A program made the position numbers and the translations under genes. Shown here one piece after another: positions 1-64,000 of a stretch of DNA of 64,000 bases. Source of the DNA: Chitinophagaceae bacterium (GTDB taxonomy: Bacteria; Bacteroidota; Bacteroidia; Chitinophagales; Chitinophagaceae); assembly GCA_022843585.1 (NCBI GenBank), contig JALHNJ010000001.1:1178001-1242000 (forward strand). The letters are read 5' to 3'. Position 1 is the stretch's first letter. Each line of letters starts with the position of its first letter. The notes beneath the pieces were generated by a model that worked only from the letters and a program-made list of their open reading frames with translations, ran no database searches and was not told the origin of the DNA.

Positions 1-343
1 CAGCAATTATTTTATCATCCACCTGTCCGCTGTCGATCATCTGCATATTGCCAATAATATTTGCTTCTACCAAACAAAGTGATTGGATAGGTTGAGAACA
101 TAACACTAAAATATCCAGCGGGTCATTATCCAGCCCGAGTGTTTGCGGAATAAATCCGTAGTTGATGGGATATTGAAAAGATGAATAGATTACTCTATCC
201 AATTTTAGCAGCCCGGTTGTTTTATCTACTTCATATTTAGAACGGGAACCTTGTGGTATTTCAATTAAGGCATTTACTGTTTCCGGTGCTCTGTCGCCGT
301 AGTGGGCACCGTGCCAGGGATGTTTTACCGTAAGCATGTTCAT
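1..343 (-). CDS. ppa: inorganic pyrophosphatase, N-terminal part (cut by window edge)
   Basis: Hydrolyses pyrophosphate to phosphate in the cytoplasm and so pulls biosynthetic reactions forward. Only the first 114 codons are inside the window; the gene runs off the left edge. The family I signature is clear: a substrate-contacting stretch SRSKYEVDK, then [23 protein letters not shown] and [10 protein letters not shown], whose acidic residues bind Mg2+ in this family. The start is taken at the ATG at 343; a second in-frame ATG lies two codons later. It is the last gene of a minus-strand run and begins 5 bp after the crcB stop, so it may be co-transcribed with crcB. Read directly from the sequence because the gene is truncated. 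Confidence 0.93.
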
Positions 344-347
344 TGTT

Positions 348-722
348 TTAAAGTTTAGTCAATTTCATTCCTGCATAGGTGGCTAATAAACCCAGCAACA
401 CACTGGCAGCAACATAGGAAAAAAACAATCCCATTTTTTCTTCTTTTATTAATCCAACTCCTTCCAGCGTAAATGCAGAAAAGGTGGTAAAGCCACCGCA
501 TAGTCCCGTCATCAAAAATAATTTCCAGCTTTCGGTGGTATCAAATGTTTTGAAACTTAATCCCCAGAAAATCCCAATCAGTAAACAGCCAATTATATTT
601 ACTGCAAATGTGCCCCAGGGGAAAGAATGAATATAGTTTGCTGCAAACCATCGCTGGCACAGGTACCGGGCAATGCTGCCCAAGGCGCCACCTAATCCTA
701 CTAATAAAATGTTTTTGATCAT
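348..722 (-). CDS. crcB: CrcB/Fluc fluoride channel
   Basis: Small inner-membrane protein of the CrcB/Fluc family, which works as a dual-topology dimer to export fluoride. At 124 residues it has the usual single-copy length and four hydrophobic segments. Family motifs are visible: [10 protein letters not shown] near the N-terminus, [10 protein letters not shown] (about 37-46), and GFTTFSAF (about 77-84), which lines the pore in characterised members. Its ATG overlaps the TGA of the upstream lipoprotein gene (ATGA), so the two are probably translationally coupled. No fluoride riboswitch is visible, and the coding overlap leaves no room for one directly upstream. Confidence 0.93.
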
Positions 723-1180
723 TTCAATGTATCATTAACAACAGGCTTGTTAATAGTTGTATCACTATCGTGTTGATATAAATATTTAAAATCAACCAAC
801 CACTGTCCATTAACGTTTAGCACTTTCAAGGTATCAGGGTTGTTCATAAATGAGTTGGAATAAATAACTACTGTTTGAGAATCCTTGATCACTTCTTTTA
901 CATTCAGAATTTTAATGGAAGCAGCACGGTATCCATCTTTAATGGATTGATTGATGTTCTGAAAACTTCTTTCCGCCAGATCCATATAATTAGTGTTCAA
1001 GGAGTCTGCTAACATAAAGGTTCGGGCCTCATCAAATTTTCCATCCAATGCGGCACGGATAAAATTGCGGGCGGCATCAATATTATTTTCTGACTGGGTG
1101 GTTGATTGTTTGTCTTTGCCTTTGCAGGAAGAAATTAATAAAAGAGAAAGGCAGGCCGATGCTAAAATTAAAATTCTCAT
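719..1180 (-). CDS. small lipoprotein, DUF4878-like
   Basis: Predicted secreted lipoprotein of 153 residues. The N-terminus is a type II signal peptide with lipobox LISSC, Cys19 being the lipidated residue, followed by a charged linker. The rest (AARNFIRAALDGKFDEARTF..., ending in a WLVDFKYL strand) has the layout of NTF2-like/DUF4878 domains: helices carrying a cavity plus a curved sheet. It resembles the next upstream gene in lipobox (SCKGKD/GCKGKD) and domain layout, so the two may be old paralogues. It overlaps crcB by 4 bp. No specific function can be assigned. Confidence 0.8.
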   Translation of the reverse strand: MRILILASACLSLLLISSCKGKDKQSTTQSENNIDAARNFIRAALDGKFDEARTFMLADSLNTNYMDLAERSFQNINQSIKDGYRAASIKILNVKEVIKDSQTVVIYSNSFMNNPDTLKVLNVNGQWLVDFKYLYQHDSDTTINKPVVNDTLK

Positions 1181-1227
1181 AATGCAAATTACTGAAATTT
1201 AGTATGGAGTGCTGCTGGTTATAAAAT

Positions 1228-1258
1228 AAAAAGCACCTCTTTACCAGAAGTGCTTTTT
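1228..1258 (-). terminator. intrinsic terminator after the 1279-1902 gene
   Basis: Inverted repeat AAAAAGCAC/GTGCTTTTT (1228-1236 and 1250-1258). Read on the minus strand, the hairpin lies about 20 nt after the upstream gene's stop codon and ends in a T-rich run. It separates that gene from the 719-1180 gene, which then needs its own promoter or read-through. Confidence 0.7.
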
Positions 1259-1278
1259 ATTTTCAAAAGAAGTATTTT

Positions 1279-1902
1279 TTATTGTTTTAATTTTTCCAGC
1301 TCTTTCAAGGCTTCTTTCATTTTTTCCGGGTCTATAGATTTTAACATACTATCCATTCCCTCCAATCCTTTTTTGAGTGAATCCATGTTCATAAGGTCTT
1401 TTATGCCGGCGGTGTCTAAATCATTTGAATCATTGTCCCAATCGTTTTTGGTTCCCTTATCCATACCCATTTTCATCAATGTATTCATACTGAAATCTAC
1501 TTTCCATGATCCGCCTTCTTTTACCAATGGGAAATCTTTGGTGCCATCATTTTTTACTTTGTTGGTGATAGAAACCGTGGCTTTGTCGCCATCAATTTTT
1601 GCTTCACCAATTTCTATGTTTTTAAAATCTTCTGATGGGTCGTCTTTTGCAGATTTGTCTTTGTCCATGCCCATTTTTTCAGCAGCATCAATTGCTTTTT
1701 TCATCATATCAAGGGTGGCTTTGCTATCCTTAGTTGCCAGTTTAGCCGCACCATCAATATCTTTCTTTGACATTCTTTCGAAGAAAGCTAATACTACAGC
1801 TTTTGGGTCGTCGGCAACTTGTGCATCTTTACCTTTACAGCCTGAAATAAATAACATTATTGCTCCCGCAATAAAAAAATAGTTGGAGATGATTTTTTTC
1901 AT
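1279..1902 (-). CDS. lipoprotein with DUF4878-like domain
   Basis: Predicted lipoprotein of 207 residues. Signal peptide with lipobox FISGC; Cys22 would be lipidated. The mature part begins with a DPKAVVLAFFERMSKKDIDGAAKLA helix typical of DUF4878/NTF2-like proteins, contains KDFPLVKEGGSWKVDFSM, and then a C-terminal, highly charged helical tail rich in Lys, Asp, Met and Leu. The tail is longer than in the neighbouring 153-residue lipoprotein. A terminator hairpin follows the gene. The role is unknown; the family is a scaffold for many ligand-binding proteins. Confidence 0.78.
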   Translation of the reverse strand: MKKIISNYFFIAGAIMLFISGCKGKDAQVADDPKAVVLAFFERMSKKDIDGAAKLATKDSKATLDMMKKAIDAAEKMGMDKDKSAKDDPSEDFKNIEIGEAKIDGDKATVSITNKVKNDGTKDFPLVKEGGSWKVDFSMNTLMKMGMDKGTKNDWDNDSNDLDTAGIKDLMNMDSLKKGLEGMDSMLKSIDPEKMKEALKELEKLKQ

Positions 1903-1954
1903 TTGTTGGTTTTAATGGTTTTGATATGCAAATGTAAGATTCCTGATGTTTATT

Positions 1955-2602
1955 TTACCAGCTTAACTGCAATCGTTTTACCAGCCGGCAGTTTTCATTC
2001 AGAAATAGATCATCGGTGGTTACACCATAGGGAAGAGTATCCAGTCGTACATATTTGCTATAGGCTCCGTTCAACGATTTGTTGAGTGATTTAAATACAA
2101 ACTCAGAGCAATACATTACATTGTCAGAAAAAAAATTAAAATACATATCGAATTTGAGACCTGCTTTGTAATAATTGCTGACCACTAATTTCAGTTTTTC
2201 TATTTGCTCTTTTTGCAAACTATGCCGGTAAAGTCCAAGGGCATTATTTTCTATTGGTGTACAAAAGCTATCCAACAAATCTCTACGAAGTTTTTGACCT
2301 GGGTTGTAGACTCCGCCAATGGCATGGTAAACAAATGCAGAATCATTTTCTATAAATACAAGGCCGCAATGCGAAAAGGAAGTGTCTTTCCGGTTCATAC
2401 TCCGTGCAGCCTGGCTTATTTCATCCCGCCCGTTTCTAAAAATAATATCCCCACTATTAATAAATTGTTTTAAACTGTCAATTGCTTTAAAAGCTGTTGC
2501 CAGGTCAGCTGGTGAAATGGATTTTTTATTTGTTGAATCAGCGGACGTACAACCGCCACATAAAAAAAGCAGGAACAAAAAGAAATTATAAGTTCTCTTC
2601 AT
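1955..2602 (-). CDS. YiiX-like permuted NlpC/P60 (papain-fold) lipoprotein
   Basis: Predicted secreted Cys hydrolase/amidase of the YiiX/YebB group, a circularly permuted papain fold related to NlpC/P60 and LRAT. The lipobox is LCGGC with Cys18. The motif INSGDIIFR starts the domain. The catalytic His lies in SFSHCGLV (His78) and the catalytic Cys comes late, in NVMYCSEFV (Cys165); this His-before-Cys order is the permuted arrangement. At 215 residues its length is normal for the group. The substrate (cell-wall amide or acyl group) cannot be predicted. It lies just downstream of phoH on the same strand. Confidence 0.8.
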   Translation of the reverse strand: MKRTYNFFLFLLFLCGGCTSADSTNKKSISPADLATAFKAIDSLKQFINSGDIIFRNGRDEISQAARSMNRKDTSFSHCGLVFIENDSAFVYHAIGGVYNPGQKLRRDLLDSFCTPIENNALGLYRHSLQKEQIEKLKLVVSNYYKAGLKFDMYFNFFSDNVMYCSEFVFKSLNKSLNGAYSKYVRLDTLPYGVTTDDLFLNENCRLVKRLQLSW

Positions 2603-2631
2603 TCCTGCAAAGTAATAAATCTTTGTAAGTG

Positions 2632-3651
2632 CTAGGTAGCTGGTTTGTCTTTCTTTATAATTTGCGGAGTCTGACGGTTAGCATATTCTTCTTCCTCTCT
2701 TTCATGTTCTTTGTTATATGCTTTAATTATCGCTTTTACTAACCGGTGCCTTACCACATCTTCTTCATCCAGCTCAATATGGGCAATGCCGTCAATGTTT
2801 TTCAAAATACGGGTTGACATCAACAGGCCACTTCGCTGGTTTCTTGGGAGATCCACCTGCGTCATATCACCTGTGATGATGGCTTTTGCATTGGCGCCAA
2901 TTCTGGTCAGGAACATTTTCAATTGCAGTTCTGTAGCATTTTGTGCTTCGTCCAAAATGATGTAAGCATTGTCTAATGTTCGGCCACGCATATAAGCCAG
3001 TGGTGCAATTTCAATGGTTCTGGTACTCATATAATATCCCAGCTTATCCGCAGGTATCATATCATCCAAAGCATCGTAGAGTGGACGTAAGTAAGGGTCA
3101 ATTTTTTCTTTCAGATCCCCGGGAAGAAAGCCGAGGCTTTCACCAGCTTCAACAGCAGGTCTTGTAAGAATGATTTTTTTTACCTGTTTATTCTTTAATG
3201 CCCGTACTGCCAATGCTACTGCGGTGTACGTTTTACCGGTACCGGCTGGGCCTATGGCAAATACGATATCATTTTTTTCTGATTCCTGTACTAGTTTTTT
3301 CTGGTTGGCTGTTCTTGCTCGTACTGATTTTCCGTTGGGGCCAAACACCAATACTTCGTTGGGGTTTTTCTCCCGGAAATGGTCAATTACTTCTGCATCG
3401 TCGCCACCTAATACCTGTTCAAAATAATTTTGGCTCATGTGGCCATTGCGTTCCAGGTAGGTAACAATAAGAGAAATTTTTTCTCTGGCAGTTTCAATCT
3501 GTTCGGGAGCCCCGCTCAGTTTTAATTGAGTGCCACGGGAAAGAATTTTTAACAGGGGAAATTTCTTTTTGAGAATGTCGAGTTTACCGTTGTTTACACC
3601 AAAAAATTCAATAGGGTTAACGGTTTCAAGGTTGATGATTGTGTCTGTCAA
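2632..3651 (-). CDS. phoH: PhoH family ATPase
   Basis: Cytoplasmic ATPase of the PhoH/YbeZ family, linked in other bacteria to RNA metabolism with YbeY. An N-terminal KH-like part (about 1-70) precedes the ATPase core. Walker A is GPAGTGKT (134-141) and Walker B is in IILDEAQN (Asp234-Glu235). Family stretches TRPAVEAGESLGFLPGDL, IEIAPLAYMRGRT and TGDMTQVDLP are all present. At 339 residues it is full length, with a charged C-terminal tail. No ybeY is adjacent here. The gene starts the minus-strand run that ends with ppa. Confidence 0.93.
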   Translation of the reverse strand: MTDTIINLETVNPIEFFGVNNGKLDILKKKFPLLKILSRGTQLKLSGAPEQIETAREKISLIVTYLERNGHMSQNYFEQVLGGDDAEVIDHFREKNPNEVLVFGPNGKSVRARTANQKKLVQESEKNDIVFAIGPAGTGKTYTAVALAVRALKNKQVKKIILTRPAVEAGESLGFLPGDLKEKIDPYLRPLYDALDDMIPADKLGYYMSTRTIEIAPLAYMRGRTLDNAYIILDEAQNATELQLKMFLTRIGANAKAIITGDMTQVDLPRNQRSGLLMSTRILKNIDGIAHIELDEEDVVRHRLVKAIIKAYNKEHEREEEEYANRQTPQIIKKDKPAT

Positions 3652-3934
3652 TTCACTTCAGTTTGTATGGTTGCTTCATTCATTGGGTAGGAAGCAGCGC
3701 CATGTTTTCAAAAAGCCGGCGAAGGGTTGTACCGGATTAGTTAGCGTCATCCCGCTATGCGGGAAGCTTACCCCTCTTTTTTCAAATATAACTTACGGTA
3801 GCTATTAATTCCTAAAGTTAATTATTCACAAGTGTGAATACTAATATGTTTCCTGAAGTTTTAGTTAAGATTTTTTTATGTATAGAATGTAGAAAAGTAA
3901 GAGTACATGTTGTGTTGCCAGCTGTAGCTCCCTG

Positions 3935-4046
3935 AGGATCGTTCCTTGTGTCGCACACTTCATCTTTCTGTTCATTGGTGAGCAACCCACCCCCAATAAC
4001 TAAAGCAACTAGTTTTCCTACATTCGCCCTCCAAGGAGGGGAAGCC
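3935..4046 (-). repeat. dispersed element copy 1 (extended form)
   Basis: Carries the core GTCGCACACTTCATC, the CAACCCACCCC block and the terminal hairpin CCCTCCAAGGAGGG. It is the inverted partner of the copy at 4117-4253. Confidence 0.75.
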
Positions 4047-4116
4047 GTTTAATGAACTATTTTTTTAGCTATCAGAATCCAAACTAAATACGGATAGTAA
4101 GAATTAAATAATAGGA

Positions 4117-4253
4117 CACTTCCCCTCCTTGGAGGGGCGAGTTAAATAAAATTTGCATTGAAGAAATATGGGGTGGGTTGTATTTGCTCATCCGTGTTAC
4201 TAGAGTTGAAGTGTGCGACGCAAGGGACGATGATAGTAGTACTACTGCCGGGT
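4117..4253 (+). repeat. dispersed element copy 2 (extended form)
   Basis: Begins with the hairpin CCCCTCCTTGGAGGGG, then GGGGTGGGTTG, the core GTGCGACGCAAGGGACGATG, and the end GATAGTAGTACTACTGCCGG. This is the whole element in forward orientation. Confidence 0.75.
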
Positions 4254-4408
4254 AAAAAATATTCTTTTATGCATAAATGAAGTTGCAACCAATTTTTTGC
4301 CGAATAGCTCATCTTTGCGCCAACTTTCCTGTTAATGTTAAACGAAAAGATACCCACAGGTTAGTTAAAGCCCGAAAGAATCACAAATTTTGCAACTATT
4401 CCTGTTGA

Positions 4409-6853
4409 ATGAAACTAAAGTACTCTTCTCTCATTGTCTTTTTACTACTGGCTCAGTTTGCCAATAGCCAGCTTTACAAGCTTTCCGGTTGGGTGGTGAA
4501 TGATAAAAAAGAACCGCTGCCACTAGCCAGTATTGAAGTAAAGGAATTAAAAAAAGGTTCTGTTACCAATGATGATGGCTCGTATACTTTTTACCTGGAA
4601 CGGGGAAAGTATGATATAGTGGTTAGTATTGTAGGATACAAAACAAAAGTTACAACCGTTTACATCAACAATGCGGATGTGGTGGAAACCATAGTGCTGG
4701 AAGACAATGAAAGTTCTAATCTTTCAGAAGTGATATTAAAAGTAAAAGCAAGAGACCGGGCAGAAGAATTGGTTCGGAATGTGATTCAAAATAAAGCATC
4801 TGTTCTCGATGCTATTGGTTCTTATTCTGTCAACGCTTACATCAAAGCCTTTCAATTGGATTCGGGTGTTACCAAAAAAAGAGAAGTAGCGGATTCGTTG
4901 ATGAAGGAAAATTTTGAAGGTATGTCGCTGGCAGAAGTATTATTAAAACTGGATAGAAGTGCAGGCGGCCAATTAAAAGAAGAACGATTAGGTGTAAAAA
5001 AACAAGGTAACACTGCCAGCCTTTTTTATTTATCGGCCACCGAAGGTGATTTTTATATTTATGATAACCTGATACAGGCACCACCTGTTTCTAAAATTCC
5101 ATTTGTATCTCCATTAAGCTATAGCGGATTAGTGGCGTATCGTTTTAAGACAATAAAAATTGATCGTACCATAAAACCAAAAGTATATACGATTGCTATT
5201 CGTCCACGACAATTGAGTAATGCAACTATTGAAGGAGAGATAACGATACAAGACAGTACATGGGCCGTATTTTCCACCGAGTTCAGACTTCCGCAGGCAC
5301 ATATGCCGGAGTATGATTTTATGGAAGTAAAACAGCAGTATGAAGCCATTGGTGATAGTGCAAGAATGATCACCCGACAGCAATTTAATTATTACTCCAA
5401 AACAAAAAAAGGACGCCTGTATGGAGAAACAACTGTAGTGTACTCCGGTTATGAGTTAAAAAAGAATTTTAAGAAAGGACATTTTGGAATGGAAGTAAGT
5501 TCTACTTCTATTGAAGCATATGAAAAAGATTCTACCTTCTGGAAATCAGTACGGGCAGAACCATTATCCAAGCAACAGGAATTATATACCCGTTACCAGG
5601 ATAGTATTTATCGTTACACCAGAAGTGTGGCCTATCTCGATTCAATGGACAGAGTGCTGAATAAAATTACCTGGAAGAAGATGCTCATCTTCGGACAAAT
5701 TTTTAACGACCATCGTAAAGAAAGAATGTGGATACTGCCGCCCATTACTTCCATGATACAGCCGGTGGCATTTGGTGGTGCAAGATTAAAACTGGCTGGT
5801 GCTTATCGAAAAACCTATACTTCCAGAAAAAATTTATCCTTAGAAGCGGATGTTAGTTATGGTTTTCGAAATAAAGATGTGAACGGTTCTATTGGTTTGC
5901 AGCGAATGTATAACCCTTTTAGCCGGGGCGAATTCACTATTAAAGCCGGAAGAAATTTTGAATTTATTTATCCTGGCGATGCGTGGGTGAATGTATTGAA
6001 GCGAAGTAATATTTATTTAAATAATTCATTGGAGGCAAGTCACCAGTTAGAGATATTCCATGGATTGCATTTAATGAATAGAGTAGAAGTGGCCTTTCGC
6101 CGTTCGGTAAGTGATTATAAAGTAGGTAATAATGCCGACAGCATTTTTGGTATTCCTAACGAACCACCGGTTGATTTTGAAGCGTACAACGCCACCTATA
6201 ATGAGGTGAAATTATTTTACACTCCTAAGCTTAGATACATTCGGGAGCCAAGAGAGAAAATATTTCTCGGTTCTAAATGGCCTACTTTTTATGTTACCTG
6301 GAGAAAGGGTGTTCCTAAATTATTTAAAAGTAAAATTGATTTTGATTACCTGGAATTTGGAATCGAGCATAATATAAATGCCGGTGTGGCGGGCAACACC
6401 TCTTATATTGTCAGGTCGGGTGATTTTATTAATACCAAAGATCTCCGCATTATAGATTATAAATTTATGCGGCAGGGCGATCCGTTATTTTTTCAAAATC
6501 CCAATCGTTCTTTCCAGGCATTGGATTCTACCTTCCCGGTGTTTGACCGGTATTTTCAGGGGAATTTAGTGCATGAGTTCAATGGGTTTTTTATAAACAG
6601 AATCCCGTTCTTTAAGAAATTAAAACTACAAGAAATAGCCGGAGGTGGATTTTTGATCGCACCTGAAAGAGATCTGCGTTATCTTGAATTCTTTGGTGGT
6701 ATTGAACGGGTCTTTAAATGGCCTTTCAATCCATTGGCAAGAGTGAAACTTGGAGTTTATGTAGTAGGTTCGGTAGCTAATAAATTTAATAATCCTGTGC
6801 AATTTAAAATTGGATTGACGACATGGGATCGGTTTAGGAATAGATGGAGGTAG
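4409..6853 (+). CDS. CarboxypepD_reg + DUF5686 outer-membrane protein (copy A)
   Basis: Predicted outer-membrane protein of 814 residues. A signal peptide (about 1-20, ending FANSQ) is followed by a carboxypeptidase-regulatory-like Ig domain (about 21-110: LSGWVVNDKKEPLPLASIEV, VTNDDGSYTFYLERGKYDIVVSIVGY). The remainder matches DUF5686, a large beta-rich region ending in a strand typical of barrels (PVQFKIGLTTWDRFRNRWR). The same CarboxypepD_reg module opens many SusC-like receptors, but no TonB plug domain is seen here. The gene stands in tandem with a close paralogue 111 bp downstream. Function is unknown; a role at the outer membrane, with the Ig domain in the periplasm, is inferred. Confidence 0.85.
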   Translation: MKLKYSSLIVFLLLAQFANSQLYKLSGWVVNDKKEPLPLASIEVKELKKGSVTNDDGSYTFYLERGKYDIVVSIVGYKTKVTTVYINNADVVETIVLEDNESSNLSEVILKVKARDRAEELVRNVIQNKASVLDAIGSYSVNAYIKAFQLDSGVTKKREVADSLMKENFEGMSLAEVLLKLDRSAGGQLKEERLGVKKQGNTASLFYLSATEGDFYIYDNLIQAPPVSKIPFVSPLSYSGLVAYRFKTIKIDRTIKPKVYTIAIRPRQLSNATIEGEITIQDSTWAVFSTEFRLPQAHMPEYDFMEVKQQYEAIGDSARMITRQQFNYYSKTKKGRLYGETTVVYSGYELKKNFKKGHFGMEVSSTSIEAYEKDSTFWKSVRAEPLSKQQELYTRYQDSIYRYTRSVAYLDSMDRVLNKITWKKMLIFGQIFNDHRKERMWILPPITSMIQPVAFGGARLKLAGAYRKTYTSRKNLSLEADVSYGFRNKDVNGSIGLQRMYNPFSRGEFTIKAGRNFEFIYPGDAWVNVLKRSNIYLNNSLEASHQLEIFHGLHLMNRVEVAFRRSVSDYKVGNNADSIFGIPNEPPVDFEAYNATYNEVKLFYTPKLRYIREPREKIFLGSKWPTFYVTWRKGVPKLFKSKIDFDYLEFGIEHNINAGVAGNTSYIVRSGDFINTKDLRIIDYKFMRQGDPLFFQNPNRSFQALDSTFPVFDRYFQGNLVHEFNGFFINRIPFFKKLKLQEIAGGGFLIAPERDLRYLEFFGGIERVFKWPFNPLARVKLGVYVVGSVANKFNNPVQFKIGLTTWDRFRNRWR

Positions 6854-6979
6854 ACTCATTAATTATTTTTTTCTTTTGATAGAATAAGAAACCCTGTTAA
6901 ATATTTCGGAAAACTCCCCTTTTAAGAGTAGTCGTCAGCAAAGCATTAGCAATATCATTTTACTTTGCCGCCTACTGCT

Positions 6980-9448
6980 ATGTACCGAAACCTTTTATTT
7001 ACACTGCTTATTGTAAGTTCTGCTGCTACAGCTCAGTCCGTTAAACTCTACGGCAAGATTACCAATGCAAAGATGGAGCCGCTTGCTTTTGCCAGTGTAC
7101 AGGTAAAAGAATACAAACAGGGAAGTGTTACCAAAGAAGATGGTAGTTATGAATTAGAACTGGAGGAAGGTAAATATGAATTGATAGTAAGCATGGTGGG
7201 TTATAAAGTACAGTTGCTTACCATTATTATTCGAAAAGCAAATCTTCAGCAGGATATAATACTGGAAGCCAGCGATGCTACCAATCTTTCTGAAGTAACC
7301 ATCAAAGGAAAATTTAAGGACAAGGCAGAAGAATATATCCGCAATGTAATCCGAAATAAGGAGGCGATTGAAGCAGCTGCAGGTGCCTATTCCTGCAATG
7401 TGTACATAAAAGCTTTGCAGGAAGATTCGATGGAAATAAAGAAACCAAAGAAACCGGCGAAGAATGATTCATTACTCAAAGCAAACGCCGGTAATGCAGA
7501 AATGAACCGCATGGCATTCGCAGAGATCGTTCTGCGGCTCGATCGAGAATCTTCCCGCCGGATAAAGGAAGAAAGAACCGGTGTCAGTAAAAGAGGAAAT
7601 GCGAATAATTTGTTTTTTCTTTCTACTACAGAAGCTGATTTTAATTTTTATAATAATATCGTCAACATTCCCACTATTTCTCAAACACCATTTCTATCTC
7701 CGCTTAGTTATAGCGGATTGATGGCCTATCGATTTAAAACATTGAAGACAGAAACTATTAACGGACGAAAAGTTTATACCATTGGTGTAAAGCCACGGCA
7801 GTTGAGCAATGCAACAGTAGAAGGAGAAATTACCATTGCAGATAGCACCTGGGTGGTGCTGCACACAAAGCTGCAATTGCCAAAATATCATTTAGCCGAG
7901 TATGATTTTTTTGAAGTAGAGCAACTATACGAATTCGTAAATGGGAAAGCATGGATGATAACCCGGCAGGAGCTGACGTATAAAGCATTATCAGATAAAA
8001 AGAAATCATCGGGGCGTACAGTAGTGAGCTACAAAGATTTTGAACTGAATAAAACCTTTGATAAAAAATATTTTGGTACTGAGCTTAGTTCAGCGGCTGC
8101 TGAGGCCTATAAAAGAGATAGTATTTTCTGGCAGGCAAATCGTACGGAGCCATTAACGGAGAAAGAAGTTCGCTTTATTCATTATAAAGACAGCATCTAC
8201 CAAGCCACGCATACCAAAGCATATCTTGACTCTGTTGACAGGGTAACAAATAAAATTACCTGGCAGAAAATTTTATTTAAAGGTCAAGAGTTGAACGATC
8301 ATGAAAAAAGAAGGCATTGGAATTTGCCAGCCTTATACACTCTCTATCAGCCCTTCAGTTTTGGTGGAACCCGTTTACAAGCTTTTGTTGGTTATTCAAA
8401 AACATTTGAGTCACGGAAGAATATTTTTATCAATGGTGATCTTAGTTATGGCTTTCGTAACAAAGATATTAATGGTGCAGTGCGAATAAACAGGTTGTAT
8501 AATCCCTTCAACCGGGGTTACTATTATGTTAGTGTTGAAAAAAGTTTTGAAGCCATCTTTAGCGGAGATGCATGGATCAACATGATAAAGCGAAACAATG
8601 TTTATTTGCATCAGGCCGTAGGGTTGGGGCATAGTATAGAGTTAGCGAATGGATTATATTTATTCTCCAATGCAGATGTTGCTTTTCGTAGGTCAGTAAG
8701 CGATTATAAAACCAATAGCAGGGTAGATAGTTTGTTTGATGATTTGCTGGACGATAACCAGCCAGTTCCTTTTCCTTCTTACAATGCATTTTATGGGCAG
8801 TTGCGACTAGAGTACACTCCCGGACAACGATACATCAGGGAACCAAAAGAAAAAGTAATACTCGGTTCTGCCTGGCCAACATTTTATGTGCAATGGAGAA
8901 AAGGTATTCCGGGCTTAATGAAGAGTGTCATTGATTTTGACTATTTAGAATTTGGCATCAGGCAATCTGTGAAACTGGGAGTGATGGGAACTTCTTCTTA
9001 CTCTTTTAAAACAGGCTCCTTCCTGAATCAAAAAGATCTGCGGTTGGTAGATTATAAATACCAGCGCAGAGGTGATCCACTTTTATTTATGAATCCAAGT
9101 GAAGCTTTTCAGTCGTTAGATTCCACTTTTGCTACATTCAAACGGTTTTACGAGGGGCATTATATTCATGAATTCAACGGGGCATTGCTAAATAAAATTC
9201 CTTTCTTTAAAAAAATTGGGTTGAGAGAAATTGCCGGAGCCGGATTTTTAATTGCGCCGGAAAGAAACTTACGCTATGCAGAAGTATTTACTGGGGTAGA
9301 AAGAGTTTTCAAATATCCGTTTAACCAGTTAGGAAAATTTAAGTTAGGTGTGTATATAGTTGGTTCTGCTGCTAACCAGTTTCGTAATCCTGTTCAATTT
9401 AAGATTGGGATAACTACCTGGGATAGGAAGAAAGGGAAATGGTTTTAA
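6980..9448 (+). CDS. CarboxypepD_reg + DUF5686 outer-membrane protein (copy B)
   Basis: Paralogue of the preceding gene, colinear over its whole length: LYGKITNAKMEPLAFASVQVKE at the start of the Ig domain, shared blocks such as RQLSNATVEGEITI, AFRRSVSDYK and FDYLEFGI, and an almost identical end (PVQFKIGITTWDR). I place the start at the ATG at 6980, which gives a clean signal peptide (MYRNLLFTLLIVSSAATAQ); a TTG 15 nt upstream is in frame but overlaps a TACTTTG promoter-like box. The largest difference from copy A is a Lys/Pro/Asn-rich insertion around residues 155-175. The 3' end is convergent with the ORF6N gene, 5 bp away. Confidence 0.84.
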   Translation: MYRNLLFTLLIVSSAATAQSVKLYGKITNAKMEPLAFASVQVKEYKQGSVTKEDGSYELELEEGKYELIVSMVGYKVQLLTIIIRKANLQQDIILEASDATNLSEVTIKGKFKDKAEEYIRNVIRNKEAIEAAAGAYSCNVYIKALQEDSMEIKKPKKPAKNDSLLKANAGNAEMNRMAFAEIVLRLDRESSRRIKEERTGVSKRGNANNLFFLSTTEADFNFYNNIVNIPTISQTPFLSPLSYSGLMAYRFKTLKTETINGRKVYTIGVKPRQLSNATVEGEITIADSTWVVLHTKLQLPKYHLAEYDFFEVEQLYEFVNGKAWMITRQELTYKALSDKKKSSGRTVVSYKDFELNKTFDKKYFGTELSSAAAEAYKRDSIFWQANRTEPLTEKEVRFIHYKDSIYQATHTKAYLDSVDRVTNKITWQKILFKGQELNDHEKRRHWNLPALYTLYQPFSFGGTRLQAFVGYSKTFESRKNIFINGDLSYGFRNKDINGAVRINRLYNPFNRGYYYVSVEKSFEAIFSGDAWINMIKRNNVYLHQAVGLGHSIELANGLYLFSNADVAFRRSVSDYKTNSRVDSLFDDLLDDNQPVPFPSYNAFYGQLRLEYTPGQRYIREPKEKVILGSAWPTFYVQWRKGIPGLMKSVIDFDYLEFGIRQSVKLGVMGTSSYSFKTGSFLNQKDLRLVDYKYQRRGDPLLFMNPSEAFQSLDSTFATFKRFYEGHYIHEFNGALLNKIPFFKKIGLREIAGAGFLIAPERNLRYAEVFTGVERVFKYPFNQLGKFKLGVYIVGSAANQFRNPVQFKIGITTWDRKKGKWF

Positions 9449-9453
9449 TCCTT

Positions 9454-9993
9454 TTACTTTTTATTACTTTTAAAACCGATAGGCTCTCTTTCTTTCCATA
9501 ACCTTTTTTGCTCTTTCTTGTCTTCATTTTCATCCATCATATTTTCAATGGCGTCATAGATTTGGTTGAGCTGTTCGCTATGGTTGGTGACAGTATTTTT
9601 TATCTCATTTATTTGGCTAGCGAGGTCTTTATAATTAATGATAAATTGTTTTAAAGCAACAAAAGCTCTTATAATAGCAATATTCATTTTTATTGCTTTT
9701 TTACTTTTTAAAACACTTGCCAACATCGTAACACCATGTTCTGTGAACGCATATGGTAAAGCCGGACTAAATTTTATAGTGTCTGGAAGGTTATCACAAA
9801 TTGTGATAAGCTCCTTCCATTCTCTTTTGTTCAATTGAAACATGAAATCTTTAGGGAAACGTTCAATATTCCTTCTGATCGATTGCTTCAAAGTTCGTGT
9901 CTCAGTTCCATAAAGCATTGCCAAATCAAAGTCAAGCATCACCTTCTGTCCTCTTATCTCATATATCTTTTGCTGAATAATTGTTACTTGCAT
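9454..9993 (-). CDS. ORF6N domain protein
   Basis: 179-residue protein with an N-terminal ORF6N domain, a DNA-binding module found in phage anti-repressors and in many Bacteroidota chromosomal proteins. Visible hallmarks: YEIRGQKVMLDFDLAMLYGTETRTLKQSIRRNIERFPKDF split over residues 12-51, then the PYAFTEHGVTMLASVLKS motif (about 80-97). The C-terminal third is helical and probably coiled (INEIKNTVTNHSEQLNQIYDAI). No other phage gene is nearby. A 14-bp inverted repeat lies upstream and a related palindrome lies inside the gene, so autoregulation is possible. The target is unknown. Confidence 0.87.
   Translation of the reverse strand: MQVTIIQQKIYEIRGQKVMLDFDLAMLYGTETRTLKQSIRRNIERFPKDFMFQLNKREWKELITICDNLPDTIKFSPALPYAFTEHGVTMLASVLKSKKAIKMNIAIIRAFVALKQFIINYKDLASQINEIKNTVTNHSEQLNQIYDAIENMMDENEDKKEQKRLWKEREPIGFKSNKK
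9791..9809. promoter_or_regulatory. 19-bp palindrome inside the ORF6N gene
   Basis: Perfect inverted repeat TTATCACAA-A-TTGTGATAA in the coding sequence. Its TTATCACA...GATAAGC core resembles the palindrome upstream of the same gene. Operator function is only inferred. Confidence 0.35.
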
Positions 9994-10065
9994 GAACTAA
10001 GATTTTACTAAAAATACAAATAAAAACTTTTCGTTTAAATATGCAAATTGCGACTTTAAACTAAT

Positions 10066-10102
10066 ATTATAAGCTTATCACAGAATGGGATAAGCTTATA
10101 AT
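10066..10102. promoter_or_regulatory. 14-bp inverted repeat upstream of the ORF6N gene
   Basis: Perfect arms ATTATAAGCTTATC and GATAAGCTTATAAT with a 9-nt centre, 73-109 bp before the ORF6N start. No T-run follows on either strand, so it is not a typical terminator. It may be an operator or a remnant of a repeat. It lies in the 302-bp gap 9994-10295, which otherwise holds only a dispersed-element copy. Confidence 0.4.
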
Positions 10103-10150
10103 TAGGTCTTGCCAATACGAACCTCTCACAAACAGGACCAATAATTTCGA

Positions 10151-10271
10151 GATGCTGAATAGAGTTGCCGAACGATGAAGAGTGATTAGTTTTTATTCTT
10201 TCACTGGAAGAATAAAAACTAATAGATAAGAGATCGCAATAGAGGATGATAGTAGTATAATTGCTGGGTAA
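10151..10271 (+). repeat. dispersed element copy 3, interrupted by a 39-nt hairpin
   Basis: Element ends GATGCTGAATAGAG...GAACGATGAAGAGTG and GGATGATAGTAGTATAATTG are recognisable. Between them sits a perfect hairpin with 16-bp arms (10185-10200 and 10208-10223, arm ATTAGTTTTTATTCTT, loop TCACTGG) that is absent from the other copies. Confidence 0.65.
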
Positions 10272-10295
10272 ATAACCCTTCGTCAAGTTCAGGGT

Positions 10296-12815
10296 TTACC
10301 ACCTCGCCACAATCTTAAAATTCAGCAATCTTGGTGTTAGCCGATTAGGTAACAAATAAACAGTGTTGGAAAAATCTTTTACAAAGAGATAAGAAATGGT
10401 ATTGGCTCGGTCAATAATATTGAATACTTCAAGACTGGCCCAGATATTATCAAAATTGCGGAAAGGAGAATGGCTGCGGCGTTTGCTGCGGTCATCATCC
10501 ATCAGCAATGCACTGAAACCGATATCGGCTCGTATATAAGGATCTATCACTGCAGCATTGCGGTAGCGGGTAGCACCGGGAATATTGTACGGCATATTGG
10601 CTCCATACAATAAGTTCAGGTACATTTTAAAATTTTTATTGGTGGGCAGGTAATCAGAAAAATACATTCCGAATGTAACCCGTCTGTCCGTAGGGCGGCG
10701 CAACCAACCTACGTCAAAGCGAACACTATCATCAACTACCTGGTCGGTACTTTGTGCAGTGATGAATTCTCCGGCTGCATTTTTATAACGGAAATAATGA
10801 TCGCCGGTAATGTCTTCTGCTGTTTTCATAATACCGAGGCTTATCCAACTTTCTGCATCTTCTACTAATTCACCATGTAATCGCATTTCAATTCCGGCAG
10901 CGTAAGCTTTTGCATTATTCTCTCCAAAATAACGGATGCGAACATTGTCAATATCATAAGGTACTACATCCGTCATGTTTTTATAATAGGCTTCTGTGGT
11001 CCACCGCATAGGTCGTCCACCAATGCCAACAAAATTGTAATCAAACCCAACAACACCCTGCCAGCTTTTTTGCGATTTTAAATTCACATTGACGCTTCCA
11101 TCATAGCGGCGAAGCTCCCTGTAAAATGGTGGTTGGTGATAGGCACCTGCTGCCAAACGAAAAATGATATCTTTTTTCCAGTTGGGTTTCCAACTTGCAC
11201 CTATGCGGGGAGAAATAAGGAATTCTTTGTTGAGTGAATTATAATTGAAACGAACACCGGCAGTTAATGTGGTGGAATTATTAGAGTCGCCCAACAAAAT
11301 ATTATCCTGTATGTAACCGGAAAATTTATTGATGTCTAAATTAGCTGTTGACTTTAACACCTTGCTTAATTGCAACATATTGGGTTGATAAGGTAATGCA
11401 TAACCAGCAGAATCCTGGAACTCCCATTCGTTTAGCTGGTCTGCAATTTTTGTTTTATCATATCCAACTCCCCATTGAAAAGCATGTTTGCCTTGTTCGT
11501 AATTTCCTTTGTGCGATACATTCCAGTTTTCAATATTCAATTCATTTCTAGCCCAATTATGATACACACCGGCACCTAATGGATTAATGATTAAACCATA
11601 AGTGGGATTACGTTTGTCAAAATCCCGTTCACCAAATAAATAGGAACCGATGATGTCGATGTTTTCTGTCTCATCATTTTCAAAACGGGAAGCCATCCAT
11701 TTTAATTTCAGTTTTTTGCTTACCTGGTTGATGAGGGAGAAGCCCAACATATTGGTTTGATATTGGTCCTTTTCTCTTCCTTCAAAGAAAATATCAACAC
11801 CAATGGTAGCGGTGAAAATGGGAGAATAAACAGAAGTAGTGAGTTGACTAAACTGCGGTATCAACGAAAATTTTGTTTGCGAAATATTGCTGAGTAATTC
11901 CGCCGACCATTTTGGGTTGAATTGATAGGTCAGCAATGCCTGGAAATCTGCCGATGAGGGAACATAATTTCCTTGTGTGTCCTGCCTGCCTAATAAGTTT
12001 TTATTGCTGCGATTACGAACACCCAACAAGTAACTAAATTTTGAATTTTTGCTGATGCCTTCAAATTGTAAGCCTTGCTCTAATACACCGATATAAGCTG
12101 AGCCGCCAAAGCGTTTTGGTTTTTTGTATTGAATATCCAGCACACTGCTCATTTTATCGCCATATTTTGCCTGGAATCCGCCGTTGTAAAAATTAATTCC
12201 ACGAACCATTTCAGGATTAATGAAGCTGAGGCCTTCCTGTTGTCCGCTTCTTACGAGGTAAGGGCGGAATATTTCAAAATCATTTACATAAATAAGGTTC
12301 TCATCATAGCTACCACCACGAACGGAGTATTGCGAAGTCAGTTCATTATTAGAGCCTACAAATATTTTTATCAAACTTTCTACCCCGGTAACAGCAGAGG
12401 GAAGATTAAGAATGGTTTTTGGGTTGGGGCGAATTAATCCTGCTTCTCGTCTATCCCGCTGATCGGTAACCACTACCGTCTCTAAGGTTTTATCTCCTCT
12501 CTCAAGTCGGATAGTGATCGTTTCTTCTTCACCTTCGCTGAGTAAGAAATTTTTTTGAACAGCATTGCGGCCAGTGTAAGTAAATACCAGGGCAAAAGCT
12601 TTTTCGGCAGTAACCTTTATGCGGAATAAACCAGAGTCGTTGGTAGTAAAACCTTTTGACTGTCCAAGAATAGCTATTGAAACTTTTGTTAATGGATTTT
12701 CATTTTCATCCACTACTTTTCCAGAAACGTAGGCAGATTTACTTTGCGAGAAAGAAGTTGCCACAAGCAAAATGCAGACAGTTGTAAGCAGTAATTGACG
12801 AAGGGGCATTTTCAT
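10296..12815 (-). CDS. TonB-dependent receptor with N-terminal CarboxypepD_reg domain
   Basis: Outer-membrane active transporter, about 839 residues. The ATG at 12815 gives a signal peptide (MKMPLRQLLLTTVCILLVATSFSQ split at about residue 24); a longer reading frame exists upstream but adds 16 residues before the signal sequence. After it come a carboxypeptidase-regulatory Ig domain (VSGKVVDENENPLTKVSIAI), a TonB-box/plug region (TVVVTDQRDRREAGLIRPNP, IFVGSNNELTSQYSVRGGSYDENLIYVND), and a 22-strand-type barrel to the C-terminus (LLNFKIVARW). No SusD partner is adjacent, so this is probably not a polysaccharide-utilisation SusC; the ligand is unknown. The neighbouring GH16 enzyme is divergent by 87 bp, which hints at, but does not prove, a glucan link. 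Confidence 0.88.
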   Translation of the reverse strand: MKMPLRQLLLTTVCILLVATSFSQSKSAYVSGKVVDENENPLTKVSIAILGQSKGFTTNDSGLFRIKVTAEKAFALVFTYTGRNAVQKNFLLSEGEEETITIRLERGDKTLETVVVTDQRDRREAGLIRPNPKTILNLPSAVTGVESLIKIFVGSNNELTSQYSVRGGSYDENLIYVNDFEIFRPYLVRSGQQEGLSFINPEMVRGINFYNGGFQAKYGDKMSSVLDIQYKKPKRFGGSAYIGVLEQGLQFEGISKNSKFSYLLGVRNRSNKNLLGRQDTQGNYVPSSADFQALLTYQFNPKWSAELLSNISQTKFSLIPQFSQLTTSVYSPIFTATIGVDIFFEGREKDQYQTNMLGFSLINQVSKKLKLKWMASRFENDETENIDIIGSYLFGERDFDKRNPTYGLIINPLGAGVYHNWARNELNIENWNVSHKGNYEQGKHAFQWGVGYDKTKIADQLNEWEFQDSAGYALPYQPNMLQLSKVLKSTANLDINKFSGYIQDNILLGDSNNSTTLTAGVRFNYNSLNKEFLISPRIGASWKPNWKKDIIFRLAAGAYHQPPFYRELRRYDGSVNVNLKSQKSWQGVVGFDYNFVGIGGRPMRWTTEAYYKNMTDVVPYDIDNVRIRYFGENNAKAYAAGIEMRLHGELVEDAESWISLGIMKTAEDITGDHYFRYKNAAGEFITAQSTDQVVDDSVRFDVGWLRRPTDRRVTFGMYFSDYLPTNKNFKMYLNLLYGANMPYNIPGATRYRNAAVIDPYIRADIGFSALLMDDDRSKRRSHSPFRNFDNIWASLEVFNIIDRANTISYLFVKDFSNTVYLLPNRLTPRLLNFKIVARW

Positions 12816-12902
12816 AAGCGATAATGCTACAAGATACGTAGATTTAACAAAGCACAAAGTCAATTGAAAACAGTTAGTTGAATGTATTAAAAGTAAAATT
12901 AA

Positions 12903-13700
12903 ATGAAACCTGTATTTATAACAATGTTGTTTACATGCTGGAGTTGTATTTCACTTTCACAGTCCGTTTTTAAAAAATTAGTATGGGCAGATGAATTTAA
13001 TTATAAAGGGTTACCTGATACCGCCAGATGGGGTTATGATAAAGGGGATGGATGCCCTGATGTGTGCGGTTGGGGTAATAATGAGTTGCAATATTATACC
13101 TGGAACAGAAAAGAGAATGCCCATGTACAAAAAGGCAAGTTAATAATTCAGGCCAGGAAAGAAATTTTTAGCGGGAAAAATTATACATCAGCCAGATTAG
13201 TTTCAAAAAATAAAGGTGATTGGAAATATGGCCGTATTGAAGTAAAGGCAAAACTACCCAAAGGAAGAGGTATATGGCCTGCCATTTGGATGTTACCAAC
13301 TAATTGGGAATATGGTGGCTGGCCGCATAGTGGTGAAATAGACATTATGGAAAATGTAGGCTATATGCCTGATTCAGTTTTTGGCAGTGTACATACTGGT
13401 GCATTTAATCATATACAAGGCACCCAAAAAACAAAAGGAGTGTTACGAAAAGACCTTTCAACTTCCTTCCATGTATATGCGATTGAATGGACAGAAAATG
13501 CCATTCATTTTTTTGTTGATAACGAAAAGTACCTGGTTTTTAAAAACACCGGAGCAAACTCGGAAGAATGGCCTTTTGATAAATCATTTCATTTATTGCT
13601 CAATATTGCAGTAGGTGGTAACTGGGGAGGCAAATTTGGAATTGATGATAGCATCTTTCCGCAGAAAATGATGGTGGACTATGTAAGGGTCTATCAATAA
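12903..13700 (+). CDS. glycoside hydrolase family 16 (beta-glucanase/laminarinase-like)
   Basis: Secreted endo-beta-glucanase-type enzyme, 265 residues, one GH16 jelly-roll. The signal peptide is about residues 1-20. The catalytic motif is GEIDIMENVG with the nucleophile Glu145, helper Asp147 and acid/base Glu150. Family blocks LVWADEFNYKGLPD, TSARLVSKNKGDWKYGRIEVKAKLP, GIWPAIWMLP and the terminal MMVDYVRVYQ are all present, so the domain is complete. The MEN form of the motif (with the extra Met) is usual in the laminarinase/lichenase branch; the exact linkage cleaved is not certain. Convergent with rpe. Confidence 0.92.
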   Translation: MKPVFITMLFTCWSCISLSQSVFKKLVWADEFNYKGLPDTARWGYDKGDGCPDVCGWGNNELQYYTWNRKENAHVQKGKLIIQARKEIFSGKNYTSARLVSKNKGDWKYGRIEVKAKLPKGRGIWPAIWMLPTNWEYGGWPHSGEIDIMENVGYMPDSVFGSVHTGAFNHIQGTQKTKGVLRKDLSTSFHVYAIEWTENAIHFFVDNEKYLVFKNTGANSEEWPFDKSFHLLLNIAVGGNWGGKFGIDDSIFPQKMMVDYVRVYQ

Positions 13701-13717
13701 AAACGATTAAACCATTT

Positions 13718-14365
13718 TTATAATTGTTTAAGCTGTTGAATAGTTTTAGCAGGGTCAGCAGATTTAAAAACAGTACTCCCAGCAACCAGTACATCAGCAC
13801 CCGCTGCAATAATAGATGCTGCATTTTCCAGCGCAACACCACCATCTATTTCTATATGTACCTGCAATCCTTTCTCATCAATCATTTTGCGGAGTTGTTT
13901 TATTTTCTCTAATGTAAATGGAATAAATTTTTGTCCGCCAAAGCCCGGGTTCACACTCATCAGGCAAACGAGGTCAATATCATGTAGTATATCAGCAAGC
14001 GATGCAACAGGAGTATGAGGGTTTAGCGCAACACCGGCTTTCATACCTAATCCTTTTATCTGTTGAATGTTTCTATGTAAATGATTGCAAGCTTCTAAGT
14101 GAACGGTAAGAATATCCGCACCGGCATTTTTAAATTGCTCAGTATATTTCTCGGGTTCTTCAATCATTAAATGTACATCACAAACTTTAGTAGTGGCTTT
14201 CCGAAAGAATTCGATCAGCATCGGTCCAAAACTGATATTGGGTACAAAGCGGCCATCCATCACATCTAAATGATACCAGTCGGCCTGGCTTTCATTCAGC
14301 GTTTTACATTCAGCATCTAAGTTTAAAAAGTTGGCAGCAAGAAGAGAAGGGGCAATGATGGGCAT
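13718..14365 (-). CDS. rpe: ribulose-phosphate 3-epimerase
   Basis: Interconverts ribulose-5-phosphate and xylulose-5-phosphate in the pentose phosphate pathway; cytoplasmic TIM barrel. The start is placed at the ATG at 14365 (MPIIAPSLLAANF), matching the family N-terminus; an upstream in-frame ATG adds seven residues without support. Metal and phosphate sites are visible: HLDVMDGRFVPN, DVHLMIEEP, LVCLMSVNPGFGGQKF, IEIDGGV and ADVLVAGSTVF. The length of 215 residues is normal. It lies 28 bp downstream of the TPR lipoprotein gene on the same strand. Confidence 0.95.
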   Translation of the reverse strand: MPIIAPSLLAANFLNLDAECKTLNESQADWYHLDVMDGRFVPNISFGPMLIEFFRKATTKVCDVHLMIEEPEKYTEQFKNAGADILTVHLEACNHLHRNIQQIKGLGMKAGVALNPHTPVASLADILHDIDLVCLMSVNPGFGGQKFIPFTLEKIKQLRKMIDEKGLQVHIEIDGGVALENAASIIAAGADVLVAGSTVFKSADPAKTIQQLKQL

Positions 14366-14393
14366 GTGTGTCCGTTTGCGATGCAAGATAATT

Positions 14394-15398
14394 CTATTTC
14401 AGTTTATCGGCCGCTTCTTTTGCTTCAGTAAGGGCATTGTCCAAACTGTAAGCTCTTTGATAATTCAGCTTGGCATCTTCCTTTTTCCCAATTGCTTCCT
14501 GGCATTTAGCGATCCAGTAATAGGTGTCAGCATATTTTGGAGATACAGTTAGCAGCAAATTGAAAATTTTCAACGCTTCTTCATATTGCTTTCTTTCATA
14601 GTAGATAGCACCTTTCTCTATGTGCGCCTCCTTGAAATTATAATCATGTGCAATGGCGAAATCAAAACTAGAAATAGCCTTTTCTTTATCATTAATTGTA
14701 GCATAATAGATGCCACGGTAATAATAAGGTTCTGCATGAATGCCTAAAGAGTCGGCTTTAATCAGCGAATCCGTCAATGCCAGCACTTTACTATTTTTTG
14801 TTTCTGCATATTTTAAGGCCAGTAAATAATTCAGTTCTATATCAAAAGGAGCTAAAGCATAAGCTTTTTCAAATATGGCAATGGATTCTGTATTACTTCC
14901 TTTTTTGCCCAACAGGTCAGCTTTCATTTTTAAAATATCCACTTGCTCCGGGTAAGATTGTAAGATGGTATTACACAAGGCCAATGCTTCCTCATTTTTA
15001 TTTTGCGCAGTATACGATCGGGCTAGATTTAATTGTAGCATTGTGCTGTTCGGAATTTCTTTCAACGCATTATTTAAAAAAATTATGGCTGAATCGGGTT
15101 TCTTTTCCAGCAGCAAGGTACCAATGCCTAATGCGTATTGCTCTTCTTTTTTTAGCGACCAGGCTTTTTGAAAATCTGCCAGTGCTGGCTCCGGTAAATT
15201 ATTAGTATTTAATAATATCGCCCTGCGAAAATATAATGCATGGCTTTCCGGGTCATTCTTTATACTATCAGTAATCTCTGCAAAAGGTGGTTTTGTCAAT
15301 ATATGGCCAAAAGGAACATCCGTTTCATTGTTGTCGCAGCCATATAGCAAAATGATGATGGAAAAAAAGAAGAAGTCAGATTTACAAAAGCTTTTCAT
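14394..15398 (-). CDS. tetratricopeptide-repeat lipoprotein
   Basis: Predicted lipoprotein of 334 residues: signal peptide with a LLYGC lipobox (Cys21), then a superhelix of TPR units. Repeats can be read as PEPALADFQKAWSL, DSAIIFLNNALKEIPN, NEEALALCNTILQSYP, TESIAIFEKAYALAP, KEKAISSFDFAIAHD, YEEALKIFNLLLTVSP and KEDAKLNYQRAYSLD, each at about 34-residue spacing. Such proteins act as protein-protein adaptors at the membrane; no partner is evident from context. Probably co-transcribed with rpe. Confidence 0.85.
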   Translation of the reverse strand: MKSFCKSDFFFFSIIILLYGCDNNETDVPFGHILTKPPFAEITDSIKNDPESHALYFRRAILLNTNNLPEPALADFQKAWSLKKEEQYALGIGTLLLEKKPDSAIIFLNNALKEIPNSTMLQLNLARSYTAQNKNEEALALCNTILQSYPEQVDILKMKADLLGKKGSNTESIAIFEKAYALAPFDIELNYLLALKYAETKNSKVLALTDSLIKADSLGIHAEPYYYRGIYYATINDKEKAISSFDFAIAHDYNFKEAHIEKGAIYYERKQYEEALKIFNLLLTVSPKYADTYYWIAKCQEAIGKKEDAKLNYQRAYSLDNALTEAKEAADKLK

Positions 15399-15465
15399 GA
15401 CTCAAAATTATTGATTTTATAGGCGGAGTATGACAATCGGCTGACAAAATAAAGTTATAACGAAA

Positions 15466-15473
15466 TAACTTTG
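15466..15473 (+). promoter_or_regulatory. Bacteroidota -7 box TAACTTTG
   Basis: Exact match to TAnnTTTG, 37 nt before the ATG at 15510. The expected -33 TTTG is not clear. Confidence 0.5.
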
Positions 15474-15509
15474 CAGCCCGAATTGATACAGTCGCCAATA
15501 AAACGAACA

Positions 15510-16613
15510 ATGATGAAAAAACTTGCATTCTTTTCCATTCTGTCAGCAATATTTGTTTCTTCATGTAACAATAGTGCAAAACTGGCCAGCTCCCCCTCTG
15601 ACCCATCAGATACATTAAAGTATGCAGAAGAAACGCATTTCAAGAATATCCAACAATTAACTTTTGGTGGCGATAATGCAGAAGCTTATTGGAGCTACGA
15701 TAGCAAGTACCTTGTTTTTCAACGTACCAACATAAAAGATGGCACACCCTGTGATCAGATTTTTGTTGGAAAAGTACCTACTAAAAAGGGCGAAACTTTT
15801 AATTATAAAATGGTGAGTACTGGTAAGGGTCGTACCACTTGCGCCTTCTTTACTAAAGATGGTAAACATATTATTTATGCATCTACACATCTTGGCAGCA
15901 GCGAATGTCCGCCAGTACCAGACAGAGCAAAATATGGCAACAAATACATCTGGCCTTTATATAGCAGCTTCGATATTTTTATGACGGACCTTGATGGTAA
16001 AATTGTAAAGCAATTAACCAACTCTCCTTATTATGATGCAGAGGCCACCTTATCGCCTGATGGAAAGAAAATGATTTACACCAGTACAAAGGATGGCGAT
16101 ATTGAATTATACATAATGGATTTGGAAACTGGTAAAGAGCAACGTATCACCAATGCCTTGGGATATGATGGTGGCGCCTGGTTTAGCCCTGATGGGACTA
16201 AATTAATATGGAGAGCCAGCCGCCCCCAAGAAGCAGCAGAAATAAAAGAATATAAGGAGTTATTAGCAGAAAATTTAGTGGCGCCAACCAATATGGAAGT
16301 GTGGGTAGCTAATGCAGATGGCAGCAATGCCCGCCAGGTAACAACATATGGTCAGGCTAACTGGGCACCTGCTTATATGCCGGATAACAAAAGAATTATT
16401 TTCGCCTCCAACCACGAATACAAGAGAGGATTTCCATTTAATCTTTATACGATTAACGATGATGGAACCAATCTTCAAAAGATCAGCCGGGATAAAGGGT
16501 TTGATGCGTTTCCGATGTTTTCTCCTAATGGAAAGAAAATAGTTTTTTGTAGCAACCGTAATAATGGAGGTACAAGAGACACTAATATTTTCATTGCTGA
16601 TTGGGCAGACTAG
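15510..16613 (+). CDS. PD40/TolB-like beta-propeller lipoprotein
   Basis: Predicted lipoprotein of 367 residues. The ATG at 15510 is preferred because it opens a signal peptide with lipobox FVSSC (Cys19); an in-frame TTG at 15471 lies inside the promoter box. The mature part is a six-bladed WD40-like propeller with recurring PD40 units: FGGDNAEAYWSYDSKYLVFQ, TLSPDGKKMIYTSTKDGDIELYIM, WFSPDGTKLIWRAS, YMPDNKRIIFASN and MFSPNGKKIVFCSNR. TolB proteins of this type bind other envelope proteins, but this is a lipid-anchored stand-alone domain with no tol genes nearby. The specific role is unknown. Confidence 0.85.
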   Translation: MMKKLAFFSILSAIFVSSCNNSAKLASSPSDPSDTLKYAEETHFKNIQQLTFGGDNAEAYWSYDSKYLVFQRTNIKDGTPCDQIFVGKVPTKKGETFNYKMVSTGKGRTTCAFFTKDGKHIIYASTHLGSSECPPVPDRAKYGNKYIWPLYSSFDIFMTDLDGKIVKQLTNSPYYDAEATLSPDGKKMIYTSTKDGDIELYIMDLETGKEQRITNALGYDGGAWFSPDGTKLIWRASRPQEAAEIKEYKELLAENLVAPTNMEVWVANADGSNARQVTTYGQANWAPAYMPDNKRIIFASNHEYKRGFPFNLYTINDDGTNLQKISRDKGFDAFPMFSPNGKKIVFCSNRNNGGTRDTNIFIADWAD

Positions 16614-16653
16614 ATTTATCATTAGTATCTGTAAGAGCTTGTTTTATAATAAG

Positions 16654-16685
16654 TTTTGATGTTGACTCATGCTGTTGTAGCTTTG
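16654..16685 (+). promoter_or_regulatory. complete Bacteroidota promoter before the 16705 gene
   Basis: A -33 element TTTTG (16654-16658) and a -7 box TAGCTTTG (16678-16685) separated by 19 nt, the spacing known for Bacteroides/Flavobacterium primary-sigma promoters. The expected start site is a few bases before the ATG at 16705, giving a very short leader. Confidence 0.75.
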
Positions 16686-16704
16686 AGCATTCAAAACAAT
16701 TGCT

Positions 16705-17169
16705 ATGGAAAAAGGATTATTGCATTTGCACAGTTTACTACGCTGGGTTATACTCATACTTTTATTAGTTGCACTTTACAAAAGTTTTGCTGACAGGCAT
16801 AGAGCATTTACTCCAGGGCATAAAAAAACTGGATTATTCCTGATGATTTTTTCAGACATTATGTTGTTACTGGGCATGTACCAATGGTTTACAGGATCGC
16901 TTGGCTTAAAAATGATACAAGCAAGCGGAATGAGTGCAGTGATGAAGAATGCTGCGACAAGATTTTTCGCAATCGAGCATTTGCTGGGAATGGTTGTAGC
17001 TATTATCCTTATTCATGTTGGCTACTCTTATTCAAAGAAAAATATAGGTGACGCAGTAAAGCATAAAAGAACTTTATTGTTTTATGGGCTGGCATTGCTG
17101 ATTATACTTATTTCAATTCCGTGGCCTTTTAGAGAAGGTATTGGAAGGCCTTGGTTCCCCGGTATGTAA
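16705..17169 (+). CDS. four-helix membrane protein of unknown function
   Basis: 154 residues with four predicted membrane segments (about 12-27, 48-63, 93-110, 122-142). Conserved-looking His residues lie at the N-terminus (HLHSLLRW) and in the third segment (IEHLLGMVVAIILIHVGY), spaced so that two could face the same side of a bundle; haem binding of the cytochrome-b kind is possible but not shown. The C-terminus is short and basic-aromatic (PFREGIGRPWFPGM). It has its own promoter and a terminator, so it is a single-gene transcript. Confidence 0.75.
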   Translation: MEKGLLHLHSLLRWVILILLLVALYKSFADRHRAFTPGHKKTGLFLMIFSDIMLLLGMYQWFTGSLGLKMIQASGMSAVMKNAATRFFAIEHLLGMVVAIILIHVGYSYSKKNIGDAVKHKRTLLFYGLALLIILISIPWPFREGIGRPWFPGM

Positions 17170-17192
17170 CTTTAATAGCCCAATAATTAATT

Positions 17193-17218
17193 ATAACCCC
17201 GCAAGCCGGGGTTATTTT
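17193..17218. terminator. bidirectional terminator between convergent genes
   Basis: Stem ATAACCCCG (17193-17201) / CGGGGTTAT (17207-17215), loop CAAGC, followed by TTT on the plus side and preceded by an A/T-rich stretch for the minus side. The stop codon of the minus-strand gene (17212-17214) lies inside the right arm. Confidence 0.75.
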
Positions 17219-17637
17219 GTTTTATCCTCCCGGTAAAATATTTTACTTACGATCTTCCATCCCTCCTTTGTTTTTAGCAGTCCCATTATGTCGTGATAAA
17301 AAAAAGTAGGATATTCCACCGTTAGTTTAGCAGTAGCTGCTGTGCCAAATACCTGTATGTTTTCAATTTTAGTAGTTCTGTTTTGTTTGATGCCGCTATT
17401 TTTCATCCGGGCCATAAAATCTTTCAGAGATACATTAAAGAGGGTATCATTTCTCACATACCGCATTTGACCGTCGGGTGCAAATGCTTTTGAGTACATT
17501 ATGCTATCGCCATTCGTGCCGCCAATAAGATAATAGTTACAAACGGTTTCTATATCCCGGATCGTTGAAGCATCAGTTTGGGCATTTGCAGAAATGAATA
17601 AAAGAACAATAGAAATAATTAACGAAAACTTTTTCAT
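17212..17637 (-). CDS. secreted NTF2-like (SnoaL/lumazine-binding type) protein
   Basis: 141 residues with a signal peptide (MKKFSLIISIVLLFISANAQ). The mature part has the cone-shaped NTF2-like layout: ASTIRDIETVCNYYLIGGTNGDSIMYSKAFAPDGQMRYV in two pieces, then FMARMKNSG, and three strands ending WKIVSKIFYRED. Members of this group are usually annotated as putative lumazine-binding or nuclear transport factor 2 family proteins. No catalytic residue pattern stands out. Convergent with the membrane-protein gene and sharing its terminator. Confidence 0.78.
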   Translation of the reverse strand: MKKFSLIISIVLLFISANAQTDASTIRDIETVCNYYLIGGTNGDSIMYSKAFAPDGQMRYVRNDTLFNVSLKDFMARMKNSGIKQNRTTKIENIQVFGTAATAKLTVEYPTFFYHDIMGLLKTKEGWKIVSKIFYREDKTK

Positions 17638-17704
17638 GTTGGTTGGTTTTGCGCTAAGCTAAAAAACCATCGCTTTTATTGAAGGTAATTTTGTATGAAC
17701 GGCG

Positions 17705-18205
17705 TTAACGTTTTCCCAACTCAATCACTTCACAATTTTTCATATCCTTGCCGTCAATTATAAACCTGATAAGGGTTCTTACCTTATGCCAGCCATGTTT
17801 TCCCGCGGCACCGGGATTCATATTCAGGCAGCCCATTTTTTCATCGTACATAATTTTTAAAATGTGCGAATGCCCGCTGATAAAGAGCTGTGGCTTATGC
17901 TCCAATAATTCTTTTCTTGTTTCCGGGTTATATTTTGGCGGAGAGCCACCGATATGCCGCATCATTATTTTCACTTCTTCACACCTAAAAACTAATTGCT
18001 CAGGAAATTCATTTCTTATTTCTTGCTCATCTATATTTCCATATACTCCTCTTATGACTTTACCGTTGCTTTTTATCTTTAAAGGACTTGCCACTTCAGC
18101 TCCAAAATCTCCTGCATGCCATACCTCATCACAGTTTTCAAAATGTTTAAAAACTGCTTCATCCAGGTAGCCATGAGTGTCTGATATTAAACCTATTCTT
18201 GTCAA
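17705..18205 (-). CDS. metallophosphoesterase, YfcE/MJ0936 family
   Basis: Cytoplasmic calcineurin-like phosphodiesterase, 166 residues. Metal-binding motifs appear in order: DTH in LISDTHG (Asp9, His11), GD in WHAGDFG, GNID in VYGNIDE, and GHSH in FISGHSHI. The C-terminus NMNPGAAGKHGWHK matches the YfcE/MJ0936 group, which hydrolyses phosphodiesters in vitro; a physiological substrate is not known. It is a single gene; 253 bp separate it from divergent hmgA. Confidence 0.9.
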   Translation of the reverse strand: MTRIGLISDTHGYLDEAVFKHFENCDEVWHAGDFGAEVASPLKIKSNGKVIRGVYGNIDEQEIRNEFPEQLVFRCEEVKIMMRHIGGSPPKYNPETRKELLEHKPQLFISGHSHILKIMYDEKMGCLNMNPGAAGKHGWHKVRTLIRFIIDGKDMKNCEVIELGKR

Positions 18206-18458
18206 TGGAGTGTTGTAAATTTGAATTAGCGATCTAAAAACAATCCTTCAACTCTTCGACATGCTCAGAGCTCAGAACTGAAATCAAAAATAAGACATGC
18301 CTTTTAAACGCAACTTTACTTATTACATTGACAAACGGAAATGGAAATACATTTTCCTGTTGTCTACGCTGGAATTGTCTGTCAGGTAAATAAAAATTTA
18401 AAAGCCTTTGTCTTTAGTTTTTTCAATTTTGATTATTTACTTTTTAATTATTTTAACC

Positions 18459-19616
18459 ATGGCTCACTACTATAAACTTGGAACCATTCCGCATAAACGT
18501 CACACCCAGTTCCGAAAACCCGATGGCGGATTGTACAGCGAACAATTATTTTCCACCGAAGGTTTTAGCGATGATTATTCGTTACTCTATCATTGCCATC
18601 CACCCACACAAATAATAAAAACAGAACCACAGCAAGATGTGTCGCCCATTATTGCAGAAGAAAAAATGTTGCAGCACCGGTGCTTCGAAGGTTTTAATAT
18701 AAAAGCTGGTGGCGAGTTTTTACAAAGTCGCATTCCTGTATTGGTAAATAACGATTGCCATATTGTATTGGCAGCACCTGTAAGCGGAACAAAAGATTAT
18801 TATTATAAGAATACCGATGCTGACGAAATGATATTTATACATGAAGGCAGCGGTGCCGTTAAAACACAATACGGGCAATTGCCATTTAGTTATGGTGATT
18901 ATATTGTATTGCCAAGAGGAACGATTTACCAAATTGAATTTGCCGACGAAAAGAACAGGTTATTTATTGTTGAATCTTTTTCTCCGCTCCGCTATCCTAA
19001 ACGATACATGAGTAAGTTCGGACAGTTGATGGAACATTCACCCTATTGTGAAAGAGATATTCGCCCCCCACAGGATTTACAAACCTTTGATGAAACCGGG
19101 GACTTTTTAATTAAGGCTAAAAAGAAAGGAATGTTGTACGGTTTGCACTATGGTACTCATCCTTTTGATGTAGTAGGGTGGGATGGTTGTTGCTACCCTT
19201 ATATTTTTTCAATTCATGATTTTGAACCCATAACAGGCCGTGTACACCAGCCACCTCCAGTACATCAAACATTTGAAACAAATGCATTTGTGGTATGCTC
19301 ATTTGTACCGAGGTTGTATGATTATCATCCCAATGCAATTCCTGCACCTTACAATCATAGTAATATTGATAGCGATGAAGTAATTTATTATGTAGATGGA
19401 GATTTTATGAGCCGTAAAAATGTTACCCGGGGAATGATAACCTTGCATCCTGCCGGTATTCCGCATGGCCCGCATCCGGGTGCTGTAGAAAAAAGTATTG
19501 GTAAAAAAGAAACACAGGAACTGGCAGTAATGGTAGATACTTTTCGGCCATTGATGCTTACAAAGCAGGCACTTGAAATAGAGAATGGAAATTATGTGAT
19601 GAGCTGGGCGGAGTAG
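18459..19616 (+). CDS. hmgA: homogentisate 1,2-dioxygenase
   Basis: Opens the aromatic ring of homogentisate to maleylacetoacetate in tyrosine/phenylalanine breakdown; cytoplasmic Fe(II) enzyme. The ATG at 18459 gives the family N-terminus (MAHYYKLGTIPHKRHTQFR); the reading frame extends 51 nt further upstream into hydrophobic non-homologous sequence. Two cupin halves are visible: DADEMIFIHEGSGAVKTQ with FSYGDYIVLPRGTIYQ, and YNHSNIDSDEVIYYVDGDF with LHPAGIPHGPHPG, which carries the iron-binding His and Glu. The 385-residue length matches the Bacteroidota form. No other genes of the pathway are adjacent. The 253-bp upstream gap holds a CTTCGACATGCTCAG fragment and no clear promoter. Confidence 0.92.
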   Translation: MAHYYKLGTIPHKRHTQFRKPDGGLYSEQLFSTEGFSDDYSLLYHCHPPTQIIKTEPQQDVSPIIAEEKMLQHRCFEGFNIKAGGEFLQSRIPVLVNNDCHIVLAAPVSGTKDYYYKNTDADEMIFIHEGSGAVKTQYGQLPFSYGDYIVLPRGTIYQIEFADEKNRLFIVESFSPLRYPKRYMSKFGQLMEHSPYCERDIRPPQDLQTFDETGDFLIKAKKKGMLYGLHYGTHPFDVVGWDGCCYPYIFSIHDFEPITGRVHQPPPVHQTFETNAFVVCSFVPRLYDYHPNAIPAPYNHSNIDSDEVIYYVDGDFMSRKNVTRGMITLHPAGIPHGPHPGAVEKSIGKKETQELAVMVDTFRPLMLTKQALEIENGNYVMSWAE

Positions 19617-19638
19617 TTGTTGTAGGCCATATAAAGAA

Positions 19639-19695
19639 AAAAGTAAATAAAGTATATATAGTGACACTCCACCTTTATAAACTTTATTTACTTTT
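19639..19695. terminator. long-stem hairpin between convergent genes
   Basis: Perfect 15-bp stem AAAAGTAAATAAAGT (19639-19653) / ACTTTATTTACTTTT (19681-19695) with a 27-nt loop, sitting between hmgA and the minus-strand lipoprotein gene. A/T-rich arms suit bidirectional termination. Confidence 0.6.
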
Positions 19696-19707
19696 CTTAC
19701 TAAATTA

Positions 19708-19986
19708 TTATCGTCCTTCAGAAGCATCTTCACATTTCTCTACTTCTTTTCCTACTTCTTTCATAAATGCTTCGTCATCTTTGTATTTAGCTTCCATTTC
19801 ATCTTCAAATTTTTTGCGGGCAGCTTGAGCCGCCTCTTTTTCAGCACCTTCGGCTGCTTTAAAGGCTTTGCCATTCAGGTCGCACCATTGCTTGGCAATA
19901 GATGCTGCAGTTTCTTTCTTGTCGCCGCAAGCAGCCATGCCAAGAAACAATGCAATGATTGCAAATCCGTACAAACTTTTTTTCAT
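19708..19986 (-). CDS. small charged lipoprotein
   Basis: 92-residue predicted lipoprotein. The start is set at the ATG at 19986, which begins a signal peptide with lipobox GMAAC (Cys20); the frame stays open 72 nt further upstream but that part does not resemble a leader. The mature protein is almost one long amphipathic helix rich in Lys, Glu and Ala, with two Cys residues (KQWCDLNGK, KCEDASEG) that could form a disulfide. Function unknown. Confidence 0.72.
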   Translation of the reverse strand: MKKSLYGFAIIALFLGMAACGDKKETAASIAKQWCDLNGKAFKAAEGAEKEAAQAARKKFEDEMEAKYKDDEAFMKEVGKEVEKCEDASEGR

Positions 19987-20136
19987 GTGTGTTGATTTTG
20001 AGTGTGGAATGTGTAAATAAGTTATTGAGGAATTGAAAATACTTCTTTTCCCTCGCAAATCATAGACCAGTATTTTAAAAACCTATTTCGTAATTTTTGT
20101 AAACTTTTTTATATTCACTTATTAAAACGATTTGCC

Positions 20137-20532
20137 ATGCTAAAAATTGGAAACTTAAAATCAGGTGATATAATTACTGTAAATGATGAAGGTATTATGC
20201 GGGAAGGGACCGTTGTAAGAACCAGCCAGGAAGAAAACCAGGCATTAGTCAATAATGGTGTGCAGGAGTTCTGGTATAGTCCGGAGCAAATGCATATTGT
20301 TCCTTTAGACGAAAGCCAGTTGCAGCGTCTGGGCTTTACCAGCGAGGAAACTGATGGATTAGTAAAATATAAGAAAGACTCCTTTCGTCTCGTAACTCCC
20401 AAAAGAGGCGATTTTTCTCAGGTGGAAATGTGGTGGAGGGAAGACAGGCGACATTTCAATGTTCCTTTGGGGGTGCATGAGCTTCAAAATCTGTATCTCG
20501 ATATGACGAAAGTGCATCTGGATATGCCTTAA
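20137..20532 (+). CDS. conserved hypothetical protein
   Basis: 131-residue soluble protein with no signal peptide or membrane segment. The first half looks like a small beta-barrel (LKSGDIITVNDEGIMREGTVVRTSQEE), followed by FWYSPEQMHIVPLDESQLQRLGF; the second half includes WWREDRRHFNVPLGVHELQNLY. The pattern of a strand-rich N-terminus and the LxxLGF/HELQNLYL segments suggests an uncharacterised Bacteroidota family; I do not recognise a named domain. It lies directly before the infA promoter and is separated from it by a terminator, so it is not part of the ribosomal operon. Confidence 0.72.
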   Translation: MLKIGNLKSGDIITVNDEGIMREGTVVRTSQEENQALVNNGVQEFWYSPEQMHIVPLDESQLQRLGFTSEETDGLVKYKKDSFRLVTPKRGDFSQVEMWWREDRRHFNVPLGVHELQNLYLDMTKVHLDMP

Positions 20533-20579
20533 AAGCCTGATAGTCATACGTTATTGCTTTTGCCAGTATGTTTTTCCAC

Positions 20580-20615
20580 ATAACCCCTAAAAATAATTGG
20601 GGTTATTTCTTTTTT
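20580..20615 (+). terminator. intrinsic terminator before infA
   Basis: Stem ATAACCCC (20580-20587) / GGGGTTAT (20599-20606) with an A/T loop, followed by TTTCTTTTTT. Ends transcription of the 20137 gene just before the infA promoter. Confidence 0.8.
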
Positions 20616-20629
20616 AGGCCTGATACTCC

Positions 20630-20637
20630 TACCTTTG
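20630..20637 (+). promoter_or_regulatory. -7 box TACCTTTG driving the alpha operon
   Basis: Exact TAnnTTTG match 17 nt before the infA ATG. It shows that the infA-rplQ operon has its own promoter here. A TTTG at -33 is not clear; the T-run of the terminator occupies that place. Confidence 0.65.
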
Positions 20638-20653
20638 CGTTCCTAAAAATTAT

Positions 20654-20872
20654 ATGTCGAAACAACCCCTTATTAAACAGGATGGTACAATCCTGGAGGC
20701 CTTATCAAATGCGATGTTCAGGGTAAAACTTGAAAACGGGCATGAAATACTGGCCACTATCTCAGGGAAAATGAGAATGCACTATATACGTATTCTCCCC
20801 GGTGATAAAGTAGGTGTGGAGCTTTCTCCATATGATTTAACCAGAGGAAGAATCAATTTTAGATACAAGTAA
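20654..20872 (+). CDS. infA: translation initiation factor IF-1
   Basis: 72-residue OB-fold protein that binds the 30S A site during initiation. Sequence is a full-length match to IF-1: [63 protein letters not shown] in parts. First gene of the alpha operon; 10 bp before rpmJ. In most Bacteroidota infA follows secY and map, but here it follows a terminator and its own promoter. Confidence 0.97.
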
Positions 20873-20882
20873 TCAGATCGTC

Positions 20883-20999
20883 ATGAAAGTAAGAGCATCT
20901 ATTAAAAAGCGCAGCGTTGATTGCAAAATCGTTCGTAGAAAAGGCAAGCTGTATGTAATTAACAAAAAGAATCCTCGCTTTAAGCAAAGACAAGGATAA
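20883..20999 (+). CDS. rpmJ: 50S ribosomal protein L36
   Basis: 38-residue protein read directly from the sequence: it begins [20 protein letters not shown] and ends [12 protein letters not shown]. It has a single Cys (position 14), so it is the zinc-free (C-minus) form of L36; the usual second and third Cys and the His are absent. It lies 10 bp after infA and before a 115-bp gap that contains an octamer-repeat hairpin. Confidence 0.96.
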
Positions 21000-21002
21000 T
21001 CA

Positions 21003-21079
21003 AAAGTCAGGAAGTCGGAAAGTCCGAAAGAATATTCCTGATTGTTTGAAATGTCTTTCTGACTTGCGGACTTGCGGAC
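21003..21079. repeat. octamer-repeat hairpin in the rpmJ-rpsM gap
   Basis: Left arm: AAAGTCAG, GAAGTCGG, AAAGTCCG, AAAGAATA in tandem from 21003. Right arm 21054-21079 is an imperfect inverted copy (21 of 26 positions complementary). The same octamers occur at the end of gltB. Confidence 0.7.
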
Positions 21080-21114
21080 AACTAATTAAAAACGACAAAC
21101 AATAAACTAAGAAT

Positions 21115-21495
21115 ATGGCTCGTATTGCCGGTGTTGACTTACCAAAAAACAAAAGAGGTGAAATTGGTCTTACCTATATATATGGTATTGGCCCCTCTAC
21201 TGCTCAGTACATTCTTGACAAGCATAATATTGACAGGAGTAAAAAAGTAAATGAGTGGAATGACGATGAGTTAAATCTTATTCGTACTACTATTACTGAA
21301 GAGCTGAAAGTAGAAGGTCAACTTCGTTCAGAAGTGCAAATGAGCATTAAGCGTTTGCTTGATATCGCTTGCTACCGTGGACTTCGTCACCGTAAAGGTT
21401 TGCCGGTTCGTGGACAGCGGACTAAAACAAACAGCCGTACAAGAAAAGGTAAAAGAAAAACTGTTGCCGGTAAAAAGAAGGCAGCTAAGAAATAA
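21115..21495 (+). CDS. rpsM: 30S ribosomal protein S13
   Basis: 126-residue protein of the 30S head, contacting L5 and P-site tRNA. Family sequence is plain from [25 protein letters not shown] to the basic tail [19 protein letters not shown]. Full length. The flanking gaps (115 bp before, 171 bp after) are unusually long for this operon and are filled with hairpin-forming sequence. Confidence 0.97.
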
Positions 21496-21540
21496 TAATC
21501 CGGAGTTCGGAGTCTGTACTACAGGCTTCGAATTCTTTAT
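21496..21540 (+). repeat. hairpin with G-U pairs after rpsM
   Basis: GGAGTTCGGAGTCTGTA can pair with TACAGGCTTCGAATTCTT using several G-U pairs. The AGTTCGGAGTC wording resembles the AGTC repeats in neighbouring gaps; likely a decayed relative. Confidence 0.4.
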
Positions 21541-21545
21541 TATAC

Positions 21546-21606
21546 GACTTACTTGTAATAGGAATCAATTGCGGATCGCTTCGTAAGTCAGCAGGAGGAT
21601 TGATTC
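21546..21606 (+). promoter_or_regulatory. possible H-type pseudoknot before rpsK
   Basis: Two interleaved helices: GACTTAC (21546-21552) with GTAAGTC (21583-21589), and GAATCAAT (21562-21569) with ATTGATTC (21599-21606). Such an interleaved arrangement is a pseudoknot. It is followed by the hairpin TCCCGATAAAATCGGGA (21608-21624) about 40 nt before rpsK. Regulatory function is inferred only. Confidence 0.3.
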
Positions 21607-21666
21607 AGTCCCGATAAAATCGGGATAGATTTTGAAACAAAAAGAGATTACCTCAGAACAACAATT

Positions 21667-22080
21667 ATGGCAAAAGCACAAGGTCAGCAGGCTCTTACAG
21701 GTAAAGCCGCTGCAAAGAAAAGAGTAGTGAAAGTAGACGCTTATGGCGATGCACACATTTCAGCTACATTCAACAACATCATCATCAGTCTTACAAACAA
21801 AACGGGTCAGGTTATCGCTTGGAGCAGTGCTGGTAAAATGGGTTTCAAGGGTTCTAAAAAGAACACTCCATATGCTGCACAAATGGCTGCAGGTGATGCT
21901 GCAAAAGTAGCATTGGATGCCGGTTTGAAAAGAGTAGATGTATTTGTAAAAGGACCTGGTTCTGGTCGTGAGGGAGCAATTCGTTCTTTATCACAATCTG
22001 GAATTGAGATCGTAATGATCAAAGACGTAACTCCGTTACCACACAACGGTTGCCGTCCTCCAAAGAAGAGAAGAGTTTAA
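21667..22080 (+). CDS. rpsK: 30S ribosomal protein S11
   Basis: 137-residue platform protein of the 30S subunit. Clear family sequence: [49 protein letters not shown] in parts, and the C-terminus [18 protein letters not shown]. Full length; the N-terminus is Lys/Ala-rich as is usual in the phylum. Confidence 0.97.
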
Positions 22081-22083
22081 GAC

Positions 22084-22131
22084 AAGTTGAGGTGCGAAGT
22101 CAGGAGTGACTACCAATCGTACTTTCAACTT
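22084..22131 (+). repeat. hairpin after rpsK
   Basis: AAGTTGA (22084-22090) pairs with TCAACTT (22125-22131), with an inner AAGT/ACTT. The enclosed GAAGTCAGGAGTGAC again recalls the AGTC repeat units. Confidence 0.4.
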
Positions 22132-22172
22132 AACAACATATAGATAGAGCCAAGAGCTTCATTTTAAAAAAG

Positions 22173-22230
22173 GGTGCCTGATTGATTTTTTAACGCTTTT
22201 ACTGATCATAGCACCGTTACAAAAAAGCGT
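22173..22230 (+). promoter_or_regulatory. possible pseudoknot just upstream of rpsD
   Basis: GGTGC (22173-22177) can pair with GCACC (22211-22215), and ACGCTTTT (22193-22200) with AAAAGCGT (22223-22230); the helices interleave. The 3' helix ends 15 nt before the rpsD ATG, where it could control ribosome access. S4 controls its own operon through a pseudoknot in E. coli, so an S4 site is a reasonable guess, not more. Confidence 0.35.
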
Positions 22231-22245
22231 AAATGAATAACAACT

Positions 22246-22851
22246 ATGGCAAGGTACAATGGTCCAAAGACCAAGATTTCCCGTCGTTTCGGGGAACCAA
22301 TTTTAGGTAATGGTAAGTGGCTGGATAAAAACAGCAATCCTCCTGGTATGCACGGGGATAAGAAAAAGCGTAAAACTTTAGGGGAGTACGCATTACAGCT
22401 TCGTGAAAAACAAAAAGCGAAGTACACTTACGGTATTTTAGAAAAACAATTCCGCAAAACTTTTGAAGAAGCTGCCCGTCGCAGAGGTGTAACTGGTGAA
22501 AACCTGATCAAACTTTGTGAAGCTCGTTTGGATAACACTGTTTTCCGTATGGGTATAGCTCCAAGCCGTCCTGCTGCACGCCAGTTGGTAAGCCACAAGC
22601 ATATTGAAGTAAATGGTATTGTATTGAATGTTCCTTCTTACCAGATGAAAGCTGGTGATGTTATCACTATTAAAGAGGGTAGCAAAGGAAGAACTTCTAT
22701 TACAAGTGTTGTTCGTGCAAAGAACCCTAAATTCAGTTGGTTAGATTGGAACGAAACTGAAATGAAAGGTACTTTCCTTACATATCCGGAAAGAGAAAGT
22801 GTTCCTGAGAATATCAAGGAGCAACTGATTGTGGAATTGTATTCTAAGTAA
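22246..22851 (+). CDS. rpsD: 30S ribosomal protein S4
   Basis: 201-residue primary 16S rRNA-binding protein. N-terminus ARYNGPKTKISRRFGEPI, the central S4 RNA-binding domain (ARLDNTVFRMGIAPSRPAARQLVSHKHIEVNG in parts), and the C-terminus KEQLIVELYSK are typical of the Bacteroidota form. It lacks N-terminal zinc Cys residues. S4 is the usual autoregulator of this operon. Confidence 0.97.
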   Translation: MARYNGPKTKISRRFGEPILGNGKWLDKNSNPPGMHGDKKKRKTLGEYALQLREKQKAKYTYGILEKQFRKTFEEAARRRGVTGENLIKLCEARLDNTVFRMGIAPSRPAARQLVSHKHIEVNGIVLNVPSYQMKAGDVITIKEGSKGRTSITSVVRAKNPKFSWLDWNETEMKGTFLTYPERESVPENIKEQLIVELYSK

Positions 22852-22955
22852 TAAGCAATGAGTATTAGCTACGGGTTTTGAAATTTATTCTAACAACTCG
22901 TACCTCACTACCGAAACTGCTGATTACATAAACATTTAAAACCTAAAATAAAAAT

Positions 22956-23957
22956 ATGGCAATATTAAATTTCCAGAAGCCCGATAAAATCATTCTGCAG
23001 AAAGCAACTGATTTCGAAGCTCAGTTTGAGTTTCGTCCATTGGAGCCGGGTTACGGTGTAACTATTGGTAATGCACTTCGCCGTGTATTGCTGAATTCAC
23101 TGGAAGGATATGCTATCATTGGTGTGAAGATTGAAGGTGTGGAGCATGAATTTGCTACCATGAAAGGTATCAGTGAAGATGTAGTAGAGATTTTTCTGAA
23201 CCTTAAACAAGTTCGTTTCAAAAAGATAGCTGACCACGAAGTGGCCAATGAAAGAATCATTTTGTCTATCAAAAATAAAACTGAGTTCACTGCCGGTATG
23301 ATTGGCGAAGGCACTCATTCTTTCCAGATCATGAATCCTGATTTGCTTATCTGCACATTAGATTCTTCTGCAAGAATGGATGTGGAACTGACCATTGGCA
23401 AAGGCCGTGGTTATGTACCTGCTGAAGACAACAAACCGAAAGATGCGCCATTGGGCTATATTCCTATTGATGCCATCTTTACCCCAATTAAGAATGTGAA
23501 ATACACAATCGAAAATACAAGGGTTGAACAAAGAACTGACTTTGAAAAATTGATCATGGAAGTTTCTACCGATGGAACTATTCATCCGGAAGAAGCAGTG
23601 AAGCAAGCTTCCAGAATCCTTATTCAGCATTTGATGATCATCACTGACGAGAACATCACTTTTGATAATAAGGAAGAGAAGAAAGAAGACATGGTGGACG
23701 AACAAACTTTGCAATTGCGTAAAGTATTGAAAACTCCATTGGAAGATCTTGATCTTTCTGTAAGAGCTTTCAATTGTTTGAAAGCTGCGAAAATTAATTC
23801 ATTGAGTGAGCTTGTACAATACGAACAAGAAGACCTGATGAAATTCCGCAACTTCGGTCAGAAATCTCTGGCTGAAATTGAACAAGTGCTGACTGAAAGA
23901 GGTTTGCATTTTGGAATGGATCTGATCAAATTGGGTATTGATCCTAGTGAATTCTAA
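22956..23957 (+). CDS. rpoA: RNA polymerase alpha subunit
   Basis: 333 residues. N-terminal dimerisation domain (FEFRPLEPGYGVTIGNALRRVLLNSLEG in parts; the LRRVLL helix contacts other subunits) and C-terminal DNA/activator-binding domain (LEDLDLSVRAFNCLKAAKI, LVQYEQEDLMKFRNFGQKSLAEI) joined by an acidic linker (about 230-245). Full length, in the usual place between rpsD and rplQ. Confidence 0.98.
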   Translation: MAILNFQKPDKIILQKATDFEAQFEFRPLEPGYGVTIGNALRRVLLNSLEGYAIIGVKIEGVEHEFATMKGISEDVVEIFLNLKQVRFKKIADHEVANERIILSIKNKTEFTAGMIGEGTHSFQIMNPDLLICTLDSSARMDVELTIGKGRGYVPAEDNKPKDAPLGYIPIDAIFTPIKNVKYTIENTRVEQRTDFEKLIMEVSTDGTIHPEEAVKQASRILIQHLMIITDENITFDNKEEKKEDMVDEQTLQLRKVLKTPLEDLDLSVRAFNCLKAAKINSLSELVQYEQEDLMKFRNFGQKSLAEIEQVLTERGLHFGMDLIKLGIDPSEF

Positions 23958-23962
23958 TAACG

Positions 23963-24027
23963 AGTCAGGAGTAAAGAGTCGTTAGTCTGGAGTCCAAATC
24001 CTGACTAACGACTAACGACTCCAGACT
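23963..24027. repeat. heptamer-repeat hairpin between rpoA and rplQ
   Basis: Left side: AGTCAGG, AGTAAAG, AGTCGTT, AGTCTGG, AGTCC in tandem (23963-23995). Right side: CCTGACT, AACGACT, AACGACT, CCAGACT (24000-24027), the inverted form of the same units. Period 7, against 8 in the rpmJ-rpsM copy. Confidence 0.7.
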
Positions 24028-24085
24028 ATTTTTAAACAGTAGGTTGTAATTCCTGACACGGTACAACTGAATAAAATTTAACGTC

Positions 24086-24574
24086 ATGCGTCACGGAGAC
24101 AAAGTAAAAAACCTCGGCAGAAAAAAAGCACACAGAGATGCGTTGCTTAGCAATTTGGCCTGCCAACTGATTCAACACAAAAGAATTGTAACTACAACTG
24201 CTAAAGCAAAAGCTTTGAGAGTATATGTAGAGCCCCTTATTACTAAAGGAAAAGAAAATACTACGCACCAGCGTCGTGTGGTATTTAGTTATTTACAGGA
24301 TAAAGAAGCCATCAAAGAATTGTTTGGTAATGTAGCAGAGAAAGTTGGTGGTCGTCCTGGCGGATATACCCGTATCATTAAGTTAGGTGCAAGAGTAGGT
24401 GATAATGCAGAAACTGCAATGATAGAACTGGTTGATTTCAACGAGATCTACGGTAAAGGAAAAGGTGAAGAGAAAGCAGCTACTAAGAAAACCCGTCGTG
24501 CAGGTGGTGCGAAGAAAAAAGCAGAAACGGCTACTGAAGCTACTCCTGCAGAAAAAGCACCTGAAGCAGAATAA
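24086..24574 (+). CDS. rplQ: 50S ribosomal protein L17
   Basis: 162 residues. The conserved part ([29 protein letters not shown] split at about residue 29, and [28 protein letters not shown]) is followed by an Ala/Glu/Lys-rich tail of about 45 residues (AEKAPEAE end) typical of Bacteroidota L17. Last gene of the operon, followed by a strong terminator. Confidence 0.97.
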
Positions 24575-24597
24575 TTGATCAAATGTCATTTTCAGAT

Positions 24598-24629
24598 AAA
24601 CCCTTTCACTAATTGTGAAAGGGTTTTTT
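24598..24629 (+). terminator. terminator of the alpha operon
   Basis: Stem AAACCCTTTCAC (24598-24609) / GTGAAAGGGTTT (24615-24626), loop TAATT, then T-run to 24629. The stop codon of the convergent DUF2256 gene (24609-24611) lies at the base of the loop. Confidence 0.88.
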
Positions 24630-24779
24630 ATTGGACCTGCATTTTTCACTGCAAAATTTTACTTCCTCCCATACTTTTCCCCATTTCTTTCTCCAGCTAA
24701 ACGGACGATTACAAACGATACAGGTCTTTTCCGGTAGGCTCTGCTTATTGCCACGGAATGAAGGTTTCTTTACTTTCAT
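24609..24779 (-). CDS. DUF2256 zinc-ribbon-like small protein
   Basis: 56-residue protein found by direct translation of the gap after rplQ. Key parts: FRGNKQSLPEKTCIVCNRPF, then SWRKKWGKVWEEVKFCSEKC. The four Cys (20, 23, 43, 47; CxxC and CxxxC) would bind zinc. The sequence KxLPxKxCxxCxRPFxWRKKW is the DUF2256 hallmark. In many genomes this small gene sits next to a cryptochrome/photolyase gene, and here its ATG overlaps the TGA of the photolyase-family gene (ATGA), so coupling is very likely. Function is unknown. The 3' end overlaps the rplQ terminator. Confidence 0.88.
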   Translation of the reverse strand: MKVKKPSFRGNKQSLPEKTCIVCNRPFSWRKKWGKVWEEVKFCSEKCRSNKKPFHN

Positions 24780-26254
24780 TGATCAAGGCTAGCGAGGTAT
24801 TCCTCTGCATTTTTTAAATGAGTATTTCTTTTTTCAGGTGTCATTTTATCAAACATATTCACCAGCATGCTGATCCTTGGATTGCTTTTAAAAAACTCTC
24901 TATGCACATGCATAAATCTCCAGAATAAGCCATCCCAGATGGGTTGCCAATCTCCCTTTTCCCAATCGCCCATTTTTAGTAAATAGTTACTGCCGCTGAT
25001 ATATGGTTTGGTTGTCATTAACCCTCCATCCGCAAACTGCGTCATACCATAGGTGTTGGGAACCATCACCCAGTCGTAACTATCAATATACATTTCCATA
25101 AACCATTTATAAACTTCATCCGGATCAAACTCACAAAGCAACATAAAATTACCCAGCACCATCAGCCTTTCAATATGGTGGGAGTAACCGGTTTGTAACA
25201 CTCTTTTTATAACGGTGTCTATTGGATGGATGCCTGTCTCACCGGTCCAGAATGTAGCTGGTATTTTGCGTTTGAAATTCCAGTAGTTGGTAGTTCGTTG
25301 TTTTCTTCCTTCCCGTTCATATACAATGCGAATAAATTCTCTCCAGCCCACTACTTGTCGGATGAATCCTTCTAAAGAATTAATGGGGATATTATTTTTT
25401 TCGGCAGCACTTATGGTCTTATTAATTATTTGCTGCGGATTTAACAGCCCAATATTTAAGTAGGGAGTCAATACAGAATGAAAAAGAAAACTTTCCTTTT
25501 TTACCATCGCATCTTCATACATGCCAAATTTTGCAAGCCGGCTTTCTAAAAAATCATCTAACCATTTTTCTGCTTCTTCGGCATTGGTTGCATAGATAAA
25601 ACTACCTGCTTGGCCATAATTAGTGGGAAAGGTTTGCTCAACGTAGTCCTTAGCTTCTTTTATATAACTATTATCCTTTGCATACTTTATAATAGGAACC
25701 TTTTCATGCTTTGGAAATTTCAACCGGTTTTCTGCATCAAAAGTCCATTTGCCACCAGCAGGTTTATTGTCTTTCTCTAATAATAATTTTCGCAGTTTGC
25801 GTTGCTGAATATAAAAATCAGTTTGAAAATAGGTATTCTTCTTGTTGAAATATTCATCCACATCTTTCAATTGGTTAAGAAAGTTAGGCGTTGGGTAAGA
25901 TGTTGCCTTTATGTCAGCCTTACTGCAAGCATTGTTTATTCGTTTTTGTAGCCAGTAATCAGTTGTATCTGTATAATGTATTTCCTCAAAGCCTTCCTTT
26001 TTTAAATGGGGTATCAATAGCCGGATATCAGAAATTTTTTCAGCAGATTCAATATACTTTACTTCAATCTTTTTTTTCCTTAACAATTCCTCATATTGTT
26101 TCATCGAAGCCCGGTGGAGCACCAGTTTTTGCTTATGAAATTTGTACTGCCGGAAATACAGGTATTCTTCTACGAGAAATACTTTACGGCCTTTTGCAAT
26201 AGCAGAATTATTCGCATACAACTGGTGTGGAAATATGATAGTTGCTGATTTCAT
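24776..26254 (-). CDS. cryptochrome/photolyase family protein (PhrB-related, no Fe-S ligands)
   Basis: 492-residue flavoprotein related to the bacterial (6-4) photolyase/cryptochrome branch (FeS-BCP, PhrB type). N-terminal Rossmann-like antenna domain (TIIFPHQLYANNSAI, KVFLVEEYLYFRQYKFHKQKL) and C-terminal FAD-binding helical domain (GFIRQVVGWREFIRIVYERE, GYSHHIERLMVLGNFMLL, YDWVMVPNTYGMTQFADGG). Characterised PhrB proteins bind a [4Fe-4S] cluster with four Cys, three of them shortly after the TKPYxxSG motif. Here that stretch reads YLLKMGDWEKGDWQPIWDG and the whole protein has only two Cys, so no such cluster can form. DNA repair against signalling function is open. Overlaps the DUF2256 gene. 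Confidence 0.87.
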   Translation of the reverse strand: MKSATIIFPHQLYANNSAIAKGRKVFLVEEYLYFRQYKFHKQKLVLHRASMKQYEELLRKKKIEVKYIESAEKISDIRLLIPHLKKEGFEEIHYTDTTDYWLQKRINNACSKADIKATSYPTPNFLNQLKDVDEYFNKKNTYFQTDFYIQQRKLRKLLLEKDNKPAGGKWTFDAENRLKFPKHEKVPIIKYAKDNSYIKEAKDYVEQTFPTNYGQAGSFIYATNAEEAEKWLDDFLESRLAKFGMYEDAMVKKESFLFHSVLTPYLNIGLLNPQQIINKTISAAEKNNIPINSLEGFIRQVVGWREFIRIVYEREGRKQRTTNYWNFKRKIPATFWTGETGIHPIDTVIKRVLQTGYSHHIERLMVLGNFMLLCEFDPDEVYKWFMEMYIDSYDWVMVPNTYGMTQFADGGLMTTKPYISGSNYLLKMGDWEKGDWQPIWDGLFWRFMHVHREFFKSNPRISMLVNMFDKMTPEKRNTHLKNAEEYLASLDQ

Positions 26255-26307
26255 CTGTTATTCATCAACAATTGATGTAGTTTTTTGTTGATTTTAAAAC
26301 AACTATT

Positions 26308-27024
26308 ATGGAATCGGTAAAAGGAAAGAACATTCTTATTGTTGGTGCAAGCGGAGGTATTGGTTCGGCTACAGCCCAATTGCTTGCCGCAAGCGGCGCT
26401 AATTTCTTTCTGGCAGGTAGAAACATTGCTAAGCTCACTGCGGTAGCTGCTGCTATAAATCTGGATGCTCAAAAGATTTGTGCGTTGGATTTTTCCAATG
26501 CAGAAGAGGTGGCTCAGTTAAAAGAAAAGTATTTTTCTGTTTATTCCAGTATTGATATTCTGATCAATGCTGCTGGTGTAGGAATTATTAAACCCTTTGA
26601 TACATTGGAAGAATTAGATTTTCTTCAATCGTTGCAATGCAATTTGGTAGGTCCCTTTTTACTGGTAAAAAATTTTTTACCAGCTATGAAGGAAGCCAAA
26701 AAAGGACTTATTATCAATATTCCTGGTGTATTAGGGAAAGTGCCTATGGCAGGAGCCGCAGCATACTGTGCTAGTAAATACGGACTGGTAGGGATGATGC
26801 AAAGCATACGGGAAGAAATTAAGCGAACCGATATTCGTATTACCAATATTTTTCTTGGAGGGGTAGACTCACCATTTTGGGATACGATTGATTTGCGGGT
26901 ACAACGGGAAAAAATGATACAAGCTGAGGAAGCTGCCCGGGCTATTTGGTTTCTTTGTCAGCAACCATTATCTGCTGTTGTTAGTGAAATGGTTTTACAA
27001 CCTTTCAATCACCAGGCTATCTGA
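26308..27024 (+). CDS. short-chain dehydrogenase/reductase-like protein lacking the catalytic Ser
   Basis: 238-residue Rossmann-fold protein. Cofactor motif GASGGIG (13-19), INAAG (86-90) and YCASK (Tyr153, Lys157) place it in the classical SDR family; AGRN in the beta2 loop suggests NADPH. The usual catalytic Ser 13 residues before the Tyr is replaced: the segment reads INIPGVLG with Gly140 at that place. The enzyme may use another residue or be non-catalytic. Single gene, 54 bp after the divergent photolyase gene start. Confidence 0.87.
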   Translation: MESVKGKNILIVGASGGIGSATAQLLAASGANFFLAGRNIAKLTAVAAAINLDAQKICALDFSNAEEVAQLKEKYFSVYSSIDILINAAGVGIIKPFDTLEELDFLQSLQCNLVGPFLLVKNFLPAMKEAKKGLIINIPGVLGKVPMAGAAAYCASKYGLVGMMQSIREEIKRTDIRITNIFLGGVDSPFWDTIDLRVQREKMIQAEEAARAIWFLCQQPLSAVVSEMVLQPFNHQAI

Positions 27025-27096
27025 TTTTATTGGTAAAATTGATTATTTTCACAAAGCTGCTTGCTGTATTTTTTACCAATCGATTAAATCAATAAA

Positions 27097-29676
27097 ATGG
27101 GGCATCCATCCAACAGGGCTTTGCAGCAATTCAAAAGTGAAGTAGGTATTCGCTTTCAGCTTTATAATAGTCTTTTTACATCACTGCCTTTTCATCGTAT
27201 AGAAAAGACGGGCATACTGCTTTCTTTATTATCCAATAATTGCGAAGAAGGCTATAAAAAAAGATTGAGCCCGGTAGAGATCATTGAAGATTTTTTTAAT
27301 AAACATACTTCGTATGCAAAAGAGCAGGAACGAAATGATTTATTGTTTCGCTTTGTTCAGTACATTGAAAGGCAAGTAGTATTGTTTGATGCATTAGAAG
27401 ATGCAGCATTTAAAAATGTGAATGATATAAACGGTGTTGGTACTCTCAAGCATCTTGAATCAGAAGTGTTGCAGGATGGTAAAGAAGATGAATTGGCTGC
27501 AAAACTGAAAGACTTTTCAATCAGGTTGGTATTAACAGCACATCCTACACAATTTTATCCCGGGCCTGTATTAGGAATTATTAATGACCTCGCCAGGGGA
27601 TTAGCTGATAACAATACAAATCTTATTAATACTTACTTACAGCAATTAGGTAAAACACCTTTCTTTAAAAAGAAAAAGCCAACTCCGTATGACGAAGCAA
27701 TCAGTTTGGTATGGTACCTGGAAAATGTTTTTTATGCAGCAGCAGGTAGAATTATTTCTGCATTAAAAAATCAGTTTCCGGATGCGGTCGATAAAAACAA
27801 TGCAGTTATTCGTATGGGCTTTTGGCCCGGTGGCGATAGAGATGGAAATCCTTTTGTAACAAGCGAAATAACAGTGCAGGTAGCCGATTCATTGCGGGGC
27901 AGTATTATTAAATGCTATTATTTAGATGTTAGAAGGTTGCGGAGGCGATTAACATTTGAAGGAGTTGATGTATTGCTACAGGAACTGGAAAGTAAATTAT
28001 ACAACAATCTCTTTATCCCCGGCTATAAAACCAATATTGGAAAAGAAGAGATATTGCAAACCTTGGTGCAGATAAAGGATATAATTATCCATCAGCATAA
28101 TGGACTATTCCTGCACATGGTGACCAACCTGATCAATAAAATTGAAGTGTTTGGTTTGCATTTCGCTTCACTTGATATTCGGCAGGAGAGTACTGTACAT
28201 GGTAAAGTGCTGGAGGCAATCAGTATAAATGAACCAGGGTTGTTGCCCGGTTATTCATTGCTGGATGATACTGGGAAAATGAATTTACTGGCTTCAGTTA
28301 CCGATGTGGCGAATGCCGAATTATTAACTGATCCGGTTCATGCAGATACATTAAAATCTGTTGCAGCAGTACAAACTATTCAGGAATATAATGGTGCAGA
28401 AGGTTGCAACCGCTACATCATTAGCCAATGCAATAGTGCATTGAATGCAATGGAAGTGTACGGCTTGTTTTTATTAGGCGGCTGGAAGAAAGAGGAAATG
28501 AATATTGATATTGTTCCGTTGTTTGAAACTATTGGCGACTTGCAGCATGCAGCCGGAGTGATGAGAACATTGTACACTAACGAAGCCTATAAAGAGCATT
28601 TGAAACGCCGTGGCAACAGACAAACAATAATGCTTGGATTTTCTGATGGTACCAAAGATGGAGGTTACCTGTTGGCGAACTGGAGTATTTATAAAGCAAA
28701 GGAAGAATTGACAAAAATTTCCTGTGAGTATAATCTGGATGTAATGTTCTTTGATGGTCGTGGTGGTCCTCCTTCAAGAGGTGGTGGCAAAACGCATAAA
28801 TTTTATGCATCCATGGGTCGTAATATTTCCAATAAAGAAATACAGTTAACGATACAAGGGCAAACAGTGAGTTCTAATTTCGGAACAATAGATTCAGCCC
28901 AATTTAATATTGAACAATTACTGAATGCCGGTATTTCTAATGAATTATTTTCCGGAAGAGATCAAACTTTTACAGCAAAAGAAGAATCACTGCTGGAAGA
29001 ATTATCAGCCGCCAGTTTTAATTCGTACAAGCAATTAAAAGATCATCCCTATTTAGCAGATTATTTATTGCAGGTAAGTCCGTTGCGATTTTACAACGAA
29101 ACCAATATTGGCAGCCGCCCGGCAAAACGGGGTGCTGCTTCCGGCTTATCATTAAAAGATCTGCGGGCAGTGCCATTTGCAGGATCGTGGAGCCAGTTAA
29201 AACAAAATGTAACCGGTTACTATGGTGTTGGTTCTGCATTAAAAGAAATGGAAGGAAAAGGAAAGCTGCTGGAATTGCAAAAATTATATCATCAATCATT
29301 ATTCTTTAAAACCTTGCTGGATAACTGTGAGATGGCCATGATGAAATCATTTTTTCCCTTGACGGCTTTTTTAGCTGAGCACAAACAGTTTGGTGAATTG
29401 TGGAAGATGATACATGATGAATATGAATTGACGAAACAGTATTTATCTAAAATAACAGGACAGGGAGAATTAATGGCAGATTACCCGGTGGAGCAACTGT
29501 CTATACAAATGCGGGAGAGAATTGTGTTGCCATTGGTTACGATCCAACAATACGCATTAACTAAAATTAGAGAGTTGGATGAGCAATTGGTACAAGCCCC
29601 GGTAAAGGAAACTTATGAGAAGTTAGTGATGAGGTGTTCATTCGGGATTATTAATGCGGGGAGGAATTCGGCGTAA
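27097..29676 (+). CDS. ppc: phosphoenolpyruvate carboxylase
   Basis: Carboxylates PEP to oxaloacetate to refill the TCA cycle; cytoplasmic, 859 residues. Catalytic motifs: TAHPTQ (His149), GGDRDGNPFVT (about residue 245), FFDGRGGPPSRGGG with the mobile Arg/Gly loop, and the C-terminal MRCSFGIINAGRNSA replacing the QNTG end typical of proteobacterial enzymes. The absence of QNTG, part of the aspartate/malate inhibitor region, suggests altered feedback control. Stands alone. Confidence 0.95.
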   Translation: MGHPSNRALQQFKSEVGIRFQLYNSLFTSLPFHRIEKTGILLSLLSNNCEEGYKKRLSPVEIIEDFFNKHTSYAKEQERNDLLFRFVQYIERQVVLFDALEDAAFKNVNDINGVGTLKHLESEVLQDGKEDELAAKLKDFSIRLVLTAHPTQFYPGPVLGIINDLARGLADNNTNLINTYLQQLGKTPFFKKKKPTPYDEAISLVWYLENVFYAAAGRIISALKNQFPDAVDKNNAVIRMGFWPGGDRDGNPFVTSEITVQVADSLRGSIIKCYYLDVRRLRRRLTFEGVDVLLQELESKLYNNLFIPGYKTNIGKEEILQTLVQIKDIIIHQHNGLFLHMVTNLINKIEVFGLHFASLDIRQESTVHGKVLEAISINEPGLLPGYSLLDDTGKMNLLASVTDVANAELLTDPVHADTLKSVAAVQTIQEYNGAEGCNRYIISQCNSALNAMEVYGLFLLGGWKKEEMNIDIVPLFETIGDLQHAAGVMRTLYTNEAYKEHLKRRGNRQTIMLGFSDGTKDGGYLLANWSIYKAKEELTKISCEYNLDVMFFDGRGGPPSRGGGKTHKFYASMGRNISNKEIQLTIQGQTVSSNFGTIDSAQFNIEQLLNAGISNELFSGRDQTFTAKEESLLEELSAASFNSYKQLKDHPYLADYLLQVSPLRFYNETNIGSRPAKRGAASGLSLKDLRAVPFAGSWSQLKQNVTGYYGVGSALKEMEGKGKLLELQKLYHQSLFFKTLLDNCEMAMMKSFFPLTAFLAEHKQFGELWKMIHDEYELTKQYLSKITGQGELMADYPVEQLSIQMRERIVLPLVTIQQYALTKIRELDEQLVQAPVKETYEKLVMRCSFGIINAGRNSA

Positions 29677-29715
29677 AATAAATCGGATTCCATTATATTA
29701 TTTAAAGTAGCAAGT

Positions 29716-30096
29716 ATGTTTGGATTTTATAGAAGAAAGAATAAGAATAAATTCTTGATCTATTTGAAAGAAAATCCCGATGACTATTTTAATATTCTTA
29801 CAAGTCTAAGCGATATCCTAAAAAGGACAAAAAATTTCGAATTATCAGAAGTTACAGATGAATTAATAGAACTGCTAAAGCAAGAAAAATTCGATGAGTT
29901 TATTAAATTAATAAATGGTGTTGATATGTGGGGTGGTCCTGGTGCTGTGTGGGAGGTGTATATTGAAACTGCTTCCGATGAAAAAGATTTTCAACGAACT
30001 ATTATTAGTCTAATCGACTTGATGGAGAGAGCTAAAATTTTGGGTTCTGGAATAAAACCAATTCGAAGGCTTTTTAGAAAGGAATTAGGATTGTAG
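29716..30096 (+). CDS. hypothetical protein
   Basis: 126-residue soluble protein, mostly helical and charged (DDYFNILTSLSDILKRTKNF, FELSEVTDELIELLKQEKFDEFIKLIN in parts), with a turn-rich centre VDMWGGPGAVWEVYIE. No signal peptide or membrane segment. I do not recognise a family. The size, charge and WGGPGAVWEV core resemble small stand-alone proteins often found scattered in this phylum, some of which are immunity proteins, but nothing here supports that role. It begins 39 bp after ppc and ends 52 bp before aguB. Confidence 0.7.
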   Translation: MFGFYRRKNKNKFLIYLKENPDDYFNILTSLSDILKRTKNFELSEVTDELIELLKQEKFDEFIKLINGVDMWGGPGAVWEVYIETASDEKDFQRTIISLIDLMERAKILGSGIKPIRRLFRKELGL

Positions 30097-30123
30097 GATA
30101 ACTTACATCAAATCAAAATCAAC

Positions 30124-30131
30124 TATTTTTG
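30124..30131 (+). promoter_or_regulatory. -7 box TATTTTTG before aguB
   Basis: Exact TAnnTTTG, 18 nt before the aguB ATG; -33 not clear. Confidence 0.5.
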
Positions 30132-30148
30132 CCCTTCAATTTTCCAAT

Positions 30149-31024
30149 ATGAGTAAAGTAAAAATCGGCATGGTGCAAATGAGTTGCACTGATAATAAAG
30201 AAGAGAACCTTTCCAAAGCAATAGCAGGTGTAAAGAAAGCTGCAGCAGGTGGAGCACAGATCGTTTGCCTGCAAGAGTTATTCACTTCTTTATATTTCTG
30301 TGATGTGGAAGATTATGAGAATTTCAAATTGGCCGAACCTGTTCCCGGTCCTTCTACAGAAACATTACAAAAAGTTGCTGCTGAATTAGGTGTTGTTATC
30401 ATCGCTTCTTTATTTGAAAAAAGAGCTCAGGGTTTGTACCATAATACAACTGCTGTTATTGATGCTGATGGAAGTTATCTCGGTAAATACCGAAAAATGC
30501 ATATACCGGACGATCCGGCTTATTATGAAAAATTTTATTTTACCCCCGGTGACCTGGGCTATAAAGTTTGGAAAACAAAATTCGCCACTTTCGGTGTCCT
30601 GATCTGCTGGGATCAATGGTACCCCGAAGCAGCAAGAATTACAGCATTGATGGGTGCGGAGATTTTATTCTATCCAACCGCAATCGGCTGGGCTACTTCT
30701 CAAAATGAAGAAACAAATACTGAACAATACGGAGCATGGCAAACGATACAAAGAAGTCATGCTGTAGCCAATGGTGTGCATGTAGTGAGTGTAAACCGTG
30801 TTGGTCTTGAACAAAACGGTGCCATGAAATTTTGGGGCGGCTCTTTTATCACCAATCCGTTTGGAACCATACTTTATAAAGCATCACATGAAGAAGAGGA
30901 AGTAGAAGTGCTGGAAATTGATTTGGCAAAAACAGATCAATACAGAACACACTGGCCATTTATGAGAGATAGAAGAATAGACTCGTATCAACCAATTACA
31001 AAACGTTTTATAGACGAAGACTAA
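30149..31024 (+). CDS. aguB: N-carbamoylputrescine amidase
   Basis: Converts N-carbamoylputrescine to putrescine, CO2 and ammonia. Carbon-nitrogen hydrolase fold, 291 residues, with the Glu-Lys-Cys triad visible: Glu43 in CLQELF, Lys116 in YRKMHIPD, Cys153 in LICWDQWYPE. The sequences YHNTTAVIDADG and HWPFMRDRRID are typical of AguB. Its TAA overlaps the ATG of aguA by one base, forming a two-gene polyamine operon. Confidence 0.94.
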   Translation: MSKVKIGMVQMSCTDNKEENLSKAIAGVKKAAAGGAQIVCLQELFTSLYFCDVEDYENFKLAEPVPGPSTETLQKVAAELGVVIIASLFEKRAQGLYHNTTAVIDADGSYLGKYRKMHIPDDPAYYEKFYFTPGDLGYKVWKTKFATFGVLICWDQWYPEAARITALMGAEILFYPTAIGWATSQNEETNTEQYGAWQTIQRSHAVANGVHVVSVNRVGLEQNGAMKFWGGSFITNPFGTILYKASHEEEEVEVLEIDLAKTDQYRTHWPFMRDRRIDSYQPITKRFIDED

Positions 31025-32073
31025 TGACTGCTCAATCAACTCCCAAAGAACTAGGTTATTATTTTCCCGCTGAATTTGAACCACATATTGCTACTTGGTT
31101 AAGCTGGCCGCATAAAGAAGCTTCATGGCCGGGAAAGATCGATACTATTTATCCTTCTTATGCAAAGTTTGTTAAGGAACTAACTAAAGGAGAATTAGTT
31201 CGTATCAATGTAATTGATGAAGCAATGAAAAGTTTTGCAATCGGTCATTTGCAAAAGGAGAATGTTGACTTATCTAAAGTGGAATTCTATTTTCATCCTA
31301 CCAATGATGCCTGGTGCAGAGATCATGGTCCTGCCTTTTTAATAAATCCAAATGCGGAGCAAAAGAAAGTAATTGTTGACTGGGGTTACAATGCATGGGG
31401 TGGAAAGTATCCGCCGTTTGATTTGGACGATGTGGTGCCAACATTGATCGGGAATCATTACAATATTCCAGTTTTTAACCCTGGTATTGTAATGGAAGGA
31501 GGCTCAGTGGAGTTCAATGGCAAAGGGACAGTGATGACGTCAACCGCTTGTTTGCTGAATGAAAATCGTAATCCGCATTTGAACAAGCAGCAGATAGAAG
31601 AGTACTTGTGTAATTATTATGGAATGGAACAAGTGCTTTGGGTAGATGAAGGAATTGTAGGTGATGATACAGACGGGCATATTGATGATACGGTTCGTTT
31701 TGTAAATGAGGACACGGTTATCACCGTTATTGAAGAAAATAAGAACGATGAGAATTATGTATTCCTGCAACATAATTTAAAACAGCTGAAGGCAATGCGA
31801 TTGCTCAGCGGCAAGCAATTAAATATTATTGAATTGCCGATGCCGCCTGAAATAATTTATGAAGACCAGCGATTGCCCTGCTCGTATGCTAATTTCTACA
31901 TTGCAAATAAATCGGTGATCGTTCCAACCTTCCGTTCGGATAGAGACGATAAAGCATTACAGATAATCCAAGATTGTTTTCCGGAAAGAGAAGTGGTAGG
32001 GATTGATTCAACTGATATTATCTGGGGCCTGGGAAGTTTTCATTGTTTGAGTCAGCAGGAACCTTTGGTGTAA
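31024..32073 (+). CDS. aguA: agmatine deiminase
   Basis: Converts agmatine to N-carbamoylputrescine, the substrate of AguB. Guanidine-modifying fold, 349 residues. Start MTAQSTPKELGYYFPAEFEPH; EPHIATWLSWPH and NDAWCRDHGPAF carry substrate-binding residues; GGSVEFNGKG and DDTDGHIDDTVRF are family blocks; the nucleophile is Cys341 in GSFHCLSQQEP. Arginine decarboxylase, needed for agmatine, is not in the window. The operon ends at a strong terminator. Confidence 0.95.
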   Translation: MTAQSTPKELGYYFPAEFEPHIATWLSWPHKEASWPGKIDTIYPSYAKFVKELTKGELVRINVIDEAMKSFAIGHLQKENVDLSKVEFYFHPTNDAWCRDHGPAFLINPNAEQKKVIVDWGYNAWGGKYPPFDLDDVVPTLIGNHYNIPVFNPGIVMEGGSVEFNGKGTVMTSTACLLNENRNPHLNKQQIEEYLCNYYGMEQVLWVDEGIVGDDTDGHIDDTVRFVNEDTVITVIEENKNDENYVFLQHNLKQLKAMRLLSGKQLNIIELPMPPEIIYEDQRLPCSYANFYIANKSVIVPTFRSDRDDKALQIIQDCFPEREVVGIDSTDIIWGLGSFHCLSQQEPLV

Positions 32074-32126
32074 TAATATTTCTCGCAAACCTGCCAAAGA
32101 GTACATAAAATTTTACAACATAATAC

Positions 32127-32154
32127 AAAGCCCTCCGTAGAAACGGAGGGCTTT
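32127..32154 (+). terminator. terminator of aguBA
   Basis: 12-bp perfect stem AAAGCCCTCCGT (32127-32138) / ACGGAGGGCTTT (32143-32154), loop AGAA. It can also serve the convergent porin gene. Confidence 0.85.
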
Positions 32155-32188
32155 TAACGATTGCTTGCCACATAAAATTTTTAACCCA

Positions 32189-33301
32189 TTAGAACGAATA
32201 GATAGCAGCGAATATGAAACTGGCAGCTGATTTAGTTAAGTCGCCATCTTTATTGGTAAATAATACTTTCTTGTTTGCATTGTCAAGCCGGAACTCCGGA
32301 ATGAAAATAAAACCTCCTGTTTTGAAATTGGCAGAAAGGGTAGTGGCGAAAATGCTACCACCTTCTGATGCACTGCTAAATGCTTTGAACTGATTTTTGT
32401 CGCTGAATAATTCGCCACGTAGTGTTAATCCAAACCAGGATTGTGGATCGAAGTTTAGATACAAGGCAGAGCCCCACCATGATTTGCTTTCAATATTTTT
32501 TGTGCCATCCCACAGTTGAGTGGAGTTAACGGTGCCATTAAATCCTACATTGAATTTATCACTCACCTTAGCGGTTATTACCGCATCAAACTGGTTAGTT
32601 TTTGATGTATCTGGGTTTTGTCCACCAACATAGTTCAGAAAAAACTTTAGATTATCACTGGCTGCAAAACTATATTGAGCCAGCAAGGATTTTTTATTGA
32701 TAAGACCTTCTGGTGGAATGCGGAAATCGGTAGGGTTGGCAACTCCAATCATAAACCCTGATTTTCCTTTTGTAAATTCTGCTTTGAAACCGGTATGGGA
32801 GAATGGTCCGTTGGTAAACATATAACTCATGGTGTAGTTTCTGTTCAATTGCGGATCCAGCAATTCATATCCTACATGAGTGCCCCATGTTCCCATAGTG
32901 AATTTTACCCAATCGGCAGGCGCATACGACACATAGGCTTGTTTGATGGCTTGTGTAATTCCATCATCGGTATAAGAAAAATCTCTTGCTCTTGGGCCAA
33001 ATCCCAGATCGGCAACAGCAGTAACTTTTTTGCCTTTGTGTTCAAATTTGATACTGGCCATTCCCAAGGCAAAAGAGTTGTGCAGTGGAGTGAAGCTGGT
33101 GTAACTATTGGTTTTTACATCAGATAGATCATTTCTGTAGTAGGCATCAACCGAACCGGTTATTGATAAAGTAGGTTCTTTTTTATCATCTTCTGCCGGG
33201 GCGGCAGTTGCGGTTGTATCGATACGAACGGATGCTGTTTGAGCCTTTGCGAAAGAATAGGACAGCAGACTCAGGGCTGCCACAAAAATTTTTTGTAACA
33301 T
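32189..33301 (-). CDS. outer-membrane porin, BBP2 (OmpL-like) family
   Basis: 370-residue beta-barrel with signal peptide (MLQKIFVAALSLLSYSFAKA). After a low-complexity Ala/Thr/Asp linker the barrel starts at LSITGSVDAYYRND and shows alternating strands such as FALGMASIKFEHKGKKVTAVADLGF, KFTMGTWGTHVGYEL and FNVGFNGTVNSTQLW, ending in an aromatic strand (FIFAAIYSF). LDPQLNRNYTMSYMFTNGPFSHTG is characteristic of the family. It follows an amt gene on the same strand, so it probably lets ammonium or other small nitrogen compounds through the outer membrane; that is an inference. Confidence 0.85.
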   Translation of the reverse strand: MLQKIFVAALSLLSYSFAKAQTASVRIDTTATAAPAEDDKKEPTLSITGSVDAYYRNDLSDVKTNSYTSFTPLHNSFALGMASIKFEHKGKKVTAVADLGFGPRARDFSYTDDGITQAIKQAYVSYAPADWVKFTMGTWGTHVGYELLDPQLNRNYTMSYMFTNGPFSHTGFKAEFTKGKSGFMIGVANPTDFRIPPEGLINKKSLLAQYSFAASDNLKFFLNYVGGQNPDTSKTNQFDAVITAKVSDKFNVGFNGTVNSTQLWDGTKNIESKSWWGSALYLNFDPQSWFGLTLRGELFSDKNQFKAFSSASEGGSIFATTLSANFKTGGFIFIPEFRLDNANKKVLFTNKDGDLTKSAASFIFAAIYSF

Positions 33302-33416
33302 TGTAGTACATTTTAGATGTTAAGAAAAGGGCACAGCAGGAATAAGCTTTTGCGAGAAGTTTATTCCATTTTATGCAGTGCCTTTTTCGATTTTATTTAC
33401 TGATAGAGGTTGTCAC

Positions 33417-33451
33417 GGATTATTGGATTTTATGGATTTCACGGATTTATA
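33417..33451. repeat. GGATTT tandem repeat
   Basis: Four imperfect 8-9-nt units: GGATTATT, GGATTTTAT, GGATTTCAC, GGATTTATA, just beside dispersed element copy 4. Confidence 0.5.
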
Positions 33452-33466
33452 GTGAAACTTGTAATA

Positions 33467-33532
33467 TGCTGAGTAGAGAACAGGACGATGAAGAGTGCGA
33501 CGCAACAAAGATGATAGTAGCAATGTCGATGG
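33467..33532 (+). repeat. dispersed element copy 4 (short form)
   Basis: TGCTGAGTAGAGAACAGGAC, GATGAAGAGTGCGACGCAAC and GATGATAGTAGCAATG in the amt-porin gap; the CCCCTCC hairpin part is missing. Confidence 0.75.
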
Positions 33533-33571
33533 TATCATAAATGTTTTCTTCATTTTGCCTATCTCACTTCA

Positions 33572-34975
33572 TTATAGTTGTTCAACTGGTTTTTCTTCAA
33601 TAGTGCCATTGTTGTGTACAAGCAACGTTCCCTGCAAGTATTTTTCATTGTGCTGCGAAGCATCCAATCCTTCTTCTTCTTCGCTTTCGCTAACTCTCAT
33701 TGGAACTACCAGGTTGATGAATTTGAATATACCGTAAGAAACTGCGAAGCTGTACACCACAACAATCGCCATTGCTTTTAATTGTATAAAGAAGAATTCC
33801 GGATTGCCATAGAACAAACCTTGTGGTCCGCCGCTGATACCATGTACTGCTGTGCTGGCGAATACACCAGTAAGCAACATACCTACCATGCCGCCGATAC
33901 CATGACAAGGAAATACATCCAGCGTATCATCCAGTTTAGATTTTTGTTTGATACTTACAGCAATATTAGAAACGATAGCACCAACTAAACCGATGATGAT
34001 ACTTTGAGGAATGCCAACGAATCCTGCACCAGGTGTAATTGCCACTAATCCAACAACTGCACCAATACAAAATCCTAACACTGATGGTTTTTTGCCTTTG
34101 ATAACATCAAAGAACATCCAGGCAAGACCGGCAGATGCTGCAGCAGTAGTGGTAGTACCAAATGCATTTACTGCAAGTGTTGTAGCACCAACAGCAGAGC
34201 CTGCATTAAAACCAAACCAACCGAACCAAAGTAAACCAGTACCGATCAATACATACGGAACGTTAGCCGGTGGAATTTCTTTTTTTGCTTCATGCGATTT
34301 TCGTTGCTTCAATACCATGGCACCAGCTAATGCGGCACAACCGGCAGTAATGTGTACTACCGTGCCACCTGCAAAATCCCAGGCACCCATTTTTGCAATG
34401 AATCCTTCGGGGTGCCAGCTCCAATGTGCAACGGGTGCATACACTAACAAGGCGAAGAGTACGATGAACAAAACGTATGATGTAAAACGAATACGTTCTG
34501 CAACTGCACCTACAACAAGACCGGGTGTGATGATGGCGAACATTAATTGAAACAGGGAGAAGAGTGAGAGGGGAATAGTGGTAGCAGCAGGCCATGCGGC
34601 ACCAGATTTAACACCATCGTAAAAGGCATAAGTACCCGGATTACCAATGATGCCGTTTATAGATTCTCCAAAAGCAAGACTGAATCCACAAACCACCCAA
34701 AGTACACCAACAACACCGGCAGCAACTACGCTTTTGATCATTGTTGAAATAACATTTTTGCGATTAACCATGCCTCCGTAGAAAAAGGCGAGACCCGGCG
34801 TCATTAAAAATACGAGGGCGGTAGAAACGAGAACCCAGGCAATGTCTGACGAGCTGTATTGGGGAGCATCTGCTCCGGGAACATAATCAGCCGCAGGTTT
34901 TACGAACATGGCGATAAGAGCAACCGCAACCAACAGGACGAATGGCAAGATCTGTTTTGCTTTTCTTTTACTCAT
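33572..34975 (-). CDS. amt: ammonium transporter Amt
   Basis: Inner-membrane ammonium channel of the Amt/Rh family, 467 residues with eleven core membrane segments preceded by an extra hydrophobic N-terminus (ILPFVLLVAVALIAMF). Pore motifs: TPGLAFFYGGMVNRKNVIST at the start of the core, HWSWHPEG, the twin-His HITAGCAAL and HGIGGMVGMLLTG. The cytoplasmic tail (SEEEEGLDASQHNEKYLQG) contains the usual C-terminal region. No glnK/PII gene is adjacent. Upstream of the BBP2 porin gene with a 270-bp gap that holds a repeat. Confidence 0.95.
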   Translation of the reverse strand: MSKRKAKQILPFVLLVAVALIAMFVKPAADYVPGADAPQYSSSDIAWVLVSTALVFLMTPGLAFFYGGMVNRKNVISTMIKSVVAAGVVGVLWVVCGFSLAFGESINGIIGNPGTYAFYDGVKSGAAWPAATTIPLSLFSLFQLMFAIITPGLVVGAVAERIRFTSYVLFIVLFALLVYAPVAHWSWHPEGFIAKMGAWDFAGGTVVHITAGCAALAGAMVLKQRKSHEAKKEIPPANVPYVLIGTGLLWFGWFGFNAGSAVGATTLAVNAFGTTTTAAASAGLAWMFFDVIKGKKPSVLGFCIGAVVGLVAITPGAGFVGIPQSIIIGLVGAIVSNIAVSIKQKSKLDDTLDVFPCHGIGGMVGMLLTGVFASTAVHGISGGPQGLFYGNPEFFFIQLKAMAIVVVYSFAVSYGIFKFINLVVPMRVSESEEEEGLDASQHNEKYLQGTLLVHNNGTIEEKPVEQL

Positions 34976-35026
34976 GAGCTAAGTTTTAGTTGAATTAATA
35001 AAATAAGTAATCTGAGCGAATTCATC

Positions 35027-35034
35027 CAAATCTA
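35027..35034 (-). promoter_or_regulatory. -7 box TAGATTTG for amt
   Basis: Exact TAnnTTTG on the minus strand, 51 nt before the amt ATG. No clear -33 element. Confidence 0.5.
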
Positions 35035-35085
35035 TAAAAATTGGGGCATAACACTTGTTAGTTTTTAGTATTATGTTATTAAATA

Positions 35086-35130
35086 GTGAAAAAATATTAA
35101 TAAATCGGCTTTTTTATTAAAATATTTCAC
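35086..35130. promoter_or_regulatory. long A/T inverted repeat between amt and the Crp-family gene
   Basis: GTGAAA...ATATTAATAAA (35086-35104) and TTTATTAAAATATTTCAC (35113-35130) are near-perfect inverted arms around CGGCTTT. GTGAAA/TTTCAC ends recall operator half-sites. Could control either divergent gene. Confidence 0.35.
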
Positions 35131-35205
35131 ATTGTTATTTTATTTAATGTATTTAGAAAGGAAACGAAATTGATTTTATCCTGATATTCTTATCATTGCC
35201 TGTGA

Positions 35206-35799
35206 ATGGGTCAAACATTTACCATGCTGACGAAGTTTTTTAAATCGATAGATAAGGTTGGGCTTTTAAATGAGGAAGAGAAAGCCACATTAACTTCATT
35301 ATTTCAAATTGTAAATGTGGACAAGGGTAGTTTTTTATTGAAAGAAGGAGAGGTGTGTAAGTACGAATTTTTTATTTTGAACGGCCTTGCCCGTACATTT
35401 TATATTGATGAACAGGGAGAAGAACATACATCGATGTTTGCTTTTAGCGGATGGTGGACGGGTGATTTAATTAGCTTTCAAAGAAGGAGCCCTTCCAAAA
35501 ATTATATTCAAACATTAGAGCAGTCTACCGTTTTAAGAATTACACACAGTGACCAGGCAGCTATGTTTAAACTTGTTCCAAAGCTTGAAAAGTATTTCAG
35601 AATTTTATTTCAAAACAGGGTAGTGGCTTTAGAAGAAGCATTGGAAGCAAGGCAATCTCAATCAGCCACAGAAGTTTATCATGCATTTACAAAAAAACAT
35701 GCTGGTCACATGAAACATATTCCGTTAAAACATCTCGCATCCTATCTTAATATAACTCCTGGGTATTTAAGCCGCATCAGAAGTCAAAAAAAATATTAA
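35206..35799 (+). CDS. Crp/Fnr family transcriptional regulator
   Basis: 197 residues: cyclic-nucleotide-binding-like beta-roll (about 20-115: VDKGSFLLKEGEVCKYEFFILNGLARTFY) and a C-terminal HTH (HIPLKHLASYLNITPGYLSRIR, about 170-192). The acidic/Arg residues that bind cAMP in E. coli CRP are not seen in the phosphate-binding-cassette position (GWWTGDLISFQ), so another ligand or no ligand is likely. An alternative start is the ATG six codons later. A perfect 16-bp palindrome with FNR-like geometry lies 3 bp after its stop, before the DoxX gene. Confidence 0.88.
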   Translation: MGQTFTMLTKFFKSIDKVGLLNEEEKATLTSLFQIVNVDKGSFLLKEGEVCKYEFFILNGLARTFYIDEQGEEHTSMFAFSGWWTGDLISFQRRSPSKNYIQTLEQSTVLRITHSDQAAMFKLVPKLEKYFRILFQNRVVALEEALEARQSQSATEVYHAFTKKHAGHMKHIPLKHLASYLNITPGYLSRIRSQKKY

Positions 35800-35801
35800 G
35801 A

Positions 35802-35817
35802 ATTGTACTAGTACAAT
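35802..35817. promoter_or_regulatory. 16-bp perfect palindrome, likely operator
   Basis: ATTGTACTAGTACAAT. Written TTGTA-N4-TACAA it has the same 14-bp layout as FNR sites (TTGAT-N4-ATCAA). It sits between the Crp/Fnr-type gene and the DoxX gene, about 35 nt upstream of a possible -7 box (TAAATTTTG at 35851). Confidence 0.55.
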
Positions 35818-35865
35818 CGTGGGCAAGCCGGTATTAAATAATTTTATGAATAAATTTTGCCTTAC

Positions 35866-36282
35866 TTGAAATACACTTCTCAAATATTACAACCTTTTCA
35901 TAATGCAATTCTTAGAATAATAGTTGCTGTTATTCTGCTAACTCATTCCATTCCTTCAATTGTTTCTGGTGATATAAACCTATTTGGCAAATTGTATTTG
36001 AATGAAGTTGGCTTTGCCCCTTTTGGTGTTGCGCTGGCCTGGGCCATTAAGCTTTCGCATATTGTAGCCGCAGTGTGTCTAATTTTAAATCGATGGATAC
36101 TTCTTCCCTGTCTTGTTACAATAGCTGTTCTTATAACCGGAATATTTATGGTTCATTTTAAAGATGGATGGTTTGTTGTAGGTGGCGGAAGAAATGGTAT
36201 TGAATATAGTGTATTGTTAATTGCCGTAATAAGTAGTATTTTACTATATAACCACAGTAGCAAAAAGAAGAATGAAGGGTAA
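35866..36282 (+). CDS. DoxX-like membrane protein
   Basis: Small inner-membrane protein with four hydrophobic segments: ILRIIVAVILLTHSIP, FGVALAWAIKLSHIVAAVCLIL in part, ILLPCLVTIAVLITGIFMVH and GIEYSVLLIAVISSILLY. The GWFVVGGGRNGIEYS loop is a DoxX-family feature. The frame has no ATG near its beginning; starts are a TTG at 35857 or, better, a TTG at 35866 giving MKYTSQILQ. DoxX proteins are associated with redox homeostasis and are often next to oxidoreductases, as here (45 bp before the next gene). Confidence 0.8.
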   Translation: MKYTSQILQPFHNAILRIIVAVILLTHSIPSIVSGDINLFGKLYLNEVGFAPFGVALAWAIKLSHIVAAVCLILNRWILLPCLVTIAVLITGIFMVHFKDGWFVVGGGRNGIEYSVLLIAVISSILLYNHSSKKKNEG

Positions 36283-36327
36283 CATTTTGTATAGAGTTTT
36301 TCAATTGTATTATTTAGCTTCTAAGAA

Positions 36328-37299
36328 ATGAAAGCAATAATACATACTAAGTATGGTCCCCCTGAAGTAGCAAAATTATCAGAAGTCCCCACACCTGTTC
36401 CTAAGGATGATGAAGTGCTTATTAAAGTGTATGCAACGACAGTAAACCGGACCGACTGTGGCTTCCGCAGTGCCGAATATTTTATTTCAAGGTTTTGGAG
36501 TGGACTATTTAGGCCAAAGTATAAAACCTTAGGTTGTGAGTTTGCCGGAGAAATTGAGACTGTAGGAAAAAATGTAACGACATTTAAAAAGGGAGATAGA
36601 GTTTTTGGCTATAATGATCAAAAATTTGGTGGACATGCAGAGTTTTTAACTATTAAGGAGAATGATGCTATTGCATTAATTCCTCCACATCTAAGTTTTA
36701 CAGAAGCTGCCCCAATAACAGAAGGAGCCCATTATGCATTAGGTAATATACGGGCAGCAAAAATAAAGCAGGGAGATACCGTGTTAGTATATGGTGCAAC
36801 GGGTGCTATCGGATCTGCAGCGGTTCAACTACTAAATCATTTTGGAGCAAAAGTTGTTGCGGTATGCAATACCAAAAATGTTTCTCTTGTCAAATCTCTC
36901 GGCGCTGATATTGTAATTGATTACGAAACAAGTGATTTTACAGATACCAATTTAAAATTCCATTTTATTTTCGATGCCGTTGGAAAGAGTTCGTTTAAAC
37001 AATGTAAACCGTTGTTGTATAAAGGCGGAATTTATATTTCAACGGAATTAGGAAAGAATGGAGCAAATGTTTTTCTGGCATTGTTTACACCTCTATTTAG
37101 CGAAAAGAAAGTTTTGTTTCCTATACCAACATTTAAAAACGAGGATATAGAGTTTTTAAAAGTATTAGTGGAGCAAGGTGAGTATGCTCCATTAATTGAC
37201 AGAACCTACAAACTGGAAGAAATAGTTGAAGCGTACAAGTATGTAGAAACAGGAAAAAAAGTGGGGAATGTAGTAATAACAGTACGAGAGGAATGTTAG
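36328..37299 (+). CDS. NAD(P)-dependent quinone-oxidoreductase-like MDR protein
   Basis: 323-residue medium-chain dehydrogenase/reductase of the zinc-free quinone oxidoreductase type. N-terminal GroES-like domain (MKAIIHTKYGPPEVAKLSEV, VNRTDCGFRSAEYF, TLGCEFAGEIETVGKNV), then the Rossmann domain with VYGATGAIGSAAVQLLNHFG (NADP motif about 150-165). The catalytic-zinc Cys/His pattern of alcohol dehydrogenases is absent. With DoxX and the Crp/Fnr regulator upstream it probably forms a small redox-stress unit; the substrate is not predictable. Confidence 0.88.
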   Translation: MKAIIHTKYGPPEVAKLSEVPTPVPKDDEVLIKVYATTVNRTDCGFRSAEYFISRFWSGLFRPKYKTLGCEFAGEIETVGKNVTTFKKGDRVFGYNDQKFGGHAEFLTIKENDAIALIPPHLSFTEAAPITEGAHYALGNIRAAKIKQGDTVLVYGATGAIGSAAVQLLNHFGAKVVAVCNTKNVSLVKSLGADIVIDYETSDFTDTNLKFHFIFDAVGKSSFKQCKPLLYKGGIYISTELGKNGANVFLALFTPLFSEKKVLFPIPTFKNEDIEFLKVLVEQGEYAPLIDRTYKLEEIVEAYKYVETGKKVGNVVITVREEC

Positions 37300-37314
37300 G
37301 TTAGTAAAAGTTTT

Positions 37315-38826
37315 TTATAACCTCTCCAATTCCAATACAGATTTTTCCTTTGCCTCCAGCAATGAAGAAACTCCATTGCTTAAAAACTCATCTACAGCCC
37401 TTGCACATTCTCTGCCTTCACTAATAGCCCAAACAACTAATGATTGCCCCCGTCGCATATCACCTGCAGTAAATATTTTGGAGATATTGGTGCGATAATC
37501 TTTTTCAGATGCTTTTACATTTCCTCTTTCATCAAGGCCAATACCCAGATCGTTGATGAAACCAATATGTTGCGGATGTACAAATCCCATTGCCAGTAAT
37601 GCTAATTCGCAGGGAATTTCCCGTTCACTTCCAGCTACTTCAACAAATTGTGCAGGTCGTCCATCCACAATTTTCCATTCAAGGTCAACGATCTTTAACG
37701 CTTTCAACTGTCCGTTGTCATCACCAATAAATTCTTTGGTAGCAACAGCCCATTGTCTTGTTGCACCTTCTTCATGTGAAGAAGTTGTTTTAAGCAACAT
37801 CGGGTAGGATGGCCAGGGCATAAAATCATTTCTCTCCTGCGGAGGCTTTGGTAATAATTCAAACTGTGTAACTGATATTGCTCCATGGCGATTAGACGTT
37901 CCAACGCAATCACTTCCTGTATCGCCGCCACCTATCACTACCACATTTTTGCCTGTGGCTTTTACTTCTTCCAGTAGAATATTGCTTTCAATTGTAACAT
38001 TGGCTAAAAAATCTTTTCCAGCAACCCGTTTATTGTTTTGTTTTAAGAAATCCATAGCAAAATGTACACCGTTCAATTCTCTACCCTTCACAAATAAATT
38101 TCTTGGCGTAGTGCTGCCACCGGCTAAAACAATGGCATTAAATTCACGCAACACATCGTTGATGCTAACATTCACTCCCACATTGGCAAGGCATCTGAAA
38201 ATAATTCCTTCTTCCTCCATCAACTTAATTCTTCTATCTACCACCCATTTATCTAATTTAAAATCAGGAATACCGTAGCGCAACAAACCGCCCGGTGCAT
38301 CGTCTCTTTCAAAAACTGTTACACTATGCCCCGCATAATTTAATTGGGCTGCCGCTGCTAATCCCGCAGGACCAGAACCGATAACCGCTACTTTTTTCCC
38401 AGAACGAAGATGGGGTTTCTTTGGCTTTACAAAACCTTTATCGAATGCGATCTCAATTATATGTTTTTCTATTTCTTCAATTGCAATGGCTGGTTGATTG
38501 ATACCAAGTACACAGGCAGTTTCGCAAGGTGCAGGGCAAATGCGACCGGTAAACTCAGGAAAATTATTAGTGGATGTTAAAATCTCGTAGGCCTCTTTCC
38601 AATCTTGCTTATAGACCGCATCATTAAATTCTGGAATTACATTTCCCAATGGGCAACCATGATGGCAAAACGGAACACCACAATCCATGCAACGGGCTGC
38701 CTGCTGATTCAACGTAGCGTCTGTATATCGTCCGACAAATTCATTATAATGCTTCAACCTATCTTCTACGGATTGTTTACCCGGAAGTTCTCTTGCAAAT
38801 TCTTTAAAGCCTGTTGGTTTGCCCAT
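37315..38826 (-). CDS. gltD: glutamate synthase small (beta) subunit
   Basis: 503-residue NADPH-dependent subunit that feeds electrons to GltB. N-terminal Cys clusters for two [4Fe-4S] centres: CMDCGVPFCHHGCPLGN and CPAPCETACVLG. FAD motif GSGPAGLAAAAQL (about 150) and NADP motif VIGGGDTGSDCVG. The C-terminus has FTAGDMRRGQSLVVWAISEGR. Full length. It follows gltB by 45 bp; together they make L-glutamate from glutamine and 2-oxoglutarate. Confidence 0.96.
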   Translation of the reverse strand: MGKPTGFKEFARELPGKQSVEDRLKHYNEFVGRYTDATLNQQAARCMDCGVPFCHHGCPLGNVIPEFNDAVYKQDWKEAYEILTSTNNFPEFTGRICPAPCETACVLGINQPAIAIEEIEKHIIEIAFDKGFVKPKKPHLRSGKKVAVIGSGPAGLAAAAQLNYAGHSVTVFERDDAPGGLLRYGIPDFKLDKWVVDRRIKLMEEEGIIFRCLANVGVNVSINDVLREFNAIVLAGGSTTPRNLFVKGRELNGVHFAMDFLKQNNKRVAGKDFLANVTIESNILLEEVKATGKNVVVIGGGDTGSDCVGTSNRHGAISVTQFELLPKPPQERNDFMPWPSYPMLLKTTSSHEEGATRQWAVATKEFIGDDNGQLKALKIVDLEWKIVDGRPAQFVEVAGSEREIPCELALLAMGFVHPQHIGFINDLGIGLDERGNVKASEKDYRTNISKIFTAGDMRRGQSLVVWAISEGRECARAVDEFLSNGVSSLLEAKEKSVLELERL

Positions 38827-38871
38827 CTCTACAGTTTATAGTTTGTTGTTTTTAGTTTGTAGTTAGCCAAA

Positions 38872-41800
38872 TCATCGAGAGTCTTTCGGACTTTCCGTCT
38901 TTCCTACTTTCTGACTTTTTTGCAGTAATACCTTCTTATAATCCTTCGGGAATACTTTTACAAAATGCCGCAACTGATTTTCTAAATCTTCCACAATAAA
39001 CCTTGCTACGGTACTGCCTGTATATTCATAATGCTTTTGCAGCATCGTAAATAATTCGTTCTTATCATCCAAATCACATTCATCCAGATCCACCATTTCT
39101 TTATTACAATTGTCAGCAAATTTTCGATTTACATCATACACATAAGCAATGCCACCGCTCATACCTGCGGCAAAATTTCTGCCGGTATCACCAAGAATTA
39201 CAACTCTTCCGCCAGTCATGTATTCACAACCATGGTCGCCAACTGATTCAACTACTACATTGGCACCGGAGTTTCGTACACCAAACCGTTCGCCTGCTTT
39301 ACCTCTTATATAAGCTTCACCAGATGTGGCTCCATAAAATGCCACATTACCAATAATGCTATTCTCTTCAGGATTATAGGTAGCAGTCTTTGCAGGATAG
39401 ATAATCAGTTTTGCACCACTTAATCCTTTGCCGAAATAATCATTGGCATCTCCTTCCAATTCTAATGTAATTCCCTTTGTATTAAAGGCGCCAAAACTTT
39501 GTCCCGCTGTTCCGGTAAAATTGAAATGAATACTATTATCGGGTAATCCCTGTGCTTTATATTTTTTTGTTATTTCATTGGAGAGAATTGTACCAATGGT
39601 TCTATCTGTATTCTTTACTTCAAAACTTGCTTTAATGGGTTGCCCATTTTCAATAGCAGGTAGCGCAGCCTCCAATAATTTCCAATCGAGACTTAGATCT
39701 AAGCCATGATCTTGTACCTCGCTGCAATGAATAGTGTTGTAAATAGAATTTGGTTCTTTATACAGCACAGCAGATAGATCGAGGTTTTTATATTTCCAAT
39801 GTTCAATGCCTTCTCTTACTTCAAGGCTATCCACTTGTCCGATCATTTCGTTCACGGTTCTAAAACCTAATTCAGCCATAATCTCTCTCAACTCCTGTGT
39901 GATCATTTTAAAAAAGTTCACTACATGTTCCGGATCACCTTTAAAACGATTTCTTAGTTCCGGATCTTGTGTGGCTACTCCAACCGGGCAAGTATTCATA
40001 TGACATTTGCGCATCATGATACATCCTTCAACAACTAATGCGGCAGTAGCAATGCCCCATTCTTCTGCACCAAGCAATGCAGCAACAGCAATATCTCTTC
40101 CTGTTTTTAATTGTCCATCTGCTTGCACTACAACACGACTTCTTAATTTATTTTTCACCAACGTTTGTTGTGTTTCAGCTAACCCTAATTCCCATGGAAG
40201 ACCAGCATGTTTGATTGAACTTACTGGTGATGCACCGGTACCTCCATCATGGCCTGCAATTAAAACAACATCAGCTTTTGCTTTGGTTACACCAGCTGCA
40301 ATTGTTCCTACACCAGCTTTGCTAACCAGCTTCACACTTATTCTTGCTTTGCGATTTGCATTTTTCAGATCATAGATCAGTTGTGCCAGATCTTCAATAG
40401 AATAAATATCATGATGCGGTGGTGGTGAGATCAATCCAACTCCTGGTGTAGCATGACGAACTTTTCCGATCCACTCATCTACTTTATGCCCGGGCAATTG
40501 ACCGCCTTCCCCCGGCTTGGCACCTTGTGCCATTTTTATTTGCAGTTCATCTGCTTCAGTTAAGTACAAACTCGTTACTCCAAATCTTGCGGATGCAACT
40601 TGTTTGATGGCACTCCGCATAGAATCTCCATTAGGTAACAGTTCATATCTTCTTTCATCTTCACCACCTTCGCCGGTATTTGATTTTCCACCTAGACGAT
40701 TCATTGCAATGGCCAATGTAGTATGTGCTTCCCAGGAGATGGAGCCAAAGCTCATAGCACCGGTAGCAAAACGTTTGTATATATTTTCTGCGGCTTCTAC
40801 TTCATCAATACTTATTGAAGGTCGATTCTTTTTAAATTGAAATAAGCTACGGATGGTACAAGCTTTTTCTCCCTGGTCGTTTACCAGTTTCGAATATTTT
40901 TTGAATGTTGAAAAGTCGTTCATTTTTGTAGCATGCTGCAACAAGTGAATGGTTTGCGGATTGAATAAATGAAATTCACCTTTTCGTTTCCATTGATAAA
41001 TACCACCCACTGGTAACCTGTCAACCGGAATATCTTTTTTACTGAAGGAAAAGAAATGTTTGGCTAAGGTTTCTTTTGCAATTTCATCCAATCCCATTCC
41101 TTCAATTCTGGAAGTAGCACCTGTAAAATATTTATTGACTACTTCTTTATTCAAGCCGAGTATCTCGAATATCTGGGCTCCCTGGTATGATTGCAGAGTA
41201 GAGATGCCCATTTTAGAAAACACTTTCAGTAAGCCATCGTTCACTGCTTTGATATAATTTTTCTTCAACTCATCTTCATGTAACAAAGTTTGTAGCTTCC
41301 CTGTTTCTTTCAGATCTCTAATTGAAGAAAGTGCTAAGTAGGGATTGATAGCAGTTGCACCAAAACCTATTAAGCAGGCAAAGTGATGAACTTCCCATAC
41401 ATCACCAGCTTCAACTATTATTCCTACGTTTCCCCGCAAGCCTTTTCGGATAAGATGATGGTGAATTGCAGCAGTTGCCAATAGCGATGGGATAGGGGCA
41501 TGGTTGGAATCAATAGCCCGGTCTTGTAGGATCAAGACTTTAAAACCATCTTCAACTGCATCTACCGCATAACCACAAACCCTTTCCAATCCTTTTTTCA
41601 ATGAACCCGGTTTTCCATCTGCTTTAAAATAGCATTGAATTGTTTTTGATTGAAACAAACCGGTATCGATACTTCTTATTTTTTCCAGTTCATAATTGCC
41701 AAGCACCGGGTGTTTTAAAGCGACACTATGACAAGTGAGTGGTTCTTCTAATAATAGATTTCCATTATTACCAGCAAAGGTTGCCAGCGACATTACTAAT

Positions 41801-43404
41801 CTTTCACGGATCGGATCAATCGGTGGATTAGTAACCTGTGCAAAAAGTTGTTTGAAATAGCTGCTGAGATGTTGTGGCTGGTCACTCAATATTGCCAATG
41901 GCACATCCGTTCCCATAGAGCCGATTGGTTCTTTACCTTCAAGAGCCATCGGTGCAATTATGTTATCTAAATCTTCTGTAGAAAAACCAAATGCTTTTTG
42001 ATATTTAAAAACCTGGTCATGCTCGAGGTGAGTGAACATTACTCTTGGTTCCGGTAATTCTTCAAGACGGATTTTATATTTATTCAACCATTCGCCATAA
42101 GGCTTTTGTGAACAGATCTCTTTTTTCAAATCATCATCACTAATGATCTTTCCTTTTCCCATATCCACCACAAACATTTTACCCGGTTGCAATCTTCCTT
42201 TTTCCAATATCATTGCAGGATTCACTGGAAGTACACCGGTCTCTGAGGCCATGATAACCCGATCATCTTTTGTAACACAATATCTCGATGGACGAAGTCC
42301 GTTTCTATCTAACGTAGCACCAATAATTTTTCCATCAGTAAATGATATTGAAGCAGGTCCATCCCATGGCTCCATGAAAGATGAATGAAACTCATAGAAT
42401 GCTTTTTTTACGGGATCCATTTCTTCATGGCCATCCCAGGCTTCCGGTATCAGCATCATCATTACATGTGGTAAAGAACGACCTGTTAAGGTAAGCAGCT
42501 CGATCATATTGTCTAGACAAGCAGAATCGCTTTGGCCTTCCGTTACGATTGGCAGTAACATTTCCATTTCTTCTTTGCTGAAGTATGGAGTAGTAAAACC
42601 TTTTTCGCTTGTCTTCAACCAATTCAAATTCCCCTGCAGTGTATTGATCTCACCATTATGAGCAATGAAGCGGAATGGTTGTGCCAGTTTCCAGGATGGA
42701 AAAGTATTAGTGGCAAATCTTGAATGCACTAAACCAAAAGCACTAACTAATCTTTTATTACTCAGGTCAGGAAAGTATTGACGAACCTGGCCACTGGTTA
42801 ATTGCCCTTTATAAACAATTGTTTTGTAAGATAGAGAAGCAATGTAAAATCCTATCTCATCTTTTCTTACGGTGCTATTAATAAGATGCGTGGAGTAATT
42901 ACGAAGGATAAATAATTTTCTTTCAAAATCATCCGGATTAGAAATATGGTCGGGGCAAGCAACAAATACTTGTTCCATTTCAGGTTCTACACTTAATGCA
43001 CTTGGGCCAATATCATGTGTATTAACAGGAACTTTTCGATACGTAAGAATTTCAAGTCCTAATTTTTCGGCAGTGCGGTTCAATATATCCCGGCATTCTT
43101 CCCGTAAGCGGATCTCTTTTGGAAAGAAAACCATTCCAACGGCGTATTTACCAAAGGAGGGTAGGTGTACACCCAGCTTCAAACATTCGTCAAAGAAAAA
43201 TTCATGTGGAGTTTGTATCATGATGCCGGCGCCATCACCCGTATTGTTTTCACAACCACAGGCGCCTCTGTGTTCCATGTTTTCCAACACAGTCAATGCA
43301 TCAGCTATATGTTGATGTGATTTATGTCCTTTAATATTGGCTACAAAACCAATACCGCATGCATCATGCTCAAAAGATGGATCATATAATCCCTGGTTAC
43401 CTGC
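38872..43404 (-). CDS. gltB: glutamate synthase large (alpha) subunit
   Basis: Ferredoxin/NADPH-type glutamate synthase, about 1510 residues. The start is placed at the ATG at 43404 (MAGNQGLYDPSFEHDACGIG); an in-frame ATG 12 nt upstream is possible. The Cys in DACGIGFVANI becomes the N-terminal nucleophile after removal of the short propeptide. Glutaminase domain first, then the FMN/synthase domain (GGTGASPVSSIKHAGLPWE, GEGGQLPGHKV), the 3Fe-4S Cys cluster CIMMRKCHMNTCPVG, and the C-terminal beta-helix (GEAYIRGKAGERFGVRNSG). The last 16 residues (QKSQKVGKTESPKDSR) are encoded by a dispersed octamer repeat and are probably not ancestral. 134 bp downstream of ilvA. Confidence 0.95.
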   Translation of the reverse strand, partial: AGNQGLYDPSFEHDACGIGFVANIKGHKSHQHIADALTVLENMEHRGACGCENNTGDGAGIMIQTPHEFFFDECLKLGVHLPSFGKYAVGMVFFPKEIRLREECRDILNRTAEKLGLEILTYRKVPVNTHDIGPSALSVEPEMEQVFVACPDHISNPDDFERKLFILRNYSTHLINSTVRKDEIGFYIASLSYKTIVYKGQLTSGQVRQYFPDLSNKRLVSAFGLVHSRFATNTFPSWKLAQPFRFIAHNGEINTLQGNLNWLKTSEKGFTTPYFSKEEMEMLLPIVTEGQSDSACLDNMIELLTLTGRSLPHVMMMLIPEAWDGHEEMDPVKKAFYEFHSSFMEPWDGPASISFTDGKIIGATLDRNGLRPSRYCVTKDDRVIMASETGVLPVNPAMILEKGRLQPGKMFVVDMGKGKIISDDDLKKEICSQKPYGEWLNKYKIRLEELPEPRVMFTHLEHDQVFKYQKAFGFSTEDLDNIIAPMALEGKEPIGSMGTDVPLAILSDQPQHLSSYFKQLFAQVTNPPIDPIRERLVMSLATFAGNNGNLLLEEPLTCHSVALKHPVLGNYELEKIRSIDTGLFQSKTIQCYFKADGKPGSLKKGLERVCGYAVDAVEDGFKVLILQDRAIDSNHAPIPSLLATAAIHHHLIRKGLRGNVGIIVEAGDVWEVHHFACLIGFGATAINPYLALSSIRDLKETGKLQTLLHEDELKKNYIKAVNDGLLKVFSKMGISTLQSYQGAQIFEILGLNKEVVNKYFTGATSRIEGMGLDEIAKETLAKHFFSFSKKDIPVDRLPVGGIYQWKRKGEFHLFNPQTIHLLQHATKMNDFSTFKKYSKLVNDQGEKACTIRSLFQFKKNRPSISIDEVEAAENIYKRFATGAMSFGSISWEAHTTLAIAMNRLGGKSNTGEGGEDERRYELLPNGDSMRSAIKQVASARFGVTSLYLTEADELQIKMAQGAKPGEGGQLPGHKVDEWIGKVRHATPGVGLISPPPHHDIYSIEDLAQLIYDLKNANRKARISVKLVSKAGVGTIAAGVTKAKADVVLIAGHDGGTGASPVSSIKHAGLPWELGLAETQQTLVKNKLRSRVVVQADGQLKTGRDIAVAALLGAEEWGIATAALVVEGCIMMRKCHMNTCPVGVATQDPELRNRFKGDPEHVVNFFKMITQELREIMAELGFRTVNEMIGQVDSLEVREGIEHWKYKNLDLSAVLYKEPNSIYNTIHCSEVQDHGLDLSLDWKLLEAALPAIENGQPIKASFEVKNTDRTIGTILSNEITKKYKAQGLPDNSIHFNFTGTAGQSFGAFNTKGITLELEGDANDYFGKGLSGAKLIIYPAKTATYNPEENSIIGNVAFYGATSGEAYIRGKAGERFGVRNSGANVVVESVGDHGCEYMTGGRVVILGDTGRNFAAGMSGGIAYVYDVNRKFADNCNKEMVDLDECDLDDKNELFTMLQKHYEYTGSTVARFIVEDLENQLRHFVKVFPKDYKKVLLQKSQKVGKTESPKDSR
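38879..38918 (-). repeat. octamer repeat inside the gltB 3' end
   Basis: On the minus strand five tandem octamers: AAAGTCAG, AAAGTAGG, AAAGACGG, AAAGTCCG, AAAGACTC. They match the rpmJ-rpsM element at 21003 and encode the C-terminal tail of GltB. Confidence 0.75.
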
Positions 43405-43544
43405 CATGTGGTGCAATGTTAAAGTGATGAAACAGTCGTTGAATAAATTCTATGGCAAGCAATACATCTGAAAATACAAAATAGTCTTCAGCAGGAGAAA
43501 GGATTATAGATGTAATTATCCACAAATACGGTGGACTAATTCAC

Positions 43545-44798
43545 TTAAATTAAATATCCGAACAACTGATCGTTTTTATTTATTTCGGAGAAACCGATAT
43601 TGGAGTTTTCCATTTTTTTCACTAGAAGATCATAGTCGGATCGACACTGCAATTCTACACCTACTAATGCAGGTCCGTTTTCTTTGTTTGTTTTTTGCAT
43701 GTACTCAAAACGGGTAATATCGTCTGTTGGTCCGAGAACATTATTTACAAATTCTTTCAATGCACCGGGGCGTTGAGCAAAGCTGATCAAAAAATAATGT
43801 TTCAATCCTTCGTATTGCAGGCTTCGTTCTTTTATTTCCTGCATACGATCAATATCATTGTTGCTGCCGCTTACGATGCAAACAACATTTTTTCCTTTTA
43901 TCATATCTGCATAATCATCCAATGCAGCTATGGACATAGCACCTGCAGGCTCTACTACAATGGCATCTTCATTGTATAATTTTAGAATGGTAGAACAAAT
44001 TTTTCCTTCAGGTACTAAATGCATATCATCTAGTACATCTTTGCACATAGAGAAAGTAAGATCGCCAACTCTTTTCACAGCAGCACCATCTACAAATCGT
44101 TCAATACTTTTTAATGTAACAGGATGTCCGGCTTTTAATGCTTCAAACATAGAAGGAGCACCTTCTGGTTCGAGGCCAATAATCTTTGTTTTGGGAGAAT
44201 AGGTTTTAAAGTAAGTGCCAACACCAGCACTTAATCCACCACCACCAACCGGGACGAATAGAAAATCTACATCGGGCTGGTCTTCTAAAATTTCGACAGC
44301 AACTGTTCCCTGACCTTCAATAATTCTGTAATCATCAAAAGGAGGAATAAATGTCATGTTGTTTTCTTCAGTAAATTGTTTAGCAGCAATCGCACAATCA
44401 TCAAATGTGTCGCCAACCAGTTTTACGTCGATAAAATGTTCACCAAACATTTTTGTCTGGTTTACTTTTTGGCGTGGAGTTATGATGGGCATAAACACCA
44501 CACCTTTTACATTCAGTTTTTTACAACTATACGCAAAGCCTTGTGCATGATTACCGGCACTGGCACATACGACCCCATTTTGCAACTGCTCAGGGTGCAG
44601 GGAGCTCATCATGTTATAAGCTCCCCGCAATTTATAGGAGCGAACGATCTGCAGATCCTCTCTCTTCAAAAAAACATTGCACTGGTATTTCTTTGAAAGA
44701 TTATGGTTGAACGTAAGTGGTGTTCGGTTCACCACTTTCTTCAATCGCAAATACGCCGACGCAAAATCTAGTTGTACCGTATTATTGATAGTTGACAT
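43545..44798 (-). CDS. ilvA: threonine ammonia-lyase (threonine deaminase)
   Basis: PLP enzyme that makes 2-oxobutanoate, the first step from threonine to isoleucine. 417 residues: catalytic domain with the PLP Lys in RSYKLRGAYNM and phosphate loop GGGGLSAGVG, then one C-terminal ACT-like domain (about 330-417: KHYFLISFAQRPGALKEFVNNVLGP). One ACT-like domain, rather than two as in E. coli IlvA, marks the shorter form; isoleucine feedback may differ. Its ATG overlaps the ilvC stop (TAATG), and it ends the ilv run. Confidence 0.94.
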   Translation of the reverse strand: MSTINNTVQLDFASAYLRLKKVVNRTPLTFNHNLSKKYQCNVFLKREDLQIVRSYKLRGAYNMMSSLHPEQLQNGVVCASAGNHAQGFAYSCKKLNVKGVVFMPIITPRQKVNQTKMFGEHFIDVKLVGDTFDDCAIAAKQFTEENNMTFIPPFDDYRIIEGQGTVAVEILEDQPDVDFLFVPVGGGGLSAGVGTYFKTYSPKTKIIGLEPEGAPSMFEALKAGHPVTLKSIERFVDGAAVKRVGDLTFSMCKDVLDDMHLVPEGKICSTILKLYNEDAIVVEPAGAMSIAALDDYADMIKGKNVVCIVSGSNNDIDRMQEIKERSLQYEGLKHYFLISFAQRPGALKEFVNNVLGPTDDITRFEYMQKTNKENGPALVGVELQCRSDYDLLVKKMENSNIGFSEINKNDQLFGYLI

Positions 44799-45943
44799 TA
44801 TACGATATATTGTTTTTCTTCCACTTCAGTTTTTTGCACCAATTTGGCAAGCACTTCTTTTATTGATGGTGTTGATGCAGCAGATGCACTAGCATTCGGT
44901 TGATTCTCAGGACGCAGACTTCTAACAGTTTTACCCGACTGCCATAATTCACTTTCACGCAACTCTTTTAATTCTTCTTCCAATTTTTCTCTGTAATCAG
45001 CTTTGCTGTTGCTATCAATAGAACGCTGTGATTCTTTTCCAGCAGCAACACTTTCATAGAGTTCGGTAAAAACGGGCTTTGTAGCATCACGGAATTTTTT
45101 CCACCAGTCCAATGCACCACGTTGAGCAGTAGTAGAGCAATTAGCGTACATCCAATCCATTCCGTTTTCAGCAACGAGTGGCATTAATGATTGAGTTAAT
45201 TCTTCTACCGTTTCATTGAACGCTTCAGAAGGAGAGTGACCTTTTGAACGTAAGACATCGTATTGTGCAGCAAAAATTCCTTGTATTGCTCCCATCAATG
45301 TTCCTCTTTCACCAGTTAAATCGCTATATACTTCCTTCTTAAAATCAGTTTCAAATAAATAACCACTGCCTACGGCAATACCTAACGCAACAACTCTTTC
45401 AAAAGCTTTGCCGGTTGCATCCTGGTAAATGGCATAGGAGCTATTTAATCCACGGCCTTGTAAAAACATTCTGCGCAATGATGTGCCAGAACCTTTTGGT
45501 GCAACCAAGAATACATCTACATCTTTCGGAGGAATGATGCCAGTTTGCTCATTGAACGTAACACCAAAGCCATGCGAGAAGTATAATGCTTTTCCCGGCG
45601 TTAAATATTTTTGTACGGTTGGCCACAATGCAATTTGTGCAGCGTCGCTTAACAAATAGCAAATGATAGTTCCTCGTTGTAACGCTTCTTCAATTTCAAA
45701 CAAGGTTTCACCGGGTACAAAACCATCTTTAATTGCTTTATCCCATGTTTTTGAATCTTTACGCTGACCAACGATCACATTGATACCATTATCTCGTTGG
45801 TTCAATGCCTGGCCGGGGCCTTGTACGCCATAGCCAATAACCGCTACTGTTTCATTTTTCAATACTTGTTGAGCTTTGCTCAATGGGAATTCTTCCCTTG
45901 TTACTACGTTTTCTTCAACGCCGCCGAAATTTAGTTTTGCCAT
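44798..45943 (-). CDS. ilvC: ketol-acid reductoisomerase
   Basis: Rearranges and reduces acetohydroxy acids in Ile/Val synthesis; needs Mg2+ and NAD(P)H. 381 residues. The nucleotide motif is VIGYGVQGPGQALN (about 35-48) rather than the usual GYGSQGHAHALN; this variant is typical of the Bacteroidota form. FLVAPKGSGTSLRRMFLQGRG, ETDFKKEVYSDLTGERG (metal ligands) and EELTQSLMPLVAENGMDWMYANCSTTAQRGALDWW in pieces cover the rest. The last about 40 residues are Ala/Ser/Thr-rich and variable. Coupled to ilvA by a 1-bp overlap. Confidence 0.94.
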   Translation of the reverse strand: MAKLNFGGVEENVVTREEFPLSKAQQVLKNETVAVIGYGVQGPGQALNQRDNGINVIVGQRKDSKTWDKAIKDGFVPGETLFEIEEALQRGTIICYLLSDAAQIALWPTVQKYLTPGKALYFSHGFGVTFNEQTGIIPPKDVDVFLVAPKGSGTSLRRMFLQGRGLNSSYAIYQDATGKAFERVVALGIAVGSGYLFETDFKKEVYSDLTGERGTLMGAIQGIFAAQYDVLRSKGHSPSEAFNETVEELTQSLMPLVAENGMDWMYANCSTTAQRGALDWWKKFRDATKPVFTELYESVAAGKESQRSIDSNSKADYREKLEEELKELRESELWQSGKTVRSLRPENQPNASASAASTPSIKEVLAKLVQKTEVEEKQYIV

Positions 45944-45994
45944 TGTTATTTGTTTTTAAATTTATAGTTGTTTTTTTTACGAGATTGTCATTAG

Positions 45995-46585
45995 TTACAT
46001 TGAAAACACTTCTTCTTTTTTATCGAGGAACTCATTCTCTATCGCATCTTCACCCGGTTCCTTGTATTCAAACTCTTTTAATCTTTCATGGAAATCACTG
46101 CTGCCTTTAATGATAGCTACTCTTGCACTTCGGACGAATTCAATCAATCCATAGGGTTCTAATGCTTTTATGAGGTTATCAGTTTCTTCCCGATGCCCCG
46201 TTGTTTCAAAAACAGTATAATCTTTTCGGATAGCCACAGCTCTCGCACCATATTCTCTTAGCAATCTTTCCACTTTCACTTTTTCAGCAATAGCATCTGT
46301 GCTTACTTTGTACAAAGCCAGTTCCTGCCAAACGATCTCTTCTTCGGTATTATAATATGCTTTTAATACTTCTACCTGTTTTTCTATCTGGCGGCAGAGT
46401 TTGCTTACTACATCTTCTATTTCATTTATAACAATAGTAAAGCGGTGTACACTGTCCACCTCAGTAGGAGAGGTGTTTAAACTTTCTATATTGATCTTTC
46501 TTCTGGAGAAGATGATCGCAATACGATTCAGCAAACCGATCTGGTTTTCTGTATAGACTGTTATGGTATATTCTTTCTTTTGCAT
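45995..46585 (-). CDS. ilvN: acetolactate synthase small subunit
   Basis: Regulatory subunit that gives valine feedback and boosts activity of IlvB. 196 residues from the ATG at 46585 (MQKKEYTITVYTENQIGLLN); the frame is open further upstream into the end of ilvB but that part is not family sequence. ACT domain in the first about 80 residues (GLLNRIAIIFSRRKINIESLNTSPTE), second ALS_ss_C domain from about 90 to 165, and an acidic C-terminal tail (GEDAIENEFLDKKEEVF). Immediately downstream of ilvB. Confidence 0.93.
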   Translation of the reverse strand: MQKKEYTITVYTENQIGLLNRIAIIFSRRKINIESLNTSPTEVDSVHRFTIVINEIEDVVSKLCRQIEKQVEVLKAYYNTEEEIVWQELALYKVSTDAIAEKVKVERLLREYGARAVAIRKDYTVFETTGHREETDNLIKALEPYGLIEFVRSARVAIIKGSSDFHERLKEFEYKEPGEDAIENEFLDKKEEVFSM

Positions 46586-46595
46586 TTTTCTTTGT

Positions 46596-48344
46596 TTAAA
46601 TTTCTTCCTTGCATAATACACATTCAGCTACTCCACGCCCCTGCGGTACCATGGGGAATACATTATTTTCTTTTCCTACCATCACTTCTAATAAATAGCT
46701 ACCATGATTGTCCAGCATTTCTTTTAGAGATGATCGTAACTCTTCTCTTTTACAAACAGTTTTCCCTGGAATGTAATACCCTTTTGCCACCTGCACAAAA
46801 TCCGGACTGGTGATATCAACAAACGAATATCTTTTTTCATGAAAGAGTTGTTGCCACTGACGAACCATTCCCAAAAACTGATTGTTGAGAATGATGATCT
46901 TTACATTTGGTTTGAATTGCATGATCGTTCCCAACTCCTGCACTGTCATTTGAAAACCACCATCACCAATGATAGCAACGGTTGTTCTTGAAGGATCACC
47001 ATACGCCGCACCGATAGCAGCTGGCAAAGCATAACCCATTGTACCCAATCCGCCACTTGTTACATTACTTTTCGATTGGTTATACTTTGCATAACGACAT
47101 GCTACCATCTGGTGCTGACCAACATCTGTAACGATGATGGCATTACCCTCTGTTAATTCATTCAATAGTTTTATCACTTCTCCCATGGTGAGTACATCGG
47201 AGGAAGGATCGAGTTCTTCTTTTATTACTTTATCTACTTCTTTTTGTTTGTACTCGTTGAATTTTTTCAACCATTGCGGATATACTTTTTGTTCAATTAG
47301 TTCGGTGAGTAATGGCAATGTCTCTTTACAATCACCCCATACACCTACAGTAGCTTTTACATTCTTATCAATTTCCGAAGGGTCAATATCCAAATGAATA
47401 ACTTTTGCCTGCTTGGCATATTTATCCAAACGTCCGGTTACCCGATCATCAAACCGCATTCCTACAGCGATCAATACATCGCATTCGTTGGTCAATACAT
47501 TTGGTCCATAGTTACCATGCATCCCCAACATGCCAACACCTAACGGATGATCAGTTGGAATGGCACTCATACCCATGATGGTCCATGCAGCAGGGATGCC
47601 GGCTTTCTCTATAAACTTTTTAAATTCTTTTTCAGCTTTACCTAATATCACACCTTGGCCAAATATTACAAATGGTCTTTCTGCTTCATTGATAAGTTTG
47701 GCGGCCTCCTGTATATATTCTTTTCTTACAATTGGTTTTGGGCGATAGCTTCTTATATGATCACATTTGTTGTAACCGCTGTATTCAAATAATTGTAATT
47801 GTGCATTCTTTGTAATGTCAATTAATACAGGACCGGGTCTTCCGCTACCGGCTATATAAAAAGCTTTTGCTAAAACTGCAGGTATCTCCGTTGCGTCTGT
47901 TACCTGATAATTCCATTTTGTAACTGGCGTTGTTATGTTGATCACATCTGTTTCCTGGAATGCATCTGTACCGAGTAAGTGTGCAAATACTTGTCCGGTG
48001 ATACAAACAACAGGAGTGGAGTCGATCATCGCATCTGCCAAACCAGTAACAAGATTTGTTGCACCAGGTCCGCTTGTTGCAAACACAACACCTGTTCTTC
48101 CGCTTACTCTTGCATAACCTTGTGCTGCATGTATAGCTCCTTGCTCATGACGCACCAATATATGTTGTAATTTTTCTTTGTAATCATACAACGCATCATA
48201 GATAGGCATGATGGCACCACCGGGGTAACCAAAGATGGTTTCAACACCTTCAGCAATGAAGGCCTCGAGAACAGCGACACCTCCGCTAACCTGTGTCGGT
48301 GCAGTTGAAGTTTTCTTTTCTTTTTCTAGTGTAAGCGTTTCCAT
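46596..48344 (-). CDS. ilvB: acetolactate synthase large subunit
   Basis: ThDP/FAD enzyme forming acetolactate or acetohydroxybutyrate. About 582 residues from the ATG at 48344 (METLTLEKEKK); an alternative start seven codons upstream would overlap the ilvD stop by 11 bp. Active-site Glu in LVRHEQGAIHAAQGYARVSG; ThDP motif GDGGFQMTVQELGTIMQF with NNQFLGMVRQWQ; FAD region GMLGMHGNYGPN. Full length. Confidence 0.95.
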   Translation of the reverse strand: METLTLEKEKKTSTAPTQVSGGVAVLEAFIAEGVETIFGYPGGAIMPIYDALYDYKEKLQHILVRHEQGAIHAAQGYARVSGRTGVVFATSGPGATNLVTGLADAMIDSTPVVCITGQVFAHLLGTDAFQETDVINITTPVTKWNYQVTDATEIPAVLAKAFYIAGSGRPGPVLIDITKNAQLQLFEYSGYNKCDHIRSYRPKPIVRKEYIQEAAKLINEAERPFVIFGQGVILGKAEKEFKKFIEKAGIPAAWTIMGMSAIPTDHPLGVGMLGMHGNYGPNVLTNECDVLIAVGMRFDDRVTGRLDKYAKQAKVIHLDIDPSEIDKNVKATVGVWGDCKETLPLLTELIEQKVYPQWLKKFNEYKQKEVDKVIKEELDPSSDVLTMGEVIKLLNELTEGNAIIVTDVGQHQMVACRYAKYNQSKSNVTSGGLGTMGYALPAAIGAAYGDPSRTTVAIIGDGGFQMTVQELGTIMQFKPNVKIIILNNQFLGMVRQWQQLFHEKRYSFVDITSPDFVQVAKGYYIPGKTVCKREELRSSLKEMLDNHGSYLLEVMVGKENNVFPMVPQGRGVAECVLCKEEI

Positions 48345-48354
48345 ACTTAATATT

Positions 48355-50040
48355 TTAAGCTTCATCTGTTACACAACCCTGATCGGCTGACTTAACAGAT
48401 CTTGCATATTTGAATAAGATTCCTTTTGTTGCTTTCAATGCTGGTTGTTTCCATTTCTTTCTTCTTGCAGCGATCACATCATCACTTACTTTTAATGTCA
48501 GGGTATTTTTCGTTGCATCAATTTCGATGATGTCATTATCTTCTACTAGCCCAATCAATCCGCCATCAAATGCTTCTGGTGTAATGTGCCCAACAACAAA
48601 ACCATGTGTGCCACCGCTAAATCTTCCGTCAGTGATCAATGCAACGGATTTTCCTAACCCTGCACCAATGATTGCACCTGTTGGTTTCAACATCTCAGGC
48701 ATACCAGGTGCACCTCTTGGCCCGATGTAACGGATCACCACTACATCACCTGCATGCACTTTGCCTGATTGAATTCCTGTGATCAGATCTTTTTCACCAT
48801 CAAACACTCTTGCTGTTCCCTCAAATCGTTCACCTTCTTTACCACTGATCTTTGCAACACTTCCTTTCTCTGCAAGGTTGCCGTACAGGATTTGCAGGTG
48901 CCCCGTCTTCTTCAATGGTTGTTCTAACGGGTGAATAATGTCCTGAGCCTTAAAATCAAGATCCGGAACACCTGCTAAATTCTCTGCCACCGTTTTACCG
49001 GTTACTGTCAAACAATCGCCATGTAATAAATTATTCTTTAATAAATATTTCATCACGGCGGGTACGCCACCATGTTTGTGTAGATCTTCCATCAGGTATT
49101 TTCCGGATGGTTTAAAATCGGCGAGTACAGGGATGCGGTCACTTATTTTTTGAAAATCATCTTGCGATAATTCAACATCAACGCTTTTCGCCATTGCTAT
49201 TAAATGCAATACTGCATTAGTGCTTCCACCCAATACCATAATAACAGTGATTGCATTTTCAAATGCTTTGAAAGTCATAATGTCTTTCGGCGTAATATTT
49301 TTTTCAAGCAATATTTTTATAGCCTCACCAACGGCCGCACATTCTTGTTGCTTTTCTTTACTCAATGCGGGGTTAGAAGAAGAGTTTGGTAAACTCATTC
49401 CCAATGCTTCAATCGCCGATGCCATTGTATTAGCCGTATACATTCCACCACATGCACCGGCACCCGGACATGAATGTTTTACAATTGCTTTAAAATCCGC
49501 TTCACTTAAATTGCCCGCAATTTTTTGCCCCAGTGCTTCAAATGCACTTACGATATTCAAATCTTCACCTTTGTAATGACCTGGAGCAATCGTTCCGCCA
49601 TACAACATGATCGAAGGACGATTCAATCTTCCCATTGCCATCACTGCGCCAGGCATATTTTTATCACATCCCGGTATAGCAATGATGCCATCATAATATT
49701 GTGCCCCTACATTTGTTTCAATGCTATCAGCGATTACATCGCGGCTCACCAAACTGTATCGCATTCCATCCGTTCCCATGCTGATGCCATCGCTTACACC
49801 AATGGTATAAAAACGTAAACCGAGTAAACCTTCAGTTGCGTTCACCGCTTTACGAACAATGTCTGACAAATCATTGAGGTGCATATTGCATGGATTTCCA
49901 TCCCATCCCATACTCACTATACCTACCTGTGCTTTATTAAAATCTTCTTCCTTAAAGCCAATAGCATAATACATCGCCTGCGCTGCAGGTTGTGTAGGGT
50001 CTTGCGTTAATGTTTTTGAATATTTGTTTAATTCAGTCAT
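48355..50040 (-). CDS. ilvD: dihydroxy-acid dehydratase
   Basis: Fe-S enzyme that dehydrates dihydroxy acids in Ile/Val synthesis; 561 residues. Cluster-binding Cys residues lie in [13 protein letters not shown] and [17 protein letters not shown]; the catalytic Ser/Mg region is [29 protein letters not shown] near the N-terminus holds the first Cys. 195 bp after ilvE, with a dispersed element in the gap; 10 bp before ilvB. Confidence 0.95.
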
Positions 50041-50052
50041 TTTTATTTTTTT

Positions 50053-50180
50053 GTCGTCGTCTGTGCTACAATCATCTTTTGTTGAGTCGCACCAGTCAAC
50101 TGCATATCGCTAATCATCAACCCACCCCTATTTCTTACAGCAATTTATTTCCCTCATTTCGCCCCTCCGGGGAGGGGAAG
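50053..50180 (-). repeat. dispersed element copy 5 (extended form)
   Basis: Core GTTGAGTCGCACCAGTC, block CAACCCACCCC, then ATTTCTTACAGCAATTTATT and hairpin CCCCTCCGGGGAGGGG. It lies inside the ilv transcription unit, between ilvE and ilvD. Confidence 0.75.
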
Positions 50181-50235
50181 CGTCTTAAAGCATCTGGTTT
50201 CTATTTTTCTCTATACATCCCATCCAGTTCTTAGC

Positions 50236-51129
50236 TTACGCTACTTGCTCTTGCAACTGAAATGGTTTCTCCAATACTTTACATTTATAAGCCTGTTGTA
50301 TTACATAACTCAATGAGTCTTCCCAATTCTTTTTAAATTCTACATTATCCAATGAACTCAGTGCTACTACTTCAGCAGCAGTGCCACAAAAGAAACCAGC
50401 ATCAGCACCTTTCATTTCAGCCGGTGTAAATAATTTTTCCTCAACAGGAATATTTAACTCCTTGCATATTCCAATTACAGTAGCTCTTGTTATACCCGGA
50501 AGAATATTTCCCTTTGGCGCCGTGTATAACACTCCATCATTTTCATAAAAGATATTTGCACCACTGCTTTCTGCTACAAAACCATTGCTATCTAAAACCA
50601 ATGCTTCGTCAAAGCCATTATCTTTTGCTTCCTGGCAGGCAAGAATAGAGTTTACATAATGGCCACTCACTTTTGCATCCACATGAAAAGCATCAGCATT
50701 GGGCCGACGATAACTGGATGTCATAATTTTCATCTTGTTACTCATGTAGCCATTCGTCCATTCCCATGTTTCAATAGCGATATAAGATTCTTTTCCTTTT
50801 GATAAAGCCATGTTAGGAGAACACAGAACGATCGGGCGGATATATGCATCAGTGAAATTGTTTCTCTTCAGCACTTCGTAGGTTAACTCCATTAATTTCT
50901 CAGTGGTATACTCGAATGGTATTCTCATTACTTTGGCTGAATGACGAAGCCTGTCATAATGCTCTTTCCCTTTGAACATTTTTGTACCGCCATTGATAGG
51001 ATAGGAGCGGATACCTTCAAATACTGCATAGCCATAATGCAATGACTGGCTGTACAAATCTGTTTTTGCTTCTGCAGCTTTAACAAATTGTCCATGGAAA
51101 TAGATTACTGTGTTTTCGTTGTAATACAT
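50236..51129 (-). CDS. ilvE: branched-chain amino acid aminotransferase
   Basis: PLP fold-type IV transaminase that makes leucine, isoleucine and valine from their oxo-acids with glutamate as donor. 297 residues: SLHYGYAVFEGIRSYP, RLRHSAKVMRIPF, the PLP Lys in DAKVSGHYVNSILA, EALVLDSNGFVAESSGANIF, and GILPGITRATVIGI are all conserved. First structural gene after the leader peptide and attenuator, so its expression is expected to respond to Ile/Val supply. Confidence 0.95.
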   Translation of the reverse strand: MYYNENTVIYFHGQFVKAAEAKTDLYSQSLHYGYAVFEGIRSYPINGGTKMFKGKEHYDRLRHSAKVMRIPFEYTTEKLMELTYEVLKRNNFTDAYIRPIVLCSPNMALSKGKESYIAIETWEWTNGYMSNKMKIMTSSYRRPNADAFHVDAKVSGHYVNSILACQEAKDNGFDEALVLDSNGFVAESSGANIFYENDGVLYTAPKGNILPGITRATVIGICKELNIPVEEKLFTPAEMKGADAGFFCGTAAEVVALSSLDNVEFKKNWEDSLSYVIQQAYKCKVLEKPFQLQEQVA

Positions 51130-51159
51130 ATTCTTGTTTTTGTTCTGATTTACGGGTAT

Positions 51160-51187
51160 AAAAAAACCCGCCTTTTGGAGGCGGGTT
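51160..51187 (-). terminator. attenuator terminator in the ilv leader
   Basis: Minus-strand hairpin with arms of 9 bp (51187-51179 and 51173-51165; AACCCGCCT type) followed by seven T residues (51166-51160), 29 nt after the leader ORF stop and 30 nt before ilvE. The 5' arm can instead pair with the leader ORF's Gly codons (see the antiterminator entry). Confidence 0.88.
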
Positions 51188-51232
51188 GCTGATATTTTTG
51201 GTTTAGTTTTTTATAATCATGCACCACCTCCA
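51177..51232 (-). promoter_or_regulatory. antiterminator pairing of the ilv attenuator
   Basis: Minus-strand RNA UGGAGGUGG (51232-51224, the Asn-Gly-Gly-Gly codons at the end of the leader ORF) can pair over 9 bp, one of them U-G, with CCGCCUCCA (51184-51176) in the terminator's 5' arm and loop. The two structures exclude each other. A ribosome at the leader stop codon (51219-51217) would cover the first strand; a ribosome stalled on the Ile/Val codons would leave it free. Confidence 0.75.
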
Positions 51233-51312
51233 TTTGAAGATATAATAATGACAACCACAATAATTATTGCAGGAATAGAGGCGATGACATTATATATATT
51301 ATTCTTCAACAT
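51217..51312 (-). CDS. ilvL: ilv leader peptide (31 residues)
   Basis: Small ORF read on the minus strand: starts MLKNNIYNVIASIPA, then the run IIIVVVIII (residues 16-24), then SSNGGGA and a TGA stop. Nine of 31 residues are Ile and four Val, the hallmark of ilv leader peptides such as that of enterobacterial ilvGMEDA. The codons in the run are ATA, ATT, GTG, GTT, GTC and ATT, so no single tRNA is favoured. It is followed by an intrinsic terminator and a competing antiterminator, then ilvE. It is expected to act by ribosome stalling. A minor alternative is a single-span membrane peptide. Confidence 0.82.
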   Translation of the reverse strand: MLKNNIYNVIASIPAIIIVVVIIISSNGGGA

Positions 51313-51411
51313 GAAGGATGTATTGTTGTAAATATACACCCGCCGTTTTAAAAAAAGAACTCAGCAAGCAATTTTATTTTTCGAAATGCTAACAATCGTT
51401 TATTATCAGCA

Positions 51412-52536
51412 TTAAATAATCGTTGATTTTCTCAACTCAATATTCTGGGAATTAACAGAACCCGAAACTTTCCCACTTACAAAATCACTTACTAATTCTC
51501 CAATGGTAGAAGTGAAATAAAAATTAACCGGGTCAATATCTTTTGTTACGAACGAATTCATCAATGTCCAGTTCACTGCTTCACGAACAAGATTACCTTC
51601 TTCATGCAGGCCCAGGTATTCCAGCATCATTGCCGCAGAAAGTATAGAACCAATCGGGTTGGCAATATCTTTTCCGGCAGCTTGCGGATACGAACCATGT
51701 ATTGGCTCAAACAAGGCAAGTCCGCCAGTGCCGAGTGATGCAGATGGCAATAATCCGAGTGAGCCGCTAATTACACTGGCTTCATCGCTGATGATATCAC
51801 CAAACATATTTTCCGTAAGGATCACATCAAATTGCTTTGGATTTAGAATGATTTGCATTGCTGCATTATCAACAAACATATAGTCCACTGCAACATCAGG
51901 ATAAAGCGGTGCGATTTCTTGTACAATCTTTCTCCAGAGTCTTGAGGTTTCTAATACATTGGCCTTATCAACTAATGTCAATTTCTTTCTTCTTTCCGGT
52001 TTTTGTGCAAACTGAAATGCTAAATGTGCAATGCGTTCAATTTCTTGCCGGGTATAAGTACATTCATCAGTTGCTTGTGATCCATCAGCAGCGGTTTCTT
52101 TTTTGCCAAAATAAATACCACCGGTTAATTCACGGAAAATGATAAAATCAACTCCCTCTATATTCTTAGCTTTTAACGGGGACAAATGAAAAAGAGAAGA
52201 ATATGTTTTTATGGGGCGGATATTAGAATAAAGTTGTAATGATTTGCGCAACTTTAATAATCCTTGCTCTGGTCTTACTTTGGCAGTAGGGTCATTATCA
52301 TATTTTGGATGACCGATAGCACCAAATAAGATTGCATCGCTGTTCAAACACACTTCTATTGTTTCATCTGGTAGTGGGTTGCCAGTTTTGTCAATAGCAT
52401 CCGCACCCATCAGGCAATAGGTGTATTCAAATTCATGATTGAAATGTTCCGCTATCGCATTTAAAATGCGGATAGATTGTTGGGTTACTTCCGGACCGAT
52501 TCCGTCGCCTTCTATTACTGCAATTTTCTTTTTCAT
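51412..52536 (-). CDS. leuB: 3-isopropylmalate dehydrogenase
   Basis: NAD-dependent oxidative decarboxylation of 3-isopropylmalate, third step of leucine synthesis. 374 residues: VIEGDGIGPEVT at the start, LLKLRKSLQLYSNIRP, RELTGGIYFG with the substrate Arg, and ENMFGDIISDEASVISGSLG with the metal Asp residues. Full length. Last gene of the leu run, followed by the ilv promoter/leader region. Confidence 0.96.
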   Translation of the reverse strand: MKKKIAVIEGDGIGPEVTQQSIRILNAIAEHFNHEFEYTYCLMGADAIDKTGNPLPDETIEVCLNSDAILFGAIGHPKYDNDPTAKVRPEQGLLKLRKSLQLYSNIRPIKTYSSLFHLSPLKAKNIEGVDFIIFRELTGGIYFGKKETAADGSQATDECTYTRQEIERIAHLAFQFAQKPERRKKLTLVDKANVLETSRLWRKIVQEIAPLYPDVAVDYMFVDNAAMQIILNPKQFDVILTENMFGDIISDEASVISGSLGLLPSASLGTGGLALFEPIHGSYPQAAGKDIANPIGSILSAAMMLEYLGLHEEGNLVREAVNWTLMNSFVTKDIDPVNFYFTSTIGELVSDFVSGKVSGSVNSQNIELRKSTII

Positions 52537-52542
52537 GGTAGT

Positions 52543-53130
52543 TTATGCTCTTTGGGTTTCGAATTGTTGTATATCTTCTTTTATGCTGATTAAGTAATCA
52601 ATATCATCATAGCCGTTTAGCAGGCATGTTTTTTTGTAACTGTTTATGTCAAAACCTTCGCTTTCGCCAGTGGAATTAATAGTAATAGTTTGTTTCTCCA
52701 CGTCAACAGTCAGCTCTGTATTATTATCCTGTAAAAAAATACGTTGTAAAAACTCATCGCTAACCTGTACTGGCAATACACCATTGTTCAATGCATTGTT
52801 TTTAAAAATATCTGCAAAGAAACTTGACACCACAACCCTGAATCCGTAATCCAAAATTGACCAGGCCGCATGTTCTCTTGAAGAACCGCAACCAAAGTTT
52901 TTTCCTGCCACCAATATCTCTCCATCAAATTGCGACATATTCAACGGAAAGTCTGCTCTTGTTTTGGACTCATCGTCATTATAGTAACGCCAATCTCTGA
53001 AAAGATTTTTACCAAAGCCGTCTTTCGTTGTTGCCTTCAAAAAACGGGCAGGAATTATCTGGTCAGTATCGATATTTTCGATATTGATGGGAACAAAACG
53101 GGACTTTACTATATTTAGTGGTTTGGACAT
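52543..53130 (-). CDS. leuD: 3-isopropylmalate dehydratase small subunit
   Basis: Swivel-domain subunit of isopropylmalate isomerase, 195 residues. [16 protein letters not shown] at the start and [22 protein letters not shown] are the family signatures. It pairs with LeuC, encoded 23 bp upstream. Confidence 0.96.
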
Positions 53131-53153
53131 TCTTAATAAATAATTATTACTTG

Positions 53154-54554
53154 TTAATTCAATAGTTCTCTAACATCTGTTACTACTCCGGTAATTGCCG
53201 CTGCTGCTGCCGTTAAGGGGCTTGCCAATAATGTTCTTGCACCGGCACCTTGTCTTCCTTCAAAATTTCTGTTACTTGTACTGATACAATATTTGCCAGC
53301 TGGAATTTTATCTTCATTCATTCCCAAACATGCAGAACAGCCGGGTTGACGCAATTGAAATCCTGCTTCTTCAAAAATTTTATCAATGCCTTCTTCTATT
53401 GCCTGTGCTTCTACTTGTTTACTTCCCGGAACAATCCATACTTCCACATCATCGGCTTTCTTTTTTCCTTTTACAAATGACGCTACCATTCTCAGATCTT
53501 CTATTCTTGAATTGGTACAGCTGCCGATGAATACATAATCAATTTTCTGTCCTTTAATATTAGCTCCTTGCTCTAATCCCATATAGGCAAGGGATTTTGC
53601 TAAACCTGATCTGTCATTCTCATTGATGGTTTCAGTAGTTGGGATTGTTTCAGTAACACCAATTCCCATTCCCGGGTTAGTGCCATAGGTTATCATCGGC
53701 TGAATATCTTCTGCCTGGATAAAAATTTCTTTATCAAAATTTGCATCGGCATCAGAATACAGTTCTTTCCATTCGGATAATTTTTTATTCCATTCAGCTC
53801 CTTGAGGTGCAAATTTTCTTCCTTTGATATAGTCAAATGTTGTTTCGTCCGGTGCTATCAATCCGCAACGGCCACCCATTTCAATACTCATATTGCAAAT
53901 GGTCATTCTAGCTTCCATACTTAAAGAACGGATCGCAGAACCTGCAAATTCTACTGCATAACCTGTTGCACCACTTGCAGTGATCTGTGATAATATATAC
54001 AGTACAATATCTTTTGATACTACACCTTTATTCAATTCGCCATCAATTGTTATACGCATCAGTTTTGGTTTGCTCTGCAACAAACATTGCGATGCAAAAA
54101 CCATTTCCACTTCGCTGGTGCCAATACCAAATGCAATAGCACCAAATGCACCGTGTGTGGATGTATGGCTATCACCGCAAACGATCGTCATTCCCGGTTG
54201 TGTAACACCCAACTCAGGTCCTATAACATGAACAATGCCCTGGAACGGATGTCCAAGGCCATATAATTCAATACCATGTTCTGCGCAATTTTGAATTAAC
54301 GCTTCTACCTGTTTTCGGCTCAGTTCTTCTTTAATAGGCAAATGCTGATTTAGGGTAGGTACATTATGATCAGCCGTTGCAACAACTTGTTGTGGCCGCA
54401 ATACTTTTATTCCTCTTTTATTCATACCGGTAAAAGCCTGCGGGCTGGTTACTTCGTGAATAAAATGTTTGTCAATGTATAGAACGGAGGGACCATCGTC
54501 AATTGTTTTAACGATATGCGTATCCCAGATCTTTTCGAATAATGTTTTTGGCAT
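53154..54554 (-). CDS. leuC: 3-isopropylmalate dehydratase large subunit
   Basis: Aconitase-family [4Fe-4S] enzyme, 466 residues from the ATG at 54554 ([21 protein letters not shown]). The frame runs 54 nt further upstream, but that part is dispersed-element sequence and should not be annotated as protein. Cluster Cys residues: [13 protein letters not shown] and [35 protein letters not shown] is the family block. Forms the isomerase with LeuD. Confidence 0.95.
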
Positions 54555-54568
54555 TTTTATTTTTTGTT

Positions 54569-54702
54569 TGTCATCGCCTGTACTACTTTCATCACCGTTG
54601 CGTCGCACTCTTCATCGTTCTGTTCGCTACTCAGCAACCCACCCCGATTTCCTAAAGCAATGTATTTTTCTAAGTTCACCCCTCCAGGGAGGGGTGAACT
54701 TA
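54569..54702 (-). repeat. dispersed element copy 6 (extended form) with 15-bp stem
   Basis: Contains GTTGCGTCGCACTCTTCATC, GTTCTGTTCGCTACTCAGCA and the CAACCCACCCC block. It ends in a perfect stem (54671-54685 / 54688-54702, TAAGTTCACCCCTCC type). It lies in the leuA-leuC gap. No T-run follows on the minus strand, so it is not a simple terminator. Confidence 0.8.
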
Positions 54703-54753
54703 AAGTATTTAGTTTCCCTACTCCTTTTCTCTTTAACTCCCTAACCTCTTAGC

Positions 54754-55923
54754 TTAGGCTACTACTGCATTAGTCTGGTGCTGTTTTCCCATAGTCTGCA
54801 AGTCTCCGTCCTCTACTTCTTTTTTACTATCTGCTACCCGTAAAAATTCATTATATAAAACATCTACATCATTTCTGTCAAACTGGAAGCCCAGTTTTTG
54901 AAAACGATAAGCTAATGCACTGCGTCCGCTTCTGGCAGTCAATACAATTTTAGAACTATCAGCACCCACTTCTTCCGGGTTGATGATTTCATAGGTCAAA
55001 GCATCTTTCAAAAATCCATCCTGATGAATACCTGATGAATGAGAGAAGGCATTGCTGCCAACAATTGCTTTGTTTGGTTGTACCGGCATACGCATCGTAT
55101 CAGATACAATACGACTAAGCGGATTCAATTGCTTTGCATTAATATTTGTGTGCAGACCTAAATGTTTATGTTGCTTAATGATCATCACCACTTCCTCGAG
55201 AGATGTATTACCAGCTCTTTCGCCCAATCCGTTAATGGTACATTCAATTTGTCTTGCACCGGAAATAACTCCTGCAATAGAATTAGCGGTTGCTAATCCC
55301 AGATCATTATGACAATGGCAAGAAATAATTGCCTTATCAATATTTGAAACATTGTTAACGAGGTAAGCAATCTTTTCTCCGTATTGATATGGCAGGCAAT
55401 AGCCAGTTGTGTCTGGAATGTTTACTACTGTGGCACCAGCTTTAATAACTGCCTCAATAACCTGTGCCAAATAATCGTTGTCTGTTCTTCCTGCATCTTC
55501 TGCATAAAATTCTACATCATCAGTAAAATTTCTTGCCCACTTCACACATTGAATGGCTCGTTGTAAAATATCTTCTCTTGTTGAATTAAATTTTGACTTG
55601 ATATGAAAATCAGAAGTACCGATGCCGGTATGTATGCGGGGACGAACTGCATACTTCAGTGCCTGTGCCGCCACTTCAATATCTTTTTGCACCGCACGGC
55701 TCAATCCGCAAACCGTCGCATTTTTAATAGCTTTTGAAATTTGTGATACTGATTCAAAATCACCGGGAGATGAAATAGGGAAACCAGCTTCGATGATATC
55801 AACACCAAGTTCTTCCAATTGAAGAGCCAGTTCTAATTTCTCGTTCGTATTGAGTTTACAACCGGGCACCTGTTCGCCGTCACGAAGGGTGGTGTCAAAA
55901 ATGTGGACTTTTCCTTCTGCCAT
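54754..55923 (-). CDS. leuA: 2-isopropylmalate synthase, short form
   Basis: Condenses acetyl-CoA with 3-methyl-2-oxobutanoate, the committed step to leucine. 389 residues: [16 protein letters not shown] at the start, [17 protein letters not shown] with metal His residues, and [17 protein letters not shown]. The protein stops at about the end of the linker domain (RYRFQ-like [11 protein letters not shown] region); the about 120-residue C-terminal leucine-binding regulatory domain of long LeuA is missing. Leucine feedback at the protein level may therefore be weak or absent. First gene of the leu run, divergent from the 56135 gene. Confidence 0.92.
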
Positions 55924-56134
55924 AATAATTAGATAAAATAATTAGATAAGAATGCAGGCTGCTTATTTTTGTATTGCTTGCTAGTAATTCAGTTAAATAA
56001 ACAACCTGACCGACCAAATTACCTTGAATATGAGGGCAATAGAAATCAAAATGGAGTCAATTTTACACCTTGCAAAGAGGTAAAATTTGGCTGAAACCCT
56101 TTACTGTATTGAGTTTTAAATTTTTGGAATTACG

Positions 56135-57688
56135 ATGGCCAACCGTTCAACAGATGCCTTATTTCAACTGGTTAAGTCGCTGGAAAAGAGTGAAAAACGC
56201 AATTTTAAGCTCTATGTCAAGCGAAACACCGCTACGGAAGATCTAAAGATCATCCAGCTTTTTGATGCGCTGGATAAAATGGCGGACTATGAAGAGAAGC
56301 AATTGCTGAAAAAGGCCAAAGGCATCAGCAAGCTGCAACTATCCAATATCAAAGCAAATTTGTACAAACAAATTCTTTCCAGCCTTCGGTTGATAAAAGA
56401 TGAAGACAATATAGATATACACCTGCATGAACAAATGGATCATGCCCGTATCTTATTTAATAAAGGCTTGTACCTGCAAAGCCTGAAAGTATTGGATCGG
56501 TTGAAAGAAACGGCAAAGGCATATCAACAGCTTACTTATCTACAACAAGCATTATTTTTTGAAAAGAAAATAGAAACTTTATTTATCACCCGAAGTATGC
56601 AGGACAGGGCTGATAAGTTAGCGGACGAGTCGGATGCAGTGAATGCGCAACTTTCGTTGGTGAATCAATTATCTAATTTGGCCTTGCAGTTATACAGCTG
56701 GTATATCCGCCATGGGCATGCAAGAAATGAAAAGGACTTGAAAAGTGTGGGCTCATTTTACGAAAAGCATTTACCACAGGAAGCCATTAAGGCAAAAGGA
56801 TTTTATGAGCAATTGTATTTATACCAGAGTAATGTGTGGTATGCTTTCATCCGGCAAGATTTTTTACAGTACTATCGTTACTCACAAAAATGGGTCGACC
56901 TTTTTTCTACCTATCCCGGGTTATTAAAAGTAGAAACAGCCAGTTATATAAAAGGGATGCACAATTTGATGGGAGCACATTTTAATTTAATGAACCAGGA
57001 GAAGTTGGCAAAGAGCATCCGCCAGTTTGAACAGTTTACCAAACAAAAGCATTTGGAAGAAAATGAGAACAATCGGATACTGGCTTATCAATATTTATAT
57101 GCTGCGAGAATAAACCTGTACTTTTTACAAGGCACATTTACGAAAGGTCTTCGCATGGTTCCTTTTTTGGAAGATATGCTGAAGGAGTACAGTTTATATT
57201 TAGATACGCATAGGGTATTGGTATTCTATTACAAAATTGCTTGTTTGTATTTTGGTAGTGGTGATAATGAAAAGGCAATTGATTATTTGAACCGTATCAT
57301 CAACCAGAAAGGTGATTTACGAACAGATCTGCAATGTTACTCCCGCCTCTTGCATTTGATTGCACATTATGAATTGGGCAATTTTGAGATACTGGAATCC
57401 TTGATTAAGTCCGTGTATCGCTATATGGCCAGGATGGAAAGTTTAACGAAAGTGGAAGTTGAGATGTTTACTTTTCTTCGCCGTTCTTTTCATGTGGGAG
57501 CCCATGCACTAAAACCAGAGTTTGAAAAATTATTGACAAAACTAAAAAAATACGAAGGCAACTCGCTGGAGAGCCGGGCTTTTGTTTATCTTGATGTTAT
57601 CTCCTGGTTGGAAAGTAAGATCAGCGGCGTAAATGTACAGGATGTAATACGGGAGAAATTTCTATTAGGAAAGAGAGGGAGAGGTTGA
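56135..57688 (+). CDS. all-helical hypothetical protein, TPR-like
   Basis: 517-residue soluble protein, almost entirely helical and rich in Leu, Lys, Tyr and Gln. The N-terminus (DALFQLVKSLEKSEKRNFKLY) is distinctive. Repeated helix pairs such as NKGLYLQSLKVLDRLKETAKAY and NEKAIDYLNRIINQKGDLR resemble degenerate TPR units. Proteins of this look are conserved in the phylum without known function. No signal peptide. Divergent from leuA with 211 bp between; an imperfect palindrome (56061-56085) lies in that gap. Confidence 0.75.
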   Translation: MANRSTDALFQLVKSLEKSEKRNFKLYVKRNTATEDLKIIQLFDALDKMADYEEKQLLKKAKGISKLQLSNIKANLYKQILSSLRLIKDEDNIDIHLHEQMDHARILFNKGLYLQSLKVLDRLKETAKAYQQLTYLQQALFFEKKIETLFITRSMQDRADKLADESDAVNAQLSLVNQLSNLALQLYSWYIRHGHARNEKDLKSVGSFYEKHLPQEAIKAKGFYEQLYLYQSNVWYAFIRQDFLQYYRYSQKWVDLFSTYPGLLKVETASYIKGMHNLMGAHFNLMNQEKLAKSIRQFEQFTKQKHLEENENNRILAYQYLYAARINLYFLQGTFTKGLRMVPFLEDMLKEYSLYLDTHRVLVFYYKIACLYFGSGDNEKAIDYLNRIINQKGDLRTDLQCYSRLLHLIAHYELGNFEILESLIKSVYRYMARMESLTKVEVEMFTFLRRSFHVGAHALKPEFEKLLTKLKKYEGNSLESRAFVYLDVISWLESKISGVNVQDVIREKFLLGKRGRG

Positions 57689-57715
57689 GTAGTTTGTAAC
57701 CATTAACTTGTCATA

Positions 57716-58123
57716 ATGAAATACCTGATCTATCTTTTATTGATTCTGGTTTCCTGCAAACAGAAAGACAAAGAAGTATCTATCGTTGGCAAATGGGAGT
57801 ATGAAAGAATGGAAATGTATAGTGGACGGCCGATGGATCTTGCAAATCCTGCTATCGCCAAATTACATGAAGACCAAAAAGGCTGGACTTTCTCCTTTGG
57901 TACGGACAATGTATTTAAAGTTACTCATGTAAAAACGGATAAGCCGGAAGATTTTGTGGCAGAACAGCCCTATGAATTGCCGGAGGATAAAAAATATGTT
58001 ATCCTGAAAAATAAAGGCCGGCCGGATGAAAAATTTCCCATTATTGAACTATCCGATAGTATTTTGAAAATAAATATTTTTTACAGCGATTCTGCCTATA
58101 TGGTTTTTAAACGCAAAAGCTAA
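57716..58123 (+). CDS. small lipoprotein, lipocalin-like
   Basis: 135-residue predicted lipoprotein with a short signal peptide and lipobox ILVSC (Cys14). The mature part begins VSIVGKWEYERMEMY, a GxW start typical of lipocalin-like folds, and is beta-rich to the end (LKINIFYSDSAYMVFKRKS). 27 bp after the helical protein gene, so perhaps co-transcribed. Function unknown. Convergent with the DinB gene. Confidence 0.75.
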   Translation: MKYLIYLLLILVSCKQKDKEVSIVGKWEYERMEMYSGRPMDLANPAIAKLHEDQKGWTFSFGTDNVFKVTHVKTDKPEDFVAEQPYELPEDKKYVILKNKGRPDEKFPIIELSDSILKINIFYSDSAYMVFKRKS

Positions 58124-58136
58124 TTCGCAATCAATA

Positions 58137-58613
58137 TTAGCTGGCAGCAGGGCTAGTGATTATTTTTTTAATGATTACAATCTGCCCCAGGTGATAATGG
58201 TAATGTTCAATTACACCATGCAGGTTGCGGTAATAGGTTCCGTATTTTTCATGTATAAATATTTCTTCTAATTTATTTTCCGGTAATTGTTCTACAAGGC
58301 TGGCAAAGGTTTCTGCTTCCGTATATGTTTTATTTAGTAGTGCTTGCCAATCATCTGCTGATTCAATGGGTGGACAGTTAAAACTATCTTTATCCTTACC
58401 ATCAAGTGGCAGACCTTGCAATACTTTTGTAATTACTCCCACATAATAATTCATATGGTACACCAAAATGGCAATGGTATTGAACGAATAAACTTTGGTA
58501 GTGGCTTGTTGCCAGCTTATATCCGCCAGTGTTTCTTTCAGGTTTACAGATGTCCAGTTACCACCAAAAAGAACATCTCTGAAATGTTTTGCTATTTGTA
58601 ATGGGGTGTTCAT
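58137..58613 (-). CDS. DinB superfamily protein
   Basis: 158-residue four-helix-bundle protein of the DinB/YfiT type. The metal-binding His triad appears as His in LVYHMNYY and the pair in VIEHYHYHLGQI. N-terminus QIAKHFRDVLFGGNW. Members include thiol-S-transferases and many uncharacterised damage-inducible proteins; the function here is unknown. Its ATG overlaps the stop of the alpha/beta hydrolase gene (ATGA), so the two are coupled. Confidence 0.83.
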   Translation of the reverse strand: MNTPLQIAKHFRDVLFGGNWTSVNLKETLADISWQQATTKVYSFNTIAILVYHMNYYVGVITKVLQGLPLDGKDKDSFNCPPIESADDWQALLNKTYTEAETFASLVEQLPENKLEEIFIHEKYGTYYRNLHGVIEHYHYHLGQIVIIKKIITSPAAS

Positions 58614-59611
58614 ATTTTTCTTTTCTTTTTTATATACTGCATCAGTATTTTAAAAAATGCAGCGGGTTGTTCTTCTACAATTTCATGGCCGCATTGTTCT
58701 ATTACATGTGTTTCACTAAAGCGCAGACTTTCTTTTTGCAAATAGAAAGTAGATTCGCCCTGGTCATCCTGCCGGCCATACACAATAAGAGCCGGTATTT
58801 TTAATTTCTTTAGTTCGTTGGTAATGTCCCATTTGGTTTCCATCACTTCTTTATCAATGTAAGGAATGGGTTGAAAATTAAAATTTGTAAAGAGTGTTTC
58901 AAAGTTTGGTTGCGATATTTTAGTCCGGTCATAATACATAGCCCGGATATGTATTGCTATAAATGCCTTATACGCAACAACCTCTTTGCTTAGCGGATCA
59001 GTTCTTTTAAGTGAGTCTAACTCTTTCTCTGTTTTGGTAGAAAATATTTTTTGCAACATATTCATAGAATCCAACTCTGTGGCAGATCGCCGGGCATATT
59101 GGTTATCGTACAATACATTCCACACTTTATAAGAGGGTGGGGCAGAGCAAACCAGTATAAGGTCCGACACTAATTTCGGGTACAACACAGCATAATTCAT
59201 TACCAGCAAGCCTCCCCACGACATTCCTAATAATGTAATTTTTTTATCGCCCCTTTTTTTTCGCAATTGCTCAATATCCTGCAGGTAGTTGTTGATAGTG
59301 ATGGTTGTTTCATTGATCGGTATATCCTTTGATCTTCCCGAGCCCCGCTGGTGCAGCAGCACACAAGTGTAAAACGATTTCAAACTATCAATGATCTGCA
59401 GGTAAGGATGTTCCGGTGCTTCTCCCGGCCCGCCGGATAAAATGTACAAAGCAGGACCTTTGCCGTATTCTTCATAATATAATTTAATGGAGCCGCTGGT
59501 AAAGCTTTTTACATTTTGTGCTGTGCAATACCTGGAGGACGATAGTATAAGCAGTATGAACAGCGCAATGATGATTGCTGGCTTCTTGTTCCGAAGAACT
59601 TGCTTTTTCAT
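58610..59611 (-). CDS. alpha/beta hydrolase, prolyl-iminopeptidase-like
   Basis: 333-residue predicted secreted or membrane-anchored hydrolase (signal sequence/anchor IIIALFILLILSSSRYCTAQ). Motifs: LSGGPGEAP (oxyanion hole, HGGPG equivalent), nucleophile elbow GMSWGG, acid Asp in VYGRQDDQGE and His in EQCGHEIVEEQ. This order fits the S33 prolyl-aminopeptidase group, but substrate is not certain. A 59-bp stretch covering its start and upstream region is repeated at 60843-60902. Confidence 0.86.
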   Translation of the reverse strand: MKKQVLRNKKPAIIIALFILLILSSSRYCTAQNVKSFTSGSIKLYYEEYGKGPALYILSGGPGEAPEHPYLQIIDSLKSFYTCVLLHQRGSGRSKDIPINETTITINNYLQDIEQLRKKRGDKKITLLGMSWGGLLVMNYAVLYPKLVSDLILVCSAPPSYKVWNVLYDNQYARRSATELDSMNMLQKIFSTKTEKELDSLKRTDPLSKEVVAYKAFIAIHIRAMYYDRTKISQPNFETLFTNFNFQPIPYIDKEVMETKWDITNELKKLKIPALIVYGRQDDQGESTFYLQKESLRFSETHVIEQCGHEIVEEQPAAFFKILMQYIKKKRKI

Positions 59612-59653
59612 ACCGCTGGTTTAGGTATTTCAAATTTAATAAAAAAGGGAGTA
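59595..59653. repeat. direct repeat, left copy
   Basis: AGAACTTGCTTTTTCATACC, GCTGGTTTA and AAATTTAAT are shared with 60843-60902 in the same orientation. This copy holds the hydrolase start codon. Confidence 0.8.
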
Positions 59654-59661
59654 GGATTATT

Positions 59662-59733
59662 TGCCGGGCAGTACTGCTACTATCAGCCCAGTTGCGTCGC
59701 ACTCTTGTACGTTCCGTTCGCTACTAAGCATTA
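59662..59733 (-). repeat. dispersed element copy 7 (short form)
   Basis: GCCGGGCAGTACTGCTACTA, GTTGCGTCGCACTCTTGTAC and TCGCTACTAAGCATT. The 302-bp gap 59612-59913 holds this copy, the direct repeat and an ACACCAACAACGGCGTAAC stretch. Confidence 0.75.
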
Positions 59734-59913
59734 TGAAAGAGTTCCTATTTTATTAGAAAACCTTTAGTTCATGTTGTTGGTGTGTCGGTTTAAAGAAGAA
59801 AGAGTTTAATTGGATAACACCAACAACGGCGTAACTCAGCCACATTGCTGCAATCAACTTCCCTTCGAACTTGTTCTGTTATTGATTCCTTTTGGGAACT
59901 TGTTTATTTAATC

Positions 59914-60681
59914 TTACAACTCCCTCAACCAAATATTTTTAAAACTAATCGCTTCACTCGGGTCGCCGTGATCCTGAAGTTTAATAGAAGAAGCACCATG
60001 TTTTTTGTACGATGGAGTTCCACGGTAAACCGTTATACCTTTTACTTCCACATTGTTTTGTATAAGCACCCCGTTATGAATGGCCGTTACTCTTGCTGCT
60101 GATTTCAAAGTGCCATCTTCATTAAAACGAGGGGCCGTCCAAATTATATCATAGGTCTGCCATTCACCCGGTTTTTTGCAGGCATTCACAAGCGGAATAT
60201 GTTGCTTGTAAATACTTCCTGTTTGTCCGTTTACATAAGTGGTGTTGTTATAGCAATCCAATACTTGTATTTCATAACCTTCATCACCGCCGCCGGTACT
60301 TGCCAGGAACACACCGCTGTTACCTCTTGCCTGGTCTTTACCTGTTATATTTTCAGGAATAAGCCATTCGATATGCAATTGATAGTCCATGAATTTTTTT
60401 TCGGTTTGAATATTGCCGGTACCTTTTTTCACTGTCATAGCTTCATTGGCTACAACCCATTTTGCGGGTTTGGTAGTATCCTTGGTAGAACGCCACTGAT
60501 CCAGATTTTTCCCATCAAATAAAATAATGGCATCGGAAGGAGCATCGTTATTGGTAGCACCCGGTGTTACTATTTTAGGTACGGGGTTCCATACTTCTGT
60601 GAGCTTGGGGTCTGGTGCTTGTGCGAAAGCATTTGATAAAGCTATAGTCAAAAGGGCAGAGAAAATTAATTTTAATATCAT
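59914..60681 (-). CDS. DUF1080 (3-keto-disaccharide hydrolase-like) secreted protein
   Basis: 255-residue protein with a signal peptide (MILKLIFSALLTIALSNAFA). The domain is the LamG-like sandwich of DUF1080: IILFDGKNLDQWRSTKD, GTGNIQTEKKFMDYQLHIEW, GNSGVFLASTGGGDEGYEIQVLD, and HGDPSEAISFKNIWLREL at the end. Characterised relatives act on glycosides, some as 3-keto-glycoside hydrolases; here the substrate is unknown. The gene lies between two copies of a direct repeat, which suggests it was inserted or duplicated. Confidence 0.88.
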   Translation of the reverse strand: MILKLIFSALLTIALSNAFAQAPDPKLTEVWNPVPKIVTPGATNNDAPSDAIILFDGKNLDQWRSTKDTTKPAKWVVANEAMTVKKGTGNIQTEKKFMDYQLHIEWLIPENITGKDQARGNSGVFLASTGGGDEGYEIQVLDCYNNTTYVNGQTGSIYKQHIPLVNACKKPGEWQTYDIIWTAPRFNEDGTLKSAARVTAIHNGVLIQNNVEVKGITVYRGTPSYKKHGASSIKLQDHGDPSEAISFKNIWLREL

Positions 60682-60842
60682 AAAGGAAAATTTATTCTGA
60701 AAATTACCAGGTACGACTAAAGATAATTATTTCGTTTATTTTAAACTCATGCCGTTGGTGTTTTTGCCAAACTGTAATGCCCGCACTCAGCAGCAAACGG
60801 CGGTGTAATTGCGAAATTGTAATTGCTGGTTGCTGGTTCAGC

Positions 60843-60902
60843 AGAACTTGCTTTTTCATACCGCTGGTTTATGTATTCCAAATTTAATTAAAAAGGGGAG
60901 TA
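60843..60902. repeat. direct repeat, right copy
   Basis: Second copy of the 59595-59653 sequence, with a few changes. It includes an orphan start codon and the first codons of the hydrolase (MKKQVL reading on the minus strand). Confidence 0.8.
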
Positions 60903-60968
60903 TGCACAGACCTTCAATTTACTACTGAAGCCGCTATTTTTATACCCGTTGTTACCTGCTGGCTTTTA

Positions 60969-61382
60969 TCATACGGAAAAAATTTCGTTGTTGTCAGTAA
61001 AAGCTTTGAACTCAAGCGGATTACCACTATAGTCAAACACAAACATTGTTAATTGTTCACCCACTTTTCCTTCATATCTTTTTTGAGGTTTAACAACAAA
61101 CTCAATATTTTCTATTTCGAGTTTATGTTGTATTATTCTAAATTCTTCTAAATCAAGTACACAACCAAAATGAGGAATAGGCACACTAATTCCGTCAACT
61201 TTACCGCAATAATCTAAAGCCGGGAAATTATTGCTTATATGTGCCGATAGTTGATTTCCAAAAAAATTAAAATCTACCCAATTTTCAGTCGACCTGCCTT
61301 CTTCGCATCCTAAAATGTCAATATAGAATTTGCGGGTTGAATCAATGTCTTTTACCATAAAGGCGTAATGAAATGCTCTCAT
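60969..61382 (-). CDS. VOC/glyoxalase family protein
   Basis: 137-residue vicinal-oxygen-chelate protein. The N-terminal beta-alpha-beta unit is FHYAFMVKDIDSTRKFYIDILGCEEGR; the second unit ends MFVFDYSGNPLEFKAF, with the metal-type Glu in LEFK. His at the start (FHYAF) and in SAHISNNF could be ligands. Single gene with non-homologous neighbours; substrate unknown. Part of the accessory-looking block. Confidence 0.85.
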   Translation of the reverse strand: MRAFHYAFMVKDIDSTRKFYIDILGCEEGRSTENWVDFNFFGNQLSAHISNNFPALDYCGKVDGISVPIPHFGCVLDLEEFRIIQHKLEIENIEFVVKPQKRYEGKVGEQLTMFVFDYSGNPLEFKAFTDNNEIFSV

Positions 61383-61436
61383 TTTTTTGGGAATTATTTT
61401 TTGTTTATAAATTATTGATATGATATTAATAGTCTG

Positions 61437-61476
61437 TTGATTCGCAAACTTGTACTTTCTACTCGTTACTGAGCAT
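61437..61476 (-). repeat. dispersed element copy 8 (decayed)
   Basis: CGCAAACTTGTAC, TTTCTACTCGTTACTGAGCA: a recognisable but mutated copy of the CGCACTCTTGTAC...TCGCTACTAAGCA core. Confidence 0.55.
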
Positions 61477-61544
61477 TTTTAATGTCAGCTAATTATTAGC
61501 AGAGCTGTGGTTTGAAAGAGTTTTTATACACAAAAAAAGAACAA

Positions 61545-62171
61545 CTAATTATCCTTTATGCATCTGACTGAGTAGCCATATCCTTGAATAACATAGTTGC
61601 CATAGATATTATCACTTTCATTAATCACAAACATATCCGCATTGCCTTTATATCCATCTTTACACCACCAAATGCCTTCTATAGATATTTTTTTGAACTC
61701 TCCTTCGTAGTTGCGAAATCCACCGGGCAAGGCTTTAAAACCGAGACTATCTTTTCCACCTTGATTATTAACCCAATAATCAGCAGCTTTCAATATCGAA
61801 GCAGCCTTATCTCTTCCTCCTGCAAAATCTATTAGGATTTTCCATTCCTCTTTACTAGGGACATGCCACCCTTTTGGAGCTAATCCCCTCGAGTCATACA
61901 CGGCAAACCAATTATAAAGTTTGCCATAATTTTTCCCATTTTCAGGATCATTATTGTAAAAGCACCAGGCGGGTCTGCCATCTTCATAGGCTTGATTCCA
62001 TTCTTCACTAGTCCTCACTTCTTGAATATCCTCACCATTTCTAAATTTAATCACATCAAGATTTTTGTTAGCCCAGGTTTGGTATCCAATTTTTATTTCA
62101 TTTTTTTTACTAGTACATGAAAATAAAAAAATCAATACTAAAAATTGGAGATAGTTTCTAATAATGCTCAT
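61545..62171 (-). CDS. lipoprotein with Fibrobacter succinogenes major paralogous domain
   Basis: 208-residue lipoprotein, lipobox FLFSC (Cys19). Domain hallmarks: IGYQTWANKNLDVIKFRNGE, AWCFYNNDPENGKNYGKLYNWFAV (in parts), GLAPKGWHVPSKEEW, GFKALPGGFRN and YSVRCIKDN. These surface-exposed domains are related to FGE-sulfatase/C-type lectin folds and are common in Bacteroidota and Fibrobacter; function is not known. Stand-alone gene in the accessory block. Confidence 0.88.
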   Translation of the reverse strand: MSIIRNYLQFLVLIFLFSCTSKKNEIKIGYQTWANKNLDVIKFRNGEDIQEVRTSEEWNQAYEDGRPAWCFYNNDPENGKNYGKLYNWFAVYDSRGLAPKGWHVPSKEEWKILIDFAGGRDKAASILKAADYWVNNQGGKDSLGFKALPGGFRNYEGEFKKISIEGIWWCKDGYKGNADMFVINESDNIYGNYVIQGYGYSVRCIKDN

Positions 62172-62341
62172 ATCTAAAATTTATCCTTAAATTTAATTAT
62201 AACTTTCTTTATTTCCGCCTTAGCTTGTTAGCTATCATCAGGGATATATTGTTGGGTTTAGTTATAGAAGACTTACAAGAGAATAAATAGACTGATCTCA
62301 TGGTGTTTTATAACGCATTATTATTTTTTATGAATTAGTCA

Positions 62342-63187
62342 TTAGGAAATTTCAAAATCTTTTAGCGTCTTTCCATTTTTTTGCTTCCATTCAGTGAGGC
62401 CGTTTGCGTTTCTACCCATTACCATAACAGCTGCAGTAGAAGGGCTGCTAAATATGTAGTCTTCTGAAAATTCATAAAATTCGCCTTTGTTTATAAGCAC
62501 ACCTTCGTTAATTAGTTTTTGCCTAAGACTTACAAAACTTGGTGTCATAGAGTTTACAATGGTAGATGCGGCTTTAGAACCTTTAAAAACAACAAACCCA
62601 TCTGATGTGGGTTCTCCTTGTCCGTCAGCACCACGAGCAGCTTTTATTGCAAATGGTTCTTGCTTTTGTTTGGGTTGGAACTCTCTTTTTTCGTCAAACA
62701 CTTTATGGCCAAGCGTATTAACAAGCATTTTTATATTTTCAATATACTCTTCCATCTCTGCTCTGTCAGATTCTGAAATTGATGATTGAGTAGGAATAAT
62801 AGAATTGTCTAGTATGTAGCGATTTGCAAGTTTTGCAATATCATGAAGTCTATTTTCTAAATATTTTATATGTGCTTTATTTAAGTTTTCATCTTTACTG
62901 ATGAAAACTACAGCCTCATTCCAAAATTCCTTTTGTGTAAGTTGCTGATTGAGCCTTTTTAATATCGATTCAGCTTCGCCGATATAAACTCGATCTTTTC
63001 CATTATCATCTTTACCAAAGAGAAGATATACTCCTGTACTTGTCAAGTCACTTCGATCTGTGCAATCCTTGATTTTAATACGTGGAATTTTATAAGCTTT
63101 ACCTGACCAGTTCGAGATTTCACAACTCATTCTTCCGTTTGGGTCGCCATCAATAAGGAATATTTTTATTGTCTTACCAAATTTCAT
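62342..63187 (-). CDS. GIY-YIG nuclease family protein with DUF4357
   Basis: 281 residues. The N-terminal half has a GIY-YIG core: GVYLLFGKDDNGKDRVYIGEAESILKRL in parts (GVY about 52-54, YIG 68-70), with the distal Glu in YLENRLHD. The C-terminal half matches DUF4357 (SDGFVVFKGSKAAS, IFSSPSTAAVMVMGRNANGLTEWKQKNGKTL). This fusion is found in stand-alone proteins often near restriction-modification or defence loci, but no such partner is in view. A DNA-modifying or defence role is inferred only. Confidence 0.87.
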   Translation of the reverse strand: MKFGKTIKIFLIDGDPNGRMSCEISNWSGKAYKIPRIKIKDCTDRSDLTSTGVYLLFGKDDNGKDRVYIGEAESILKRLNQQLTQKEFWNEAVVFISKDENLNKAHIKYLENRLHDIAKLANRYILDNSIIPTQSSISESDRAEMEEYIENIKMLVNTLGHKVFDEKREFQPKQKQEPFAIKAARGADGQGEPTSDGFVVFKGSKAASTIVNSMTPSFVSLRQKLINEGVLINKGEFYEFSEDYIFSSPSTAAVMVMGRNANGLTEWKQKNGKTLKDFEIS

Positions 63188-63362
63188 TTGACAAGTTTTG
63201 CGTTTTATTATTTGAGTATACTACTTTGAAAATTTCGTTTTGTTAGTGTGTTTTCTGCTGCAATGGGCTAGCTATGCATCTTCATTGCCTTTTTTCAAAT
63301 CTAATTAATTTCTTACGCAAAATCGACAAGTGTCATTTCAAAATCAATAGTACCCTTCGAAA

Positions 63363-63452
63363 ATGCCGAGTAGCGAACAGAACGATGAAGACCCGATAGC
63401 TATCGGGTGCGACGCAACCGGGCTGATAGTAGCAATGCAGCGGGAAACCAAA
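63363..63452 (+). repeat. dispersed element copy 9, carrying an 18-bp palindrome
   Basis: GCCGAGTAGCGAACAGAAC, GTGCGACGCAACCGGGCTG and ATAGTAGCAATGCAGCGGG. After GATGAAG sits ACCCGATAGCTATCGGGT (63391-63408), a perfect palindrome absent from most copies. The 395-bp gap 63188-63582 holds this copy and the carA promoter. Confidence 0.75.
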
Positions 63453-63543
63453 ATACAAGATGCCTCCTTCGTCGGCATGACAACTACCCAGTGTTGTGCA
63501 TAACCCCTGCAAAATTCTCTCCTTCAAATCCCTTTTTCTGCCC

Positions 63544-63551
63544 TACATTTG
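63544..63551 (+). promoter_or_regulatory. -7 box TACATTTG before carA
   Basis: Exact TAnnTTTG, 32 nt before the carA ATG. Confidence 0.6.
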
Positions 63552-63582
63552 CGCAATTTGTTTATATAGAAACCCACAAAGA

Positions 63583-64000
63583 ATGACTGACAAAAAAACT
63601 CCCGCCGTTTTATTATTAGCTGATGGAACTATTGCCCACGGTTTTGCCTTTGGTGCTATTGGCACTACTACCGGCGAAATTTGTTTTAATACTGGGATGA
63701 CGGGCTACCAGGAAGTGTTTACCGACCCTAGTTATTTTGGACAGATCCTGATCATGAACAGTGCCCATATTGGTAACTACGGCGTAAAGGAAGCAGATGT
63801 GGAAAGCGACAGTGTAAAAATAAATGGGTTGATCGGCAGAAACCTCGAAGACCAGTATTCGAGAAAAATGGCGAATGGTTCTTTGAACGAATACATGAGA
63901 AACAATAATATTGTTTCGATAGAAGGAGTGGACACCAGAGCTTTGGTGGCACATGTTCGCACCAAAGGTGCTATGAACTGTATCATTTCATCGGAAACAA
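63583..64000 (+). CDS. carA: carbamoyl-phosphate synthase small subunit, N-terminal part
   Basis: Glutaminase subunit supplying ammonia for carbamoyl phosphate (pyrimidines and arginine). The first 139 codons are in the window; the gene runs off the right edge. Family sequence is clear: PAVLLLADGTIAHGFAFGA, GEICFNTGMTGYQEVFTDPS, YFGQILIMNSAHIGNYG and ISIEGVDTRALVAHVR-type (VSIEGVDTRALVAHVRTKGA). The catalytic Cys lies beyond the edge. In many Bacteroidota carA follows rplQ; here they are 39 kb apart. Confidence 0.95.
   Translation, partial: MTDKKTPAVLLLADGTIAHGFAFGAIGTTTGEICFNTGMTGYQEVFTDPSYFGQILIMNSAHIGNYGVKEADVESDSVKINGLIGRNLEDQYSRKMANGSLNEYMRNNNIVSIEGVDTRALVAHVRTKGAMNCIISSET

Follow-up and report, generated by a model that had tools for sequence, protein, structure and literature searches.

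The two described leaders closest in design to the locus examined here come from Escherichia coli: ivbL, which precedes ilvBN and joins a Val-run leader peptide to a terminator, and ilvL, which precedes the ilv operon ilvXGMEDA and carries a mixed Leu/Val/Ile run ending in VVVIII. A 2010 paper stated that, until its own work, no attenuator of this kind had been demonstrated beyond the Proteobacteria and Actinobacteria (PMC2965389). Within the Bacteroidota, the accessible portions of the respective papers assert leader-peptide attenuation for amino-acid operons of Flavobacterium psychrophilum (PMC9723704), mention short ORFs reminiscent of leader peptides in Bacteroides thetaiotaomicron (PMC7366714), and list the Bacteroid-trp motif (RF01692) as a Bacteroidetes cis-regulatory candidate (PMC2864571). 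The F. psychrophilum leaders share both phylum and proposed mechanism with the present locus; the searched part of that text contains no "ilv", and its attenuation passage gives neither a sequence nor a structure (PMC9723704). Two leader ORFs in series, as in the flavobacterial relatives described below, are reported in the excerpted text on the tandem attenuators of mgtCBR, which control a Mg2+ transporter operon, unlike the branched-chain amino-acid operon considered here (PMC3641672).

Here, we analyzed a window of 64,000 nt from a Chitinophagaceae bacterium, in which an initial annotation had proposed a complete attenuator ahead of an ilvEDBNCA run. Comparison with relatives and folding calculations indicate that the locus is very likely a ribosome-mediated transcription attenuator upstream of ilvEDBNCA.

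Results

Layout of the leader region

The candidate attenuator sits between leuB (51412-52536, minus strand) and ilvE, and its elements are listed in Table 1. Direct reading and translation confirmed the 31-codon leader with its IIIVVVIII run, and Pfam places the six ilv genes downstream in the order that the initial annotation had given. The leader ORF is separated by 29 nt from the terminator hairpin, which folds alone at -14.9 kcal/mol (z -4.4) and is followed by the seven T residues, as had been claimed. The 9-bp alternative pairing proposed at the outset proved exact, with z -6.5 for the 2:3 duplex against shuffled versions of region 2, and the segment spanning regions 2 and 3 has a folding energy of -20.4 kcal/mol (z -5.0), making it more stable than the terminator. 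Region 2 consists mostly of Gly codons, which, as the initial annotation noted, would serve as both peptide and antiterminator.

Table 1. Coordinates of the predicted attenuator elements and neighboring genes within the window
Feature	Coordinates	Strand	Basis
Leader peptide ORF, 31 codons, MLKNNIYNVIASIPAIIIVVVIIISSNGGGA*	51217..51312	minus	sequence read directly and translated
Control codons IIIVVVIII	51241..51267	minus	translation of leader
Region 2, predicted antiterminator 5′ strand UGGAGGUGG, mostly Gly codons	51224..51232	minus	pairing computation
Region 3, predicted antiterminator 3′ strand, also terminator 5′ arm and loop	51176..51184	minus	pairing computation
Intrinsic terminator hairpin (regions 3:4) AACCCGCCU-CCAAA-AGGCGGGUU, 9 bp	51165..51187	minus	folding
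U run, seven	51160..51166	minus	sequence read directly
Possible region 1, 13 bp with 51234-51222	51274..51286	minus	folding; partial conservation
Promoter-like -7 box TATATTTA	51329..51336	minus	family alignment and Bacteroidetes consensus TAnnTTTG
ilvE (Aminotran_4), first gene under putative control	50236..51129	minus	Pfam
ilvD, ilvB, ilvN, ilvC, ilvA, putatively controlled operon in that order	43545..50040	minus	Pfam
leuA-like (54754-55923), leuC, leuD, leuB upstream	51412..55923	minus	Pfam

Upstream of the leader, 25 of the 33 aligned family units carry a box of the strict form TATATT[TC][GA], and 31 of the 33 carry the looser TAnnTT[TC][GA]. This box matches the Bacteroidetes promoter consensus TAnnTTTG, which the available part of its source places at -12 to -5 (PMC9723704). 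From the position of the box and this placement, we infer a transcription start near 51324, ~12 nt ahead of the leader; the initial annotation had named a start downstream of 51312 as evidence against attenuation, and the box stands upstream of the leader. An additional element, GGCGGGTG, occupies 51344-51337 immediately 5′ of the -7 box, and elements of this type precede the box in 17 of the 33 family units. It shares GGCGGGT with the 3′ arm of the terminator and could pair with CCCGCC solely in transcripts begun further upstream.

As for the neighboring leu genes, the leuA-like gene (54754-55923, minus strand) encodes HMGL-like and HCS_D2 domains, and no leader or terminator was seen by eye upstream of it. 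The LeuA_dimer family has zero matches across the whole genome of the window, and feedback by leucine may thus be absent or take another form. From leuB to the leader, the minus strand has no listed terminator-like site.

Conservation at ilvE loci

Relatives were fetched with the IlvE protein, yielding 29 loci, to which same-family genomes (20 of 60 with such an ilvE) were added; the nearest named relatives mostly bore the label Chitinophagaceae. We found an Ile/Val/Leu-run leader followed by a terminator at 41 of the 49 ilvE loci (window included), with a total of 47 units, while 8 loci lacked any unit. Scanning 300-nt ilvE upstreams revealed a unit in 42 of 50 real sequences, a count in which the window appears twice (as itself and as L001), versus 1 of 1,000 dinucleotide shuffles. 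The leaders of L017 and L018, identical to those of L035 and L036, were kept in the 49-locus and 47-unit counts and in the swap and shuffle tests and left out of the 33-row alignment, the 45-unit folding sets, and the covariance model.

The antiterminator scored z < -2.5 against shuffled region 2 in 43 of the 47 units and lay above this value in the other 4. With its own partner, region 2 pairs with region 3 at a mean of -18.5 kcal/mol in Chitinophagaceae-type units (n = 35) and -15.0 kcal/mol in flavobacterial-type units (n = 12), and swapping region 2 across lineages weakens the pairing to a mean of about -10 kcal/mol, which suggests that each terminator fits the antiterminator of its own lineage. 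Swaps inside the family carry a small cost (-17.3 versus -18.5 kcal/mol). Within the family, regions 2 and 3 vary hardly at all and 2:3 covariation over the 33 family rows is weak; RNAalifold recovered the terminator alone from these rows, and on the shorter model-building alignment it also returned a 6-bp hairpin within the Ile/Val run.

A covariance model built from 33 family units extended the comparison to 83 family matches (E ≤ 0.01). Of these, 80 were parsed automatically, and the other three leaders, with GTG or TTG starts, were found by eye; the automatic scan likewise located a terminator in 80 of the 83. The antiterminator z lies below -1.65 in all 80 parsed units and below -2.5 in 76 of them. 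Over the 83 rows, 84.8% of the 744 cells preserve the 2:3 pairing, a level that none of 300 shuffles reached, while slid registers leave 47-64% of cells paired. Compensated pairs occur in L157 (GGAAGUGG with CCACUUCC; the identical pair was seen by eye in L168) and in L131 (GGAAGUG with CGCUUCC). Over the same 83 rows, after exclusion of four weak antisense rows of A3, 15 double-change cells were observed versus 7.5 expected from shuffles. However, the register slid by -1 yields 17 such cells and 44 of 300 shuffles contained at least as many doubly changed pairs, so the support appears to reside in the pairing and not in covariation alone. The initial annotation had predicted that alignment across the family would show all elements kept with compensating changes: ORF, complementarity, and hairpin are indeed kept together, along with some compensating changes.

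As for spacing, 12-13 nt separate the last run codon from the first paired base in 59 of the 80 units (9 nt in the window), a distance that fits the front edge of a ribosome, given the size of the ribosome footprint.

Distribution in the family and the phylum

The model matches 83 of 146 family genomes, and IlvD is present in 104 of the same 146. Leader and IlvD occur together in 82 genomes, the leader only in 1, IlvD only in 22, and neither in 41, so that the leader is found in 82 of 104 IlvD-containing versus 1 of 42 IlvD-free genomes (p 5e-19, with kinship between genomes ignored). In 79 of the 82 genomes, ilvD comes after the leader on the same strand at a distance below 1.7 kb (below 260 nt in 24), suggesting that the leader follows the operon rather than one particular first gene. 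Judging from these counts, the unit appears to be common to most examined relatives having ilv genes.

Across 296 genomes of the phylum, a stricter search detected the leader in 20, of which 6 belong to the family of the window; at 18 of these 20 loci, a homologue of ilvE, ilvD, ilvN, or ilvA lies downstream. The two exceptions are L080, where the next ORF resembles an aspartokinase by eye, and L066. The latter, in the family genome G004, is a complete leader and terminator unit located ~510 kb from ilvD, and the sequence after it in the locus contains no ilv homologue; the ilvE of G004 is without a unit of its own. Three weak extra model matches in the genome of the window (L062, L063, and L064; E 0.1 to 1) were rejected, as none has an Ile/Val leader when correctly oriented.

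Flavobacterial variants and sister leaders

Flavobacterial relatives display the same design with different sequences, e.g., GUGAGAAGG with CCUUCUCAC in L022. Some of them have tandem units before ilvE, two in L022, L026, L030, and L033 and three in L029 (-428 to -38), and some first units of a tandem have weak antiterminators (z -1.2 in L022.1 and -1.5 in L030.1). Family f5 is probably Flavobacteriaceae, as it contains an 83% match to the Winogradskyella ilvE. Since IlvE was found in only 5 of 119 f5 genomes, IlvD, present in 91 of the 119, was used as the probe, and 90 upstreams were counted after exclusion of the contig-end locus L263 (61 bases). At least one unit was present in 54 of the 90 and two units in 11, versus 1 of 90 for the antisense control; a laxer run limit gave 56 of 90 versus 5 of 90 antisense. 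The antiterminator has z < -1.65 in 55 of the 65 f5 units and not in the other ten.

The genome of the window also contains leaders of this kind before other amino-acid genes. The hisG leader (L111, 1211-1318), MTTYTHNHHHFLLSTSRP, has an HNHHH run, a terminator, and an 8-bp antiterminator (z -2.6), and the trpE leader (L112, 1255-1441), ending in IWWWHTTLRGL, has a terminator and an 8-bp antiterminator with z -4.5 and reaches 36.3 bits with Rfam Trp_leader (gathering score, 41). In L265 of the same genome, a GTG-start frame ending in KSTTTTTTTTR* was seen by eye before an aspartokinase/homoserine dehydrogenase ORF at 786; its stop codon lies inside a 7-bp hairpin, ACAACCC-GUUAA-GGGUUGU, without a U run, making it a candidate Thr leader.

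Computed switch

Switching was computed with the region 4 strand unexposed and with the ribosome footprint masked codon by codon. In 42 of 45 units (30 of 33 family-type and 12 of 12 flavobacterial-type), antiterminator probability averaged over the run exceeded 0.7 and dropped below 0.3 once the ribosome was at the stop codon; the window gave 0.96 and 0.20. The model thus bears out the earlier proposal that a ribosome at the stop codon would mask the antiterminator and that a stall in the run would free it. Among the controls, five of seven E. coli leaders stayed within the same limits, and trpL moved in the right direction, with 0.59 in the run and 0.00 at the stop.

Once the transcript is complete, equilibrium folding favors the terminator despite a stalled ribosome, with a mean probability of 0.5 or more in 43 of 45 units and near 1 in most of these. 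The same holds for six of the seven E. coli leaders, all of them proven, and whole-leader equilibrium folding was therefore rejected as a switch test because it does not discriminate. With the terminator winning even under a stall, the decision in this model must be kinetic, as it is in the textbook account of attenuation in the consulted part of PMC1183508.

Four of the six tested hallmarks of attenuators of the trpL/hisL/ilvL kind were found here and none failed: a short ORF with a codon run for amino acids produced by the operon, an intrinsic terminator ahead of the first gene and behind the leader, an antiterminator and a terminator that are mutually exclusive, and, by computation, an antiterminator freed by a run stall and masked by a ribosome at the stop. 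For the other two, a protecting region 1 and a promoter ahead of the leader, the window offers candidates in its partly conserved 1:2 helix and the -7-like box.

In the proposed mechanism, RNA polymerase would initiate ~12 nt ahead of the leader ORF with a ribosome trailing, i.e., with transcription and translation coupled. In the presumed starvation response, a shortage of charged Ile-tRNA or Val-tRNA would stall the ribosome within the nine Ile/Val codons, and its front edge would halt before the Gly codons and leave them free. Once transcribed, the 5′ arm and loop of the terminator would immediately pair with these free codons, whereupon the terminator could not nucleate and polymerase would read through into ilvEDBNCA. 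With Ile and Val plentiful, the ribosome would reach the stop codon and cover the Gly-codon strand, the terminator would form, and transcription would end at ~51160.

Comparison with E. coli leaders and Rfam families

In the same computation, ivbL resembles the window in having an antiterminating default, with P(2:3) of 1.0 without a ribosome, 0.96 with a stalled one, and 0.00 at the stop; this likeness is one of design, and unlike here the ivbL run lacks Ile and the operon differs. The ilvL switch, unlike that of the window, is not reproduced by the simple fold model (0.70 in the run and 0.77 at the stop). Without a ribosome, P(2:3) is 1.0 for ivbL, 0.97 for ilvL, 0.42 for thrL, 0.32 for leuL, and 0.00-0.01 for trpL, hisL, and pheL. 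With ivbL and ilvL behaving likewise, the simpler layout described in the initial annotation would not be new.

Against Rfam, the ilv leader stays below the gathering score for both Trp_leader RF00513 (31.3 of 41 bits) and Phe_leader RF01859 (36.4 of 55 bits), and a search of the window and the loci of eight relatives returned nothing at the gathering score except tRNAs in one locus. RF01692, which we take to be a trp leader, has no match at the ilv or trp leader of the window's genome.

Alternative explanations

The most probable alternative retains attenuation and adds a region 1 of the classical type, in which case a leader left untranslated would terminate according to the four-region logic of trp; we regard this as possible, at somewhat less than an even chance. 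The window itself offers a 13-bp 1:2 helix (51286-51274 with 51234-51222) of -20.9 kcal/mol, comparable to the antiterminator stretch, with z -3.0 to -3.7, and as region 1 is transcribed before region 3, kinetics would favor it. Elsewhere the picture is mixed: 1:2 z falls below -1.65 in one third of the 45 units, but the mean is only -0.9, and double changes affect 9 of 16 pairs in the 33 family rows, but this number was reached by 58 of 500 shuffles. Moreover, 1:2 is paired in only 63% of cells in the 33 rows (reached by 10 of 500 shuffles), and the ribosome-free leader prefers 2:3 at equilibrium in 41 of 45 units. Region 1 may therefore be real in close kin of the window and absent elsewhere. 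The initial view that no separate region 1 is needed agrees with the 2:3 preference, which holds for equilibrium only, and is put in doubt by the partly conserved helix of the window.

Two further readings concern the antiterminator strand and the terminator. Bacteroidia ribosomes lacking bS21 may reportedly regain Shine-Dalgarno (SD) recognition. The antiterminator strand GGAGGUGG is an SD sequence too, and such ribosomes could bind it and force termination, a scenario that we consider improbable and that, if true, would tie ilv expression to ribosome state in addition to Ile and Val. Bacteroidia ribosomes normally hide the anti-SD, according to the accessible part of PMC9976891. The leader could therefore afford an SD-like antiterminator strand. 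In the window, an AUG 6 nt behind GGAGG opens a five-codon ORF, but the alignment revealed that this AUG is not kept across the family. Slightly less probable still is that the hairpin is the ordinary terminator of the upstream leuACDB operon, next to a short ORF arising by chance, with ilv unregulated. The hairpin does lie ~225 nt past the leuB stop and would also end leu transcripts, but the three elements (leader, antiterminator, and terminator) are conserved as a set, including their spacing and some compensated changes, the unit persists in the 24 genomes where it lies less than 260 nt before ilvD, and shuffled upstreams yield it just once in 1,000.

That the leader ORF encodes a small membrane protein conserved near ilv genes, with the RNA pairing incidental, is very improbable. 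The run is hydrophobic and 31 residues could span a membrane, but in the 80 family units the ten-residue stretch that closes with the run is composed of Ile (50%), Val (36%), Leu (5%), and Phe (0.3%), with Ile and Val together at 87%, and a membrane helix is expected to differ from this composition. The flanking leader residues drift whereas the RNA pairing persists, and the sister leaders of the same genome carry HNHHH and WWW. Equally improbable is a different sensor (a T-box, a riboswitch, or a Rho-dependent leader) driving the terminator, in favor of which nothing was found, as no Rfam family, T-box included, reaches the gathering score within the window and the sub-threshold matches at the leader are Phe_leader, Trp_leader, and one weak isrF sRNA.

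Discussion

The attenuator proposed here is ordinary in kind and apparently new in place, and the comparison with relatives supports it well as a real regulatory unit. The initial annotation was fair in calling such leaders little described in this phylum, with the qualification that they have already been asserted for flavobacterial amino-acid operons, in the part of PMC9723704 available. No ilv attenuator of Chitinophagaceae, Bacteroidetes, or Flavobacterium was among the literature matches listed, which covered literature outside subscription journals.

The pairing and the genome counts make it very probable that a family of the Bacteroidota controls its branched-chain amino-acid operon through peptide-leader attenuation. 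The phylum initiates translation without SD sequences, as stated in the excerpted part of PMC6847099. Leaders of this type are compact, testable switches, and they would give a direct readout of the tightness of transcription-translation coupling in the phylum.
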